DNA of 48,258 nucleotides, taken from an uncultured Pseudomonadota bacterium. Its GTDB lineage: Bacteria > Myxococcota_A > UBA796 > GCA-2862545. The notes beneath the pieces are model-generated. The model saw only the letters and a program-made list of their open reading frames with translations. It was not told where the DNA came from and searched no databases. A program made the translations under genes and the position numbers. Location of the stretch: contig CAIOSP010000081.1 of assembly GCA_903861005.1 (NCBI GenBank), positions 1-48,258 on the forward strand, read 5' to 3'. Positions 1 to 48,258 of this stretch are shown piece by piece (the first letter of the stretch is position 1; each line of letters opens with the position of its first letter).

Positions 1-1
1 A

Positions 2-694
2 AGCACCTACGATGGCACGACGTTTCCCTACTATACCGAGACGCTCGATGGCGAGGCGCAGGACGACTACCTCGAAGGGCGTGGCGGCACGGTCACGTTG
101 TTCGGCGGCCTGGACAACGACGAGCTGATCGGCGGCGATGCGATCGATTTCCTGCATGGCGACGCGGGCGCTGACATCCTCGAGGGAGGCGGAGCTCCTG
201 ACTTCCTCTATGGGGGCTCCGAGAACGACACGATCTCCGGAGATGGAGGAAACGACCTCTGCTGGGGTGAGGATGGCGCGGACACGATCCATGGCAACGA
301 TGGCAACGACACTCTCCGTGGAGGCAACGGCGCCGATTATCTCTATGGCGACAATGGCACCGACACGCTCCTCGGCGACGCCGACATGGATGTCCTGTAC
401 GGAGGCAACGACGCCGACAAGCTCGATGGGGGAACGGCGCTCGACGCGCTGTACGGGGACGCCGGCAACGACAAGCTGTGCGAGACGAGCGGGAACACCG
501 GAACCTTCTCCGGGGGAGCCGGGGCGGACATCGTCAAGTTCATCCCGCCATCCGGCACGCCGGGCGTGATCGGTTCGGACTCCGACAACAACCTCACGTG
601 CACACAGAGCTACGTGACCGGCGGTGGCACGGGATGTTCGTCGGTGCTCTCGAACGGAAATTCCTTCTGGTCGACGGTCTCCTGCTCTCCCTGA
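2..694 (+). CDS. RTX (hemolysin-type) calcium-binding repeat protein, 3' part
   Basis: The reading frame is open at the left edge, so the start lies outside the window. It codes for 14 consecutive nine-residue units of the GGxGxDxLx type, for example GNDGNDTLR and GGNGADYLY, followed by one more GGAGADIVK-like unit. In known RTX proteins such units fold into a parallel beta roll that binds calcium after export, usually by a type I secretion system. The roughly 60 residues after the array hold three cysteines, are rich in Gly, Ser and Thr, and end at TGA. No protease, lipase or adhesin domain is visible because the N-terminus is missing, and no type I secretion gene lies nearby. The repeat family is certain; the function of the whole protein is unknown. 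Confidence 0.85.
   Translation, partial: STYDGTTFPYYTETLDGEAQDDYLEGRGGTVTLFGGLDNDELIGGDAIDFLHGDAGADILEGGGAPDFLYGGSENDTISGDGGNDLCWGEDGADTIHGNDGNDTLRGGNGADYLYGDNGTDTLLGDADMDVLYGGNDADKLDGGTALDALYGDAGNDKLCETSGNTGTFSGGAGADIVKFIPPSGTPGVIGSDSDNNLTCTQSYVTGGGTGCSSVLSNGNSFWSTVSCSP
104..481 (+). repeat. 14 tandem 27-bp units coding for RTX nonapeptides
   Basis: Fourteen in-frame units of nine codons run without a gap from GGLDNDELI to GDAGNDKLC. Position 1 is always Gly, position 6 is always Asp and position 8 is usually a hydrophobic residue, as in RTX beta rolls. The DNA copies have diverged, so the array is conserved at protein level and not a recent tandem duplication. Confidence 0.9.
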
Positions 695-722
695 GCGCCA
701 CCCGATGGGCTACGCTTTGACC

Positions 723-1057
723 ATGTCCCTCTTCGCTTCCTCATCGCGTCCTGCCTTGTCGGCGCCTGCCGCGCCTCGGCGGACGCCGTCGACCCTCCGG
801 TGGACACCGACGACCCCGGCCACTTGTCCTGTCGAGACATCCTCGACTCCAATCCTTGGGAGTTCGTCCTCGGAATTGACGTCTACGAGCACTTTCCCAA
901 CGCTTACTTCTGCGATGCCGTGTGTGACCGGTCCGGCGGCGAGGTCCTGAGTCTGGAGTCCTGTTCGGGGCCGACCGCGCACACGCGGGACGACGGCGAG
1001 CACACCATGGTGTTCGCGTGCGCGGGGGTCAGGTTGATCGGGACGGCGTGCGACTGA
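723..1057 (+). pseudogene. Small lipoprotein with the signal peptide out of frame with its ATG
   Basis: The product is unknown. The frame ending at 1057 contains, when read from 731, a typical lipoprotein signal: a hydrophobic stretch LRFLIASCLVGAC with lipobox LVGAC, then a D/P/T-rich linker and a Cys-containing domain of about 80 residues. That frame has no ATG, GTG or TTG start upstream of the signal after the RTX stop at 694. The only ATG nearby, at 723, is in another frame. A one-base insertion or two-base deletion just after the ATG would restore an intact lipoprotein beginning Met-Ser. The gene is therefore either frameshifted or affected by a base error. The alternative GTG start at 800 would give an 85-residue protein without export signal, which is less convincing because of the conserved-looking lipobox before it. 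Confidence 0.5.
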
Positions 1058-1117
1058 CCTGGTGGTGCGCCGACACGCGCCGCCGCTCACGGGCAAGGTG
1101 CGCCCCCACGCAACGGG

Positions 1118-1375
1118 TCAGAGCGCACCACACTCCAGGGCGGTGACGCATCCAACATCCTCGGCCCAGATCGGCGCGTCGGCAGGGCACACGCACCCAG
1201 GCTCGCAGATGGCCGGGCGGAACTCCGAGCTCGCCACTCCGTCCACGCATCGAGGGGCAGCGCCTGCGCCGCACGAGTCCCAGGCTCCGTCCGTGGCGGC
1301 GCACTGCGAACGCCGCGTGCACGCGGACAGCGCGACGGCGATGGCCAGCAAGATGGAGCGGATGTGGACGGGCAT
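1118..1375 (-). CDS. TIL-like cysteine-rich lipoprotein
   Basis: An 85-residue protein starting at the ATG at 1375 has a short lipoprotein signal peptide with lipobox LSAC at residues 16-19. After the lipidated Cys it carries ten further cysteines or cysteine neighbours arranged like a trypsin-inhibitor-like (TIL) domain: a Cys before a W..CG motif near residue 32, then the EPGCVCP element near 58-64 and a final EC near 81. TIL domains are small disulfide-rich folds, best known from animal protease inhibitors and extracellular proteins. Bacterial lipoproteins with this fold are poorly characterised. A longer open frame continues upstream to 1804, but that part is a shadow of other genes. The gene is divergent from the small membrane protein at 1436. 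Confidence 0.6.
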   Translation of the reverse strand: MPVHIRSILLAIAVALSACTRRSQCAATDGAWDSCGAGAAPRCVDGVASSEFRPAICEPGCVCPADAPIWAEDVGCVTALECGAL

Positions 1376-1435
1376 CTGGGTCACCGCTCCCATCCGGATA
1401 GGAGTCGCCCCAGAATCAAGACGCGGAGCGCTGAC

Positions 1436-1711
1436 ATGGTCTACCTCCCGATCCCCGTAGTCCTCGCTGTGGTCGCCGGCTCGGCCTACGCCGCCTACCG
1501 GAGCGTGGACTTCCGAAAGTTCCTCGCAGGCGCGTTCTTCGTGAGCGGGAGCGTGCAGCTCTACCTGGCGGCCGTCGGCGTCACGGTGCCGCTGGCCGGG
1601 ACCGCGCTCGGGCAGACGCCGGATGTGGGCTTCGTCCGGGGGAGCGTTCACCTGCTCTTTGGCGCGCTCGCGTTCTACTTCGGGTTTGTGCGGCGGCCCG
1701 CCGACGCCTGA
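1436..1711 (+). CDS. Small integral membrane protein of unknown function
   Basis: The 91-residue product starts MVYLPIPVVLAVVAG and has three apparent hydrophobic segments, near residues 3-20, 30-50 and 65-85. It ends in a short basic tail, FGFVRRPADA. I do not recognise the family with confidence. The ATG at 1436 was preferred over upstream codons because hydrophobic protein sequence begins there. The gene stands alone between the divergent TIL-like lipoprotein and the oxidoreductase at 1791. Confidence 0.55.
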   Translation: MVYLPIPVVLAVVAGSAYAAYRSVDFRKFLAGAFFVSGSVQLYLAAVGVTVPLAGTALGQTPDVGFVRGSVHLLFGALAFYFGFVRRPADA

Positions 1712-1790
1712 CCCGGCGTGGTGACGCACGTCGGGCCGACAGGCGCCATCTCCCGAACCGCCCGAGTTAGTCCGCGCCGCGGGGTGGCAA

Positions 1791-2741
1791 TTGCGAGTCC
1801 TCATCGTCGGCGCCGGCTCGGTCGGCCAGGTCTACGGCTGGCACCTCGAGCGCGGCGGCGCGGACGTCCACGTCTTCGTGCGCGAGAAGTACGCCGACGA
1901 GGCCCGCGCGGGCTTCGTCCTCTACCCGCCCGGCCGACAGGTCCCGGTGCGCTGGACGCCACGCGGCGTCGTCACCAGCGCGGACGCGGTGCGCGCGCAG
2001 ACCTGGGACCAGGTGTGGCTCTGCATCCCCTCGCCTGCGCTGCGCGGCCCGTGGCTCGACGAGCTGGTCGCCGCCATGGGCTCCGCCACCCTGGTGTCCA
2101 TGCTCCCCGGCCTGCGCGATCGCGAGCTGCTGGACTCGCTGGTGCCGCCGGAGCGGCTGGTGCTCGGGTTGATCTCGTTCAGCTCCTGGCACGCGCCGCT
2201 CACCGACGAGGCGCTGCCCGAGCCGGGCATGGCGTGGTGGCACCCGCCCCTGACGCCCAACCTGTACGAGGGGCCCAAGGCGCCGGTCGACGCGATCGTC
2301 GCGACGCTGCGCAAGGGCGGCTGCCCGGCGGCGCGGGGTGCGGCCACCGCGACCGCGGCGCGCGGGTCGAGCTTCTTGGTGAACGTGGTCGCGGCGATGG
2401 AGTGCGCGGGCTGGACCTTCGCCGGGCTGCGGAGCGGGCCCTGGGCCGACCTCGCCGCGGGCGCGGCGTCCGAGGCGCTCACCATCTCGTCGGCGCACCT
2501 GGGCGTGGGGCGCGGGCCGATCGGGCTGCTGATGTCGCCGTTCGTGGTGCGGCTTGCGACGCGGCTGGCGCCGTGGATAGCGCCGATGGACTTCGAGGCC
2601 TTCCTGCGCGTGCACTTCTCCAAGGTCGGCGCGCAGACGTCCATGGCGATCGACACCTGGATCGACGACGGCCGCAAGCGCGGGCTGCCGGTGGGCAAGC
2701 TGGAGTCGCTGGCGAAGGCGCTGCAGACGGCGAGGGCCTGA
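1791..2741 (+). CDS. Ketopantoate-reductase-like NAD(P)-binding protein
   Basis: The 316-residue protein opens with a Rossmann fold, VLIVGAGSVGQVYGWHL at residues 3-19, which is the nucleotide-binding GxGxxG motif of ketopantoate reductases (PanE/ApbA), and it has the family's usual length. In true PanE a catalytic Lys sits four residues before a conserved Asn in the second domain. The matching stretch here reads SFLVN at residues 194-198, so the Lys position is Ser. The protein may therefore have another substrate or poor reductase activity. No pantothenate gene is adjacent. The start is a TTG at 1791, chosen because the Rossmann strand begins immediately after it and a GGGGTGG sequence lies just upstream. 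Confidence 0.7.
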   Translation: MRVLIVGAGSVGQVYGWHLERGGADVHVFVREKYADEARAGFVLYPPGRQVPVRWTPRGVVTSADAVRAQTWDQVWLCIPSPALRGPWLDELVAAMGSATLVSMLPGLRDRELLDSLVPPERLVLGLISFSSWHAPLTDEALPEPGMAWWHPPLTPNLYEGPKAPVDAIVATLRKGGCPAARGAATATAARGSSFLVNVVAAMECAGWTFAGLRSGPWADLAAGAASEALTISSAHLGVGRGPIGLLMSPFVVRLATRLAPWIAPMDFEAFLRVHFSKVGAQTSMAIDTWIDDGRKRGLPVGKLESLAKALQTARA

Positions 2742-2889
2742 GCGCAGCGTCCCGCTCGTGGGACAGCGTGTCCCGGTACAGCCTCTGGGTTCCGACCTTC
2801 CCCGTGCACATACAGGGCGTCGTCACGCCCGACGGTCAAGCTCGGCCGCCGCGCGCCACCCTCCGGGACCACCCGGTCGAGGATCTCCC

Positions 2890-3774
2890 ATGGCCATGAA
2901 CGGCGTCCCTCTCTCCCGCGTTCGCCTCACCCCCCGCACGCCGTTCGACGGCGCGGGCCTCCGCGTCGCCGTGATCGGCGGGACCGGCGGCATCGGGCGC
3001 GCGATCAGCCTGTTCCTCGCCAAGCACGGCGCGCAGGTCACCGTGATCGGGCGGACCTTCCGCGACGCGGGCGTCCCCAACCTGAGCTTCCTGGCGGCCG
3101 ATCTGGAGTCGATGGACGCCGCTCAGCGCCTCGCGCAGTCGCTCCCCGCGGAGGATCTCGACGCGCTGATCTTCACCAACGGGATCATCACCGCGCCCAC
3201 GCGCGAGCTGACCGCCGAGGGGATCGAGCGCGACATGGCGGTGAGCTACCTGAGCCGCTTCGGCGTGCTGCGCGCCGTAGGCGATCGCCTGGGCGCGAAC
3301 CGTCCGCGCCGCGCGCGGGTGTTCCTGATGGGCTTCCCCGGCACCGACGAGAAGGGCCGCCCCGACGACCTCAACGCCGACGCCGAGTACAAGCAGTTCC
3401 CGCAGCACCTCAACACGGTCGCCGCCAACGAGGCGCTCGTGCTCGACGCGGCGAAGCGCTTCCCCAACCTGTCGGTGTTCGGGATCAACCCGGGCCTGAT
3501 CAAGACCGACATCCGCGCCAACGTGCTGGGTGGCAACCAGAGCGTGCGCTTCAAGGTGTTCGAGACGGTGCTGGGCTGGTTCACGCCCTCGGCCGACGCG
3601 TTCGCGGCGCACCTGGTACCGGTGCTGTTCGCGCCCGAGTTGGAGCGCGAGTCCGGCTTTCACCTCAACAAGCACGCAGCGCCCATTCAGCCAAGCACCG
3701 TGATGACGCTCGATCACGTCACGGCCTTCATGGCAGCGTCTGACGCGCTGTGGGCGCGCGCCACGCGGCGCTAG
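2890..3774 (+). CDS. SDR-family protein lacking the usual catalytic triad
   Basis: The 294-residue product is a short-chain dehydrogenase/reductase by its N-terminal motif VAVIGGTGGIGRAI (residues 27-39) and by TNGII near residue 96, which replaces the family NNAG motif. The later INPGLIKTDIR at 199-209 is the typical SDR PGxxxT element. The catalytic Ser-Tyr-xxx-Lys set is not visible: the strand that normally carries Ser reads VFLMGFPG (144-151), and the YxxxK helix reads HLNTV (173-177), with His and Val in place of Tyr and Lys. It may bind NAD(P) without classical catalysis. The ATG at 2890 was chosen; another ATG at 2896 is possible. It is separated from the upstream gene by about 150 bp. 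Confidence 0.7.
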   Translation: MAMNGVPLSRVRLTPRTPFDGAGLRVAVIGGTGGIGRAISLFLAKHGAQVTVIGRTFRDAGVPNLSFLAADLESMDAAQRLAQSLPAEDLDALIFTNGIITAPTRELTAEGIERDMAVSYLSRFGVLRAVGDRLGANRPRRARVFLMGFPGTDEKGRPDDLNADAEYKQFPQHLNTVAANEALVLDAAKRFPNLSVFGINPGLIKTDIRANVLGGNQSVRFKVFETVLGWFTPSADAFAAHLVPVLFAPELERESGFHLNKHAAPIQPSTVMTLDHVTAFMAASDALWARATRR

Positions 3775-3828
3775 CGCATACGGGCCCGCCCTTACTCGAC
3801 GCCACCTGCCCGATTGCCTACACAAAAG

Positions 3829-3854
3829 ACCCGGTTCAACGGGAATGAACGGGT
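3829..3854 (+). promoter_or_regulatory. Imperfect inverted repeat upstream of the GAF-GGDEF-EAL gene
   Basis: The arms ACCCGGTTCA (3829-3838) and TGAACGGGT (3846-3854) are complementary except for one extra base. They lie just before a GGTGGAGG ribosome-binding sequence and the ATG at 3864. The element could be an operator or an mRNA hairpin affecting translation. The assignment is tentative. Confidence 0.3.
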
Positions 3855-3863
3855 GGAGGCCCC

Positions 3864-5795
3864 ATGGGCGTGTGGACGGAGTCGACGACTGAGATCGGTG
3901 TACCCATGTCTGGGCTCGTGGGCCGACCCACGTGGGCGGGGCTGGAGGTCGACGACTTCATGCGTCGCCTTCCAGGCCTCACGCCGCAGTTGGTGCTGGA
4001 GATCCAGAACCGGGTCCTCGAACTCATCGCCTGCAACGCGCCGCTCGACGTGACGCTCGGCGCCATCTCCCGCTTCGCGGAGCGCTGCATCCCGGGGATG
4101 ATGGCGTCGGTGCTCTACTTCGACCCGTCGGTCGGGGCGCTCAAGCGCGGCGGCTACGGCTCCATGCCGTCGAGCTTCGTCGACATCGTCGACGGCCTGG
4201 TCCCCGGCCCCAGCATGGGCTCGTGCGGGACCGCGGCCTTCCTGCAGAAGCGGATCATCAGCGAAGACGTCGAGACCGACCCGCTGTGGGCGAACTTCCT
4301 CGAGCTCTGTCACAACTACAACATCCGCTCGGCGTGGTCCTCCCCGCTGGTCAGCGGCCGCGACAGCAGCCTGTTGGGCGTGTTCGGGATGTACCACCCG
4401 ACCGTCCGCAAGCCGAGCGACGATGAGCTGGCGGTCGTCGACCACTTCACGCACCTCGCCTCCATCGCGGCGGAGCGTCACCGCGTGGACACCGAGCAGA
4501 GTCACCGCGCGAGCCACGACGCGGTCACCGAGGTCGGCAACCGTCACCAGCTGAGCCAGGAGGGTCCGCGCGTGCTCGCGCAGCGCCGCGCCAGCGGCGG
4601 CCCGCTCACGCTCGTGTTCATCGACCTCGATCGCTTCAAGTCCTTCAACGACGTCTTTGGCCACGTCGCCGGCGACGTACTGCTCCGCAAGGTGAGCAAC
4701 CGCCTCAACACCGGCCTGGCGCCGCACGATCTCCTCGTCCGCTTTGGCGGTGACGAGTTCATCGCGTTCCTGCCGCTGACCGTCGAGGACTCGCTCGCGC
4801 GCCTCGCCCACGTGCGCGAGCTGCTGCGCACGTCCGTCGACATCGCCGAGACCCGCGCGCAGGTCACCTTCTCCGCGGGGCTTATCGAGTGCGTCGGCAG
4901 CGACGCCACGCTCGACGCGCTGGTCTTCGCGGTCGATGAGGCCGCCCGCAACGCCAAGGATCTAGGCGGCGACCGTGACGTCGTCGCAGACGCGGTCCAG
5001 TCCGCTGAGGTGCAGCGCAAGCGCTCGCTCAGCCTCGATCTGGCCGACGCGCTGGAGCGAGGCCGCGTCGATCCGCACATGCAGCCCATCGTGCGCATCG
5101 AGGACGGCTTCCCGCAGTCCTTCGAGCTGCTCTTCCGCCTCAACGATCCGCGCTTTGTCGGCGTGCCGATCCCCGAGATCATCCGCATCAGCGAAGAGTC
5201 TGGCCTGATCCACCGCATCGGCGTCGAGATGATCCGCGCCGCGTGCCGCATCCTGGCCGAGTCCCCCGGCGACTTCGCCGGCATCACGATCAACGTGAAC
5301 GTGTCGGTGCACCAGCTCATGCGCAGCGAATTCGTCGCCCAGTGCGCGGAGGCGCTGGCCGACTACCACATCGAGGCCGGGCAGCTGTGCGTCGAGCTGA
5401 CCGAGAGCCGCCTGCTCGACTCCGCCGGACCCGCGCGTGACACGCTGCTCGCGCTCAAGGCCATGGGCTTCCGCTTGGCGCTCGACGACTTCGGCACCGG
5501 ATACGCGTCGCTGACGTACCTGCAGTCGCTGCCGGTAGACTACATCAAGGTCGACAAGAGCTTCGTCGATCAGGTGGAGCACGCCGGACGCAACCGATCG
5601 CTGTGCACCGCGCTGCTGTCCATGGGCCGTGCCTGCGTGACGGGGATCGTCGCCGAGGGCGTGGAGACCGAGGAGCAGGCCCGGGCGCTGCTTGAGCTCG
5701 GCTACCCGCTGGGCCAGGGCTTCTTGTGGAGCCGCCCGATGCACGCGATCGCCGCGCGCCGCTGGATGCGCGAGGCGCGCGCGCGCGCCGCGTAG
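3864..5795 (+). CDS. GAF-GGDEF-EAL cyclic-di-GMP turnover protein
   Basis: The 643-residue cytosolic protein has a GAF sensor (about 45-205, with GPSMGSCGTAAF near 115-126), a GGDEF diguanylate cyclase domain (about 215-375) and an EAL phosphodiesterase domain (about 385-635). The cyclase motif RFGGDEF is intact at 293-299. The inhibitory RxxD site that normally precedes it reads APHD, so product feedback may be absent. In the EAL domain the signature reads ELL at 421-423 with the catalytic Glu kept, and ELTES (511-515), DDFGTGYAS (541-549), the Lys of VDKSF (565), AEGVE (597-601) and QGF (618-620) are all present. Both activities may therefore be possible, with GAF choosing between them. There are no membrane segments. 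Confidence 0.92.
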   Translation: MGVWTESTTEIGVPMSGLVGRPTWAGLEVDDFMRRLPGLTPQLVLEIQNRVLELIACNAPLDVTLGAISRFAERCIPGMMASVLYFDPSVGALKRGGYGSMPSSFVDIVDGLVPGPSMGSCGTAAFLQKRIISEDVETDPLWANFLELCHNYNIRSAWSSPLVSGRDSSLLGVFGMYHPTVRKPSDDELAVVDHFTHLASIAAERHRVDTEQSHRASHDAVTEVGNRHQLSQEGPRVLAQRRASGGPLTLVFIDLDRFKSFNDVFGHVAGDVLLRKVSNRLNTGLAPHDLLVRFGGDEFIAFLPLTVEDSLARLAHVRELLRTSVDIAETRAQVTFSAGLIECVGSDATLDALVFAVDEAARNAKDLGGDRDVVADAVQSAEVQRKRSLSLDLADALERGRVDPHMQPIVRIEDGFPQSFELLFRLNDPRFVGVPIPEIIRISEESGLIHRIGVEMIRAACRILAESPGDFAGITINVNVSVHQLMRSEFVAQCAEALADYHIEAGQLCVELTESRLLDSAGPARDTLLALKAMGFRLALDDFGTGYASLTYLQSLPVDYIKVDKSFVDQVEHAGRNRSLCTALLSMGRACVTGIVAEGVETEEQARALLELGYPLGQGFLWSRPMHAIAARRWMREARARAA

Positions 5796-5826
5796 GCATC
5801 ACCGCGAGGCGCGCGACGCGCCGGCG

Positions 5827-8700
5827 TCACTCGCCCAGCGACGTCAGCCCCTTCTCCACCCGGTCCAGCCCGACGGACAGCACGGTGCGGGAGGTCGCGA
5901 GCGCGAGCCGGATGTGGCCCGCGGCGGAGGGCCCGAAGAACCGCGGTGACCCGGGCACGACCGCGACCTTGTGCTGCTCGCGCAGTCGAGTCACCAGCCC
6001 GTCCACGTCGTCGGTCAGCGCCGACACGTTCGGGAACACCACGAACGTGCCCTCCGGCGTGTGGCAGCGCACGCCCGGGATTGCGTTCAGGCGGCGGACC
6101 GCCAAGTCGCGCTGCGAGGTCAGGTGCAGCACGAACCGCGCCAGCCACTCCCCCGCGTGCTCCAGCGCAGCCGTGCCCGCGACCTGCGACAGCGTGCTCA
6201 CGCCGTACGCGGTCTCGTCCGCGTGGGACAGGCCGACGATGCGGCTCATCTTCGTCGCGTCCGGCGTGACCAACAGGCCCAATCGGAGGCCCGCCAAGCC
6301 GTAGCCCTTCGAGAAGCCGAGCGTGGTGAACGTCCGCCGCGCGACCTCGGGCCCGAGGGAGGACATGGCGGTGAACACGTTCGGCGCGTGGACGATGTCG
6401 CTCCACACCTCGTCGGCCATGATCCACAGGTCATGCTTGATCGCCAGCTGCGCCAGCTGCTCCAGCTCCGCGCGGCGCCACACCCGGCCCAGCGGGTTGT
6501 GCGGGTTGCAGACGCCCAGCATACGCGTACGACCCGGACGGATCAGCGCCTCCACCTCGTCGATATCGAAGCCATACGACCCGTCCGCGCGCGCGCGCAT
6601 CGGGAAGCGCCGCACCGTCCCGCCGGCGGCGACCACCGACCGCTCGAGCAGAAAGTCCACCGGGTCTGGGATGATCGCCTCGGCACCAGGCACGTCCATC
6701 GCGAACTGCGCGGTCAGATAGAGCGCGGAGGCGGCGCTGTTCGCCACGAAGATATCGCTGGTGGTGCACGGCATCTGGCGGCGCGCGCGCAAGTGCGACG
6801 CGGCCGCGGCGCGCAGCTCAGGCAGGCCCTCAGCCGGTCCGTACGGGAAGATCCCGCCCGCCACGTAGCGCTGGATCGCCTCAACGATCGGCTCCGCGAT
6901 CGGCAGGTCCAGATCGGCGGCCGACAGCGGGATCACACCCGGCGCCTGCTCGGCCCAGCGGTAGTTGTAGGAGCGCTGCCGCAGCAGGCCCAGATCGACG
7001 CGATGGTGCGCAAACCACGGGTCGCCGTCGTCGTTGGACGCGGGCACCAGGTCGTGGACGATCCGCGTGACGCTCGCCGGCGCCTCGTCACGCGTGAGCG
7101 CGCCGCGCAGCTCGTCCGTCGAGACGCGGCCATCGCCGTTGAGGTCCAGGGCGCGCATCGCGGCGCCGCCTGCCCCCGGCGAGACGTCCATACCGAGCAG
7201 GCGCATCGCCGCGTCCAGTTCATCGCCGCCCACCGCGCGGTCGCCGTCGGCGTCCAGCAGGTTCATGAGCTGCCGCGCGCGCGCCTCCAGCGTGGTCAAC
7301 GAGATCTTTCGCGGGGAGAGCCGATCCCGGATCCGTCGCACGAGCGCCGTGGTCTCACCGGTGCCCCCGAGCGCCTCGACGAACTCGTCTGGGTCCACCG
7401 ATCCGTTCCCGTCTGAGTCCAGGTGGGCCAAGAACGCGACGCGCTCCGTGGGAGAGAGATCGATCTCGAACAGCTCGATCGCGCGGGCCAGCTCGGACGG
7501 CGAGAGCGCACCGTTCCCGTCCGTGTCGAGCGCCGCGAAGAGAAGGCGGAGGCTGTCGGCGGTGAGCCCCAGGTGCGCCCCCAGGCTGGAGGCCGCGCCG
7601 TCCACGTAGCTTTGGGACAAGACGCGACGCGGATCCACGAAGTTGGCGAGGATGCGACGCCCGCCGTCGAGGAACGGCATGACCTCGTCCTTTCGCGCGC
7701 GGGCGTAGCGCTCGAGCGCGGTCGACAGGCCACCCGCTTCACGCGCGCCCACCGCGTCGGCGAGCACCAGCGCGTCCTCGAGCGCGGAGCAGACCCCTTG
7801 GCTCGTGAACGGCAGCAGCGGGTGGAACGCATCGCCCACAAGGGCCGCGTTCGCGGCGTGCGCGTGCTCCGGCAAGTCCGCGTCGGCGGGCTGCCAGATG
7901 TGAAAGGTGCTCAGGTCCACGTTGGAGAGCCACTCCGGGATCGGGTCGGGCGCACCCGCGAGCACCGACGTCAGCAGCGCTCGGATCTCGGCGTGCGACG
8001 CGGTGCGGTCCGGCACGGGCCACCGCGTGCGATCAAGCTGCACAAACCCGATCACCTGATGCGCGGTGGGCGCCAGCAACCCAAACGCCGCGCCGCGGTC
8101 GGCGAACATCGTCTTGAGGAAGGTCTTGCCAAGGCGCGCGGCGAAGTCGGGCCGCTCGGTGGTGGTCACAAGCTCCCACACGCGACTACGCGCGCGCACC
8201 TGCCCCGGGTTCAACGCCGACCACATCGGCGACCCGATCCCCTCCGAACCGACGAAGAGTTCGTCTTCCGATGCGTCGAGCGTCGTGCCGTCGTGGAACA
8301 CGACCTGCCGCACCCGGCCTGCGTCAAGGTCGACTCGTGTCACCGCCGCGCCATAGACGATCCGGGTGTGGCGAAGCCGATTGCGCAGGCCGTTGACCAC
8401 CGACGCGCGGGTCACACAGTACACGTCCTTCAACGCTTCGGTGCGCAGGACAACGCCGTTCGAGTCCTGCAACCACATGCGGGCCAAGGGCGTCGCAGAG
8501 CGCAGGCCCACGTCCGCGCCCATCGCCCGCAGCGCGCGCACCCCGTTCTGCATCAGCATCACGCCATGGCCCGACTCGTGCGCGGCAGATTCACTGCCCA
8601 TCCGCTCGTAGACGACGATGTCGGTCACCCCGGCGCGTTCTTCCAGCGCGAGCGCTGTCGCGAGGCCCGCCACCCCGCCACCAAGGATTCTCACTCGCAT
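5827..8700 (-). CDS. Flavin monooxygenase - four EF-hands - PLP aminotransferase-like fusion
   Basis: A single uninterrupted 957-residue frame joins three modules. Residues 1-370 form an FAD-dependent monooxygenase, with ILGGGVAGLA at the start and a GDAFHPLLPFTSQG motif at 289-302 that matches the second FAD site of aromatic hydroxylases. Residues 380-540 contain four EF-hand loops at 392-403, 428-439, 483-494 and 519-530, each of DxDGxG or DxNGDG type ending in Glu; the third has Arg for the usual Gly at position 6. Residues 560-957 form a complete fold type I PLP enzyme closest in pattern to MalY/PatB C-S lyases and aminotransferases, with NPHNPLG (732-738), ADEVW (762-766), the Schiff-base Lys in GFSKGYGLAGLR (K798) and a carboxylate-binding Arg at about 931. 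The substrate is unknown. It stands alone, convergent with the upstream c-di-GMP gene. Confidence 0.88.
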   Translation of the reverse strand: MRVRILGGGVAGLATALALEERAGVTDIVVYERMGSESAAHESGHGVMLMQNGVRALRAMGADVGLRSATPLARMWLQDSNGVVLRTEALKDVYCVTRASVVNGLRNRLRHTRIVYGAAVTRVDLDAGRVRQVVFHDGTTLDASEDELFVGSEGIGSPMWSALNPGQVRARSRVWELVTTTERPDFAARLGKTFLKTMFADRGAAFGLLAPTAHQVIGFVQLDRTRWPVPDRTASHAEIRALLTSVLAGAPDPIPEWLSNVDLSTFHIWQPADADLPEHAHAANAALVGDAFHPLLPFTSQGVCSALEDALVLADAVGAREAGGLSTALERYARARKDEVMPFLDGGRRILANFVDPRRVLSQSYVDGAASSLGAHLGLTADSLRLLFAALDTDGNGALSPSELARAIELFEIDLSPTERVAFLAHLDSDGNGSVDPDEFVEALGGTGETTALVRRIRDRLSPRKISLTTLEARARQLMNLLDADGDRAVGGDELDAAMRLLGMDVSPGAGGAAMRALDLNGDGRVSTDELRGALTRDEAPASVTRIVHDLVPASNDDGDPWFAHHRVDLGLLRQRSYNYRWAEQAPGVIPLSAADLDLPIAEPIVEAIQRYVAGGIFPYGPAEGLPELRAAAASHLRARRQMPCTTSDIFVANSAASALYLTAQFAMDVPGAEAIIPDPVDFLLERSVVAAGGTVRRFPMRARADGSYGFDIDEVEALIRPGRTRMLGVCNPHNPLGRVWRRAELEQLAQLAIKHDLWIMADEVWSDIVHAPNVFTAMSSLGPEVARRTFTTLGFSKGYGLAGLRLGLLVTPDATKMSRIVGLSHADETAYGVSTLSQVAGTAALEHAGEWLARFVLHLTSQRDLAVRRLNAIPGVRCHTPEGTFVVFPNVSALTDDVDGLVTRLREQHKVAVVPGSPRFFGPSAAGHIRLALATSRTVLSVGLDRVEKGLTSLGE

Positions 8701-8916
8701 TCAGCCCGCTCCGTCCGATGTGGACGGACCCTAGGACAGAGTGCATCCCAAAGGCCATTCGGGGATCCCATAGCGGCACACGATGGCCGGTCGTCCACGG
8801 ACCCGCGCGTGCCGCAAGCACGACCGCCCGCGCCTCGTCGAAGGTGCGGCATTGTGTCTCATCGTGCGCGGTGGAGTGGCTGGCTAGTGCCTCGCATCCA
8901 CCTAGTCGGAGTGTCT

Positions 8917-9249
8917 ATGCGCGCTTTGTTCAGCGTCCTGTTGGTCCTCTGTGTCGCCTGTGACGACGGCGCCGCCCCCTCGGAAGAAGTGAACGCCGTC
9001 CTCGATCTGACCGGCGACGCCACCGTCGGCGCCGACGTGTTCGCTGCATCATGCGGCGCCTCCACCTGCCACGCGGCCGATGGCTCTGGCGGCGAAGGCG
9101 TGGACCTGCGCGAGCACGTCCCCGAGCACACCGACGCCCAGCTTGTCGAGTTCATGATCCACGGCGTGGGCGAGATGCCCGCGACCGGCCTGACGGCGCA
9201 GGAAGAGGCCGACGTGCTCGCCTACCTGCGCGAGACCTTCGGCGGCTGA
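8917..9249 (+). CDS. Monoheme cytochrome c lipoprotein with a CX4CH motif
   Basis: The 110-residue protein has a lipoprotein signal with lipobox VAC at Cys15, followed by Asp-Asp. The mature part is a small class I cytochrome c domain. The heme attachment site is SCGASTCH, residues 45-52: four residues separate the two cysteines in place of the usual two. A GEMP sequence at 85-88 supplies a probable distal Met ligand. The final helix, [14 protein letters not shown], is typical of cytochrome c domains. It is likely an electron carrier anchored on the periplasmic side of a membrane. It is divergent from the fusion gene across 216 bp in which I saw no clear regulatory motif, and its 3' end lies 10 bp from the convergent sdaA. 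Confidence 0.75.
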
Positions 9250-9259
9250 TCCGCGGCCG

Positions 9260-10618
9260 TCAGCACTCGACGACGTTCACCGCGAGGCCGCCGCGCGCGG
9301 TCTCCTTGTATTTGGTGCTCATGTCGGCGCCGGTCTGGCGCATGGTGGCGATCACGCGGTCGAGCGAGACCTTGTGGTTTCCGTCGCCCTGCAAGGCCAG
9401 CCGCGCCGCGTTGATCGCCTTGACCGCGCCCATCGCGTTGCGCTCGATGCACGGCACCTGCACCAGACCACCGACCGGATCGCATGTCAGGCCCAGGTTG
9501 TGCTCCATCCCGATCTCAGCGGCGTTCTCGACCTGCGCCGGCGTGCCGCCCATCACCTCGGCCAGGCCCGCCGCCGCCATGCTGCAGGCCACGCCGACCT
9601 CGCCCTGACAGCCCACCTCAGCCCCCGACAACGACGCGCCGTGCTTGAACAGCATCGCCACCGCACCCGCGGTCAGCAGGAACCGAACCACGGCGTCCTC
9701 GTCGACGTTGCGGCCGTAGCGCTCGTGGTAGTGCAGCACCGCCGGGAGGATGCCCGCCGCGCCGTTGGTGGGCGCCGTCACCACCCGACCACCGGCCGCG
9801 TTCTCCTCGTTCACCGCAAGCGCCCACAGGTTCACCCAGTCGAGCGCCGCGAGCGCGTCTGCGCTGTCCGGGCGCGCGCGCAGCTTGCGGTGCAGGCTCG
9901 CCGCGCGACGCGTCACCTTGAGGCCGCCGGGCAGGATCCCCTCGCGCTCGCAGCCGCGACGCACACACGCCTGCATGGCGCGCCACACGTCGAGCAGCGC
10001 GGCGCGGGTGTCGGCGTCCGGACGGAACGCGCGCTCGTTCTCGAGCATCAGCCCGCTGATCGACAGCCCCGTCTCAGCGCACCGCGCGAGCAGCTCATCG
10101 CCGGTGGTGAACGGATGCGGCAAGGCCGGCGGCGCGTCGGTCGCGGGCGCGCCGTCCTCGACGATGAACCCGCCGCCCACCGACCAGGTCAGCTGCTCGC
10201 GCAGCACCATCCCCGCCGCGTCCAACGCCGTGAGCTTCATCGCGTTCGGGTGACCGGGGAACACCACCTTCCGATGCCAAAGCAGGTCGCGCTTCAGGTT
10301 GAACGCGATGGTCCGCCCGCCGAGCAGCGTGAGGGTCGGATCCAGCTCCAGGCGCGCCACGCGGGCTAGCGCCGCGTCCACGTCGACCGTGTGCGGCTCG
10401 GCCCCCTCCAACCCCACCACCACGGCCTTGTCGGTGCCGTGGCCGCGACCGGTCAGCCCGAGCGACCCAGACAGCTCCACCCGAAGCGTGACCGTGCGAT
10501 CGAGCAGACCCGCGTTCGCGAGCGCGACCACGAAGCGCCGCGCGGCGCGCATGGGCCCGACCGTGTGCGACGAGGACGGGCCGACGCCGATGGTGAACAA
10601 GGACAGCGTGGAGAGCAT
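9260..10618 (-). CDS. sdaA: L-serine ammonia-lyase, iron-sulfur type, single chain
   Basis: The 452-residue protein matches single-chain bacterial L-serine dehydratases, which convert L-serine to pyruvate and ammonia with a [4Fe-4S] cluster. The N-terminus has the family motif [14 protein letters not shown] (residues 13-26). Three cluster cysteines are visible at about 337 (EVGCQGE), 379 (LTCDPVGG) and 390 (VPCIERN). The last residue is Cys452. In the Legionella enzyme a C-terminal Cys is known to occupy the fourth cluster position until substrate binds, and the same trait can be inferred here. The gene follows arsA by 27 bp on the same strand, so it may be read from the ars transcript, though a role in arsenic resistance is not obvious. 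Confidence 0.93.
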
Positions 10619-10645
10619 GGTGGCCTTGGGATCGTGGACTCCCTA

Positions 10646-12439
10646 CTACACCGAACCCGCCGCCGACACCCCGTCCCCGACGTTCCTCGGCGGCGCGCCC
10701 GCGTCGGCGTCTCGTGCCAGCTCCAGCCGCTCCTCCGCGCGCGTCGGCGTCCACGGCACCATCGCCACCGGCAGCCCGAGCGACGCCACCTCGCGCAGCC
10801 AGGGCGCCTCGTGCGCGCGTCGACTCACCAGCACCGGGTCGCGCACATCCAAGGGCGTCAGGCAGGAGTTGATCACCCAAGCGAACGCGTGGATGTCCGC
10901 CCGCTCCAGGTCGCGGCCCAGCGCGCGCGCCTCGTGCACCGGCGTAGCCTCGGGCAGCGTGACCAGCAGCACCTTGGTGTAGGTCGGATCGCGCAGGCGC
11001 GGCAGCAGGGCGCGCACCTCGGGCGCCGCCTCCCCCGCCTTCTTCAGCACCTCGCGGTGGTAGCTCTCCGCGGCGTCGAGCAGCAGGAGCGTGTGGCCCG
11101 AGGGCGCGGTGTCGAGGACGACAAAGCCCGCCTCGGCCTTGGCGACGATGCGCGCGAAGGCCTGGAACACCGCGATCTCTTCGGTGCACGGCGAGCGCAG
11201 GTCCTCTTCGAGCAGCGCGCGCGCGGCGGCGTCCAGACTCGCCCCCGCTGTCGCCATCACCTCAGCGCTGTACGCGGCCGTCTCGGCGTGCGGATCGATC
11301 CGGCTCACGGTGATCCCGGCGACCGCCTCACCGAGCGCTTCGGCCACGTGCGCGGCCGGATCGGTCGTGCTCAGCTGCACCGCGTGCCCGCGCCGCGCGA
11401 GCGCGACCGCCACCGACACGGCGACGCTCGTCTTGCCGACGCCGCCCTTGCCCATCGTGAAGATCACGCCGTGTCCGCCCGCTTCCAACGAGGGGATCAG
11501 CGCCGACAGCGAGCCGAAGTTCGGCACCTCGCCCTGCACGACCGGCGCGGTGGCGACGTCGGCGCCGCCAAACGCCCGCAGCGCGTCGAGGCCCACCAGG
11601 CCAAACGGCATCAACCGAACCTGCGTCTGCGGGAGCGCGCGCAGCCCCTCAGGCATGGCCGCCAGCGCGGCGCGACCGCGCTCCTCCAAGACCAGCGCGA
11701 CAGGGTCGGTGCGATCGGTCGCCGTGAACACCCCGTTCACCACCAGCCGCTGACGGGTGATCCCGATCTCCGCGAGCTCGTGACGGGTCCGCTCCGCTTC
11801 GCGCAGCGCGGACGGCTCCGGTCGCGTCACCAGCACCAACGCCGTCCTGTCGCCGTCGCTCAGCGCCGCCCGCGCCGCGGCGTACAGCGTCCGCTGCGCC
11901 TCCAAGCCCGCGAGCGGTCCCAGGCACGACGTGCCGCCGACGTTCGCGTCCAGGAAGCCCGACCACGCGGTGGGCAGCTCCAACAGGCGCAGCGTGTGGC
12001 CGGTGGGCGCCGTGTCGAACACGACGTGATCAAAGTCCGCCGTCGCCGAGGGCTCGCCGAGCAGCGACGCGAACTGGTCAAAGGCCGCGATCTCCACCGT
12101 GCACGCGCCAGAGAGCTGCTCCTCGATGCTCCGCAGCGCCGCCGCAGGCAGCACGCCGCGGTACGGCCCCACCACCCGCTCCCGATAGGCCTTGGCCGCC
12201 GCCACGGGGTCGACGTTCATCGCGGACAAGCGCGGCACGCCGGGGACCGGGAGCGGCGCGTTGCCCAGCTTCAAGACCAGCACCTCGTCGAGGTTGCTCG
12301 CCGGGTCGGTGCTCACCAGCAGCACGCGCTTGCCCTGCTCAGCCAGCGTCAGCGCCACCGCGCTCGACACCGACGTCTTCCCGACGCCGCCCTTCCCGGT
12401 GAAGAACAGGAAGCGAGGCGGCGTGAAGGTCAGCAGCAC
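10646..12439 (-). CDS. arsA: Arsenite-stimulated ATPase ArsA (two-domain)
   Basis: The 597-residue protein contains two homologous ATPase halves with P-loops GKGGVGKTS at 15-23 and 330-338, each followed by a DTAPTGHTL or DTAPSGHTL element. It matches ArsA, the cytosolic ATPase that drives arsenite or antimonite export through a membrane carrier. The three metalloid-binding cysteines are conserved: Cys113 and Cys172 (same numbers as in the plasmid R773 enzyme) and Cys418. The start overlaps arsD by 10 bp, so translation is probably coupled. ArsA is classically paired with ArsB, but here the export partner is Acr3, an arrangement also known from other bacteria. Confidence 0.95.
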   Translation of the reverse strand: MLLTFTPPRFLFFTGKGGVGKTSVSSAVALTLAEQGKRVLLVSTDPASNLDEVLVLKLGNAPLPVPGVPRLSAMNVDPVAAAKAYRERVVGPYRGVLPAAALRSIEEQLSGACTVEIAAFDQFASLLGEPSATADFDHVVFDTAPTGHTLRLLELPTAWSGFLDANVGGTSCLGPLAGLEAQRTLYAAARAALSDGDRTALVLVTRPEPSALREAERTRHELAEIGITRQRLVVNGVFTATDRTDPVALVLEERGRAALAAMPEGLRALPQTQVRLMPFGLVGLDALRAFGGADVATAPVVQGEVPNFGSLSALIPSLEAGGHGVIFTMGKGGVGKTSVAVSVAVALARRGHAVQLSTTDPAAHVAEALGEAVAGITVSRIDPHAETAAYSAEVMATAGASLDAAARALLEEDLRSPCTEEIAVFQAFARIVAKAEAGFVVLDTAPSGHTLLLLDAAESYHREVLKKAGEAAPEVRALLPRLRDPTYTKVLLVTLPEATPVHEARALGRDLERADIHAFAWVINSCLTPLDVRDPVLVSRRAHEAPWLREVASLGLPVAMVPWTPTRAEERLELARDADAGAPPRNVGDGVSAAGSV

Positions 12440-12813
12440 GATCCACCATCCTTGGCGTTCGCCGAGGACTTGGGGGTGCAGCAGGCGGGCTTGGGCGTGA
12501 TGATCACGTCCACCGGGACGCCGGTGAGCTTGGAGAGCACCTCACGCGACGGGTAGTGCCCCGTGGCGATGGTCGTGCCGCCGAGCTGCACCAACGGCAG
12601 CGCCGCGTCTCCCAGCGTCTCCAATGCCGACTTGACGGTCGCCTCCACGAACGCGCCGGGCTGCTGCGCCAGGTTGAAGCGCTCCACCGTCACGCCGTGG
12701 CCCTTCAACCACTCCACGTCGCCCGCGAAGCGCGCCAGGTCGGGATCCACCGTGGGGCCGCAGACGCCGGTGGAGCAGCAGAGGGCGGGATCGAACACGC
12801 GCAGGGTCGTCAT
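12430..12813 (-). CDS. arsD: Arsenic metallochaperone ArsD
   Basis: The 127-residue protein fits ArsD, which hands arsenite to ArsA and also acts as a weak repressor in some operons. The essential Cys12-Cys13-Cys18 cluster is visible in LCCSTGVCGP, and vicinal Cys pairs occur near the C-terminus at 111-112 and at the final two residues. The ATG at 12813 begins the typical MTTLRVFDPALCC sequence; the longer open frame to 12981 is not coding there. It overlaps arsA by 10 bp and starts 19 bp after arsC ends. Confidence 0.95.
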   Translation of the reverse strand: MTTLRVFDPALCCSTGVCGPTVDPDLARFAGDVEWLKGHGVTVERFNLAQQPGAFVEATVKSALETLGDAALPLVQLGGTTIATGHYPSREVLSKLTGVPVDVIITPKPACCTPKSSANAKDGGSCC

Positions 12814-12832
12814 GGTCACTCCAGGGACAAGG

Positions 12833-13255
12833 TCAGAGATCCATCGAGCGGGCCAAAGCCTCAAGCTGCGCGTCGATCGCGTCCCGGGCCACCCGGAAGT
12901 TCTCCAGGCGCTGCTCGTCGGCGAGCGGCTCGTCCTTGCGGTCCGGGTCCGGCATCGCCCAGCTGACGCGCTCGGCGTCACCGAGGAACAGCGGGCAGGA
13001 CTCCTCGGCGCACAGCGTGATCACCAGGTCCACGCTCGCCGGGTCGATCGTGTCGACGTGCTTGCTGTGCAGGGCGGACGTGTCGACGCCGAGCTCGGCC
13101 AGCGCGCGGACCGCGTACGGGTTCACGCGTCCGGGCGCGCTGCCCGCGGACTGCACGCGCACCGCGTCGCAGAACCGGTGCCGGGCGAGCGCCTCGGCCA
13201 TCTGGCTTCGCGCCGAGTTGGCGACGCACAAGAACAGCAGGCTGCGGTGCTTCAT
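12833..13255 (-). CDS. arsC: Arsenate reductase, thioredoxin-coupled LMW phosphatase type
   Basis: The 140-residue protein has the phosphatase-like loop CVANSAR (Cys10 to Arg16, CX5R) and the further redox cysteines Cys82 and Cys87 in TLCAEESCP. This is the pattern of the staphylococcal pI258-type arsenate reductase, which reduces arsenate to arsenite and is recycled by thioredoxin. It overlaps the 3' end of acr3 by four bases (ATGA), which indicates translational coupling. The reduced product would be exported by the neighbouring Acr3/ArsA system. Confidence 0.93.
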
Positions 13256-14322
13256 GCAGGCTCTCCTTGCACCGCAGGAGCCGGGAACATTCGATCCTTG
13301 AGCCGGAGCGCGACCTGCACCAGCGCGATCAGCACCGGCACCTCAACCAGCGGGCCGACCACCGCCGCCATCGCCGCGCCGTGGCGGATCCCGAACGTGG
13401 CGACGGCCACCGCGATCGCCAGCTCAAAGTTGTTGGACGCCGCCGTGAACGACAGCGCGACGGTCTTGCCGTAGTCCGCGCCCGCCCGGCGGCTCATCCA
13501 GAACGAGAACGTGAACATGACCAGGAAGTAGATCACCAGCGGCAGCGCCACGCGCAGCACGTCGAACGGCTGCGACAGGATGCGATCGCCCTGCAGCGCG
13601 AACATCACCACGATGGTGAACAGCAGCGCGACGAGCGTGAGCGGGCTGATCGCGGGGACAAAGCGCGTGGTGTACCAGGCGTCGCCCTTGGCGCGGCGCA
13701 GCGTCAGCCGGGTGAGCAGCCCCGCCGCGAACGGGATGCCCAAGTAGATCGCCACGCTCTTGCCGATCTCGCCGATCGTCACGTCCACCACGGCGCCCTG
13801 CAGGCCAAGCCAGCGCGGCAGCACGGTCACGAACACCCACGCGTAGAGCGGGAAGAACAGGATCTGGAAGACCGAATTGAACGCGACCAGGCCCGCGCAG
13901 TAGTCGGGGTCTCCCTTCGCCAGATCGTTCCACACGATCACCATCGCGATGCACCGCGCGAGGCCGATCAAGATCAACCCGGTCATGAACTCGGGCCGGT
14001 CCGGCAGCAGCAGCACCGCCAGCCCGAACATCAGCAGCGGGCCCAGCACCCAGTTCTGAAACAGCGACAGCGCGAGCACGCGACCGTCGCGAAACACGCG
14101 CCCCAGCTGCTCGTAGCGGACCTTGGCGAGCGGCGGGTACATCATCACGATCAGGCCGACCGCGATGGGGATCGACGTGGTGCCCACGCTCATCGCGTCG
14201 AGCCAGCCCGAGATCTGCGGGACCACACGGCCCAGGACAAGGCCAAGCGCCATCGCGCTGAAGATCCAAAGCGTCAGGTAGCGGTCCAGAAAGGACAGCC
14301 GACCCGCGGGCTGATCCGACAT
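13252..14322 (-). CDS. acr3: Arsenite efflux carrier, ACR3 family
   Basis: The 356-residue polytopic membrane protein belongs to the ACR3 arsenite permeases. The conserved Cys appears at residue 124 in [14 protein letters not shown], and the conserved Glu at about 300 in [11 protein letters not shown]; both are needed for export in characterised family members. The ATG at 14322 gives the usual N-terminus ([13 protein letters not shown]); the upstream extension to 14388 would run into arsR. It lies 19 bp after arsR and overlaps arsC by four bases. Confidence 0.95.
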
Positions 14323-14341
14323 CAAAGCCTCCGAGGCAAGT

Positions 14342-14671
14342 TCAGATGCAGCCGCGCGCGCCACAGCACGCACGACGAAGCGTCTCATCCGACCGCCACG
14401 CCGCCAGCGCCGGCGCGAGCCAACGCTCGGCGGTGTCGGTCAGCGCGTAGTGCATCCACGATCCGTCGCGACGCGCGCGCACCAGCCCCGCAGCACGCAG
14501 GATGGCCAGGTGGCGCGACACCGTGGGCTGCGGCGCTTCCAGGCTGCTGTGCAGGTGGCACACGCACAGCTCCCCGTGCGCGAGCATCGACAAGATCCGC
14601 ACGCGAATGGGCTCGCTGGCGGCCTTGTAGATCTCGGACAGGTCGGCGGGCTCGGGGACGACGGCGTTCAT
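14342..14671 (-). CDS. arsR: Arsenic-responsive repressor ArsR
   Basis: The 109-residue winged-helix protein carries the arsenite-sensing motif ELCVCHL with Cys36 and Cys38, and the recognition helix region [11 protein letters not shown]. Additional cysteines sit near the C-terminus (RACCGARGC). It would repress the operon until arsenite binds. The ATG at 14671 was chosen because typical ArsR sequence starts there, and because the region just upstream is a perfect palindrome likely to be its operator. An extended start at 14743 would translate the palindrome and is considered unlikely. First gene of arsR-acr3-arsC-arsD-arsA. Confidence 0.93.
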
Positions 14672-14674
14672 GCC

Positions 14675-14698
14675 ATTCGGATATCCGGATATCCGAAT
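14675..14698 (-). promoter_or_regulatory. 24-bp perfect palindrome, probable ArsR operator
   Basis: The arms ATTCGGATAT and ATATCCGAAT flank a central CCGG and are exact reverse complements. The inner part also repeats GGATATCC-like elements. It ends four bases before the arsR ATG, where the ribosome-binding site would be expected, so the operator would overlap the start of the transcript. This fits autoregulation by ArsR, but no binding evidence is available from sequence alone. Confidence 0.65.
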
Positions 14699-14765
14699 AT
14701 ACGCCAGCCATGTCGCGAGCCCCCTACCGGGCGCCCCCCCCACTGCACAGACGATGACCGCTCGA

Positions 14766-15671
14766 CTAGCTCGCGCCCATCAGCTGATGAACCAGCCTCG
14801 GCCGCATGAAGTCAAGGAACGCCCTCGTCTTCGGCGTCACGTAGCGCCCGCCCAAGTGCACCAGGTGCAGCGGCGTGGGCGGCGGCGAGTACGCATCCAG
14901 CACCGACACCAGCCGCCCCTCGCGGAGCGGCTCGCGCACCATCAGCCCGGGGATCCGGGCGAGCCCAAGCCCGCGCTCGGCCGCCTGACGCAGCACCAGG
15001 TAGTCGTCGACGGCGAACGGACCGGACACGGTCACCTCGCGCGCCGAGGCGCCGTCCCCAAAGCGCCACGTGCCCCGGTTTACGCCGGCGGCGTTGGCGG
15101 CGATCAGGCAGGTGTGCGCGCCCAGGTCGGCGAGCGTCACCGGCGCGCCGTGCGCTTCAAGGTACGCCGGGCTGCCCACCACGCGCACGGTGGACTCCCC
15201 CACCCGATGCGCGACCAGCGCGGAGTCGGGGAGCGCGCCGGCTCGCAGCGCCACGTCAAACCGGTCGGCGATGAGGTCGACCACCCGATCGGTGAGGTGC
15301 AGCGACACCTCGACGTCCGGGTAGGCGCGCAGGAACTCCACCACCAGCGGCGCCAGCAGGGTCTGCCCCATCTGGGTCGTCGCCGTCACGCGAAGGCGCC
15401 CCCGCGGCGCGGCCTGAAGCTCGGCCAGGGCCAGCTCAGCCGCCTCCAGCTGGGCGAGCGCCGCGCTGGCCTGCTCGACGTAGGTCGCGCCGGCGTCGGT
15501 GAGCGAGAGCGTCCGCGTGGTGCGCTGCACCAGCTGCACCCCCAGGTGCGCCTCCAGCTCCGCGACCTTCCGGCTCACCGTGGACTTGGGCATGTCGAGC
15601 GCCTTGGCTGCGCCACGAAAGCTGCCCTGCTCCACCAGCCGCACCAGCACGCGCACCGAGTTCAGATCCAT
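14766..15671 (-). CDS. LysR-family transcriptional regulator
   Basis: The product of about 301 residues begins MDLNSVRVLVRLVEQGSF, the standard LysR winged helix-turn-helix, with the recognition helix near KSTVSRKVAELEAHLG. The rest is a periplasmic-binding-protein-like effector domain (about 90-290). An ATG three codons upstream at 15680 is an alternative start. It is divergent from the membrane protein at 15785, which is its most likely target by the usual LysR arrangement. The effector cannot be told from sequence. Confidence 0.9.
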   Translation of the reverse strand: MDLNSVRVLVRLVEQGSFRGAAKALDMPKSTVSRKVAELEAHLGVQLVQRTTRTLSLTDAGATYVEQASAALAQLEAAELALAELQAAPRGRLRVTATTQMGQTLLAPLVVEFLRAYPDVEVSLHLTDRVVDLIADRFDVALRAGALPDSALVAHRVGESTVRVVGSPAYLEAHGAPVTLADLGAHTCLIAANAAGVNRGTWRFGDGASAREVTVSGPFAVDDYLVLRQAAERGLGLARIPGLMVREPLREGRLVSVLDAYSPPPTPLHLVHLGGRYVTPKTRAFLDFMRPRLVHQLMGAS

Positions 15672-15682
15672 TCGTCCCATCC

Positions 15683-15720
15683 ACGGGACGTTCTATCCAA
15701 GTTCAGAGCACTAGTCCCGT
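15683..15720. promoter_or_regulatory. Inverted repeat in the LysR/membrane-protein divergent region
   Basis: Exact 7-bp arms ACGGGAC (15683-15689) and GTCCCGT (15714-15720) are separated by 24 bp, and GTTCA occurs twice between and beside them. This is a plausible binding region for the LysR protein between the two divergent genes, but it does not show an unambiguous T-N11-A core. Confidence 0.35.
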
Positions 15721-15784
15721 TCAAGCGCATGCCCTACAGGGCAGACGAGCACACGTCGTGCGCACCCTCGCTTTGGAGCCAACC

Positions 15785-16270
15785 ATGGAATCCACCCCCT
15801 CTCGCCCCGTCCTTGGCCTGCCCACCCGCATCGGGGTTGGCGTGATCGTCCTCTGGGCTGTCCTGCACCTCTGGGTCGGCGTGGAAGGCCTCCGGCAGTT
15901 CTTCGTCGGCAGCGCACGCTCCCAGTGGGACATGTTCCTCGGCGGCGCCAACGCGCCCAAGGCGGCCTTTGTCCACGCGACCGACGCGGTCACCGCGAAC
16001 GTACACGCGCACGAGCTCGTCAACTTCGGCGTGGACGTCGCCGGCTACGGTGTGTTGGCGCTGGTCGCCGCCTGGATGATCCAGACCAAGGCCTCGTGGA
16101 CCGGGTACTTCCTGTTCCTCGTGGTCGTCGGGATCTGCGACCTCGCGTTCCTGTTCTCGCTGGTGACCTCAGGGATCATCGAGCTGAACGCGGGCACCGT
16201 CGGCGGCCCCGTGCTGTGGTTCATCGCCTGCGCGTTGGTCCCCATGGGCATGCCTCGTCGGACCGCCTGA
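15785..16270 (+). CDS. Four-helix membrane protein of unknown function
   Basis: The 161-residue protein has hydrophobic segments near residues 13-35, 78-98, 103-125 and 132-155, separated by a polar loop of about 40 residues that contains several His and Asp residues. I do not recognise the family with certainty. The ATG at 15785 was chosen; an in-frame start at 15758 adds nine residues. Its divergence from the LysR gene suggests that it is controlled by that regulator. Confidence 0.6.
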   Translation: MESTPSRPVLGLPTRIGVGVIVLWAVLHLWVGVEGLRQFFVGSARSQWDMFLGGANAPKAAFVHATDAVTANVHAHELVNFGVDVAGYGVLALVAAWMIQTKASWTGYFLFLVVVGICDLAFLFSLVTSGIIELNAGTVGGPVLWFIACALVPMGMPRRTA

Positions 16271-16300
16271 TCGACGCTAGGCGCGACGCGTGGAGGCACG

Positions 16301-16831
16301 ATGTCCGCGCGCGCGCCCGTTCGATACACCCTGGGGGCGTGCACGCTCGGCGCCATACTCGTCGCCCGGACCGAGCAGGGCGTGTGCGCGATCGCGCTCG
16401 GTGACGATGCGGCCGCCTGTGTCGCTGAGCTGCTGACGCACAGCCCAGACGCGGTGGAGTCTGACGAACCCGAGCTCGTCGGCTGGCGAGACGCGGTCGC
16501 GCGCTTCGTCGACCACCCGCTCGCCCCACCCACGCTGCCGCTCGACCTGAACGGCACTCCCTTCCAGCGTCGGGTCTGGGCGGCGCTCCAGCAGATCCCG
16601 GTCGGGCAGACGACTACCTACACCGCGCTCGCGGCCACCCTGGGTGACCCCGGCTTGGTCCGCGCGGTCGGCACGGCCTGCGCCGCCAACCCCATCGCCG
16701 TGCTCATCCCCTGCCACCGCGTCGTGCACGCGGACGGCGGGCTGGCCGGCTACCGATGGGGCGTCGAACGCAAGCGCGCGCACCTGACCCGCGAGTCTCG
16801 CGCCAACCCGGGCCCGGCGTTGCGCCTGTAG
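16301..16831 (+). CDS. ogt: Methylated-DNA-protein cysteine methyltransferase
   Basis: The 176-residue protein is an O6-alkylguanine-DNA alkyltransferase. The acceptor Cys138 lies in IPCHRVV, the helix-turn-helix arginine region in GLVRAVGTACAANP (118-131), and the conserved GGLAGYRWG follows at 146-154. The enzyme moves the alkyl group from O6-alkylguanine to its own Cys in one turnover. The N-terminal part (LGACTLGAILVARTEQGVCAI) resembles the C-terminal half of Ada more than the shortest Ogt proteins, but there is no Ada-type N-terminal zinc or regulatory domain. The gene starts 30 bp after the preceding membrane protein. Confidence 0.88.
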   Translation: MSARAPVRYTLGACTLGAILVARTEQGVCAIALGDDAAACVAELLTHSPDAVESDEPELVGWRDAVARFVDHPLAPPTLPLDLNGTPFQRRVWAALQQIPVGQTTTYTALAATLGDPGLVRAVGTACAANPIAVLIPCHRVVHADGGLAGYRWGVERKRAHLTRESRANPGPALRL

Positions 16832-16909
16832 CGATCTACGTTCCCGTTACACAACGCTGCGGACGGTCGGGGTGGTTCTCTGCTAGGGTCGGCCGCGTCC
16901 GGAGAAGAC

Positions 16910-18655
16910 ATGCGCCGACTGTTCGTCCTGCTCGCCCTCACCGCCTGCCACACCCAGCCCGATGATTCGACGCCCGATCCAGAGCCCAAGATCGGCCTGG
17001 ACGCGAACGGCGACGGCGTGTGGGACGGCGTAGGGGTCGACTGGTCGGTGGACGCGACCGTCCCGGCGGGCACCAACCGCGTGAACCTCTACGGCCTGGC
17101 GGACGCCGATCTGGCGACCGTGCACGACGCCGGGCTGAACCACGCGAACGTCTGGCCGGTCACGGTCTCCGGCCTGCTGTTGCCGTACGACCCGATCGCG
17201 AACCTGCTGTCGTCCGAGAACCCGAACCCCGACGCGGTCGCGATCTCCGCGCTGGCCCGGCAGGCGCTCGGCTTTGGCACCATGGACGAGATGTACGCGT
17301 GGCTGGGCCTGCCTGACTACAATGACCCGTCCGAGACCGGCCCCTTCCACACCCCCATCCCCCCGTCGCACGTGGACGGCGCGCCGATGGGCGTCGGCGT
17401 GCTCCACACGCAGTGGGGCGGCGCCCTCACGTTCTCGTGCGCCACCTGCCACACAGCCAACGTGTTCGGACGCACCGTGGTCGGCCTGACCAACCGCAGC
17501 GCGCGCGCGAACGAGTTCTTCCACCTGGCGGCGGGCTTCTTCCCGTCCATCCAACCCGGTGTGTTCGAGGACCTGACCGGCGCCAACGCCACCGAGATGG
17601 AGCTGTTCACGCGCACCCAGGACCACCTGCCCGCCGTGGGCGCGGTCACGCCGCAGGTCCTCGGCCTCGACACGTCGCTCGCGCAGGTCGCGCTGAGCCT
17701 GTCGCGCCGCGGGCTGGACGACTACGCCACCCGCAGCACCGACACGCAGACCTCGCCTCGGCAGAACGCGCTCTCCACGCAGGTGGCGGACAGCAAGCCG
17801 GCCGTGTGGTGGGGCCTGAAGTACAAGACGCGCTGGCTGGCCGACGGCTCGATCGTGTCGGGCAACCCCATCTTCACCAACTTCCTGTGGAACGAGATCG
17901 GCCGCGGCACAGACCTGCACGACCTCGAAGGCTGGATGAAGGACAACCAGCAGATCATCGACGAGCTGACCGTCGCCGTCTTCTCCACCACGCCGCCCTC
18001 CTGGGACGACTTCTTCCCGGACGCGCCGATCGACGAGGCGAGCGCGATGCGCGGCGAGACCGTGTTCGAGCAGCGCTGCTCGGAGTGCCACGGCCACTAC
18101 GAGAAGGCCTGGAGCAACCCGAGCCCCACCGACACCACCCCCGCGTCCCGCCTGCGCACCCTCAACGTGTACTACCACGACACCACGCCCGTCATGGACG
18201 TGAGCACGGACCCGATGCGCGCCGCCGGGATGCAGTACTTCGCCGAAGACCTCAACCGCTTGGCCATCTCACACACCATGGGCGCCGTGGTGGTGCCGCA
18301 GACTGGCTACGTGCCGCCGCCGCTGGACGGCGTGTGGATGCGCTACCCGTACCTGCACAACGGATCGGTGACCTCGCTCTGCGCCCTGCTGTCGATGCCC
18401 GAGGACCGCCCCGCGCTCTTCTACACGGGCCCGGCGGACGATCCCGACACCGACTTCGACTTCGACTGTATCGGCCTGCCCACCGGCGACGCGATCCCTG
18501 CGGCGTGGAAGGCGGTGAAGACCGCGCGCTACGACACGACCAAGCCGGGCCTGTCCAACGGCGGCCACTACGACATGCTCATCGATCGCAACGGAGACTA
18601 CGACCTGTCCGTGGACGATCGGACCGACCTGATCGCGTTCCTCAAGACGCTGTAG
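16910..18655 (+). CDS. Diheme c-type cytochrome lipoprotein
   Basis: The 581-residue product begins with a lipoprotein signal (lipobox LTAC, Cys13) and a Pro/Asp-rich linker. Two CxxCH heme sites are visible: CATCH at 177-181 and CSECH at 390-394. The second begins a region resembling the cytochrome c domains found in di-heme peroxidase relatives and other large periplasmic cytochromes. An EF-like element DANGDGVWDG sits at 31-40. It is probably exported and membrane-anchored and takes part in electron transfer; an oxidase or peroxidase function cannot be decided. A single heme partner, the cytochrome at 8917, lies in the same window. Confidence 0.8.
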   Translation: MRRLFVLLALTACHTQPDDSTPDPEPKIGLDANGDGVWDGVGVDWSVDATVPAGTNRVNLYGLADADLATVHDAGLNHANVWPVTVSGLLLPYDPIANLLSSENPNPDAVAISALARQALGFGTMDEMYAWLGLPDYNDPSETGPFHTPIPPSHVDGAPMGVGVLHTQWGGALTFSCATCHTANVFGRTVVGLTNRSARANEFFHLAAGFFPSIQPGVFEDLTGANATEMELFTRTQDHLPAVGAVTPQVLGLDTSLAQVALSLSRRGLDDYATRSTDTQTSPRQNALSTQVADSKPAVWWGLKYKTRWLADGSIVSGNPIFTNFLWNEIGRGTDLHDLEGWMKDNQQIIDELTVAVFSTTPPSWDDFFPDAPIDEASAMRGETVFEQRCSECHGHYEKAWSNPSPTDTTPASRLRTLNVYYHDTTPVMDVSTDPMRAAGMQYFAEDLNRLAISHTMGAVVVPQTGYVPPPLDGVWMRYPYLHNGSVTSLCALLSMPEDRPALFYTGPADDPDTDFDFDCIGLPTGDAIPAAWKAVKTARYDTTKPGLSNGGHYDMLIDRNGDYDLSVDDRTDLIAFLKTL

Positions 18656-18669
18656 GCGCCAACCGCGGA

Positions 18670-20463
18670 CTAGGCGTGCCCGTCCAGCGCCTGCCGCACG
18701 CGGCGGGTCAGCGAGTCGGGCGTGAAGGGCTTCTGGATGAAGGACACCCCGGCGGACAACTCGCCGTGCTCCAACACCGCCTGGTCCGTGTAGCCCGACA
18801 TCAACATCGCCTTGAGTGACGGGCGCACCACGCGCAGGCGGTCGATCAGCTCGCGCCCGTTCATCGTCGGCATCACCACGTCCGACAGCACCAGATCGAT
18901 CTTGTCGAGGTCATGCAGCGCGACGCGGAGCGCCTCCACCGGACCGCTGGCCTCCAACACGTGGAAGCCCGCGCGCTGCAGGATGGTGACCGCCACGGCG
19001 CGGAGAGACGACTCATCCTCCACCACCATCACCGTCTCGTTGCCGTGGGCGGCGGCGGGCGGCTCGGGAAGGACCGCGTCGGCCTTGGCGTCGACGTTCG
19101 CCTCCGGCAGGTAGATCTTGAACGTCGTGCCGAGGCCCACCTCACTGTAAACCCAGATGTGCCCACCGCTCTGCTTCACGATCCCGAACACGGTGGACAG
19201 GCCGAGGCCCGTGCCGCGCCCCTCCTCCTTGGTGGTGAAGAAGGGCTCAAAGATGCGGTCGAGCGTGGACTTGTCCATGCCATGCCCGGTGTCGCTGAAC
19301 GCGAGCATGACGTAGCGGCCCGGCACCACCTCCAGATGGTCGCGCGCGTAGGACTCGTCGAGCACGACGTTGGAGGCCTCCAAGATCAGGCATCCGCCCT
19401 GCATCATGGCGTCACGTGCGTTGACTACGATGTTGACGATCACCTGCTCGATCTGGCTCCGGTCCGCGTGCACCCGGAGCAACTCGGGCGACAGGGCCAG
19501 CGTGAGCTCGATGTCCTCGCCCAGCACCCGGCCGAGCATCTTGGTGATGCCGCCCAACACATCACCGACATTCAACAAGCAAGGCTCCAGCACCTGCTTG
19601 CGGCTGAAGACGAGCAGCTGGCGAGTCAGATCTGCGGCGCGCAGGGCCGCGTGCTTGATCTCGTCCAGGTCCTCGTTGAGCTGGTCGCGCCGATGGACAC
19701 CGTTGCGCAGCAGGTCCGCGTAGCTCACGATCACGGTGAGCAGGTTGTTGAAGTCGTGCGCGATGCCGCCCGCCAAGCGGCCGATGGCCTCCATCTTCTG
19801 CGCTTGCCGGAATTGCTCCTCGCTGACGTGCAGCGCCGCGTGGGCGCGCTCCAGCTCCTGGGTGCGCGCCTGGACGCGCTCCTCCATCTCGCCCTGGAGG
19901 CTTCGGAGCGCGCGGTTCACCGTCTGGATGTGCTGGGCCCGCCGGAAGACCTCGGCCCCCATCTTGCCGCCGTCGGCGGGCCGCAGCTCGGACGTGTCGT
20001 CGAGCGTGTCCTCGCCCTCCTCCACGCCGCGCACGTAGTCCGTCACGTCCTCCACGCGGTGGAGGATGTAGAGCAGCCGCCCGTCCGGCCCGAGCACCGG
20101 CGAGTTGGTCGGGCTCCAGAAGCGGACCTCGAAGCCGCCGGTCTTGGCCGGGTTCTGGATGGAGTACTTCTGCACCGCCATGCTGTCGGAGACGCGGGAG
20201 TCACGCACGCGCTCCAGGGAGTCGCGCAGGTTCGCCGCTCCGGTCGCATCGGTGTCCGACGCGTCATCCGGGAAGGCATCGAACACGTTCCGCCCGACGA
20301 GGTCGGCCCGGGAGCGCATGGCCACGCCCAAGTACGAGTCGCTGGCCGCGACGATCACAAAGTCCGGGTCCAACACCAGCCGCTTGCCTGGCATGGCCTC
20401 GAACAGCAGCCTGTAGTCCAGCGCGTCCGGCATCCATCCCCCTTCGCGAAGGTGCGTCCTCAC
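18670..20463 (-). CDS. Soluble hybrid histidine kinase, PAS-HisKA-HATPase-REC
   Basis: The 597-residue protein has an N-terminal PAS-like domain (about 15-145), a coiled-coil linker (about 175-220), a dimerisation and phosphoacceptor region with His236 in [11 protein letters not shown], a GHKL ATPase domain (N-box near VVNARDAM, G-boxes DTGHGM and GRGTGLGLS) and a C-terminal receiver with acidic Glu482-Asp483, phosphoacceptor Asp528 (VLSDVVMP) and Lys578. There is no transmembrane segment, so it senses a cytosolic signal. No response regulator or phosphotransfer protein is adjacent. A later [14 protein letters not shown] at 20433, is a reasonable alternative start. It is divergent from the EamA gene across about 200 bp. 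Confidence 0.93.
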
Positions 20464-20662
20464 GCGCGCCCCCAGACGCAGCGCGAACGAACGCTCCCCA
20501 AGTATTGTCGAAAATGCTCGTTCAACAAGACGTCTGATTTATCGGACGCTCAGAACCGGGAGCGCTTCTGTGCTTCAGGGGGCCGAACCACCTGCGGATC
20601 CTTCGCCCGGCACCACACGCGCACGCCCAACGCGATAGCCGTCGCCCCCCAACGGGAGCACC

Positions 20663-21556
20663 TTGGACGACACCCCGTCGATCCCGCGCGGCCTGGCCTG
20701 GATGCTGGGCGCCTGCCTCGCGTTCGCCTGCATGGCGCTGTGCGTCGCGGGCGTGCACCGGGTGGACCCCACCGCGAACACCTTCGCGGTGAGCGCGGTG
20801 CGGGCGGTGGTCAACCTGATCGTGCTGCTGGTGATGGCCCGCGGTGACGCGCGCACGCTGATCGGCGACGCCCGTCCGGCGCTGTGGACTCGGGGCGTGC
20901 TGGGCGCCATGGCCCTGCTCACCTACTTCGCCGCGCTCTCCAGCCTGGGCGCGGGCGAGGCCGCCTTCCTCAACCAGACGAGCGCGGTGTGGGTGGCCCT
21001 GCTGGCGCCGCGCCTGGTGGGCGAGCCCACCAAGCCGATCGTGTGGGTCGCGGTGCTGGGGTCGATGATCGGCATGGCGCTGCTCGCCCACCCCCGCGCC
21101 GACGTGCACGACGCCAGCGCGCGCCTGATCGGCCTGTCCAGCGGCGTGTTCGCGGCCGGCGCCTACCTGTCGATCCGGCGCGCGGGCAGCAGCAACTCGT
21201 CCACGGTGATCGTCTTCTGGTTCACCTGGATCGCCACCGTGTTCGCGACGGTCGGCGCGGTCGTCATGCAGGTCACCTGGCCGCAGACGCCGTCCGGTTG
21301 GCTGCTGTCGTGCGGGTCGGGCGTGTTCGCCACGATCGGGCAGCTGATGATGACGCAGTCCTACCGGATCGCACCCTTGGCGCCGATGTCGGCGGCCACG
21401 GCGGCGGGCCCCCTGCTGACCACCATCCTGGCGGCGCTTGTGCTGGGCCAGGTGCCCGACACCAGCGGCTTCTTCGGCATGGCCGTGCTGCTGATCAGCG
21501 CGGTCGTGCTGCCGCTGATCAACGTCCGCGCTAGCGCCGGTCGTCCACCGCCGTGA
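20663..21556 (+). CDS. EamA/DMT-superfamily transporter
   Basis: The 297-residue protein consists of two repeated EamA units with about ten hydrophobic helices. Typical elements are FACMALCVAGVHR near the start and the LGAGEAAFLNQTSAVWVALLA stretch around residues 97-116. Such proteins export metabolites or amino acids; the substrate is unknown. The start is TTG at 20663, preceded by GGGAG. The 3' end overlaps the convergent lipoprotein gene by 26 bp. Confidence 0.85.
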   Translation: MDDTPSIPRGLAWMLGACLAFACMALCVAGVHRVDPTANTFAVSAVRAVVNLIVLLVMARGDARTLIGDARPALWTRGVLGAMALLTYFAALSSLGAGEAAFLNQTSAVWVALLAPRLVGEPTKPIVWVAVLGSMIGMALLAHPRADVHDASARLIGLSSGVFAAGAYLSIRRAGSSNSSTVIVFWFTWIATVFATVGAVVMQVTWPQTPSGWLLSCGSGVFATIGQLMMTQSYRIAPLAPMSAATAAGPLLTTILAALVLGQVPDTSGFFGMAVLLISAVVLPLINVRASAGRPPP

Positions 21557-22025
21557 CCACCGCCGACCACGGGCACCACTGCCCGGGGCTGGCGAGCCAC
21601 GCGGACGGGTCGCCCTGAATGTAGCTGGGCGTGCCGTCGCAGACTTCGATCGTGAGGTCGGCCCACGCCTGCCCCTGCGGGTCGACCGTCCACGACCACT
21701 GGGGATCGCATCCCGCGCCGAGCGTGATGGTGTCAAACACCGGGACCTGGGTGGCCGACGTGTCGAGCAGCACCTTCGCCTGATCGATGAACGGGCCGTT
21801 CGTGGACCAGAAGGAGAAGCTGTCGTCGACCACCTGGAGGGTGATCAACGCGCCGCCCGTGCGCGCGTCGCACGTGGCGCCTACGTCCGTGTCCTGCGGG
21901 TCGGTGTCCGCGGGGTCGGTGTCGTCGGTGTCGCCGCCACCGGTCGGGGGCTGGTCGCACCCACCCAAGACGCCCAAAGCCAGCGCTCCCATGAACCCAA
22001 CACGCCGCACCATGTCTCGCTCCAT
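21531..22025 (-). CDS. D/T-rich lipoprotein of unknown function
   Basis: The 164-residue protein has a lipoprotein signal (hydrophobic GALALGVLGGC, Cys23, followed by Asp) and a low-complexity linker rich in Asp, Thr and Pro at residues 30-48. The folded part of about 110 residues contains four cysteines that could form two disulfides. I do not recognise the family. The first ATG at 22025 is given; the second, at 22013, also keeps the whole signal peptide. It overlaps the end of the convergent EamA gene. Confidence 0.65.
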   Translation of the reverse strand: MERDMVRRVGFMGALALGVLGGCDQPPTGGGDTDDTDPADTDPQDTDVGATCDARTGGALITLQVVDDSFSFWSTNGPFIDQAKVLLDTSATQVPVFDTITLGAGCDPQWSWTVDPQGQAWADLTIEVCDGTPSYIQGDPSAWLASPGQWCPWSAVVTAVDDRR

Positions 22026-22155
22026 TCCCCAGGGGTGACCAGCGTAGCCCGAAGGGGGACGGGTCGCCTCGCGGATTGTCGCGTCACCTACGTGTCTTGT
22101 CCGTTGACACGGCCCCGTGGGGAGCGGTAATCGGGCCCAGCCTCCAGGGGTGTCC

Positions 22156-23445
22156 ATGTCTTCTCGCCTGCTCCGTCTCGCCGCACCGCTCTTCACGCTC
22201 GCGATGGCCCTCGGCTGCTCGGGGGGCGGCTCAGACGCTCCGGCGGCGTCCGACACCATCCTCATCGGCGAGTACGGCTCGTTGACCGGTAAGGAGGCCA
22301 CCTTTGGCCAGTCCACCGACAACGGCCTGAAGCTGGCCCTGGACGAGATCAACGCCGCAGGCGGCCTCAACGGCAAGAAGCTCGAGGTCCGCGTCTACGA
22401 CGACCAGGGCAAGACCCAGGAGGCCGGCACCGCGGTCACCCGCCTGATCCAGGACGACAAGGTCGTCGCCGTGATCGGTGAGGTCGCCTCCAGCCTGTCC
22501 ATCGCCGGCGGCCGCGTGGCCCAGCAGTACGGCGTCCCGATGATCTCCCCGTCCTCCACCAACGCCGCCGTCACCAAGATCGGCGACATGGTCAGCCGCG
22601 TCTGCTTCATCGACGGCTTCCAGGGCTACGTGATGGCCAAGTTCGCCCACGACGACCTGCACGCCACCAAGATCGCCGTGCTCTACGACCAGGCCAGCGC
22701 CTACAGCAAGGGCCTGCAGGACGACTTCGGCCGAGAGTTCACCAGCATGGGCGGCACCGTCTTCCCCGCGCAGGCCTACACCGGCGGCGACGCCGACTAC
22801 TCGGCCCAGCTCACCAGCATCCGTGAGACCGCGCCCGACGCCATCTACGTCCCCGGCTACTACACGGACGTCGGCAACATCGCGCTCCAGGCCCGCAAGC
22901 TCGGCCTGACCGTGCCCCTGCTCGGCGGCGACGGCTGGGACTCCGAGCAGCTCGGCAAGATCGCCGGCGACGCGATCGAGGGCAGCTACTACAGCAACCA
23001 CTACAGCTTCCAGGACACCCGGCCTGAGGTCACCACCTTCGTCGAGACCTACAAGCAGCGCTACAACGCCGTGCCCGATGGCCTCGCCGCCCTCGGCTAC
23101 GACTCCATGCGCGTGCTGTTCGACGCCATGAAGCGCGCGCCCTCGCTGTCCGGCAAGGACCTCGCGGCCGCCATCGCCGCGACCAACGGCTTCCCCGGCG
23201 TCACCGGCATCATCACCATGGACGCCAACCGCGACGCCAGCAAGCCCGCGGTCATTGTGCAGATGAAGGGCAACCAGCCCACGTTCGTCACCACGGTCTA
23301 CCCGAAGGGCCAGGAGCCCGCGGCCGCAGCGCCGGTCGATCCCGCCGCCGCCCCCGTGGACGGCGCCGCCCCCGCAGCCGCTCCGGCGGACCCCGCCGCG
23401 GCCCCTGCCACCCCGCCCCCCGCCACGCCCGCCGCCAAGCCGTAG
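22156..23445 (+). CDS. livJ: Branched-chain amino acid ABC transporter, substrate-binding lipoprotein
   Basis: The 429-residue protein is a class I periplasmic binding protein of the LivJ/LivK type, with IGEYGSLTGKEATFGQSTDNG at its N-terminal lobe and the Ala/Gly-rich hinge region typical of the family. It starts with a lipoprotein signal (lipobox ALGC, Cys21), so it is membrane tethered. The last 45 or so residues form a low-complexity Ala-Pro tail absent from standard LivJ proteins. It captures a branched-chain amino acid or a related ligand such as an amide for the following permease genes. It is the first gene of livJHMGF, with 12 bp to livH. Confidence 0.92.
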   Translation: MSSRLLRLAAPLFTLAMALGCSGGGSDAPAASDTILIGEYGSLTGKEATFGQSTDNGLKLALDEINAAGGLNGKKLEVRVYDDQGKTQEAGTAVTRLIQDDKVVAVIGEVASSLSIAGGRVAQQYGVPMISPSSTNAAVTKIGDMVSRVCFIDGFQGYVMAKFAHDDLHATKIAVLYDQASAYSKGLQDDFGREFTSMGGTVFPAQAYTGGDADYSAQLTSIRETAPDAIYVPGYYTDVGNIALQARKLGLTVPLLGGDGWDSEQLGKIAGDAIEGSYYSNHYSFQDTRPEVTTFVETYKQRYNAVPDGLAALGYDSMRVLFDAMKRAPSLSGKDLAAAIAATNGFPGVTGIITMDANRDASKPAVIVQMKGNQPTFVTTVYPKGQEPAAAAPVDPAAAPVDGAAPAAAPADPAAAPATPPPATPAAKP

Positions 23446-23457
23446 TCGAGGTCGCCG

Positions 23458-24375
23458 TTGACCAAGCTGCTCCAGACGCTCATGGACGGGGTGTCCGTCG
23501 GCAGCCTCTACGCGCTCATCGCGTTGGGCTACACGATGGTCTACGGCATCCTGAAGTTCATCAACTTCGCGCACTCCGACATCTTCATGCTCGGCGCGTG
23601 GGTGAGCTTCACGCTCGCCACGCTGATGGGCTGGACGTCGGACGCCCCGTGGATCGCAGGCCCGGCGGTGATCTGCGGCAGCATGTTGATCTGCGGCACC
23701 ATCGGGTTCGTGATCGAGCGGCTGGCCTACCGGCCTCTGCGCGCAGCTCCTCGCATCAACGTGCTGATCACCGCCATCGGCGTGTCGCTGTTCTTGGAGA
23801 ACGTCGGCCAGCTTGAGTACGTGTTCGGCACGCGCCCGCAGCGCATGCCCTCGCTGCTCCCGGACACCGTCCTGGCCTCGGTGGCTGGCGTCAGCATCCG
23901 CCTGGTCGACGTGCTGGTGATCGGCATCGCCTTCTCGCTGATGGGCGCGCTCGAGTACCTGGTCTTCAGCACCAAGCTGGGCCGGGCGATGCGCGCCGTG
24001 TCGCACGACCTCAAGACCGCGTCGCTCATGGGCATCGACGTGGACCGGGTGATCTCGATCACCTTCATCATCGGGTCTTCGTTGGCCGCGGCCGCGGGCT
24101 TCCTGACGGCGGCCAAGTACCCGTCGATCAACCAGCCCGCGCACTCCAACTGGATCCTGTTTGGCCTCAAGGCCTTCGTCGCCGCGGTGGTGGGCGGCAT
24201 CGGCAACGTGCGCGGCGCCATGGCGGGCGGCCTGATGATCGGCCTGGTCGAGATGTTCGGCGCGGCCTTCTTCTCGCCCAACCTGCGCGACGTCTACGTG
24301 TTCACGCTGCTGATCGTCGTGCTGCTGATCAAGCCGGACGGCCTGCTCGGCCGCGCCACGGTGGAGAAGGTCTGA
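23458..24375 (+). CDS. livH: Branched-chain amino acid ABC transporter permease LivH
   Basis: The 305-residue inner-membrane permease has about eight hydrophobic segments and the LivH hallmarks SLYALIALGYTMVYGI near the N-terminus and INFAHSDIFMLGA after it. The EAA-like coupling region VVGGIGNVRGAMAGG lies near residue 245. It forms the translocation channel with LivM. The start is TTG at 23458, supported by a GAGGTC sequence at suitable distance. The TGA stop overlaps the ATG of livM. Confidence 0.95.
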   Translation: MTKLLQTLMDGVSVGSLYALIALGYTMVYGILKFINFAHSDIFMLGAWVSFTLATLMGWTSDAPWIAGPAVICGSMLICGTIGFVIERLAYRPLRAAPRINVLITAIGVSLFLENVGQLEYVFGTRPQRMPSLLPDTVLASVAGVSIRLVDVLVIGIAFSLMGALEYLVFSTKLGRAMRAVSHDLKTASLMGIDVDRVISITFIIGSSLAAAAGFLTAAKYPSINQPAHSNWILFGLKAFVAAVVGGIGNVRGAMAGGLMIGLVEMFGAAFFSPNLRDVYVFTLLIVVLLIKPDGLLGRATVEKV

Positions 24376-25484
24376 TGGCGCGCGAGAGCGGTCTGAAGGC
24401 CCGCGCCGCGGCGCTGGCGCCCGAGCCGATGACGGTGCTCAAGCAGTCCGTGCTGCCGTTGGTGGCGGCGTTTGTGATCCCGCTGATCTTCCACTTTGGG
24501 ATCGGGCCGTCGGTCGGCGCGTACCCGTCTAAGGTGCTGCTCGACATCGGCATCAACGTGGTGCTCGCGGTGTCGCTGAACCTGGTGAACGGGTTCACCG
24601 GCCAGTTCTCGATCGGCCACGCCGGCTTCATGGCGGTCGGCGGCTACACGGCGGGTCTGGTCACCTACTACGGCGGCTACCGGATCTGGGGCGACTCGCT
24701 CCCGCACGGCGGCTTCCTGGGCGCCGGGGAGATGCTGTTCCTGGTCGCCACCATCGCGGCCGCGCTGTCCGCGGCGGCGTTCGGCTACCTCGTCGGACTG
24801 CCCTCGCTGCGCCTGCGCGGTGACTACCTGGCGCTGGTCACGCTGGGCTTTGGTGAGATCGTCCGCGTGATGATCCAGCAGACGTCCGACATCGCCACCG
24901 ACGCCACGGAGATCGCGGCCACGTCCTGGCCGTCGCTGCTCTGGAAGGTGGGCGGCGCGCTCGGCTTCACCGGCCTGCCCTTCTACACCAGCCTGTTCTG
25001 GGTGTGGCTGTGGGTGTCGCTGACCGTGCTCGTCGCGTCGCGCCTCAAGACCTCCACCCACGGGCGCGCGTTCCTCTCCATCCGTGAGGACGAGATCGCC
25101 GCCGAGGCGATGGGCATCCCCACCACCACCATCAAGGTGCGCGCCTTCGTGATGTCGGCGGCCTTCGCGGGCGTGGCGGGCTCGCTGTTCGCGCATGAGG
25201 TCGGCACCACGCTCAACCCCGGCGAGCTGGGCTTCCAGAAGTCGTTCGAGGTGGTGATCATGGTCGTGCTCGGCGGCATGGGATCGGTGTCGGGCTGCGT
25301 GCTCGCAGCGATCGTCGTCACGGTGCTGCCCGAGCTGCTCCGCTCGGTCGACGAGTACCGCATGGTCGCCTACGCGCTGACGCTGATCCTGATGATGATC
25401 CTGCGCCCCCAGGGCCTTTTTGGCCTGCGCGAGATCTGGGAGATCTGGCCGTTCAAGGCCCTGTTCCGGTCGGAGGCCAAGTGA
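24375..25484 (+). CDS. livM: Branched-chain amino acid ABC transporter permease LivM
   Basis: The 369-residue permease has the LivM signature GFTGQFSIGHAGFMAVGGY near residue 75 and the coupling element VVLGGMGSVSGCVLAA near 295-310. It pairs with LivH in the membrane. An N-terminal polar segment of about 20 residues precedes the first helix. The start overlaps the livH stop (TGATG) and the end overlaps livG by four bases. Confidence 0.95.
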   Translation: MARESGLKARAAALAPEPMTVLKQSVLPLVAAFVIPLIFHFGIGPSVGAYPSKVLLDIGINVVLAVSLNLVNGFTGQFSIGHAGFMAVGGYTAGLVTYYGGYRIWGDSLPHGGFLGAGEMLFLVATIAAALSAAAFGYLVGLPSLRLRGDYLALVTLGFGEIVRVMIQQTSDIATDATEIAATSWPSLLWKVGGALGFTGLPFYTSLFWVWLWVSLTVLVASRLKTSTHGRAFLSIREDEIAAEAMGIPTTTIKVRAFVMSAAFAGVAGSLFAHEVGTTLNPGELGFQKSFEVVIMVVLGGMGSVSGCVLAAIVVTVLPELLRSVDEYRMVAYALTLILMMILRPQGLFGLREIWEIWPFKALFRSEAK

Positions 25485-26263
25485 CGGGCATCCTTGAAGT
25501 GCAGGGCGTGTCGATCGCGTTCGGCGGCCTCAAGGCCGTGCAGGACTTCCGCTTGTCGCTGCGTGAGGGCGGGCTGCAGGGCCTGATCGGCCCCAACGGC
25601 GCGGGCAAGACCACGGTGTTCAACCTGCTCACCGGCGTGTACCGTCCCGACTCCGGCACGGTGAGCCTGGGCGGCCACAACCTGATCGGCCTCAAGCCGC
25701 ACCAGATCGCGCGGGCCGGCATGGCGCGCACCTTCCAGAACATCCGCTTGTTCGCGGACCTGACGGTGCTCGACAACATCCGCATCGCGTCCCACGCGCG
25801 CACCTGGACGTCCACGCTGGCGTCCGTGCTGCGCACGCCAGGCGCCATCGCGGCCGAGTCTGCGATCACGGAGCACGCCATGGAGCTGCTCGACGTGCTC
25901 GGCCTGGCCGACCGCGCGCAAGAGACCGCGCGCAACCTGCCCTACGGCGACCAGCGCCGCCTGGAGATCGCCCGCGCGCTGGCGCTCGACCCCGAGGTGT
26001 TGCTGCTCGACGAGCCCGCCGCCGGCATGAACCCGCAGGAGAAGATCGCCCTGCGCGGCCTGATCCGCACCGTGCGCGAGCGCTTCTCGCTGTCCGTCCT
26101 GCTCATCGAGCACGACATGGGGCTGGTGATGGACCTCTGCGAGCAGATCACCGTGCTCGACCACGGCACCGTCATCGCCGACGGCTCGCCGGAGTCCGTG
26201 CAGGGCAACCCGCGCGTGATCGAAGCGTACCTGGGCGCCCCGTCGGCGGAGGTGTCGGCATGA
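25481..26263 (+). CDS. livG: Branched-chain amino acid ABC transporter ATPase LivG
   Basis: The 260-residue ATPase has Walker A GPNGAGKTT (residues 38-46), the Q-loop in RTFQNIRLF, a divergent signature YGDQRRLEIARAL in place of the usual LSGGQ, as is common in LivG, Walker B VLLLDEPAAGMN and the switch His in IEHDM. It energises the LivHM permease. The GTG start overlaps the livM stop by four bases. Confidence 0.95.
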   Translation: MTGILEVQGVSIAFGGLKAVQDFRLSLREGGLQGLIGPNGAGKTTVFNLLTGVYRPDSGTVSLGGHNLIGLKPHQIARAGMARTFQNIRLFADLTVLDNIRIASHARTWTSTLASVLRTPGAIAAESAITEHAMELLDVLGLADRAQETARNLPYGDQRRLEIARALALDPEVLLLDEPAAGMNPQEKIALRGLIRTVRERFSLSVLLIEHDMGLVMDLCEQITVLDHGTVIADGSPESVQGNPRVIEAYLGAPSAEVSA

Positions 26264-26976
26264 GCACGATGCTCGAGATCTCCGGGCTGCACGTCAGCTA
26301 CGGCGCCATCCAGGCGCTGCACGGCGTGGACCTGAAGGTCGAAGAAGGCCAGATCGTCACGCTCATCGGGAGCAACGGCGCGGGCAAGTCCACCACGCTG
26401 CGCGCCGTGTCCGGCCTGCTCAAGCCGGTGTCGGGCACCATCACGTTCCACGGCCAGCGCATCGACGGCATGAAGGCCCACGACATCGTGCGGCTCGGCA
26501 TCAGCCAGGCGCCCGAGGGCCGCGGCGTGTTCGCCAACATGACGGTGGCGGAGAACCTGGACCTGGGCGCGTACGTGCGCGACGACAAGGCCGGGATCGC
26601 GTCGGACATGGAGCGCTCGCTCGACCTGTTCCCGCGCCTGCGCGAGCGCCTGCAGCAGAAGGCCGGCACGCTGTCGGGTGGCGAGCAGCAGATGCTGGCG
26701 ATCGGGCGCGCCCTGCTCGCGCGGCCCAAGCTGCTGCTCCTTGACGAGCCCTCGCTCGGCCTGGCGCCGCAGGTGGTCGCGACCATCTTCCAGATCCTGC
26801 GCGACATCAACAAGTCCGGCACCACCATCCTGCTCGTCGAGCAGAACGCGCACATGGCCCTTGAGGTGGCCCACCGCGGCTACGTGCTCGAGGTCGGCCG
26901 CGTCGTGCTGTCCGACGACGCCAAGGTGCTCGCGCAGTCGGATGAAGTGCGCAAGCACTACCTCGGCGTGGGGTAG
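26260..26976 (+). CDS. livF: Branched-chain amino acid ABC transporter ATPase LivF
   Basis: The 238-residue ATPase has Walker A GSNGAGKSTT, signature LSGGEQQMLAIGRAL and Walker B LLLLDEPSLGL. The switch residue is Gln in LLVEQN, as is usual in LivF, so the LivG/LivF heterodimer has the normal composition. It is the last transporter gene; its start overlaps livG by four bases (ATGA). Confidence 0.95.
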   Translation: MSTMLEISGLHVSYGAIQALHGVDLKVEEGQIVTLIGSNGAGKSTTLRAVSGLLKPVSGTITFHGQRIDGMKAHDIVRLGISQAPEGRGVFANMTVAENLDLGAYVRDDKAGIASDMERSLDLFPRLRERLQQKAGTLSGGEQQMLAIGRALLARPKLLLLDEPSLGLAPQVVATIFQILRDINKSGTTILLVEQNAHMALEVAHRGYVLEVGRVVLSDDAKVLAQSDEVRKHYLGVG

Positions 26977-27027
26977 CCGCGCGGCGCAGCGGTGGGCTAT
27001 CGGTCCTGCACTGAGGTCCATCCGGCC

Positions 27028-30000
27028 GTGCAGCTCCCCGCCCCGTTCGGAAAATACGAACTCCTCGAGCTGATCGGCACGGGCGGCATGGCGGACGTGT
27101 TCCTGGCGCGCACGTTCGGCGTGGCCGGATTCGAGAAGCGGCTCGTCATCAAGCGGATCAAGGAAGAGCACGCTGGCAACCCGCGCTTCGTGTCGCTGTT
27201 CATCCACGAAGCCAAGATCGGGGTGCACCTCAACCACCCGAACATCGTGGCGCTCTACGAGCTCGGGAAGGTCGGCGAGAGCTGGTACATCGCCATGGAG
27301 CACCTCCACGGGCGCGACCTGAACAAGGTCGCCCGCGCGCTCCGCACGTCGGACCGCCGCATGGATCCGAGCGACGCCGTCCGCATCATCGCTGAGATCT
27401 GCCGCGGCCTCGCGTTCGCGCACAGCGGCGGCGGCGAGGCCGGGGTGTCGCTGGTCCATCGCGACGTCAGCCCGCACAACATCTTCGTCACCTTCACCGG
27501 CGAGGTGAAGCTGGTGGACTTTGGCATCGCGCGCCTGCTGGGCGGCGGCGACGCGCGACAACAAGACGAGGTGCCCGATCCGGCCGTGGGCCCCGGCGGC
27601 GGCAAGTACGCCTACATGAGCCCCGAGCAAGCTGCCGGGCTTCCCGTGGGCCCCCGCTCCGACCTGTTCAGCGCGGCGGTGGTGCTCTGGGAGCTGCTGG
27701 TCGGGCAGAAGCTTCACGGCGGCGCTGAGCGCGAGGACAAGCTCCGTCGCGTGCGCGAGGCCGAGATCGCCGACCCGCGCACCCGCGGCGCGGACATCGA
27801 CGACGCGCTGTGGGCCACGCTGAAGAAGGCGCTCGCGCGCGACCCGGCCGACCGGCACGAGTCGGCCAGCATGTTCGAGGACGAGCTGCGCGCCTGGCTC
27901 TACGAGCGCCGCGCTCGCCCTGGCCGCACCGCGCTCGGCGCCCTCCTTCAGGAGCTGTTCCCCGACAGCTCGGACCACAACCCGGCCGCCGGCGACCTCA
28001 AGCGGCTCGTCGACGACATCCGTCGCATGGAGCACGAGCACGAGGCGACCGTCAGCACGTCCGGCGCGCAGGACGTGCCCAAGCCCGACGCCGCGGGTGG
28101 CCTTCAGGCCGCGGTCGACGAGCGCAAGCGCGTGGCGGTCCTCGCGCTCGACGTCGACGGGTTCACGGCGATCTCCGTGCAGGAGGAGCCGGAGGTGCTC
28201 TTCCGCCGCCACCTCCAGCTGCTCCGCTGGCTGCGCACGCTGCTCGATGAGCACGGCGGCACGATCCAGCACATCCACGACGACCACATCGTCGTGATCT
28301 TTGGCCTTCCGCGCACGCTCAGCGACGACCTGCACCGCGCGCTCGACGCCGCGTGGGCGCTGCAGAAGCGCCTGGGCGAGGTGCGCGAGCGCGGCCTCCC
28401 CATCTCCATCGCCGTCGGCGTGCACATCGGCGACGTCACGGTCGCGCACGCGGGAACGCGCACGCGCCTCACCGCGCGCGGCGACACCACCCGCCTCGCG
28501 CGCCGCCTGTCCGACCATGCCGACCACGGGATGGTGCTGGTCTCCGAGGCGGTCTACCAAGCCGTCGAGGGCGCGTTTGGCTTTCAGCGCGGCCCGTGGA
28601 TGGCCAGCCGCGGCGGCCGCGCGCCGGTCGCCAGCTGGGTGCTCGGCGGACGACGCGCCGGAGCCCGCGCCGCGCGCACCGGCCCGTGGCTGCGCCGTGG
28701 CGACGAGCTGGAGACGGTCCGCTCAGCGCTCGGCAAGGTGGCCAGCGGGCAAGGCGCCGCCGTGCTGATCGTCGGCAAGGGAGGCAGCGGCAAGAGCCGC
28801 CTGGTCCAGGAGCTGACCGAGCTCGCGATCCGTAGGCACATCCCGGTCTACCACGGCGCCTGCGTGTCCTACGGCAGCCCACACTCCGCCCCGCGTGCCG
28901 TGCTCCTGGGCACGCTCGGCCTGCCTGCCAGCGCGTCCGAGGCCGAGGTGCGCGCGCACGCCGGTCGCTTCCGACAGCTGGGCCTGAGCCCGCTGGATCT
29001 GGACTCCGTCGAGGCGCTGCTGGGCCTCCGACCGCCGCCTGAGGAGCGCCTGGAGCCGTGGACCGTGACACGACGTGCGCTGCGCGCGCTCTCGGCCGAG
29101 GGCCCGCTGGTCGCCGTGTTCGAGGACGTCCATCACCTGCCGCCGCGCGAGCTCGCCGCGTTTGGCGCGATGATCGAGCGCTTGGCTGGCACACCCATCC
29201 TCGTCCTGGCCACCTGCGCGGGTGAGGTCCCGGCCGCCATCCAGCGCGCCTCCGTGGTGCACCTGGGCGCGCTGGGCAAGACGGTCGAAGCCAAGATGGT
29301 CGCGGGCCTGGTCGGCGCCGAGGGCTGCACGTCGCAGCTGCTGGAGCTGGTCGAGCGCACCTGCGAGGGCAACCCGCTCTACGTCGAGGAGATGGCCAAG
29401 TTCCTGGTGGAACGCGGCGATCTGACCGTGTCGAACGGGATGGCGAGCCTGCGCGAAGGCGCCGACGCTGCCCTGCCCGGCACGCTGGCGGGCTTGCTCG
29501 CGGCGCGCGTGGACGCGCTCGATCCGGCGGCCAAGGGCGCGCTGCAGATCGCCGCGGTGATCGGCGCTGACTTCGTGGCCGCGCTGGTCGGCGAGGTGAT
29601 CGGCGTCGACGAGCCCATGCCGATCGTCGACGTGCTCGTCACCCACGGCCTGATCCACCCGACCGACGCGCCCGACACCTTCGCCTTCTCCTCGCAGCTG
29701 GTCCGACAGGCCGTCCTGCGCGGCATCCTCGGCATCCAGCGCGGCGAGTACCACCGCCTGATCGCCGACGCGCTGGAGCGTCGACGCGTCGCGGGCGTCG
29801 ACGTGCCACCCGACGTGCTCGCCGCCCACTGCGGGTTCGGCGGCCGCTGGATCGACGCGGCCCGCTGGTCCCACACCGCTGGGCGCGCGCACGAAGGCAG
29901 CGGCGCGCTCGAGTCCGCCCGCGAGGCCTACCGCCGCGGCCTGCGCTGGCTGGGCGAGGTCGAGGAGACGCCCGACACCTACGACGCGCGGGTGCAGGGC

Positions 30001-31023
30001 GAGTCCACGCTCCGCCTGCGCCTGGGCGTGGTCAGCCTGCTCCTGGGCGACAACGCCGCGGGCTTGTCTGCGCTGAGGGTCGCGCTCGACATCGCCGAGG
30101 AGGCAGGCCTGGGCTGGATCGAGGTGCAAGCGCACCTGGAGCTGGGCCGTCACCATCTGGACGAGCGCGAGGTCGTCCGCGCCCGCGCTCACCTGGCGCA
30201 GGCCCACGCCTTGGCCCGCCAGGAGCGTGAGCCCGCCGTCGAGGTCGAGGTGCTGGAAGCCCGGGCCCGACTCGCCCACCTGGACGGCGCCACCGCCGAG
30301 GCCGAGTCGTTGTGGCGCGACGCGCTCGCCCGCGGCGCGGCTGACCCGAGCCTGCGCGCGCGGTGCTTGGCAGGCCTGGCCCACGCGCGCCTGCAGACCG
30401 GCGACCTGGAGGCCCCCCGCCCCTGGCTGGACGAGGCGCTGGAGGCCGCGCGCCAAGCGGGCGACAGCATCCTCGAGGGCCGCGTGCTCAACAACCTCGG
30501 CCTGCTCCACGCCCTGCGCGACGAGCCCGAGGAGGCCGCGCGCCTGTTCCGCCGCTCGCTCGAGGCCCGCGAGCGCGTCGGCTACGCGCACGGCGTGGTC
30601 GTGAACCACTACAACCTCGGCACAGTCTACTTCCAGACCGGGGACCTGGCGCGCGCCTACGTCAGCTTCCAGCGCGGCCGTGAGGTGGCTGAGGAGCTCG
30701 GCTGGCCCCGCGGAGTGGCCCTCAACGAGGTCTACCTGGCCTACATCGACGGCACCCGCGGCGGCGCGGACGGCCTGGAGCGTGTGCAGGCCGCGTCCTC
30801 GATCGCGCGCAAGCACGGCGACGTGGAGACGGCGCTCAACGGCGGCTGGCTCGCTGGACGCCTGCTGATGGCGATGGGCCGCGATCCGGACGCCCGCGAG
30901 GAGCTCGAAGCCGCCCGCGACGAGGCCGCCGTCCGCGGCATGATCGTCATGGTCCGCCGCATCGAGCGCACCCTGGAGAGCTTCAGCGTGCGACCGGAGG
31001 GAGACGCTTCGCAAGCTCCCTGA
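27028..31023 (+). CDS. Ser/Thr kinase - class III cyclase-like - AAA ATPase - TPR signalling protein
   Basis: The 1331-residue protein (GTG start at 27028; another GTG at 26992 is possible) contains a complete protein kinase domain (about 8-290: GTGGMADVF, Lys42, HRDVSPHN with Asp146, DFG at 164-166, SPEQ), a class III nucleotide cyclase-like domain (about 365-515), a large ATPase with P-loop GKGGSGKS (583-590), and then TPR-like repeats over the last 400 residues. In the cyclase domain both metal-binding Asp positions are present (about 375 and 419), but the transition-state Asn of the GDTxNLAxRL motif is replaced: GDTTRLARRL puts Arg at 489. Cyclase activity is therefore doubtful. It starts about 50 bp after livF, so it may be co-transcribed with the transporter. 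Confidence 0.92.
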   Translation: MQLPAPFGKYELLELIGTGGMADVFLARTFGVAGFEKRLVIKRIKEEHAGNPRFVSLFIHEAKIGVHLNHPNIVALYELGKVGESWYIAMEHLHGRDLNKVARALRTSDRRMDPSDAVRIIAEICRGLAFAHSGGGEAGVSLVHRDVSPHNIFVTFTGEVKLVDFGIARLLGGGDARQQDEVPDPAVGPGGGKYAYMSPEQAAGLPVGPRSDLFSAAVVLWELLVGQKLHGGAEREDKLRRVREAEIADPRTRGADIDDALWATLKKALARDPADRHESASMFEDELRAWLYERRARPGRTALGALLQELFPDSSDHNPAAGDLKRLVDDIRRMEHEHEATVSTSGAQDVPKPDAAGGLQAAVDERKRVAVLALDVDGFTAISVQEEPEVLFRRHLQLLRWLRTLLDEHGGTIQHIHDDHIVVIFGLPRTLSDDLHRALDAAWALQKRLGEVRERGLPISIAVGVHIGDVTVAHAGTRTRLTARGDTTRLARRLSDHADHGMVLVSEAVYQAVEGAFGFQRGPWMASRGGRAPVASWVLGGRRAGARAARTGPWLRRGDELETVRSALGKVASGQGAAVLIVGKGGSGKSRLVQELTELAIRRHIPVYHGACVSYGSPHSAPRAVLLGTLGLPASASEAEVRAHAGRFRQLGLSPLDLDSVEALLGLRPPPEERLEPWTVTRRALRALSAEGPLVAVFEDVHHLPPRELAAFGAMIERLAGTPILVLATCAGEVPAAIQRASVVHLGALGKTVEAKMVAGLVGAEGCTSQLLELVERTCEGNPLYVEEMAKFLVERGDLTVSNGMASLREGADAALPGTLAGLLAARVDALDPAAKGALQIAAVIGADFVAALVGEVIGVDEPMPIVDVLVTHGLIHPTDAPDTFAFSSQLVRQAVLRGILGIQRGEYHRLIADALERRRVAGVDVPPDVLAAHCGFGGRWIDAARWSHTAGRAHEGSGALESAREAYRRGLRWLGEVEETPDTYDARVQGESTLRLRLGVVSLLLGDNAAGLSALRVALDIAEEAGLGWIEVQAHLELGRHHLDEREVVRARAHLAQAHALARQEREPAVEVEVLEARARLAHLDGATAEAESLWRDALARGAADPSLRARCLAGLAHARLQTGDLEAPRPWLDEALEAARQAGDSILEGRVLNNLGLLHALRDEPEEAARLFRRSLEARERVGYAHGVVVNHYNLGTVYFQTGDLARAYVSFQRGREVAEELGWPRGVALNEVYLAYIDGTRGGADGLERVQAASSIARKHGDVETALNGGWLAGRLLMAMGRDPDAREELEAARDEAAVRGMIVMVRRIERTLESFSVRPEGDASQAP

Positions 31024-31702
31024 CCAGCTCGCGGGTGCGCTCGTCCAGGTCCTCGGGGACGACGATGCGCACCGCGACGGTCCAGTCCGCGCGGCGACCG
31101 CCCCGGTCCTCCTCGCCGCGGCTTGGCGCCGTCACCTGCGCCCCCGACGAGCTGCCGGGGGGCAGCACCACCCGCGTCGGCCCCGCCGGCGTGTCCAGGT
31201 CGATCCACGCGCCGAGCATGGCCTCGGCCACGCTGACGTCGATCACCGCGTCCACCTTGGCGGCGGGTGAAGGCGCGGCTCTGGGTGGCTCGGCGCGCGC
31301 GGGCTCGGGCGCGTCGGCGAACGGGTCGGTCGGATCCCAGGTGGGCGCCGGTCGCGGCGTGGCGGTCGCGCCGGCGAACATCGACTCAAAGGGATCACCC
31401 TTCTCGGGACCGTCCCCGCGGGCGGCCCGCCGCATCATCGCGTTGAAGAAGGCCTCGCGGTCCTCACGCCGCCGGGACGGCTTCACCGGCTCGCGGACGG
31501 CGTGGAGCTCAGCCCTACGCACCGGATCCGACAAGATCTCCCAAGCCTCCCGGGCCTCGCGAAAGCGCGCGGCGGCCACCGGGTCGTCCCCGGCCACGTC
31601 GGGGTGGCTGGTGCGGGCGATCGCCCGGAACGCGCGACGCAGGCCGTCGGTGTCCGTGTCTGGAGGGACGCCGAGGATTTCGTAGGGGCTGCGGTCGCTC
31701 AT
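30983..31702 (-). CDS. J-domain protein, CbpA-like without zinc finger
   Basis: The 239-residue protein has an N-terminal J domain (residues 5-70) with the HPD motif at 33-35, needed to stimulate the ATPase of an Hsp70 partner. A linker rich in Pro and Ala follows (about 95-150). The C-terminal region (about 153-235) resembles a DnaJ substrate-binding domain, with VSVAEAMLGAWIDLDTPAG and a RIVVPEDLDERTRELVREL ending. The Gly/Phe and Cys-rich zinc regions of DnaJ are missing, as in CbpA-type proteins. The 3' end overlaps the convergent kinase gene by 41 bp. It is divergent from clpX, another protein-quality-control gene. Confidence 0.85.
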   Translation of the reverse strand: MSDRSPYEILGVPPDTDTDGLRRAFRAIARTSHPDVAGDDPVAAARFREAREAWEILSDPVRRAELHAVREPVKPSRRREDREAFFNAMMRRAARGDGPEKGDPFESMFAGATATPRPAPTWDPTDPFADAPEPARAEPPRAAPSPAAKVDAVIDVSVAEAMLGAWIDLDTPAGPTRVVLPPGSSSGAQVTAPSRGEEDRGGRRADWTVAVRIVVPEDLDERTRELVRELAKRLPPVAR

Positions 31703-31779
31703 GCGCGGGCTCCGTTGCCGTCTGGGGGTAGCAGGTCTATAGGGAGGAAAGGACCGGCTGCTCGGCCGCGAGAGGATTC

Positions 31780-33051
31780 ATGGGCAAGTACAGCAACCCG
31801 AGTGCGCTGACATGCTCGTTCTGCCACAAGTCGCAGCGCGAGGTGGACAAGATCATCGCCGGGCCGAACGTGTACATCTGCTCCGAATGCATCAAGCTGT
31901 GCATGGACATCATCAAGGAGAACGCGTCGTCCAAGCCCGTCGCGTGGTCCGGTGAAGGCGTCCCCTCGCCCGCCGAGATCAAGGCCTTCATGGACCAGTA
32001 CATCATCGGCCAGCACCTGGCCAAGCGCCGGATCGCCGTCGCGGTGTACAACCACTACAAGCGCCTGGAAGCCAACGCGAACGCCGCAGAGGGCGACGTC
32101 GAGGTCCAGAAGAGCAACGTTCTGCTCATCGGCCCCACCGGCACCGGCAAGACGCTCGTCGCGCAGACCCTGGCTCGCTTCCTCGACGTCCCGTTCGTGA
32201 TCGCCGACGCGACCACGCTGACGGAGGCCGGCTACGTCGGCGAAGACGTCGAGAACATGATCCACAACCTGTACCAGGCGGCCAACCAGTCGGTCGAGCG
32301 CACCATCCGCGGCATCGTGTACGTGGACGAGGTCGACAAGCTGGCCCGCAAGGCGTTCACGTCGTCGGTGTCGCGCGACGTGTCCGGTGAAGGCGTGCAG
32401 CAGGCGCTGCTCAAGCTGCTCGAAGGCACCGTCGCCAACATCCAGATCAAGGGCAAGCAGCGCATGCCCAACCAGGACGCCGTGCAGATCGACACGACGA
32501 ACATCCTGTTCATCTGTGGCGGCAGCTTCGAAGGCCTGGGCAAGATCATCGAGCAGCGCACGGGCAAGCGCACCGTCGGCTTCCTCCGCTCCGACGCGGA
32601 GGAGGAGGTCACGGCCACGCCGCCCAAGGAAGACCGCACCCAGCTCAAGAAGGTCATCGCCGACGATCTGGTCCGCTTCGGACTGATCCCCGAGTTCATC
32701 GGCCGCCTGCCGGTGGTCGCCGTGATGGACCCGCTCGGCGTGGACGACATGGTCCACGTCATGACTGAGCCCAAGAACGCCCTGGTCAAGCAGTACCAGA
32801 AGCTCTTGAAGTTCGAGGGTGTCGACCTCCGCTTCACCGAGGGCGCCCTGACCGCCATCGCGGAGCGCGCCGTGGGCCGTCGATCTGGCGCGCGCGGCCT
32901 GCGCGCGGTCATGGAGTCGGTGATGCTCGACATCATGTTCGAAATCCCGTCGCAGGACGGCGTGCGCGAGCTGACCATCACCGAAGACGTGGTGCGCTCC
33001 GGCGGCGCCCCCACCATCCGCCGGCTGCCCGAGGTCGGGGAGCAGGGTTGA
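31780..33051 (+). CDS. clpX: ATP-dependent Clp protease ATP-binding subunit ClpX
   Basis: The 423-residue AAA+ unfoldase has the N-terminal zinc-binding domain (Cys12, 15, 34 and 37), Walker A GPTGTGKT (118-125), the pore loop GYVGED (151-156), Walker B VYVDEVDK and the sensor region [13 protein letters not shown]. The tripeptide loop that docks on ClpP reads VGF at 266-268, where IGF is usual, so interaction with ClpP should be kept. clpP and tig, often found just upstream, are absent here: the upstream gene is the divergent J-domain protein. It would unfold tagged substrates for ClpP degradation. Confidence 0.97.
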
Positions 33052-33085
33052 TCGCGGCCTTGAACCAGCGCGGGGGGCGTCACGC

Positions 33086-33619
33086 ATGAAGCCTGCGCTG
33101 CTCATCGCCTCGCCGCAGATGCGGGACCCGTTCTTCGAGCGCGCGGTCGTGCTGGTGTGGCACCATGACGAGGACGGCGCGATCGGCGTGGTGATCAACC
33201 GCCCGCTGGAGCACACGCTCGCCATCGTGGTCGACCTGCCCGGCGACATCGACATGACCCCCTACACCACGACCCACGTGGTCTCCGGCGGGCCGGTCGA
33301 GACCGGCAGCGGCACCGTTGTCACCTCCGACGCCGTGCCGGAGGACCTGGGCTGGAACATGGAGGGCCTGGCCGTGAGCCGCTCCATGGACGTGCTGGTG
33401 GCGCTGCTGACCGCCGGCCGTCCTGTGCTGCTCTGCCTGGGCTACGCAGGCTGGGGCCCTGGCCAACTGGACGCGGAGATCCAGTCCGGCGGCTGGCTCT
33501 GGACCGACCCCGACCCCAAGCTGGTGTTCGGCGTGCAGGCCGAGGAGCGCTACGACCTAGCGCTCGCGTCGCTCGGGCTGCGTGCCGACCGGGTGTGGAT
33601 GGTCCCGGTCGACGAGTGA
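33086..33619 (+). CDS. algH: YqgE/AlgH family protein
   Basis: The 177-residue protein matches the UPF0301 (YqgE/AlgH) family, with LLIASPQMRDPFFERAVVLV at the N-terminus, the GAIGVVINRPL motif and the SGGPVETG element. The biochemical role is not established; in Pseudomonas AlgH was linked to alginate production. It lies 34 bp after clpX and may share its transcript. The next gene, rplC, is separated by about 140 bp. Confidence 0.92.
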   Translation: MKPALLIASPQMRDPFFERAVVLVWHHDEDGAIGVVINRPLEHTLAIVVDLPGDIDMTPYTTTHVVSGGPVETGSGTVVTSDAVPEDLGWNMEGLAVSRSMDVLVALLTAGRPVLLCLGYAGWGPGQLDAEIQSGGWLWTDPDPKLVFGVQAEERYDLALASLGLRADRVWMVPVDE

Positions 33620-33762
33620 GCGCAGGCAGGCCGCCGCGATCAGTGGCGGCGATCCGCGTGATCCGTTAAACGGGCCCGGCTCGGCACATCCTCGTGGCGG
33701 GCTTCGTAACTTTTACCGTACGCCGCCTGCCCATCCAACAGGCGTCCAATGCGGAGGATCTC

Positions 33763-34416
33763 ATGGCGAATTCCAAGATGGGTCTGCTCGGCATCAAGCT
33801 CGGCATGACGCAGATCTACGTCGACGACAACGTCGTCCCTTGCACCATCGTGCAGCTCGGCCCGTGCCGCGTTCTCCAGGCCAAGACCACCGACGGCAAG
33901 GACGGCTACTCGGCCCTCCAACTCGGCTTCGGCTCGCAGAAGGAGCAGCGCATCACCAAGGCTGAGAAGGGTCACTTCGCCAAGACCTCCTCCGGCGTGT
34001 CGCGCTGGGTCTCTGAGATCCGCGTCACCGCGGCCGAAATCGAGAAGTACGCCCCCGGCACCGACATCCTGGTGACCGACGTGTTCGCGGCCGGCGACGT
34101 GGCCGATGTCATCGGCGACCGCAAGGGCCGCGGCTTCCAGGGCGTCATGAAGAAGTACCACTTCAAGGGCTTCATCCGCTCGCACGGCTCGCACGAGTAC
34201 TTCCGCCATGGCGGCTCGATCGGCACGCGCCTCACCCCTGGCATGACGCTCAAGGGCAAGAAGATGCCCGGTCGTCGCAACGGCCAGGTCACCGTGCAGA
34301 ACATCGACGTGGTCCGGGTTGAGGCCGAGCGCGGCCTGATCTTCCTCCGCGGCGGCGCTCCCGGTCCCAACGGCGGCCGCGTGAAGGTCCGTCTGGCCGT
34401 CAAGGGCAGCAAGTAG
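33763..34416 (+). CDS. rplC: 50S ribosomal protein L3, outside the S10 operon
   Basis: The 217-residue protein is a full-length L3, with MGLLGIKLGMTQIY at the start, the GRGFQGVMKKYHFKG and RSHGSHEYFR regions in the middle, GKKMPGRRNGQVTVQN and the final GGAPGPNGGRVKVR. It initiates assembly of the large subunit and contacts the peptidyl transferase centre. The ATG at 33763 has a GGAGG ribosome-binding site seven bases upstream. No rpsJ, rplD, rplW or rplB is present: the neighbours are algH and acetoacetyl-CoA synthetase, only 9 bp downstream. The gene looks intact. It could be a relocated sole copy or a second copy. Confidence 0.95.
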   Translation: MANSKMGLLGIKLGMTQIYVDDNVVPCTIVQLGPCRVLQAKTTDGKDGYSALQLGFGSQKEQRITKAEKGHFAKTSSGVSRWVSEIRVTAAEIEKYAPGTDILVTDVFAAGDVADVIGDRKGRGFQGVMKKYHFKGFIRSHGSHEYFRHGGSIGTRLTPGMTLKGKKMPGRRNGQVTVQNIDVVRVEAERGLIFLRGGAPGPNGGRVKVRLAVKGSK

Positions 34417-34425
34417 CCTTCGATC

Positions 34426-36384
34426 GTGTCCACGCCTCTGTGGACGCCCTCCGCGGCGCGCATCGAGCGCGCCCGGATCACCGCGTTCCGAAAGCTCGCC
34501 AGCGACCGGTCGGGGGAATCACTCCCCGACTATGACGCGCTGTGGGCTTGGTCGGTCCGCGAACCCGCCGCCTTCTGGTCGCTCCTCGCGGAGCACCTGG
34601 GCGTGCGCCTTCATGCTGCGCCCGTTGCGGTCCTGGAGCATCCGGTCATGCCCGGCGCCACCTGGTTCCGCGGCGCCACGCTGAACTTCGCCGAGAACCT
34701 GCTGCGCACGCGCAGCGACCGTCCCGCGATCGTGTCGGTGGACGAGTCCGGCGCCCCCGCCCGGGTGCTCAGCTTCGATGATCTTCGTGTCCAGGTCGCG
34801 CGCTTCCAGGCCTTCCTGGTCGCGCACGGCGTGGGCGTGGGGGATCGGGTCGCCGCCTGGATGCCCAACCGGGAAGAGACGGTGATCGCCATGCTCGCCG
34901 CGGCGGGTCTGGGCGCCACCTTCTCGTCATCCAGCCCTGACTTTGGCGTGCAGGGCGTGTTCGACCGCTTCGGCCAGATCCAGCCCAAGGTGCTGATCAC
35001 GTCCGACGGTTCGCGCTACGGCGGCAAGTCGCACAGCATGATGGACAAGGTCCGTGAGGTCGCCTCACGCCTGGGTGAGGGCCTCGCCGCCGTGGTCGTC
35101 GTACCGCTGGTGCACGAGTCCCCCGACGTGTCCGGCCTGCCCGGCGGCGTCGTGTGGACCGACGCGGTGGCGAACGACGCGGTCGAGCCCACCTTTGTGC
35201 CCCTGCCCTTCGATCACCCGCTGTACATCCTGTTCAGCTCGGGCACGACGGGCGTGCCCAAGTGCATCGTGCACGGGGCGGGCGGCACGCTCTTGCAGCA
35301 CGGCAAGGAGCTCGCGCTCCACACGGATCTGGGCCCAGGCGACGTGCTGTTCTACTTCACCACCTGCGGGTGGATGATGTGGAACTGGCTGGTGTCTGGC
35401 CTCTTCACCGGCACCACCATCGTCCTGTGGGATGGCTCGCCCGCGCACCCCACCACGGACGCGCTCTGGCGCATGGTCGCCGCGCACGGCGTCACCGCGT
35501 TCGGCACCAGCCCCAAGTACCTGTCCATGTGCGCCAAGGAGGGCGTCGAGCCCGGCCGCGACCTGAACCTGTCGCGCCTGCGCACCGTGCTCTCCACGGG
35601 CTCGCCCCTGTCACCGGACAACTTCTCCTGGGTCTACGAGCACGTCGGCGAGGACGTCCAGCTGGCGTCGATCTGCGGCGGTACCGACATCGTCAGCTGC
35701 TTCATGCTGGGCGCGCCCACCGAGCCCGTGTGGTCTGGCGAGATCCAGAAGCGCGGCCTGGGCATGGCGGTCGCCGCGTGGCGTGGCCAGGATGACCCCG
35801 TCGTCGGCGAGAAGGCCGAGCTGGTCTGCACCGTCCCGTTCCCCAGCATGCCGATCGGCTTCTGGAATGACCCGGACGGCGCCAAGTACCACAAGGCCTA
35901 CTTCGACACCTTCCCGGGCGTGTGGCGGCACGGCGACTGGATCGAGCTGACCGAGCACGGCGGCGTGATCGTCTACGGCCGCTCCGACGCCACGCTCAAC
36001 CCAGGCGGCGTGCGCATCGGCACCGCTGAGATCGATCGCCCGGTCGAGGCGCAGCCTGAGGTCGCGGACTGCGTGGTCGTCGGCCTGCCCGTCGGCGACG
36101 ACGTGGACATCGTGCTGTTCGTGGTCCTCAAGCCCGATCACACGCTGGATGACGCGCTGATCAGCCGCATCAAGACGGCCATTCGCAGCTCCGCCAGCCC
36201 GCGACATGTCCCGGCGCGCATACTGTCCGCGCCCGCCGTCCCCCGCACGATCAGCGGGAAGAAGGTCGAGATCGCCGTGCTCCGCGCCCTGTGCGGGGAC
36301 GCGGTCCCCAACCGCGACGCCATGGCCAACCCGGACGTGATCGACTGGTTCGCGTCTGAAGGTCGTCGGCTCGTCGGGAGATAG
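34426..36384 (+). CDS. aacS: Acetoacetyl-CoA synthetase
   Basis: The 652-residue adenylate-forming enzyme has the length and motifs of acetoacetate-CoA ligases: the N-terminal RITAFRKLA and [17 protein letters not shown], the phosphate loop [15 protein letters not shown], the GGTDIVSCF motif and the catalytic Lys in [12 protein letters not shown] near the C-terminus. It activates acetoacetate to acetoacetyl-CoA with ATP, which links ketone bodies or polyhydroxybutyrate breakdown products to central metabolism. The start is a GTG at 34426, nine bp after rplC. An esterase-like lipoprotein gene follows, which may act on related compounds. Confidence 0.92.
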
Positions 36385-36389
36385 CGCCA

Positions 36390-36420
36390 GCGCGCGGTTT
36401 TCAGGGTATGACCCGCGCGC
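36390..36420 (+). promoter_or_regulatory. GC-rich hairpin before the esterase lipoprotein gene
   Basis: The 8-bp arms GCGCGCGG (36390-36397) and CCGCGCGC (36413-36420) can form a hairpin with a 15-base loop, followed by GAGGTTTTT. It could act as a terminator after aacS, but the T run and GAGG also form the ribosome-binding region of the gene starting at 36431. The role is uncertain. Confidence 0.35.
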
Positions 36421-36430
36421 GAGGTTTTTC

Positions 36431-37348
36431 ATGCGCGCTCTGATCGCCCTGCTCCCGCTTGCCCTGTTCGCCTGCTCCGGTGGCTCCTCCAGCGGTGACG
36501 ACACCGACTCGGACGGCGCCGGCACGTCGGCCGATCCGCACGCGAACCTGCCCAAGCCCACGCCGCCGGCCGACTACTCGGGCGGCACCTGCCCCAAGAT
36601 CAAGGCCGGCACCATGTCGGGCTTTGAGTCCAACGGCACGGCGCGCAAGTTCCAGGTCGCCCTGCCGCCCGAGCCCCAGGGCGCGGGACTGATCTTCTTC
36701 TGGCACGGCAACGGCGACACCGGCACCAACTTCGCCGCGTACTTGAACGCCAGCAAGATCGCCAAGAAGTACAACCTCATCGTCTTCACGCCTGAGAAGG
36801 GCGCGGGCGGCATCGGGTTGGACTGGGGCGTCCCCCCCTCCAACGAGAAGGCCGATCTCACCTTCTTCGACGACATGCTGTCCTGCGCGGATCAGCAGTA
36901 CAAGATCGACCGCCGTCGCGTCTACACGCTCGGCTTCAGCGCCGGCGCGCTGTTCTCGTCGTTCCTGACTCTGAACCGCGCGGACCACCTCGCGGGCGCC
37001 GTGATCTTCTCTGGCGGCTCCGACGGCGGCGTGTCCGGCGTCGGCGGCGGCGTCAACGACTACGTCACCCCGGCCTGGGACATCCCCGTGCTGATGACCG
37101 AGGGCGGCGCGAACGACCAAGTCATCATCAACTTCCACGACATGACCGAGAACATGTCGACGAAGCTCCGCGCGGACGGCTCCACGGTCATCGTGTGCCA
37201 CCACACCCAGGGCCACACCCCGCCCTCCGGCTTTGACGCCTACGTGTGGCCGTTCCTGGACGCCGAGGTGTTCGGCCAGGCCAAGAGCCCCTACGCGGAC
37301 GGGCAGGACCCGTCCGGCGAGATCCCCGACATGTGCGTCTGGGACTAG
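36431..37348 (+). CDS. Esterase/PHB-depolymerase-like lipoprotein
   Basis: The 305-residue protein has a lipoprotein signal (lipobox FAC, Cys15) and an Asp/Ser-rich linker, then an alpha/beta hydrolase domain. The nucleophile Ser170 sits in GFSAG, the oxyanion region is WHGNGDTGTN (91-100), and His262 in TQGHTPP is the probable catalytic His. The pattern resembles extracellular polyhydroxybutyrate depolymerases and feruloyl esterases of the LpqC type. It would act at the cell surface or in the periplasm. Proximity to acetoacetyl-CoA synthetase suggests hydroxybutyrate use, but this is inference. The exact substrate is unknown. Confidence 0.75.
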   Translation: MRALIALLPLALFACSGGSSSGDDTDSDGAGTSADPHANLPKPTPPADYSGGTCPKIKAGTMSGFESNGTARKFQVALPPEPQGAGLIFFWHGNGDTGTNFAAYLNASKIAKKYNLIVFTPEKGAGGIGLDWGVPPSNEKADLTFFDDMLSCADQQYKIDRRRVYTLGFSAGALFSSFLTLNRADHLAGAVIFSGGSDGGVSGVGGGVNDYVTPAWDIPVLMTEGGANDQVIINFHDMTENMSTKLRADGSTVIVCHHTQGHTPPSGFDAYVWPFLDAEVFGQAKSPYADGQDPSGEIPDMCVWD

Positions 37349-37408
37349 CCTCGTCACGGCGCGACGTAGTTCGGACGCGCCTGACCTTGCACGCCTTCGG
37401 GGGTCGAG

Positions 37409-37765
37409 ATGTCCGTGCGCTTCGAGTCCCGTCACAAGCCGCTGCTGCCGCTCATGTCCTACATGCAGCGGCTGGCGGCGAGCACGGCGCTGGGCTTCGC
37501 GTTGGTCTTGATCTCCCTGGCCGTCGGCATGATCGGCTACCACGAGCTTGAGAGCCTGAGCTGGCTCGACGCCTACACCAACGCCTCCATGCTGCTGTCG
37601 GGCATGGGGCCGCTGACGCCGCCGGTGACGGTCGCGGGCAAGCTGTTCGCCGGCGTGTACGCGCTCTACAGCGGTTTCGCCGTGCTGGTGATCGCCGGCG
37701 TGGTGTTCGCCCCGGTGGTGCATCGCGCGCTGCATGCCTTCCACATTGATGAAGACGAGCGATGA
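37409..37765 (+). CDS. Two-helix pore-loop-like membrane protein
   Basis: The 118-residue protein has two transmembrane helices (about 25-47 and 80-103) separated by a segment SWLDAYTNASMLLSGMGP at 54-71, followed by a cytosolic basic/acidic tail. This layout resembles the pore module of two-helix potassium channels, but the selectivity-filter TVGYG is replaced by LSGMGP. It may be a channel relative with another selectivity or a non-conducting protein. The resemblance is by pattern only. The gene is in a plus-strand run of envelope genes. Confidence 0.55.
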   Translation: MSVRFESRHKPLLPLMSYMQRLAASTALGFALVLISLAVGMIGYHELESLSWLDAYTNASMLLSGMGPLTPPVTVAGKLFAGVYALYSGFAVLVIAGVVFAPVVHRALHAFHIDEDER

Positions 37766-37810
37766 TCCGCGCGTCCAACCGTCGCTGAATCTCCTCCTCT
37801 GAGGTCGCCC

Positions 37811-38545
37811 ATGCGTCTTTGCTTGGCTCTACTCCTGTCGGTCTCTGGCTGCGCCCACCTCAAGCCGGACACCACGCCGCCGGAGGCCCCGCAGGGTCGC
37901 TACGGCGTGCCCGTGCACGGCGATCTGATCGAGTCGTCGAGCGCGGACCTCAACGTGCACCTCGACATCCCGGTGTTCGACACGCTGCCCGAGCCCGGCC
38001 GCGACGCGCTCAACGCCGAGGTCCGCCAGAACGCGACCGACGCGCTCGCCGACATGCAGGTGCAGGTCGCGGCCGACATCCCCGAGCTGCGCGCCAACGG
38101 CTTCACCAGCGCCTACGACGTGTCCTCCGGGTACAGCGTCACGTTCGTCAACACGCGCTACCTGTGCTTTGACCAGTGGATCAGCGTGTACACCGGCGGC
38201 GCGCACCCCAACACCGCGCTGCGCACCTACACGATCGATCTCACCGATGGCAGCAAGGTCGCGCTGCCCGACCTGTTCAAGTCGCCCGACGAGGCGCTGC
38301 TCCGCTTGCAGGCGCAGGTCCGCACCAAGCTGCGCAGCACCGACTTCTTCGAGGAGGCCGGCTCCACGTGGGCGATCACGCCGAGCGCGCTGTTCCGCTT
38401 TGACGCGGAGGGCTTGGTGCTGACGTTCCAGCAGTACGAGGTCGCGCCGTACGCGTCGGGCTTCCCGGAGGTCACGCTGCCCTGGTCCACGCTTGACCTA
38501 GCGGCCAAACGCGACCTGCCTCCCGTGCAGCGCGCCAACGAGTAG
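37811..38545 (+). CDS. DUF3298/DUF4163-type lipoprotein
   Basis: The 244-residue protein has a lipoprotein signal (lipobox VSGC, Cys14). The mature region resembles the DUF4163 plus DUF3298 pair: DLNVHLDIPVFD at the start, then YSVTFVNTRYLCFDQWISVYTGGAHPN-type core around residues 108-138, and the YTIDLTDGSKVALPDLF motif at 139-156. Members such as the RsiV extracellular domain bind lysozyme-like ligands, but most bacterial lipoproteins of this type have no known function. It lies in a same-strand series of envelope genes. Confidence 0.75.
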   Translation: MRLCLALLLSVSGCAHLKPDTTPPEAPQGRYGVPVHGDLIESSSADLNVHLDIPVFDTLPEPGRDALNAEVRQNATDALADMQVQVAADIPELRANGFTSAYDVSSGYSVTFVNTRYLCFDQWISVYTGGAHPNTALRTYTIDLTDGSKVALPDLFKSPDEALLRLQAQVRTKLRSTDFFEEAGSTWAITPSALFRFDAEGLVLTFQQYEVAPYASGFPEVTLPWSTLDLAAKRDLPPVQRANE

Positions 38546-38622
38546 TCGGACGACGCGACGGGTTCTTCACTGGACCACCGGCCTGTGTCGGGGCTATCGT
38601 CGCTCTTACCCTGGAGGTCCCC

Positions 38623-39225
38623 GTGCGCTGGATGGCGTCGTGGGTGCTGCTGATCGCCGCCTGCCACCACGAACCCACCCCCGACACCGGCACGCCTGGT
38701 GACACGGTGGACACGCGTGAGCTGGGCTCGGACACCGACACCGGCATCACCTGGAAGGACACCGGCAGCGCCGTCACGCAGGAGACTGACTCCGTGCTCG
38801 ACGCGCCGATCGGCCCCACGGCGCTGGACGGCGTCTGGGTGGGCACGTTCACGTACACCGAGGTCGGCCCGATCGGGAAGGACCCCCAGTGCATCGGCGA
38901 CGTCACGCTGACGATCCATGGCGACGCACCGCGCCACGTGTCCGGCGAGTGGATCTGCACACACTGGGATCCGAACACCCCGCTTGGCTTGGGCTACGCC
39001 AAGCTCGACGGGTACACGTTCGCCACGCTCAACCCGGCCGACCTGACCCGCTTCCCGCTCGATGGCGCGTTCGGCGCGCGCAACATGCAGCTGTGGGAGT
39101 TTGAGCACCGGCCCATGCTGGTGGTCGACGACACCCTCACGCTCGACATCGATCAGGTCACCGGCATCGGCGCGCTCCGCGCCGGCCACAAGCTCACCGC
39201 CTCGCTCACCCGGTCCGCCCCATGA
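38623..39225 (+). CDS. D/T-rich lipoprotein coupled to a vWA lipoprotein
   Basis: The 200-residue protein starts with GTG and a lipoprotein signal (lipobox IAAC, Cys14). A linker rich in Asp, Thr and Gly follows (about 18-65), and then a domain of about 130 residues with a TLTIHGDAPRHVSGEWICTHW segment. I do not recognise the family. Its stop overlaps the ATG of the vWA lipoprotein by four bases, so the two are probably made together and may act together at the cell surface. Confidence 0.65.
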   Translation: MRWMASWVLLIAACHHEPTPDTGTPGDTVDTRELGSDTDTGITWKDTGSAVTQETDSVLDAPIGPTALDGVWVGTFTYTEVGPIGKDPQCIGDVTLTIHGDAPRHVSGEWICTHWDPNTPLGLGYAKLDGYTFATLNPADLTRFPLDGAFGARNMQLWEFEHRPMLVVDDTLTLDIDQVTGIGALRAGHKLTASLTRSAP

Positions 39226-40295
39226 ACCGCCTGACCTTCGCCACCCTGCTCCTACTCGGCGCCTGCCAGGACTACACGATCGCCGGCGATCCGATCCTCG
39301 CCGGACAGGGCGACGTGCCCGATCTCGCCGCGCCCGTGGGGCACGACGTGGTCCGGCTCGCCCGGTCGACGCGCTCCGACATCCTGTGGGTGCTCGACAA
39401 CTCCGGCTCCATGTCCGAGGAGCAAGACAACCTCGCGACCAACCTCAACGCCTTCTACGACCGCTTGGTGGAGTTCGACAGCGACTTCCACATCGGCGTG
39501 ATCACCACCGACGCGGACTCCACCACCAACGACGGCGTGCTGCTCAACGTGGCCGGGTACAACTACCTCACGCCTGAGGTCCCGTACGCCGACGAGCTCT
39601 TCCGCATGATGGTGCGCGTCGGCACCGGCGGATCGGGCGACGAGAAGGGCATCCAGACCACGTTCAGCGCGCTCGCGCAGCCCACCCCGTTCCTGCAGGA
39701 CGCCAACCAGGGCTTCCTGCGCGACGACGCGGCGCTGCATGTGATCATCGTGTCGGACGAGGACGACAGCTCCACGCTGTCGACCACCGAGTTGGCCACC
39801 TTCATGATGGCGATGAAGCCCAGCCTCGACACCGAGGTGACGTTCAACAGCATCGTCGGACCCACGCCGGACGGCTGCTCGAACCCGGACACCAACGCCG
39901 TCGCCGGGGCCCGCTACTCGGTGACCACGATGCGCGTCGGCGGCATCGAGCGGTCGATCTGCGAGCCCGACTGGGTCCCCGTCCTCGACGAGCTCGGCCT
40001 GCAGGCCGCCGGCCTCCGCCGCGAGTACTACCTGTCCCGCCTTCCCATCCCCGAGACGGTGAAGGTCCGCATCGACGACCCGGACGGCAGCGCCGAGGGG
40101 GTGCTGGTCGCCGGCGTCGACGAGGTGGACGCCGCGTGCACCGGCGCCGCGGGCCGCTGCTTCGGCTTTGAGTACGACGCGTTCAAGAACGCGGTCGTGG
40201 TGCTGGGCTATGACGGCGAGGGTGGCGCGCGCGTGCGCATCACCTACACGCTGCGCAGCGGCGGCACGGTCGAGGAGACCCAGCCCGCGCCGTGA
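39222..40295 (+). CDS. vWA-domain lipoprotein
   Basis: The 357-residue protein has a lipoprotein signal (lipobox LGAC, Cys15) and a von Willebrand factor A domain beginning with a MIDAS motif, WVLDNSGSMS (Asp59, Ser61, Ser63). Further features are a metal-loop Thr in ITTDADS and an SDEDDSS element near residue 180. Such domains bind protein partners through a divalent metal, in adhesion or complex assembly. The last 100 residues carry a beta-rich region without a known name. Translation is coupled to the preceding lipoprotein. Confidence 0.85.
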   Translation: MNRLTFATLLLLGACQDYTIAGDPILAGQGDVPDLAAPVGHDVVRLARSTRSDILWVLDNSGSMSEEQDNLATNLNAFYDRLVEFDSDFHIGVITTDADSTTNDGVLLNVAGYNYLTPEVPYADELFRMMVRVGTGGSGDEKGIQTTFSALAQPTPFLQDANQGFLRDDAALHVIIVSDEDDSSTLSTTELATFMMAMKPSLDTEVTFNSIVGPTPDGCSNPDTNAVAGARYSVTTMRVGGIERSICEPDWVPVLDELGLQAAGLRREYYLSRLPIPETVKVRIDDPDGSAEGVLVAGVDEVDAACTGAAGRCFGFEYDAFKNAVVVLGYDGEGGARVRITYTLRSGGTVEETQPAP

Positions 40296-40345
40296 CGCGC
40301 ATGGCCGGTCGACCGAGGTGTCGGCCGGCTTGAGCGAACGCCGCG

Positions 40346-41446
40346 CTAGAGCGTCGGGTAGTCCAGGTAGCCCTTGGCGCCGCCGCCGTAGAAGGTCGGC
40401 ACGTCCGGCGTGTTCCACGGCGCGTCCTCAGTCAGGCGACGCACCAGATCCGGATTGGCGATGAACGCCTTGCCGAACGCCACCAGGTCCGCGCCGTTCG
40501 CGAGCGCGTCCTCGGCGAGCGCCTTGGTGTAGCCGTTGTTCACCATCCACGCGCCGGTCCCGCCCGCGGCCCGGTACGCCGCGCGCAGCGCCACGTAGTC
40601 GAAAGGTCGATCCTCGAGCTCACGCGCGCCGCCGGTCTGGCCTTCGATCACGTGCAGGTACGCGAGCCCGAGCGGGGCCAGCTGCTGCACGACGTAGGTG
40701 AACAGCGCCTGCGGATCGGCGTCGACGACGTCGTTGGACGGCGTCACGGGCGACAGGCGAATGCCCACGCGGCCGCCGCCGATCGCCGCCACGATCGCCG
40801 TGGTCACCTCGACCAGCAGCCGCGCGCGGTTCTCGATGGATCCGCCGTAGGCGTCCGTGCGGTGATTGCTCGCGGTCTTCATGAACTGGTCGAGCAGGTA
40901 GCCGTTGGCGCCATGGATCTCGACGCCGTCAAAGCCCGCGTCCCCCACCGCCGCCACGGCCGCGCGGCGGTAGTCGTCGACGATGCCGGGCAGCTCAGAC
41001 AGCTCGAGCGCGCGCGGCGCGGACGTCTCCATCAACGTCGGCACGCCGTCGATCATCAGCACCGTGCGCGTCTTGGCGGTGATCGCAGACGGCGCGACCG
41101 GCGCCTGACCGCCCGGCTGCAGCTCGTTGCGCGACACACGCCCCACATGCCAGAGCTGCGTGACGATCTTGCCGCCCGCCGCGTGCACCGCGTCGGTGGT
41201 GCGTCGCCACGCGGCGATCTGCTCGGGCGCGTACAGGCCGGGCACGTCGGCGTAGCCCTGCCCCTGCTGCGTGATCGCCGTGGCCTCGGTGATGATCAGG
41301 CCCGCGGTCGCGCGCTGCCGGTAGTACTCGATCCCCAGCTCGGACGGGACCGCCCCAGGCGAGCGGTTCCGCGTCAGCGGCGCCATCACCACACGGTTGG
41401 CGAGCTGGAGGTCTCCGGCGACGAACGGCTCAAACAGGCTGGACAT
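40346..41446 (-). CDS. Old yellow enzyme family ene-reductase
   Basis: The product of about 366 residues is an FMN-dependent NADH:flavin oxidoreductase of the NemA/OYE type. Motifs seen are NRVVMAPLTRNRSP near the N-terminus, LIITEATAITQQGQGY, QLWHVGRVS, GVEIHGANGYLLDQFMK with NHRTDAYGGS, and the C-terminal ADLVAFGKAFIANPDLV. It probably reduces activated alkenes, nitroesters or similar electrophiles. The ATG at 41446 was chosen because AGGTG lies upstream; a GTG at 41452 adds two residues. It directly follows guaB on the same strand. Confidence 0.9.
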   Translation of the reverse strand: MSSLFEPFVAGDLQLANRVVMAPLTRNRSPGAVPSELGIEYYRQRATAGLIITEATAITQQGQGYADVPGLYAPEQIAAWRRTTDAVHAAGGKIVTQLWHVGRVSRNELQPGGQAPVAPSAITAKTRTVLMIDGVPTLMETSAPRALELSELPGIVDDYRRAAVAAVGDAGFDGVEIHGANGYLLDQFMKTASNHRTDAYGGSIENRARLLVEVTTAIVAAIGGGRVGIRLSPVTPSNDVVDADPQALFTYVVQQLAPLGLAYLHVIEGQTGGARELEDRPFDYVALRAAYRAAGGTGAWMVNNGYTKALAEDALANGADLVAFGKAFIANPDLVRRLTEDAPWNTPDVPTFYGGGAKGYLDYPTL

Positions 41447-41452
41447 GGGCAC

Positions 41453-42607
41453 CTACCGGCCCGAGTAGTTCGGGGCCTCTTCGAGCATCTCGACGTCGTG
41501 CACGTGGCTCTCGCGCAGTCCGTTCGAGGTGATCCGGACAAAGCGCGCGTCGCGCTGCATGAGCGCGAGCGAGCCGCAGCCCGAGTAGCCCATGGCCGCG
41601 CGCAGGCCGCCGATGAGCATGTAGATCGACTCGCCGACCGGGCCGCGCGCGGGCACGCGGGCCACGACGCCCTCGGGGACGAGCTTGCGCATCTCGGCCT
41701 CAGGGTCGCCGGAGCGGTCCTGGAAGTAGCGGTCGGACGAGCCGGCCTCCATGGCCTCCATCGAGCCCATGCCGCGGTAGGTCTTGAAGCGGCGGTCGCC
41801 CACGCGCATCATCTGGCCGGGCGACTCGTCGGTGCCGGCGAACATGGAGCCGATCATGACGGCGTCAGCGCCGGCCGCGATGGCCTTGGCGATGTCACCG
41901 GAGGCGCGGATGCCGCCGTCTGCGATGATCTGCTTGCCGTGGGCGCGCGCGATGCGGGCCGACTCGGCGACCGCGGTGAGCTGCGGCACGCCGGTGCCCG
42001 CGACGATGCGCGTGGTGCAGATGGACCCAGGGCCGACGCCGACCTTGACCACGTCTGCGCCCGCCTCGAACGCGGCCTCGGTGGCCTCGGCCGTGGCGAC
42101 GTTGCCGACCACCAGGGTCAGGTGCGGGTAGCGGGCCTTCACCACGCGCGCCGCCTCCAGCACGCCGGCGCTGTGGCCGTGCGCGGTGTCGATGACGACC
42201 AGATCCACGCCGGCCTCGACCAGCGCGGCCAGGCGCGCGTCGCGGTCGCCGCCGACGCCGATCGCCGCACCGACCACCAGGCGCCCGAGCGCGTCGACCG
42301 CAGAGGGGCCTGCGTGACGGGCGGTGTTCACCTCGATCGGGGCGGCCTTGACGCGGGCGACCTCGGCCGCCTGGCGCTCCCAGGAAAGGTTCTTGTGGAT
42401 GATGCCCAGACCACCGTGGGTGGCCACGGCGATCGCCATCTGGGACTCGGTGACGGTGTCCATGGCCGAGGAGAGCAGCGGGATGCCCAGGTTCACACCG
42501 CCGAGTCGGGTCGTCACGGCGACCTGCCCGGGGAGGACGTTGGAGGCCCTAGGGACCAGCAGAACGTCGTCAAAGGTGAGCGCGAGCGGGATGTCAGTGC
42601 TGAACAC
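41453..42607 (-). CDS. guaB: IMP dehydrogenase lacking the CBS (Bateman) domain
   Basis: The 384-residue protein is an IMP dehydrogenase, which turns IMP into XMP in guanine nucleotide synthesis. The core motifs are intact: [10 protein letters not shown], the catalytic loop GPGSICTTR with Cys197, [26 protein letters not shown], the [11 protein letters not shown] loop and SSDRYFQ. Most bacterial IMPDHs of about 490 residues carry two CBS domains between the first and second barrel strands; here they are replaced by a short link around residues 88-106. The GTG start at 42607 has GGAGG upstream; a longer frame to 42667 exists but lacks family sequence. Confidence 0.92.
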
Positions 42608-42740
42608 GGCGGCCTCCGTGCGGGGCCGCGCACCTAAACCGGTCGGGTCCCGGTGGCCATGCCCCAAGTGCTCTGGCGCTGCAAATGCGCGTCACAGGCC
42701 GTCATTGACACCGGCCAGCGACCGACGTACCCACCACCCC

Positions 42741-43763
42741 ATGCGCCGCACCGCCGCCCTCGCCGCCGCCATCCTCACCCTGGGCCTCGCCGGGATCGCG
42801 CCCGCGGTGTCGGGCGCCGTAGGCCCGATCGAGCTCAACATCGGCTCGATCGCGCCTGAGAACAGCCCTTGGAGCGACATGCTCCACAAGATCGAGGCGC
42901 AGATCGAGGCCGACTCCCACGGCCAGATCCAGGTCAACGTCCGCCCCGCCGGCATGATGGCCGAGGTGGAGCTGGTCCGCGAGGTCCGTGACGGCAGCAG
43001 GCTCCAAGGCTGCGGCGTCACCACCGCCGCGCTCGCCCAGGGCGGCAACGTCCCGATCCTTCAGCTGGTCGAGCTGCCCTACCTGTTCGAGAACACGTCC
43101 GAGGCCGACTACCTCCTCGACAACGTCCTGTTCAAGCCCTTCTCCGAGGCGCTCGGGCGGCGCGGCTTCGTGCTCGGCATGTGGTCTGAGAACGGCTGGC
43201 GCTCGTTTGGCACCAAGGGCCGCCCCATCCACAAGCCCGAGGATCTCAAGGGCCTGAAGATGCGCTCCCAAGAGTCGAACGTCCACATGGCGATGTACGC
43301 GGCGTTCGGCGCCACCGCCGTGCAGAAGCCGATGAACGAGGTGCAGACCGCGCTGCAGTCCGGCGCCATCGACGGCATCGACACCACCGCGCTCTACACG
43401 CTGGCCGCGGGCCTGGCGGACCCGCTCGACGACTTCACGCTCACGCGCCACATCTACCAGCCCGCGGCGATCGTGTTCAGCAAGGCTTGGTTCGACAAGC
43501 TCAGCCCTGATCTGCAAGACGTCGTCCGCGCGCCGCGCACCCACACGTTCGAGGGCCGCCGCGTCATCCGGTCTGAGGAGGCCGGCGTGCTCGCGATGTT
43601 CCCCAACATGGGCCTCAACGTCATCGAGCTCACACCGGAGGAGCGCGACGCATTTCGCGCCAAGGGTCGCGCCATGCACGGCCCGTTCGTGGCGGGCATC
43701 GAGGGCGGGCCTGAGATCTACGCCAAGATCAACACCGCCCTCAAGTCGCTGCGCGGTCAATGA
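42741..43763 (+). CDS. TRAP transporter substrate-binding protein, DctP-like
   Basis: The 340-residue protein has a signal peptide (cleavage probably after AVSGA near residue 26) and a DctP-type binding fold: APENSPWSDMLHKIEAQIEA-like opening, the MAEVELVREVRDGS region, and QESNVHMAMYAAFGATAVQKPMNEVQTAL near 176-204. The conserved ligand Arg region, LKGLKMRSQES, is present. Known family members bind organic acids for a TRAP permease, but no DctQ or DctM gene is present in the window. It is divergent from guaB across about 130 bp; its stop overlaps an ATG of the following lipoprotein gene. Confidence 0.88.
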   Translation: MRRTAALAAAILTLGLAGIAPAVSGAVGPIELNIGSIAPENSPWSDMLHKIEAQIEADSHGQIQVNVRPAGMMAEVELVREVRDGSRLQGCGVTTAALAQGGNVPILQLVELPYLFENTSEADYLLDNVLFKPFSEALGRRGFVLGMWSENGWRSFGTKGRPIHKPEDLKGLKMRSQESNVHMAMYAAFGATAVQKPMNEVQTALQSGAIDGIDTTALYTLAAGLADPLDDFTLTRHIYQPAAIVFSKAWFDKLSPDLQDVVRAPRTHTFEGRRVIRSEEAGVLAMFPNMGLNVIELTPEERDAFRAKGRAMHGPFVAGIEGGPEIYAKINTALKSLRGQ

Positions 43764-43786
43764 GCGCGCGTGATATTCGGGCGGCC

Positions 43787-44377
43787 ATGACTCCGTCTCC
43801 GCGCATGTTCGCCGCCCTGCTGGCGCTGACCCTCGTCGGCTGCGCCAAGTCTCCGCGCGCCCTCTACGAGAGCACGCTGGACGACCAGACTGAGCTGGTC
43901 GTGGTGAACAAGCACCTGGGCACCGCGCTGCGCATGCGCGCCACCTACTTGTCCGACACCTTCCGCGCGCAGATGGCCGCCGAGCGCAAGCGCCTGATCG
44001 ACGCCACGGACGAGGACGACGCGTCGTTCATCCGTCGCATGCAGGACGACGGCTCCGCCTACCATGAGGTCGTCCTGACGGTGGAGACCGATCTGGTCGA
44101 CCAAGAGGTCACGCTCGGCACCACCGACGACGGCTGGAAGCTCCGCCTGGTCGCGGACGGCGTCGAGCAGCCCTTGGTGACGGTCTACAAGGTGGCCGAG
44201 CCCAACCCGTTGCACCACGGCCTGTACGCCTACCTGAACCTCTGGAACGAGCTGTGGATCGCTCGCTTCCAGAAGGTGACAACTTCCCCGACCGAGCTGG
44301 TCCTCAAGGTGGGAAGCGGCTTTGGCCACGGTGAGGTCCACTGGACCGGCGCCCAACTCGGCGCGCCCGCGCCCTGA
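43787..44377 (+). CDS. Lipoprotein of unknown function
   Basis: The product of about 196 residues begins MTPSPRMFAALLALTLVGC, a lipoprotein signal with lipobox LVGC. An earlier ATG at 43760 overlaps the TRAP-protein stop (ATGA) and would add nine residues; both keep the signal. The mature protein is about 175 residues with an Arg/Asp-rich helical segment (RAQMAAERKRLIDATDEDD) and no recognised domain. The overlap suggests it is co-expressed with the TRAP binding protein. Confidence 0.7.
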   Translation: MTPSPRMFAALLALTLVGCAKSPRALYESTLDDQTELVVVNKHLGTALRMRATYLSDTFRAQMAAERKRLIDATDEDDASFIRRMQDDGSAYHEVVLTVETDLVDQEVTLGTTDDGWKLRLVADGVEQPLVTVYKVAEPNPLHHGLYAYLNLWNELWIARFQKVTTSPTELVLKVGSGFGHGEVHWTGAQLGAPAP

Positions 44378-44424
44378 AACCCCCAGGTTCGCCTGGTGTC
44401 TGCTACGCTACCCCTGAGGCGTTG

Positions 44425-45816
44425 ATGCACCCGTCCCTTCATGCGGCACGCAGGCTCTCGCTCGGCCGCGCGGTCTCTGGCCCGGTCCTGCTCCTTGGCA
44501 ACGACGCGCGCGCGCGCAACCTGCCGGGCGCCGATCTGCCCTTCCGCCAGGACAGCACGTTCCTGTACTTCACCGGCCTGTCCGCGCCGGGCGCCGCCGC
44601 CTGGATCGAGGGCGGCCGCTCGACGCTCTACCTGACGCCGCCCGCGGTGGACGACGGCCTGTGGCACGGCCACGTCGAGTCGATCGAGGACACGGCCGCG
44701 CGCCTGGGCTTTGACGAGGCCCGCCCCTACGACGAGCTTGGCCCCCGCGCGACCGCGCAGCGCCCCGCCACCGTCGCCGTCCCCGACTCCGCCGTCACCG
44801 CGCGCGCGGCGGCCTGGACCGGCGCCCCGCTCGTCTACGGCGAGTCCCCCGGCGACGAGCCGCTGATCGCCGAGATCATCCGCCAGCGCCGCACCAAGAG
44901 CGACGACGAGCTCGCCGTCATGCGCGCCACCGCCAAGATCAGCGCCGAGGCGCACCGCTTCGCGATGGCCGCCACGCGCCCTGGCGTGCACGAGCGCGCC
45001 CTCACCGCCGTGTTCGAGGCCTACCTGGCGTCCCGCGGCCTAGGCCTCGCCTACGACACCATCCTGACCCAGCGCGGCGAGGTCCTGCACAACCACGCGC
45101 ACGACGCGGTGTGCCAGGCGGGCAAGCTCCTGCTGCTCGACGGCGGCGGCGAGTCGGTCGACGGCTACGCGAGCGACATCACCCGCACGTGGCCGGTGTC
45201 CGGCACCTTCACCGGCCGTCAGCGCGCCGCCTACGAGGCCGTCCTGGCCGCCCAGGCCGCGGCGATCGATCTGGCGCGCGCCGGCGTGCGGTACCGCCAC
45301 GTCCACGACGCCGCGAGCCGCGTGATCGCGCAGTTCCTGATCGACGAGCGGATCCTGCGCGGCGTCGACGCGGACACGGCCGTCGCGCGCGGCGCCCACG
45401 CGCTCTTCTTCCCGCACGGCGTCGGCCACCTGATCGGCCTGGACGTGCACGACCTCCGCAACTTCGGCGACCGCCCCGCCTACGCGCCCGGCGCCAGCCG
45501 CGATCCGGCGTTCGGCACGCGCTACCTGCGCCTGGATCTGCCGCTGGAGGCCGGCTGGGTCGTCACGATCGAGCCCGGCTTCTACGTCGTCCCCGCCATC
45601 CTGGGCGACGCCAGCCTGCGCGCCGGCTTCGCCGACATCCTCGACCTGGACGTCGCGGAGGGCTGGGCGGGTTTTGGTGGCATCCGCATCGAGGACGACG
45701 TGGTGATCCGCGACGCCGCCCCCCCTGAAGTCCTGAGCGCGCACGCGCCCAAGTCCGTCGACGAAGTGTCGGCGCTCGTCGGATCCGGCGCGCCGCTGGA
45801 GGCTCTGATCACATGA
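44425..45816 (+). CDS. pepP: Xaa-Pro aminopeptidase (M24B)
   Basis: The 463-residue protein has an AMP_N domain (about 1-125, with FRQDSTFLYFTGL) and a C-terminal creatinase-fold metallopeptidase domain. The metal ligands of the family are visible: Asp239 and Asp251 (LLDGGGE, SDITRTW), His335 in PHGVGH, Glu383 in TIEPGFY and Glu423 in GIRIEDD. It removes N-terminal residues that precede proline. The ATG at 44425 was chosen because GAGG lies upstream; a TTG directly before it is an alternative. Its stop overlaps the zinc-ribbon gene start by four bases. Confidence 0.92.
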   Translation: MHPSLHAARRLSLGRAVSGPVLLLGNDARARNLPGADLPFRQDSTFLYFTGLSAPGAAAWIEGGRSTLYLTPPAVDDGLWHGHVESIEDTAARLGFDEARPYDELGPRATAQRPATVAVPDSAVTARAAAWTGAPLVYGESPGDEPLIAEIIRQRRTKSDDELAVMRATAKISAEAHRFAMAATRPGVHERALTAVFEAYLASRGLGLAYDTILTQRGEVLHNHAHDAVCQAGKLLLLDGGGESVDGYASDITRTWPVSGTFTGRQRAAYEAVLAAQAAAIDLARAGVRYRHVHDAASRVIAQFLIDERILRGVDADTAVARGAHALFFPHGVGHLIGLDVHDLRNFGDRPAYAPGASRDPAFGTRYLRLDLPLEAGWVVTIEPGFYVVPAILGDASLRAGFADILDLDVAEGWAGFGGIRIEDDVVIRDAAPPEVLSAHAPKSVDEVSALVGSGAPLEALIT

Positions 45817-46256
45817 CCTGGATCCCGCTCGCGGTGGTCGCTGTTGTGTTCGTGCTCGCCACGGTCGCCGTCACGGTGAGCCGGAGCCGAAACCAGCGAT
45901 GCCCCACCTGCGGGGTCGGCTACGAGGTGGTGTCGGCCGCGGGCCAGGGCGTGAACGGGTCGTACGACGTGCTCGCGTGCCCGCACTGCTCGAACACCGC
46001 CACGGTGGTGCGCGGGGCGCGCAGCTTCCTGCCGTACTGCCCCAGCTGCGGGAACCGGACGTTGGAGACGCCGACGGTGCGGCTGCCTGGCGAGACGGTG
46101 CGGGTTGAGGTGCGGGAGCACTGCCCGCTCTGTCACTTCGAGCGCACGTTCACGGTGGGTGACCTGCAGGAGCCGGTGAAGCTGGGGAAGGTGCTGGCGT
46201 TTCCGCGGAAGCGGGCCCCCAAGCCCGACGACGCCAACCGCGAGTCAGGCAGCTAG
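45813..46256 (+). CDS. Membrane-anchored zinc-ribbon protein
   Basis: The 147-residue protein has one N-terminal transmembrane helix (about 5-24), then four CxxC knuckles at Cys30/33, 56/59, 76/79 and 104/107 (CPTC, CPHC, CPSC, CPLC). These fit two zinc ribbons. The basic C-terminal tail contains FPRKRAPKP. The partner and role are unknown. It starts inside the stop of pepP (ATGA), which suggests co-translation. Confidence 0.75.
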   Translation: MTWIPLAVVAVVFVLATVAVTVSRSRNQRCPTCGVGYEVVSAAGQGVNGSYDVLACPHCSNTATVVRGARSFLPYCPSCGNRTLETPTVRLPGETVRVEVREHCPLCHFERTFTVGDLQEPVKLGKVLAFPRKRAPKPDDANRESGS

Positions 46257-46271
46257 CGCGCTGCGCCTCGG

Positions 46272-46716
<445 letters not shown>

Positions 46717-46824
46717 CCGCCGCCGGAGGGCGGGCGCGCGGTGTCCACATCACCCTGCGAGGCGCGTCCGTCCGTGCCCCGGGGTGCCTGTCGCAAGGAC
46801 ACGCCCAGGGTCAGCTTGAACGCA

Positions 46825-47229
46825 TCAGGGCACCACCAGCTGCACCCCAGGAAAGTACGTTCGAAACCGCGCCACATCCCGCGTCACCACCGTGAGCCCC
46901 TCCACCGCCGCATGCGCGCCAATGTAGAAATCCGGAAGCGGACTCGTGCGGGCCCCGCCGCCGCGGCGGTAGTGCTCGAAGCAGCGACCGGCGAGAAACC
47001 CCGCCTCCCACGGCAAGGCCCATCGCGACCAGTCCGCGGACGGTAGCGCGGCGTCCAGCTCCTCGACGCGCTTGAAGCCAACGGCGAGCTCTGCGTAGAT
47101 GATCGGGTTGATGCCGATCGGACCTTCGTCCGCGCAACGCTCCAGCGTCTCGACGGACCACTCGAACCACGCCGGATCGCGCGACAGCACGTCGACGATC
47201 ACGTTCGTGTCGATCAAGAAACGGCTCAC
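46825..47229 (-). CDS. vapC: VapC toxin, PIN-domain ribonuclease
   Basis: The 134-residue PIN domain has the acidic active site expected for VapC: Asp7 (IDTN), Glu47 (AEL), Asp100 (LPDFYIGAHA) and Asp118 (VTRD). VapC toxins cleave tRNA or rRNA and are blocked by VapB. It overlaps vapB by four bases (ATGA), the classical arrangement of antitoxin first and toxin second. Confidence 0.9.
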   Translation of the reverse strand: MSRFLIDTNVIVDVLSRDPAWFEWSVETLERCADEGPIGINPIIYAELAVGFKRVEELDAALPSADWSRWALPWEAGFLAGRCFEHYRRGGGARTSPLPDFYIGAHAAVEGLTVVTRDVARFRTYFPGVQLVVP

Positions 47230-47456
47230 GGCTCTGCTCTTGTCAGCGCCATCAGCTGCTCAGTAGACGGCCCGGCGTAGTTCGTGGCGAGCAGACCGTT
47301 GACGACCCGCCGACCTCGCCCGCCCTTCGCGGTCACCTTGCGCAGCTGCACGACGTTGCCGACCACCTCGAACTCCACTTCACTCTCCTCGTCGATGCCG
47401 AGGCGATGGCGGATCTCGATCGGAATGGTGACCTGACCTTTGCTGGTGACGCGCAT
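47226..47456 (-). CDS. vapB: VapB antitoxin, AbrB/MazE-type DNA-binding
   Basis: The 76-residue protein begins MRVTSKGQVTIPIEIRHRLG, the typical swapped-hairpin AbrB-type DNA-binding domain, followed by a flexible tail that would bind VapC. It likely represses its own promoter through the palindrome 11 bp upstream of its ATG. Confidence 0.9.
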   Translation of the reverse strand: MRVTSKGQVTIPIEIRHRLGIDEESEVEFEVVGNVVQLRKVTAKGGRGRRVVNGLLATNYAGPSTEQLMALTRAEP

Positions 47457-47466
47457 ACGGGCTCCA

Positions 47467-47494
47467 AGTCTTACTGGATGAGTAAGACTCTTAC
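47467..47494 (-). promoter_or_regulatory. Inverted-repeat operator upstream of vapBC
   Basis: AGTCTTACT (47467-47475) and AGTAAGACT (47481-47489) are exact reverse complements with a five-base spacer. GTAAG and CTTAC (47482-47494) make a second, overlapping inverted repeat. The block sits 11 bp before the vapB ATG and is AT-richer than its surroundings. It fits an autoregulatory VapB operator. Confidence 0.65.
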
Positions 47495-47530
47495 CCCGCG
47501 GTCGTCAACGGGACCGGCGGATGTCGCTGC

Positions 47531-48124
47531 CTATTCCGTCGACTGGAGCACCATGCCTTGCTTCTGTTCGTACAATGTCCGCACCGCCGCCGCGCCGTTG
47601 ATCATCGCAACCACCCGTACCATCGGCGGCGCCAGCGGCTCGCGCACGAAGTCCACCGCGACCTTCGGAAGTGCGCCCTTCGCGTAGACGCGCGCCGTGA
47701 TCGTGTGCCCATCGACGAAGCACTCGAACACCACCTCGACGTCATGCGGGTTGGCCAGACGCAGATCCTTGTAGCCCCACACCACGGCGGCATCGGCGCC
47801 CAGCGGCGTGAAGCGGTCCTCTTCCTTGTAGATGTCGATGCTGTGCGGATGCCGTTCGGTCACTGTCAGCCCGGCGAGCAGCGCCGAGTGGTACAACAGG
47901 CCGGAAGGCTGGCAGAGCCCTCCTCCGACCTGCTTTCTCAGCACGCCGTCGACCAGGTTGCGCCCGACCACGAAGCCATTTGCCTCGGTCGGCGCCCCCA
48001 CGGTGCGCCAGAACGACCAGTGGGCTGCGGGCGCCAACTGCGAGCCGCTCAAGAGGCGCGCAGCGATCCTGAGGTTGGCCAGCTTGTACTCGAAGAGCGC
48101 GCTCGGCATGATCCGCTGCGTCAT
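47531..48124 (-). CDS. VanW-family protein
   Basis: The 197-residue protein matches the VanW domain: NLRIAARLLSGSQLAPAAHWSFWRTVG near residue 17-43, then NLVDGVLRKQVGGGLCQPSGLLYHSALLAGL and ERHPHSIDIY, followed by YKDLRLANPHDV. VanW was named from a vancomycin-resistance cluster but its role is unknown, and no other van gene is present. It is shorter than many members because little sequence precedes the domain. A nearby start codon, M6, is possible. It stands alone beside an insertion element. Confidence 0.8.
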   Translation of the reverse strand: MTQRIMPSALFEYKLANLRIAARLLSGSQLAPAAHWSFWRTVGAPTEANGFVVGRNLVDGVLRKQVGGGLCQPSGLLYHSALLAGLTVTERHPHSIDIYKEEDRFTPLGADAAVVWGYKDLRLANPHDVEVVFECFVDGHTITARVYAKGALPKVAVDFVREPLAPPMVRVVAMINGAAAVRTLYEQKQGMVLQSTE

Positions 48125-48204
48125 AGCGCCGCGCCCGCAGCCTGATCCGTCCTTGACCTCGGATCCCGTTTCTGATCTTCTCTCGACATCGGGAGGTGAT
48201 CGTC

Positions 48205-48258
48205 ATGTCGGTGCCCTACAGCCGCGACCTTCGGGAGCGGATCGTCGAGTCCATGAAG
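48205..48258 (+). CDS. IS630-family transposase, first 18 codons
   Basis: The frame begins MSVPYSRDLRERIVESMK and continues past the right edge. This is the N-terminal helix-turn-helix start typical of IS630-family transposases. A GGGAGGTGA ribosome-binding sequence lies seven to fifteen bases upstream. The left end of the element must lie between 48125 and 48204, but the terminal inverted repeat cannot be set without the other end. Confidence 0.65.
   Translation, partial: MSVPYSRDLRERIVESMK

Follow-up and report, generated by a model that had tools for sequence, protein, structure and literature searches.

Architecture of the fusion gene

Can a single bacterial gene couple a flavin monooxygenase to a PLP enzyme through calmodulin-like EF-hands, and what might calcium do in such a protein? 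These questions are raised by a minus-strand gene (5827..8700) of the window, as we call the whole 48,258-nucleotide stretch of DNA analysed here. Its translation opens with the ATG at 8700, runs through 957 codons with zero internal stops, and closes with a stop codon whose last base is 5827. An earlier note on this DNA had described the continuous frame, which is borne out, but had not given its strand. A Pfam search of the full 957-aa protein confirmed that three domain types lie in one chain, with all matches above the curated cut-offs: FAD_binding_3 at aa 2‒339 (E = 1.5e-8), four EF-hand matches at about aa 383‒540 (EF-hand_1, E = 4e-18; EF-hand_7, twice), and Aminotran_1_2 at aa 589‒940 (E = 1.7e-44). 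The stretches quoted in the earlier note, GGGVAG (aa 7‒12), GDAFHPLLPFTSQG (aa 289‒302), and K798, are all present. Since the N-terminus MRVRI-GGGVAGL recurs in three related genomes (G118, G218, and G456), the start at 8700 is supported. AlphaFold2, run on the window protein plus one homologue, reached a mean pLDDT of 34, and the prediction was set aside.

Recurrence of the fusion in other genomes

We searched for the fusion in 379 genomes of the phylum, and then at the level of the family, the order, and the class as well as in related groups. It was found in three genomes: the window genome (G000), G118, and G145. G118 belongs to the same genus, and its protein is 96% identical over aa 1‒814, where the contig ends; a search of genome contigs returned this contig as the sole match. 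G145 belongs to another class, and its protein is 52% identical from aa 256 to the end; its contig begins there, and the N-terminus is thus absent. The fusion is sparse, occurring in 2 of the 21 genomes of the family, both in the window genus.

Between G000 and G118, the dN/dS ratio is 0.16 overall, 0.14 in the flavin domain, 0.18 and 0.14 in the two EF-hand pairs, and 0.11 in the PLP domain. The 20-residue linker between the fourth EF-hand and the PLP domain showed no constraint, with too few sites to judge. These data bear on the suspicion, already raised in the earlier note, that homologues are split genes and that a frameshift or an assembly join created the fusion. Most homologues are indeed split genes, which speaks for such an artefact. 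However, the same in-frame join is present in three separate genomes, with the EF-hand module, which is rare among relatives, also in frame, and purifying selection spans the join. The two further genomes and the selection rule out a frameshift or assembly join, and we regard an artefact as scarcely credible.

A conserved gene pair and the origin of the fusion

In the unfused relatives, a monooxygenase gene is followed by a PLP gene, adjacent and on the same strand. This arrangement extends over many families: wherever the DNA upstream of a PLP homologue is readable, a monooxygenase gene comes immediately before it, and only the homologue of G225 is without upstream DNA. In the split pairs, −5 to +38 bases separate the monooxygenase stop codon from the beginning of the PLP match. 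The PLP homologues show 46‒59% identity within the phylum and 37% in Persicobacter, a member of the Bacteroidota; a plasmid of Persicobacter psychrovividus carries both genes, overlapping by 8 bases. The FAD and PLP trees agree on the main sister groups. The separate adjacent genes that the earlier note had proposed to look for therefore exist, and the two enzymes belong together as a conserved pair. Since the pairing is conserved and the genes have also been fused, both enzymes are very probably part of a single route.

An intermediate arrangement occurs in G218 and G456, in which a single gene encodes the monooxygenase together with two EF-hands and the adjacent gene encodes the PLP enzyme. 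In the flavin tree, G218 and G456 are sister to the fused group (support 100/99), and in the PLP tree the fused sequences, including that of G145, group at 92/95. The simplest history would be that EF-hands were first added to the monooxygenase and that the PLP gene was later joined behind them. In G554, both enzymes are joined by about 25 residues in a frame of 898 codons that has no EF-hands; this fusion is independent of the EF-hand fusion.

Flavin monooxygenase domain

The N-terminal domain (aa 1‒355; 7636..8700) has the FAD_binding_3 match, the GxGxxG FAD-binding loop GGGVAG (8665..8682), and the GD motif (7795..7836) of the group A flavin monooxygenases. The sequence FTS[QH]G within the GD motif is found in 20 of 24 monooxygenase partners. 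On the other hand, the DG motif (xADGxxSxxR) reads VGSEGIGSPMW in the fusion protein (aa 150‒160; 8221..8253). The earlier note had called the monooxygenase intact; this holds for the GxGxxG and GD motifs but not for the DG motif, whose degeneration it had missed. We still file the domain as group A because of the Pfam match and the two retained motifs, and it would be expected to bind FAD and to catalyse NAD(P)H-dependent hydroxylation.

No characterised family fits this domain among the NCBIfam profiles and in the structure and protein comparisons, and it is best described as a distant group A monooxygenase. The best NCBIfam profile, HpxO, scored 82.5 bits against a cut-off of 500. The HpxO urate hydroxylase (3rp8) and tropone 2-monooxygenase (8rqh) have the fold family and the GxGxxG and GD motifs in common with it. 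It differs from group A monooxygenases in that FTSQG replaces the usual xxGQG and, in the EF-hand lineage, in the degenerate DG motif.

All four EF-hand-clade sequences for which there are data have an altered DG motif, in which Asp is replaced with Glu or Ser and the next Arg is lost, whereas the EF-hand-less relatives with data have the canonical xADGxxS. Since only one lineage is concerned, the coincidence of this change with the EF-hands is a lead rather than a test. With the altered motif, the flavin step may be impaired or differently reduced in this lineage. In an extreme case, the flavin domain of the EF-hand lineage would have no oxygenase activity and would serve as a cofactor-binding scaffold or redox sensor, leaving the PLP domain as the only catalyst. 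The consistent alteration of the DG motif agrees with such a loss, but the retained GxGxxG and GD motifs and the dN/dS of the domain speak against it, and we consider it improbable.

PLP enzyme domain

The C-terminal domain (aa 561‒957; 5830..7020) is a fold-type I PLP enzyme according to its Aminotran_1_2 match and to K798 (6307..6309), which lies in FSKGYGLAG and aligns with the lysine of 14 reference proteins. All 24 PLP enzymes of the pairs contain DPVD[FY] (DPVDF in the fusion protein, aa 679‒683; 6652..6666), a signature of the clade, and DE/DG-[VI]-W. The Trp of the latter is W766 in the fusion protein (6403..6405); in the tree alignment with the pair members, it occupies the position of the aminotransferase Tyr and the MalY/PatB His. 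An Asp is found in the pair enzymes where several aminotransferase-like references carry the Trp of the PxW motif.

The earlier note had described an intact MalY/PatB-like PLP domain with K798, of which the PLP fold and the lysine stand. The best NCBIfam match is PatB (TIGR04350), with 199.8 bits against a curated cut-off of 340, and GntC and aminotransferases score nearly as high. In a PLP tree including E. coli MalY, YbdL, AlaA, AlaC, and others, the pair enzymes formed their own clade (14 rows; support 95/88), beside but outside the separate group of C-S lyases (100/98). A His after DE[VI] is a feature of MalY and its Rhodobacterales homologues, whereas the pair enzymes have Trp at this position in all 24 cases. 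Membership in the PatB/MalY C-S lyases was rejected on account of the score, the tree position, and this Trp.

The MalY/PatB C-S lyases nevertheless remain the best named match and lie on the nearest side of the tree, with a PHNPxGRVW-like motif in common; they differ from the PLP domain in having PPVFFDF or TPxYPPF in place of DPVDF, in addition to the His. The top matches among solved structures are the class I/II aminotransferases 1j32 and 1o4s (147 and 144 bits), whose Lys, Asp, and C-terminal Arg are retained. However, the domain groups with the C-S lyases, away from E. coli AlaA, AlaC, and YbdL, and the replacement of Tyr with Trp and of PxW with PVD sets it apart from the class I/II aminotransferases proper. 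To judge from the alignments, this PLP subfamily differs at predicted cofactor-contact positions from aminotransferases as well as from C-S lyases.

EF-hand module

Pfam and alignment place the four EF-hand loops between the two enzymes, in the order DTDGNGALSPSE (aa 392‒403; 7492..7527), DSDGNGSVDPDE (aa 428‒439; 7384..7419), DADGDRAVGGDE (aa 483‒494; 7219..7254), and DLNGDGRVSTDE (aa 519‒530; 7111..7146). They form two EF-hand pairs with canonical 12-residue loops, as in a calmodulin-like module. An acidic residue at position 1, an acidic residue or Asn at position 3, and Glu at position 12 are kept in all four loops, with an Arg at position 6 of loop 3. Calmodulins match the module, which also resembles a stand-alone 156-aa calmodulin-like protein of the same genome. 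This protein (L057, G000:C91:55391-55786, minus strand) likewise has four EF-hand loops and is the only other EF-hand_7 protein found in the genome. The four loops reported in the earlier note are thus borne out. With their ligand positions kept, they appear calcium-competent and are quite likely to bind calcium.

The number of EF-hands differs among relatives: two in G218 and G456, three canonical ones in G145, and four in the window. This variation, while the enzymes are conserved, would fit EF-hands that act as a spacer stiffened by calcium or as an aid to folding and keep the two enzymes a set distance apart, with calcium structural, always bound, and not involved in switching. The short EF-hand-free junction of G554 also agrees with this. 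On the other hand, the EF-hands are attached to the monooxygenase in G218 and G456 despite the separate PLP gene, so they did not originate as a linker, and all four loops of the window protein are canonical and conserved between G000 and G118. We consider a purely structural role rather unlikely. Our main reading, held with some confidence, is that calcium would do more than stiffen the linker and would change catalysis or the way in which the two domains meet, although the variable number of EF-hands might equally reflect a switch or a module under loose constraint.

Gene neighbourhood and signalling context

In G128 and G166, which represent two genera of the order, one frame encodes GAF-GGDEF-EAL followed by the monooxygenase (L040:466-3540, plus strand; L044:580-3759, minus strand), an unusual link between c-di-GMP domains and a metabolic oxygenase. 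In G166, the PLP partner is missing, and the frame after the monooxygenase (L044:1-579), at the contig end, resembles a fragment of a transposase. Elsewhere, histidine kinases, Ser/Thr kinases, or a GGDEF protein directly adjoin the pair in unrelated lineages (L030:3951-6596, L037:3333-5762, L038:7258-9726, L043:782-3892, L048:4380-7067, and L054:7194-8435).

The loci were grouped by hand into 14 lineages, and a simple script was used to call the neighbours. In 7 of these lineages, a signalling gene (GGDEF or EAL, histidine kinase, or Ser/Thr kinase) was fused to or directly beside the pair. The window genome has about 105 such matches in about 5,000 genes (the gene number is estimated), which suggests a background per pair well below 0.2; the chance of at least 7 of 14 lineages at a background of 0.2 is 0.012. 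Since the association was noticed post hoc and depends on the simple neighbour script and on our own lineage grouping, it is suggestive only.

In the window itself, profile matches identify a GAF-GGDEF-EAL protein (3864..5795, plus strand) as a convergent neighbour, with 31 bp between it and the end of the fusion gene. Because the genes are convergent and this protein shares only 30% identity with the fused GGDEF-EAL versions of G128 and G166, the adjacency may be due to chance, and we set it aside as a part of the system.

Comparison of the neighbourhoods of the loci revealed no third metabolic gene conserved beside the pair that could name a pathway. Upstream of the fusion gene is an L-serine ammonia-lyase gene (9260-10618, minus strand), also beside it in G118. 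A small plus-strand gene that reads like cytochrome c (about 8854-9249) intervenes, so no common operon is evident. Farther away are an arsenic resistance cluster (10646-14388, minus strand), with the arsenite pump ATPase ArsA near an ACR3 efflux transporter (NCBIfam, above cut-off), and a plus-strand gene row (22117-26976) resembling a branched-chain amino acid ABC transporter (binding protein, two permeases, and ATPases), after which comes a 1343-aa frame containing a protein kinase domain.

A possible two-step reaction under calcium control

On balance, we slightly favour the view that the fusion protein is a bifunctional enzyme derived from the conserved two-gene unit, probably tuned by calcium and acting on an amino-acid-derived substrate. 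In the proposed mechanism, K798 would still form the Schiff base with PLP, and the conserved Arg of IRLALATS would hold an α-carboxylate. Such a site would act on an amino acid or an amino-acid-derived acid. The flavin domain would oxygenate a small, probably aromatic or electron-rich substrate. Both steps would lie on one route, and the flavin step is the likelier one to come first. Since the positions around the cofactor that hold Tyr and Trp in aminotransferases carry other residues here, we tentatively favour an elimination or another lyase-type reaction for the PLP step over plain transamination, which is conceivable but doubtful.

Two known routes were considered. A tropodithietic-acid-like route combining a flavoenzyme with PatB was dropped, as TdaE is described in papers as acyl-CoA-dehydrogenase-like and not as group A. 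Hydroxylation of kynurenine followed by transamination found no support in the neighbourhood, and KMO and KAT gave weak matches. A more speculative and rather improbable idea is that the pair produces a small molecule for regulation or signalling and that different lineages added different second-messenger domains to the flavin enzyme, EF-hands in one case and GGDEF-EAL in G128 and G166, while kinases or diguanylate cyclases are its neighbours elsewhere.

In eukaryotes, EF-hands are attached to a flavoenzyme in NOX5 and DUOX, which calcium activates; these are membrane proteins with an unrelated flavoenzyme fold and no PLP domain. Calmodulin-like EF-hands fused to bacterial redox enzymes, namely heme oxygenase, NO synthase, and NADPH oxidase, have been described, including in deltaproteobacteria (PMC7016017). 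The window protein shares this combination of bacterial calmodulin-like EF-hands with a redox enzyme, and the kind of fusion is therefore already known; neither a FAD_binding_3 monooxygenase nor a PLP enzyme is among the fusions listed in the text of that paper (PMC7016017). Searches of the open-licence literature returned nothing relevant on the domain order or the monooxygenase-PLP pair, in line with the earlier note, which knew of no named enzyme with this order. The pair appears to be an undescribed enzyme unit.

The joining of two enzymes via a calmodulin-like stretch suggests, as far as sequence can indicate, calcium control of an uncharacterised two-step reaction. To our knowledge, few cytoplasmic targets with a directly readable activity are known in bacterial calcium signalling. 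The relatives with zero, two, three, or four EF-hands, fused or unfused, would form a natural test series for the switching of enzymes by EF-hands in bacteria.
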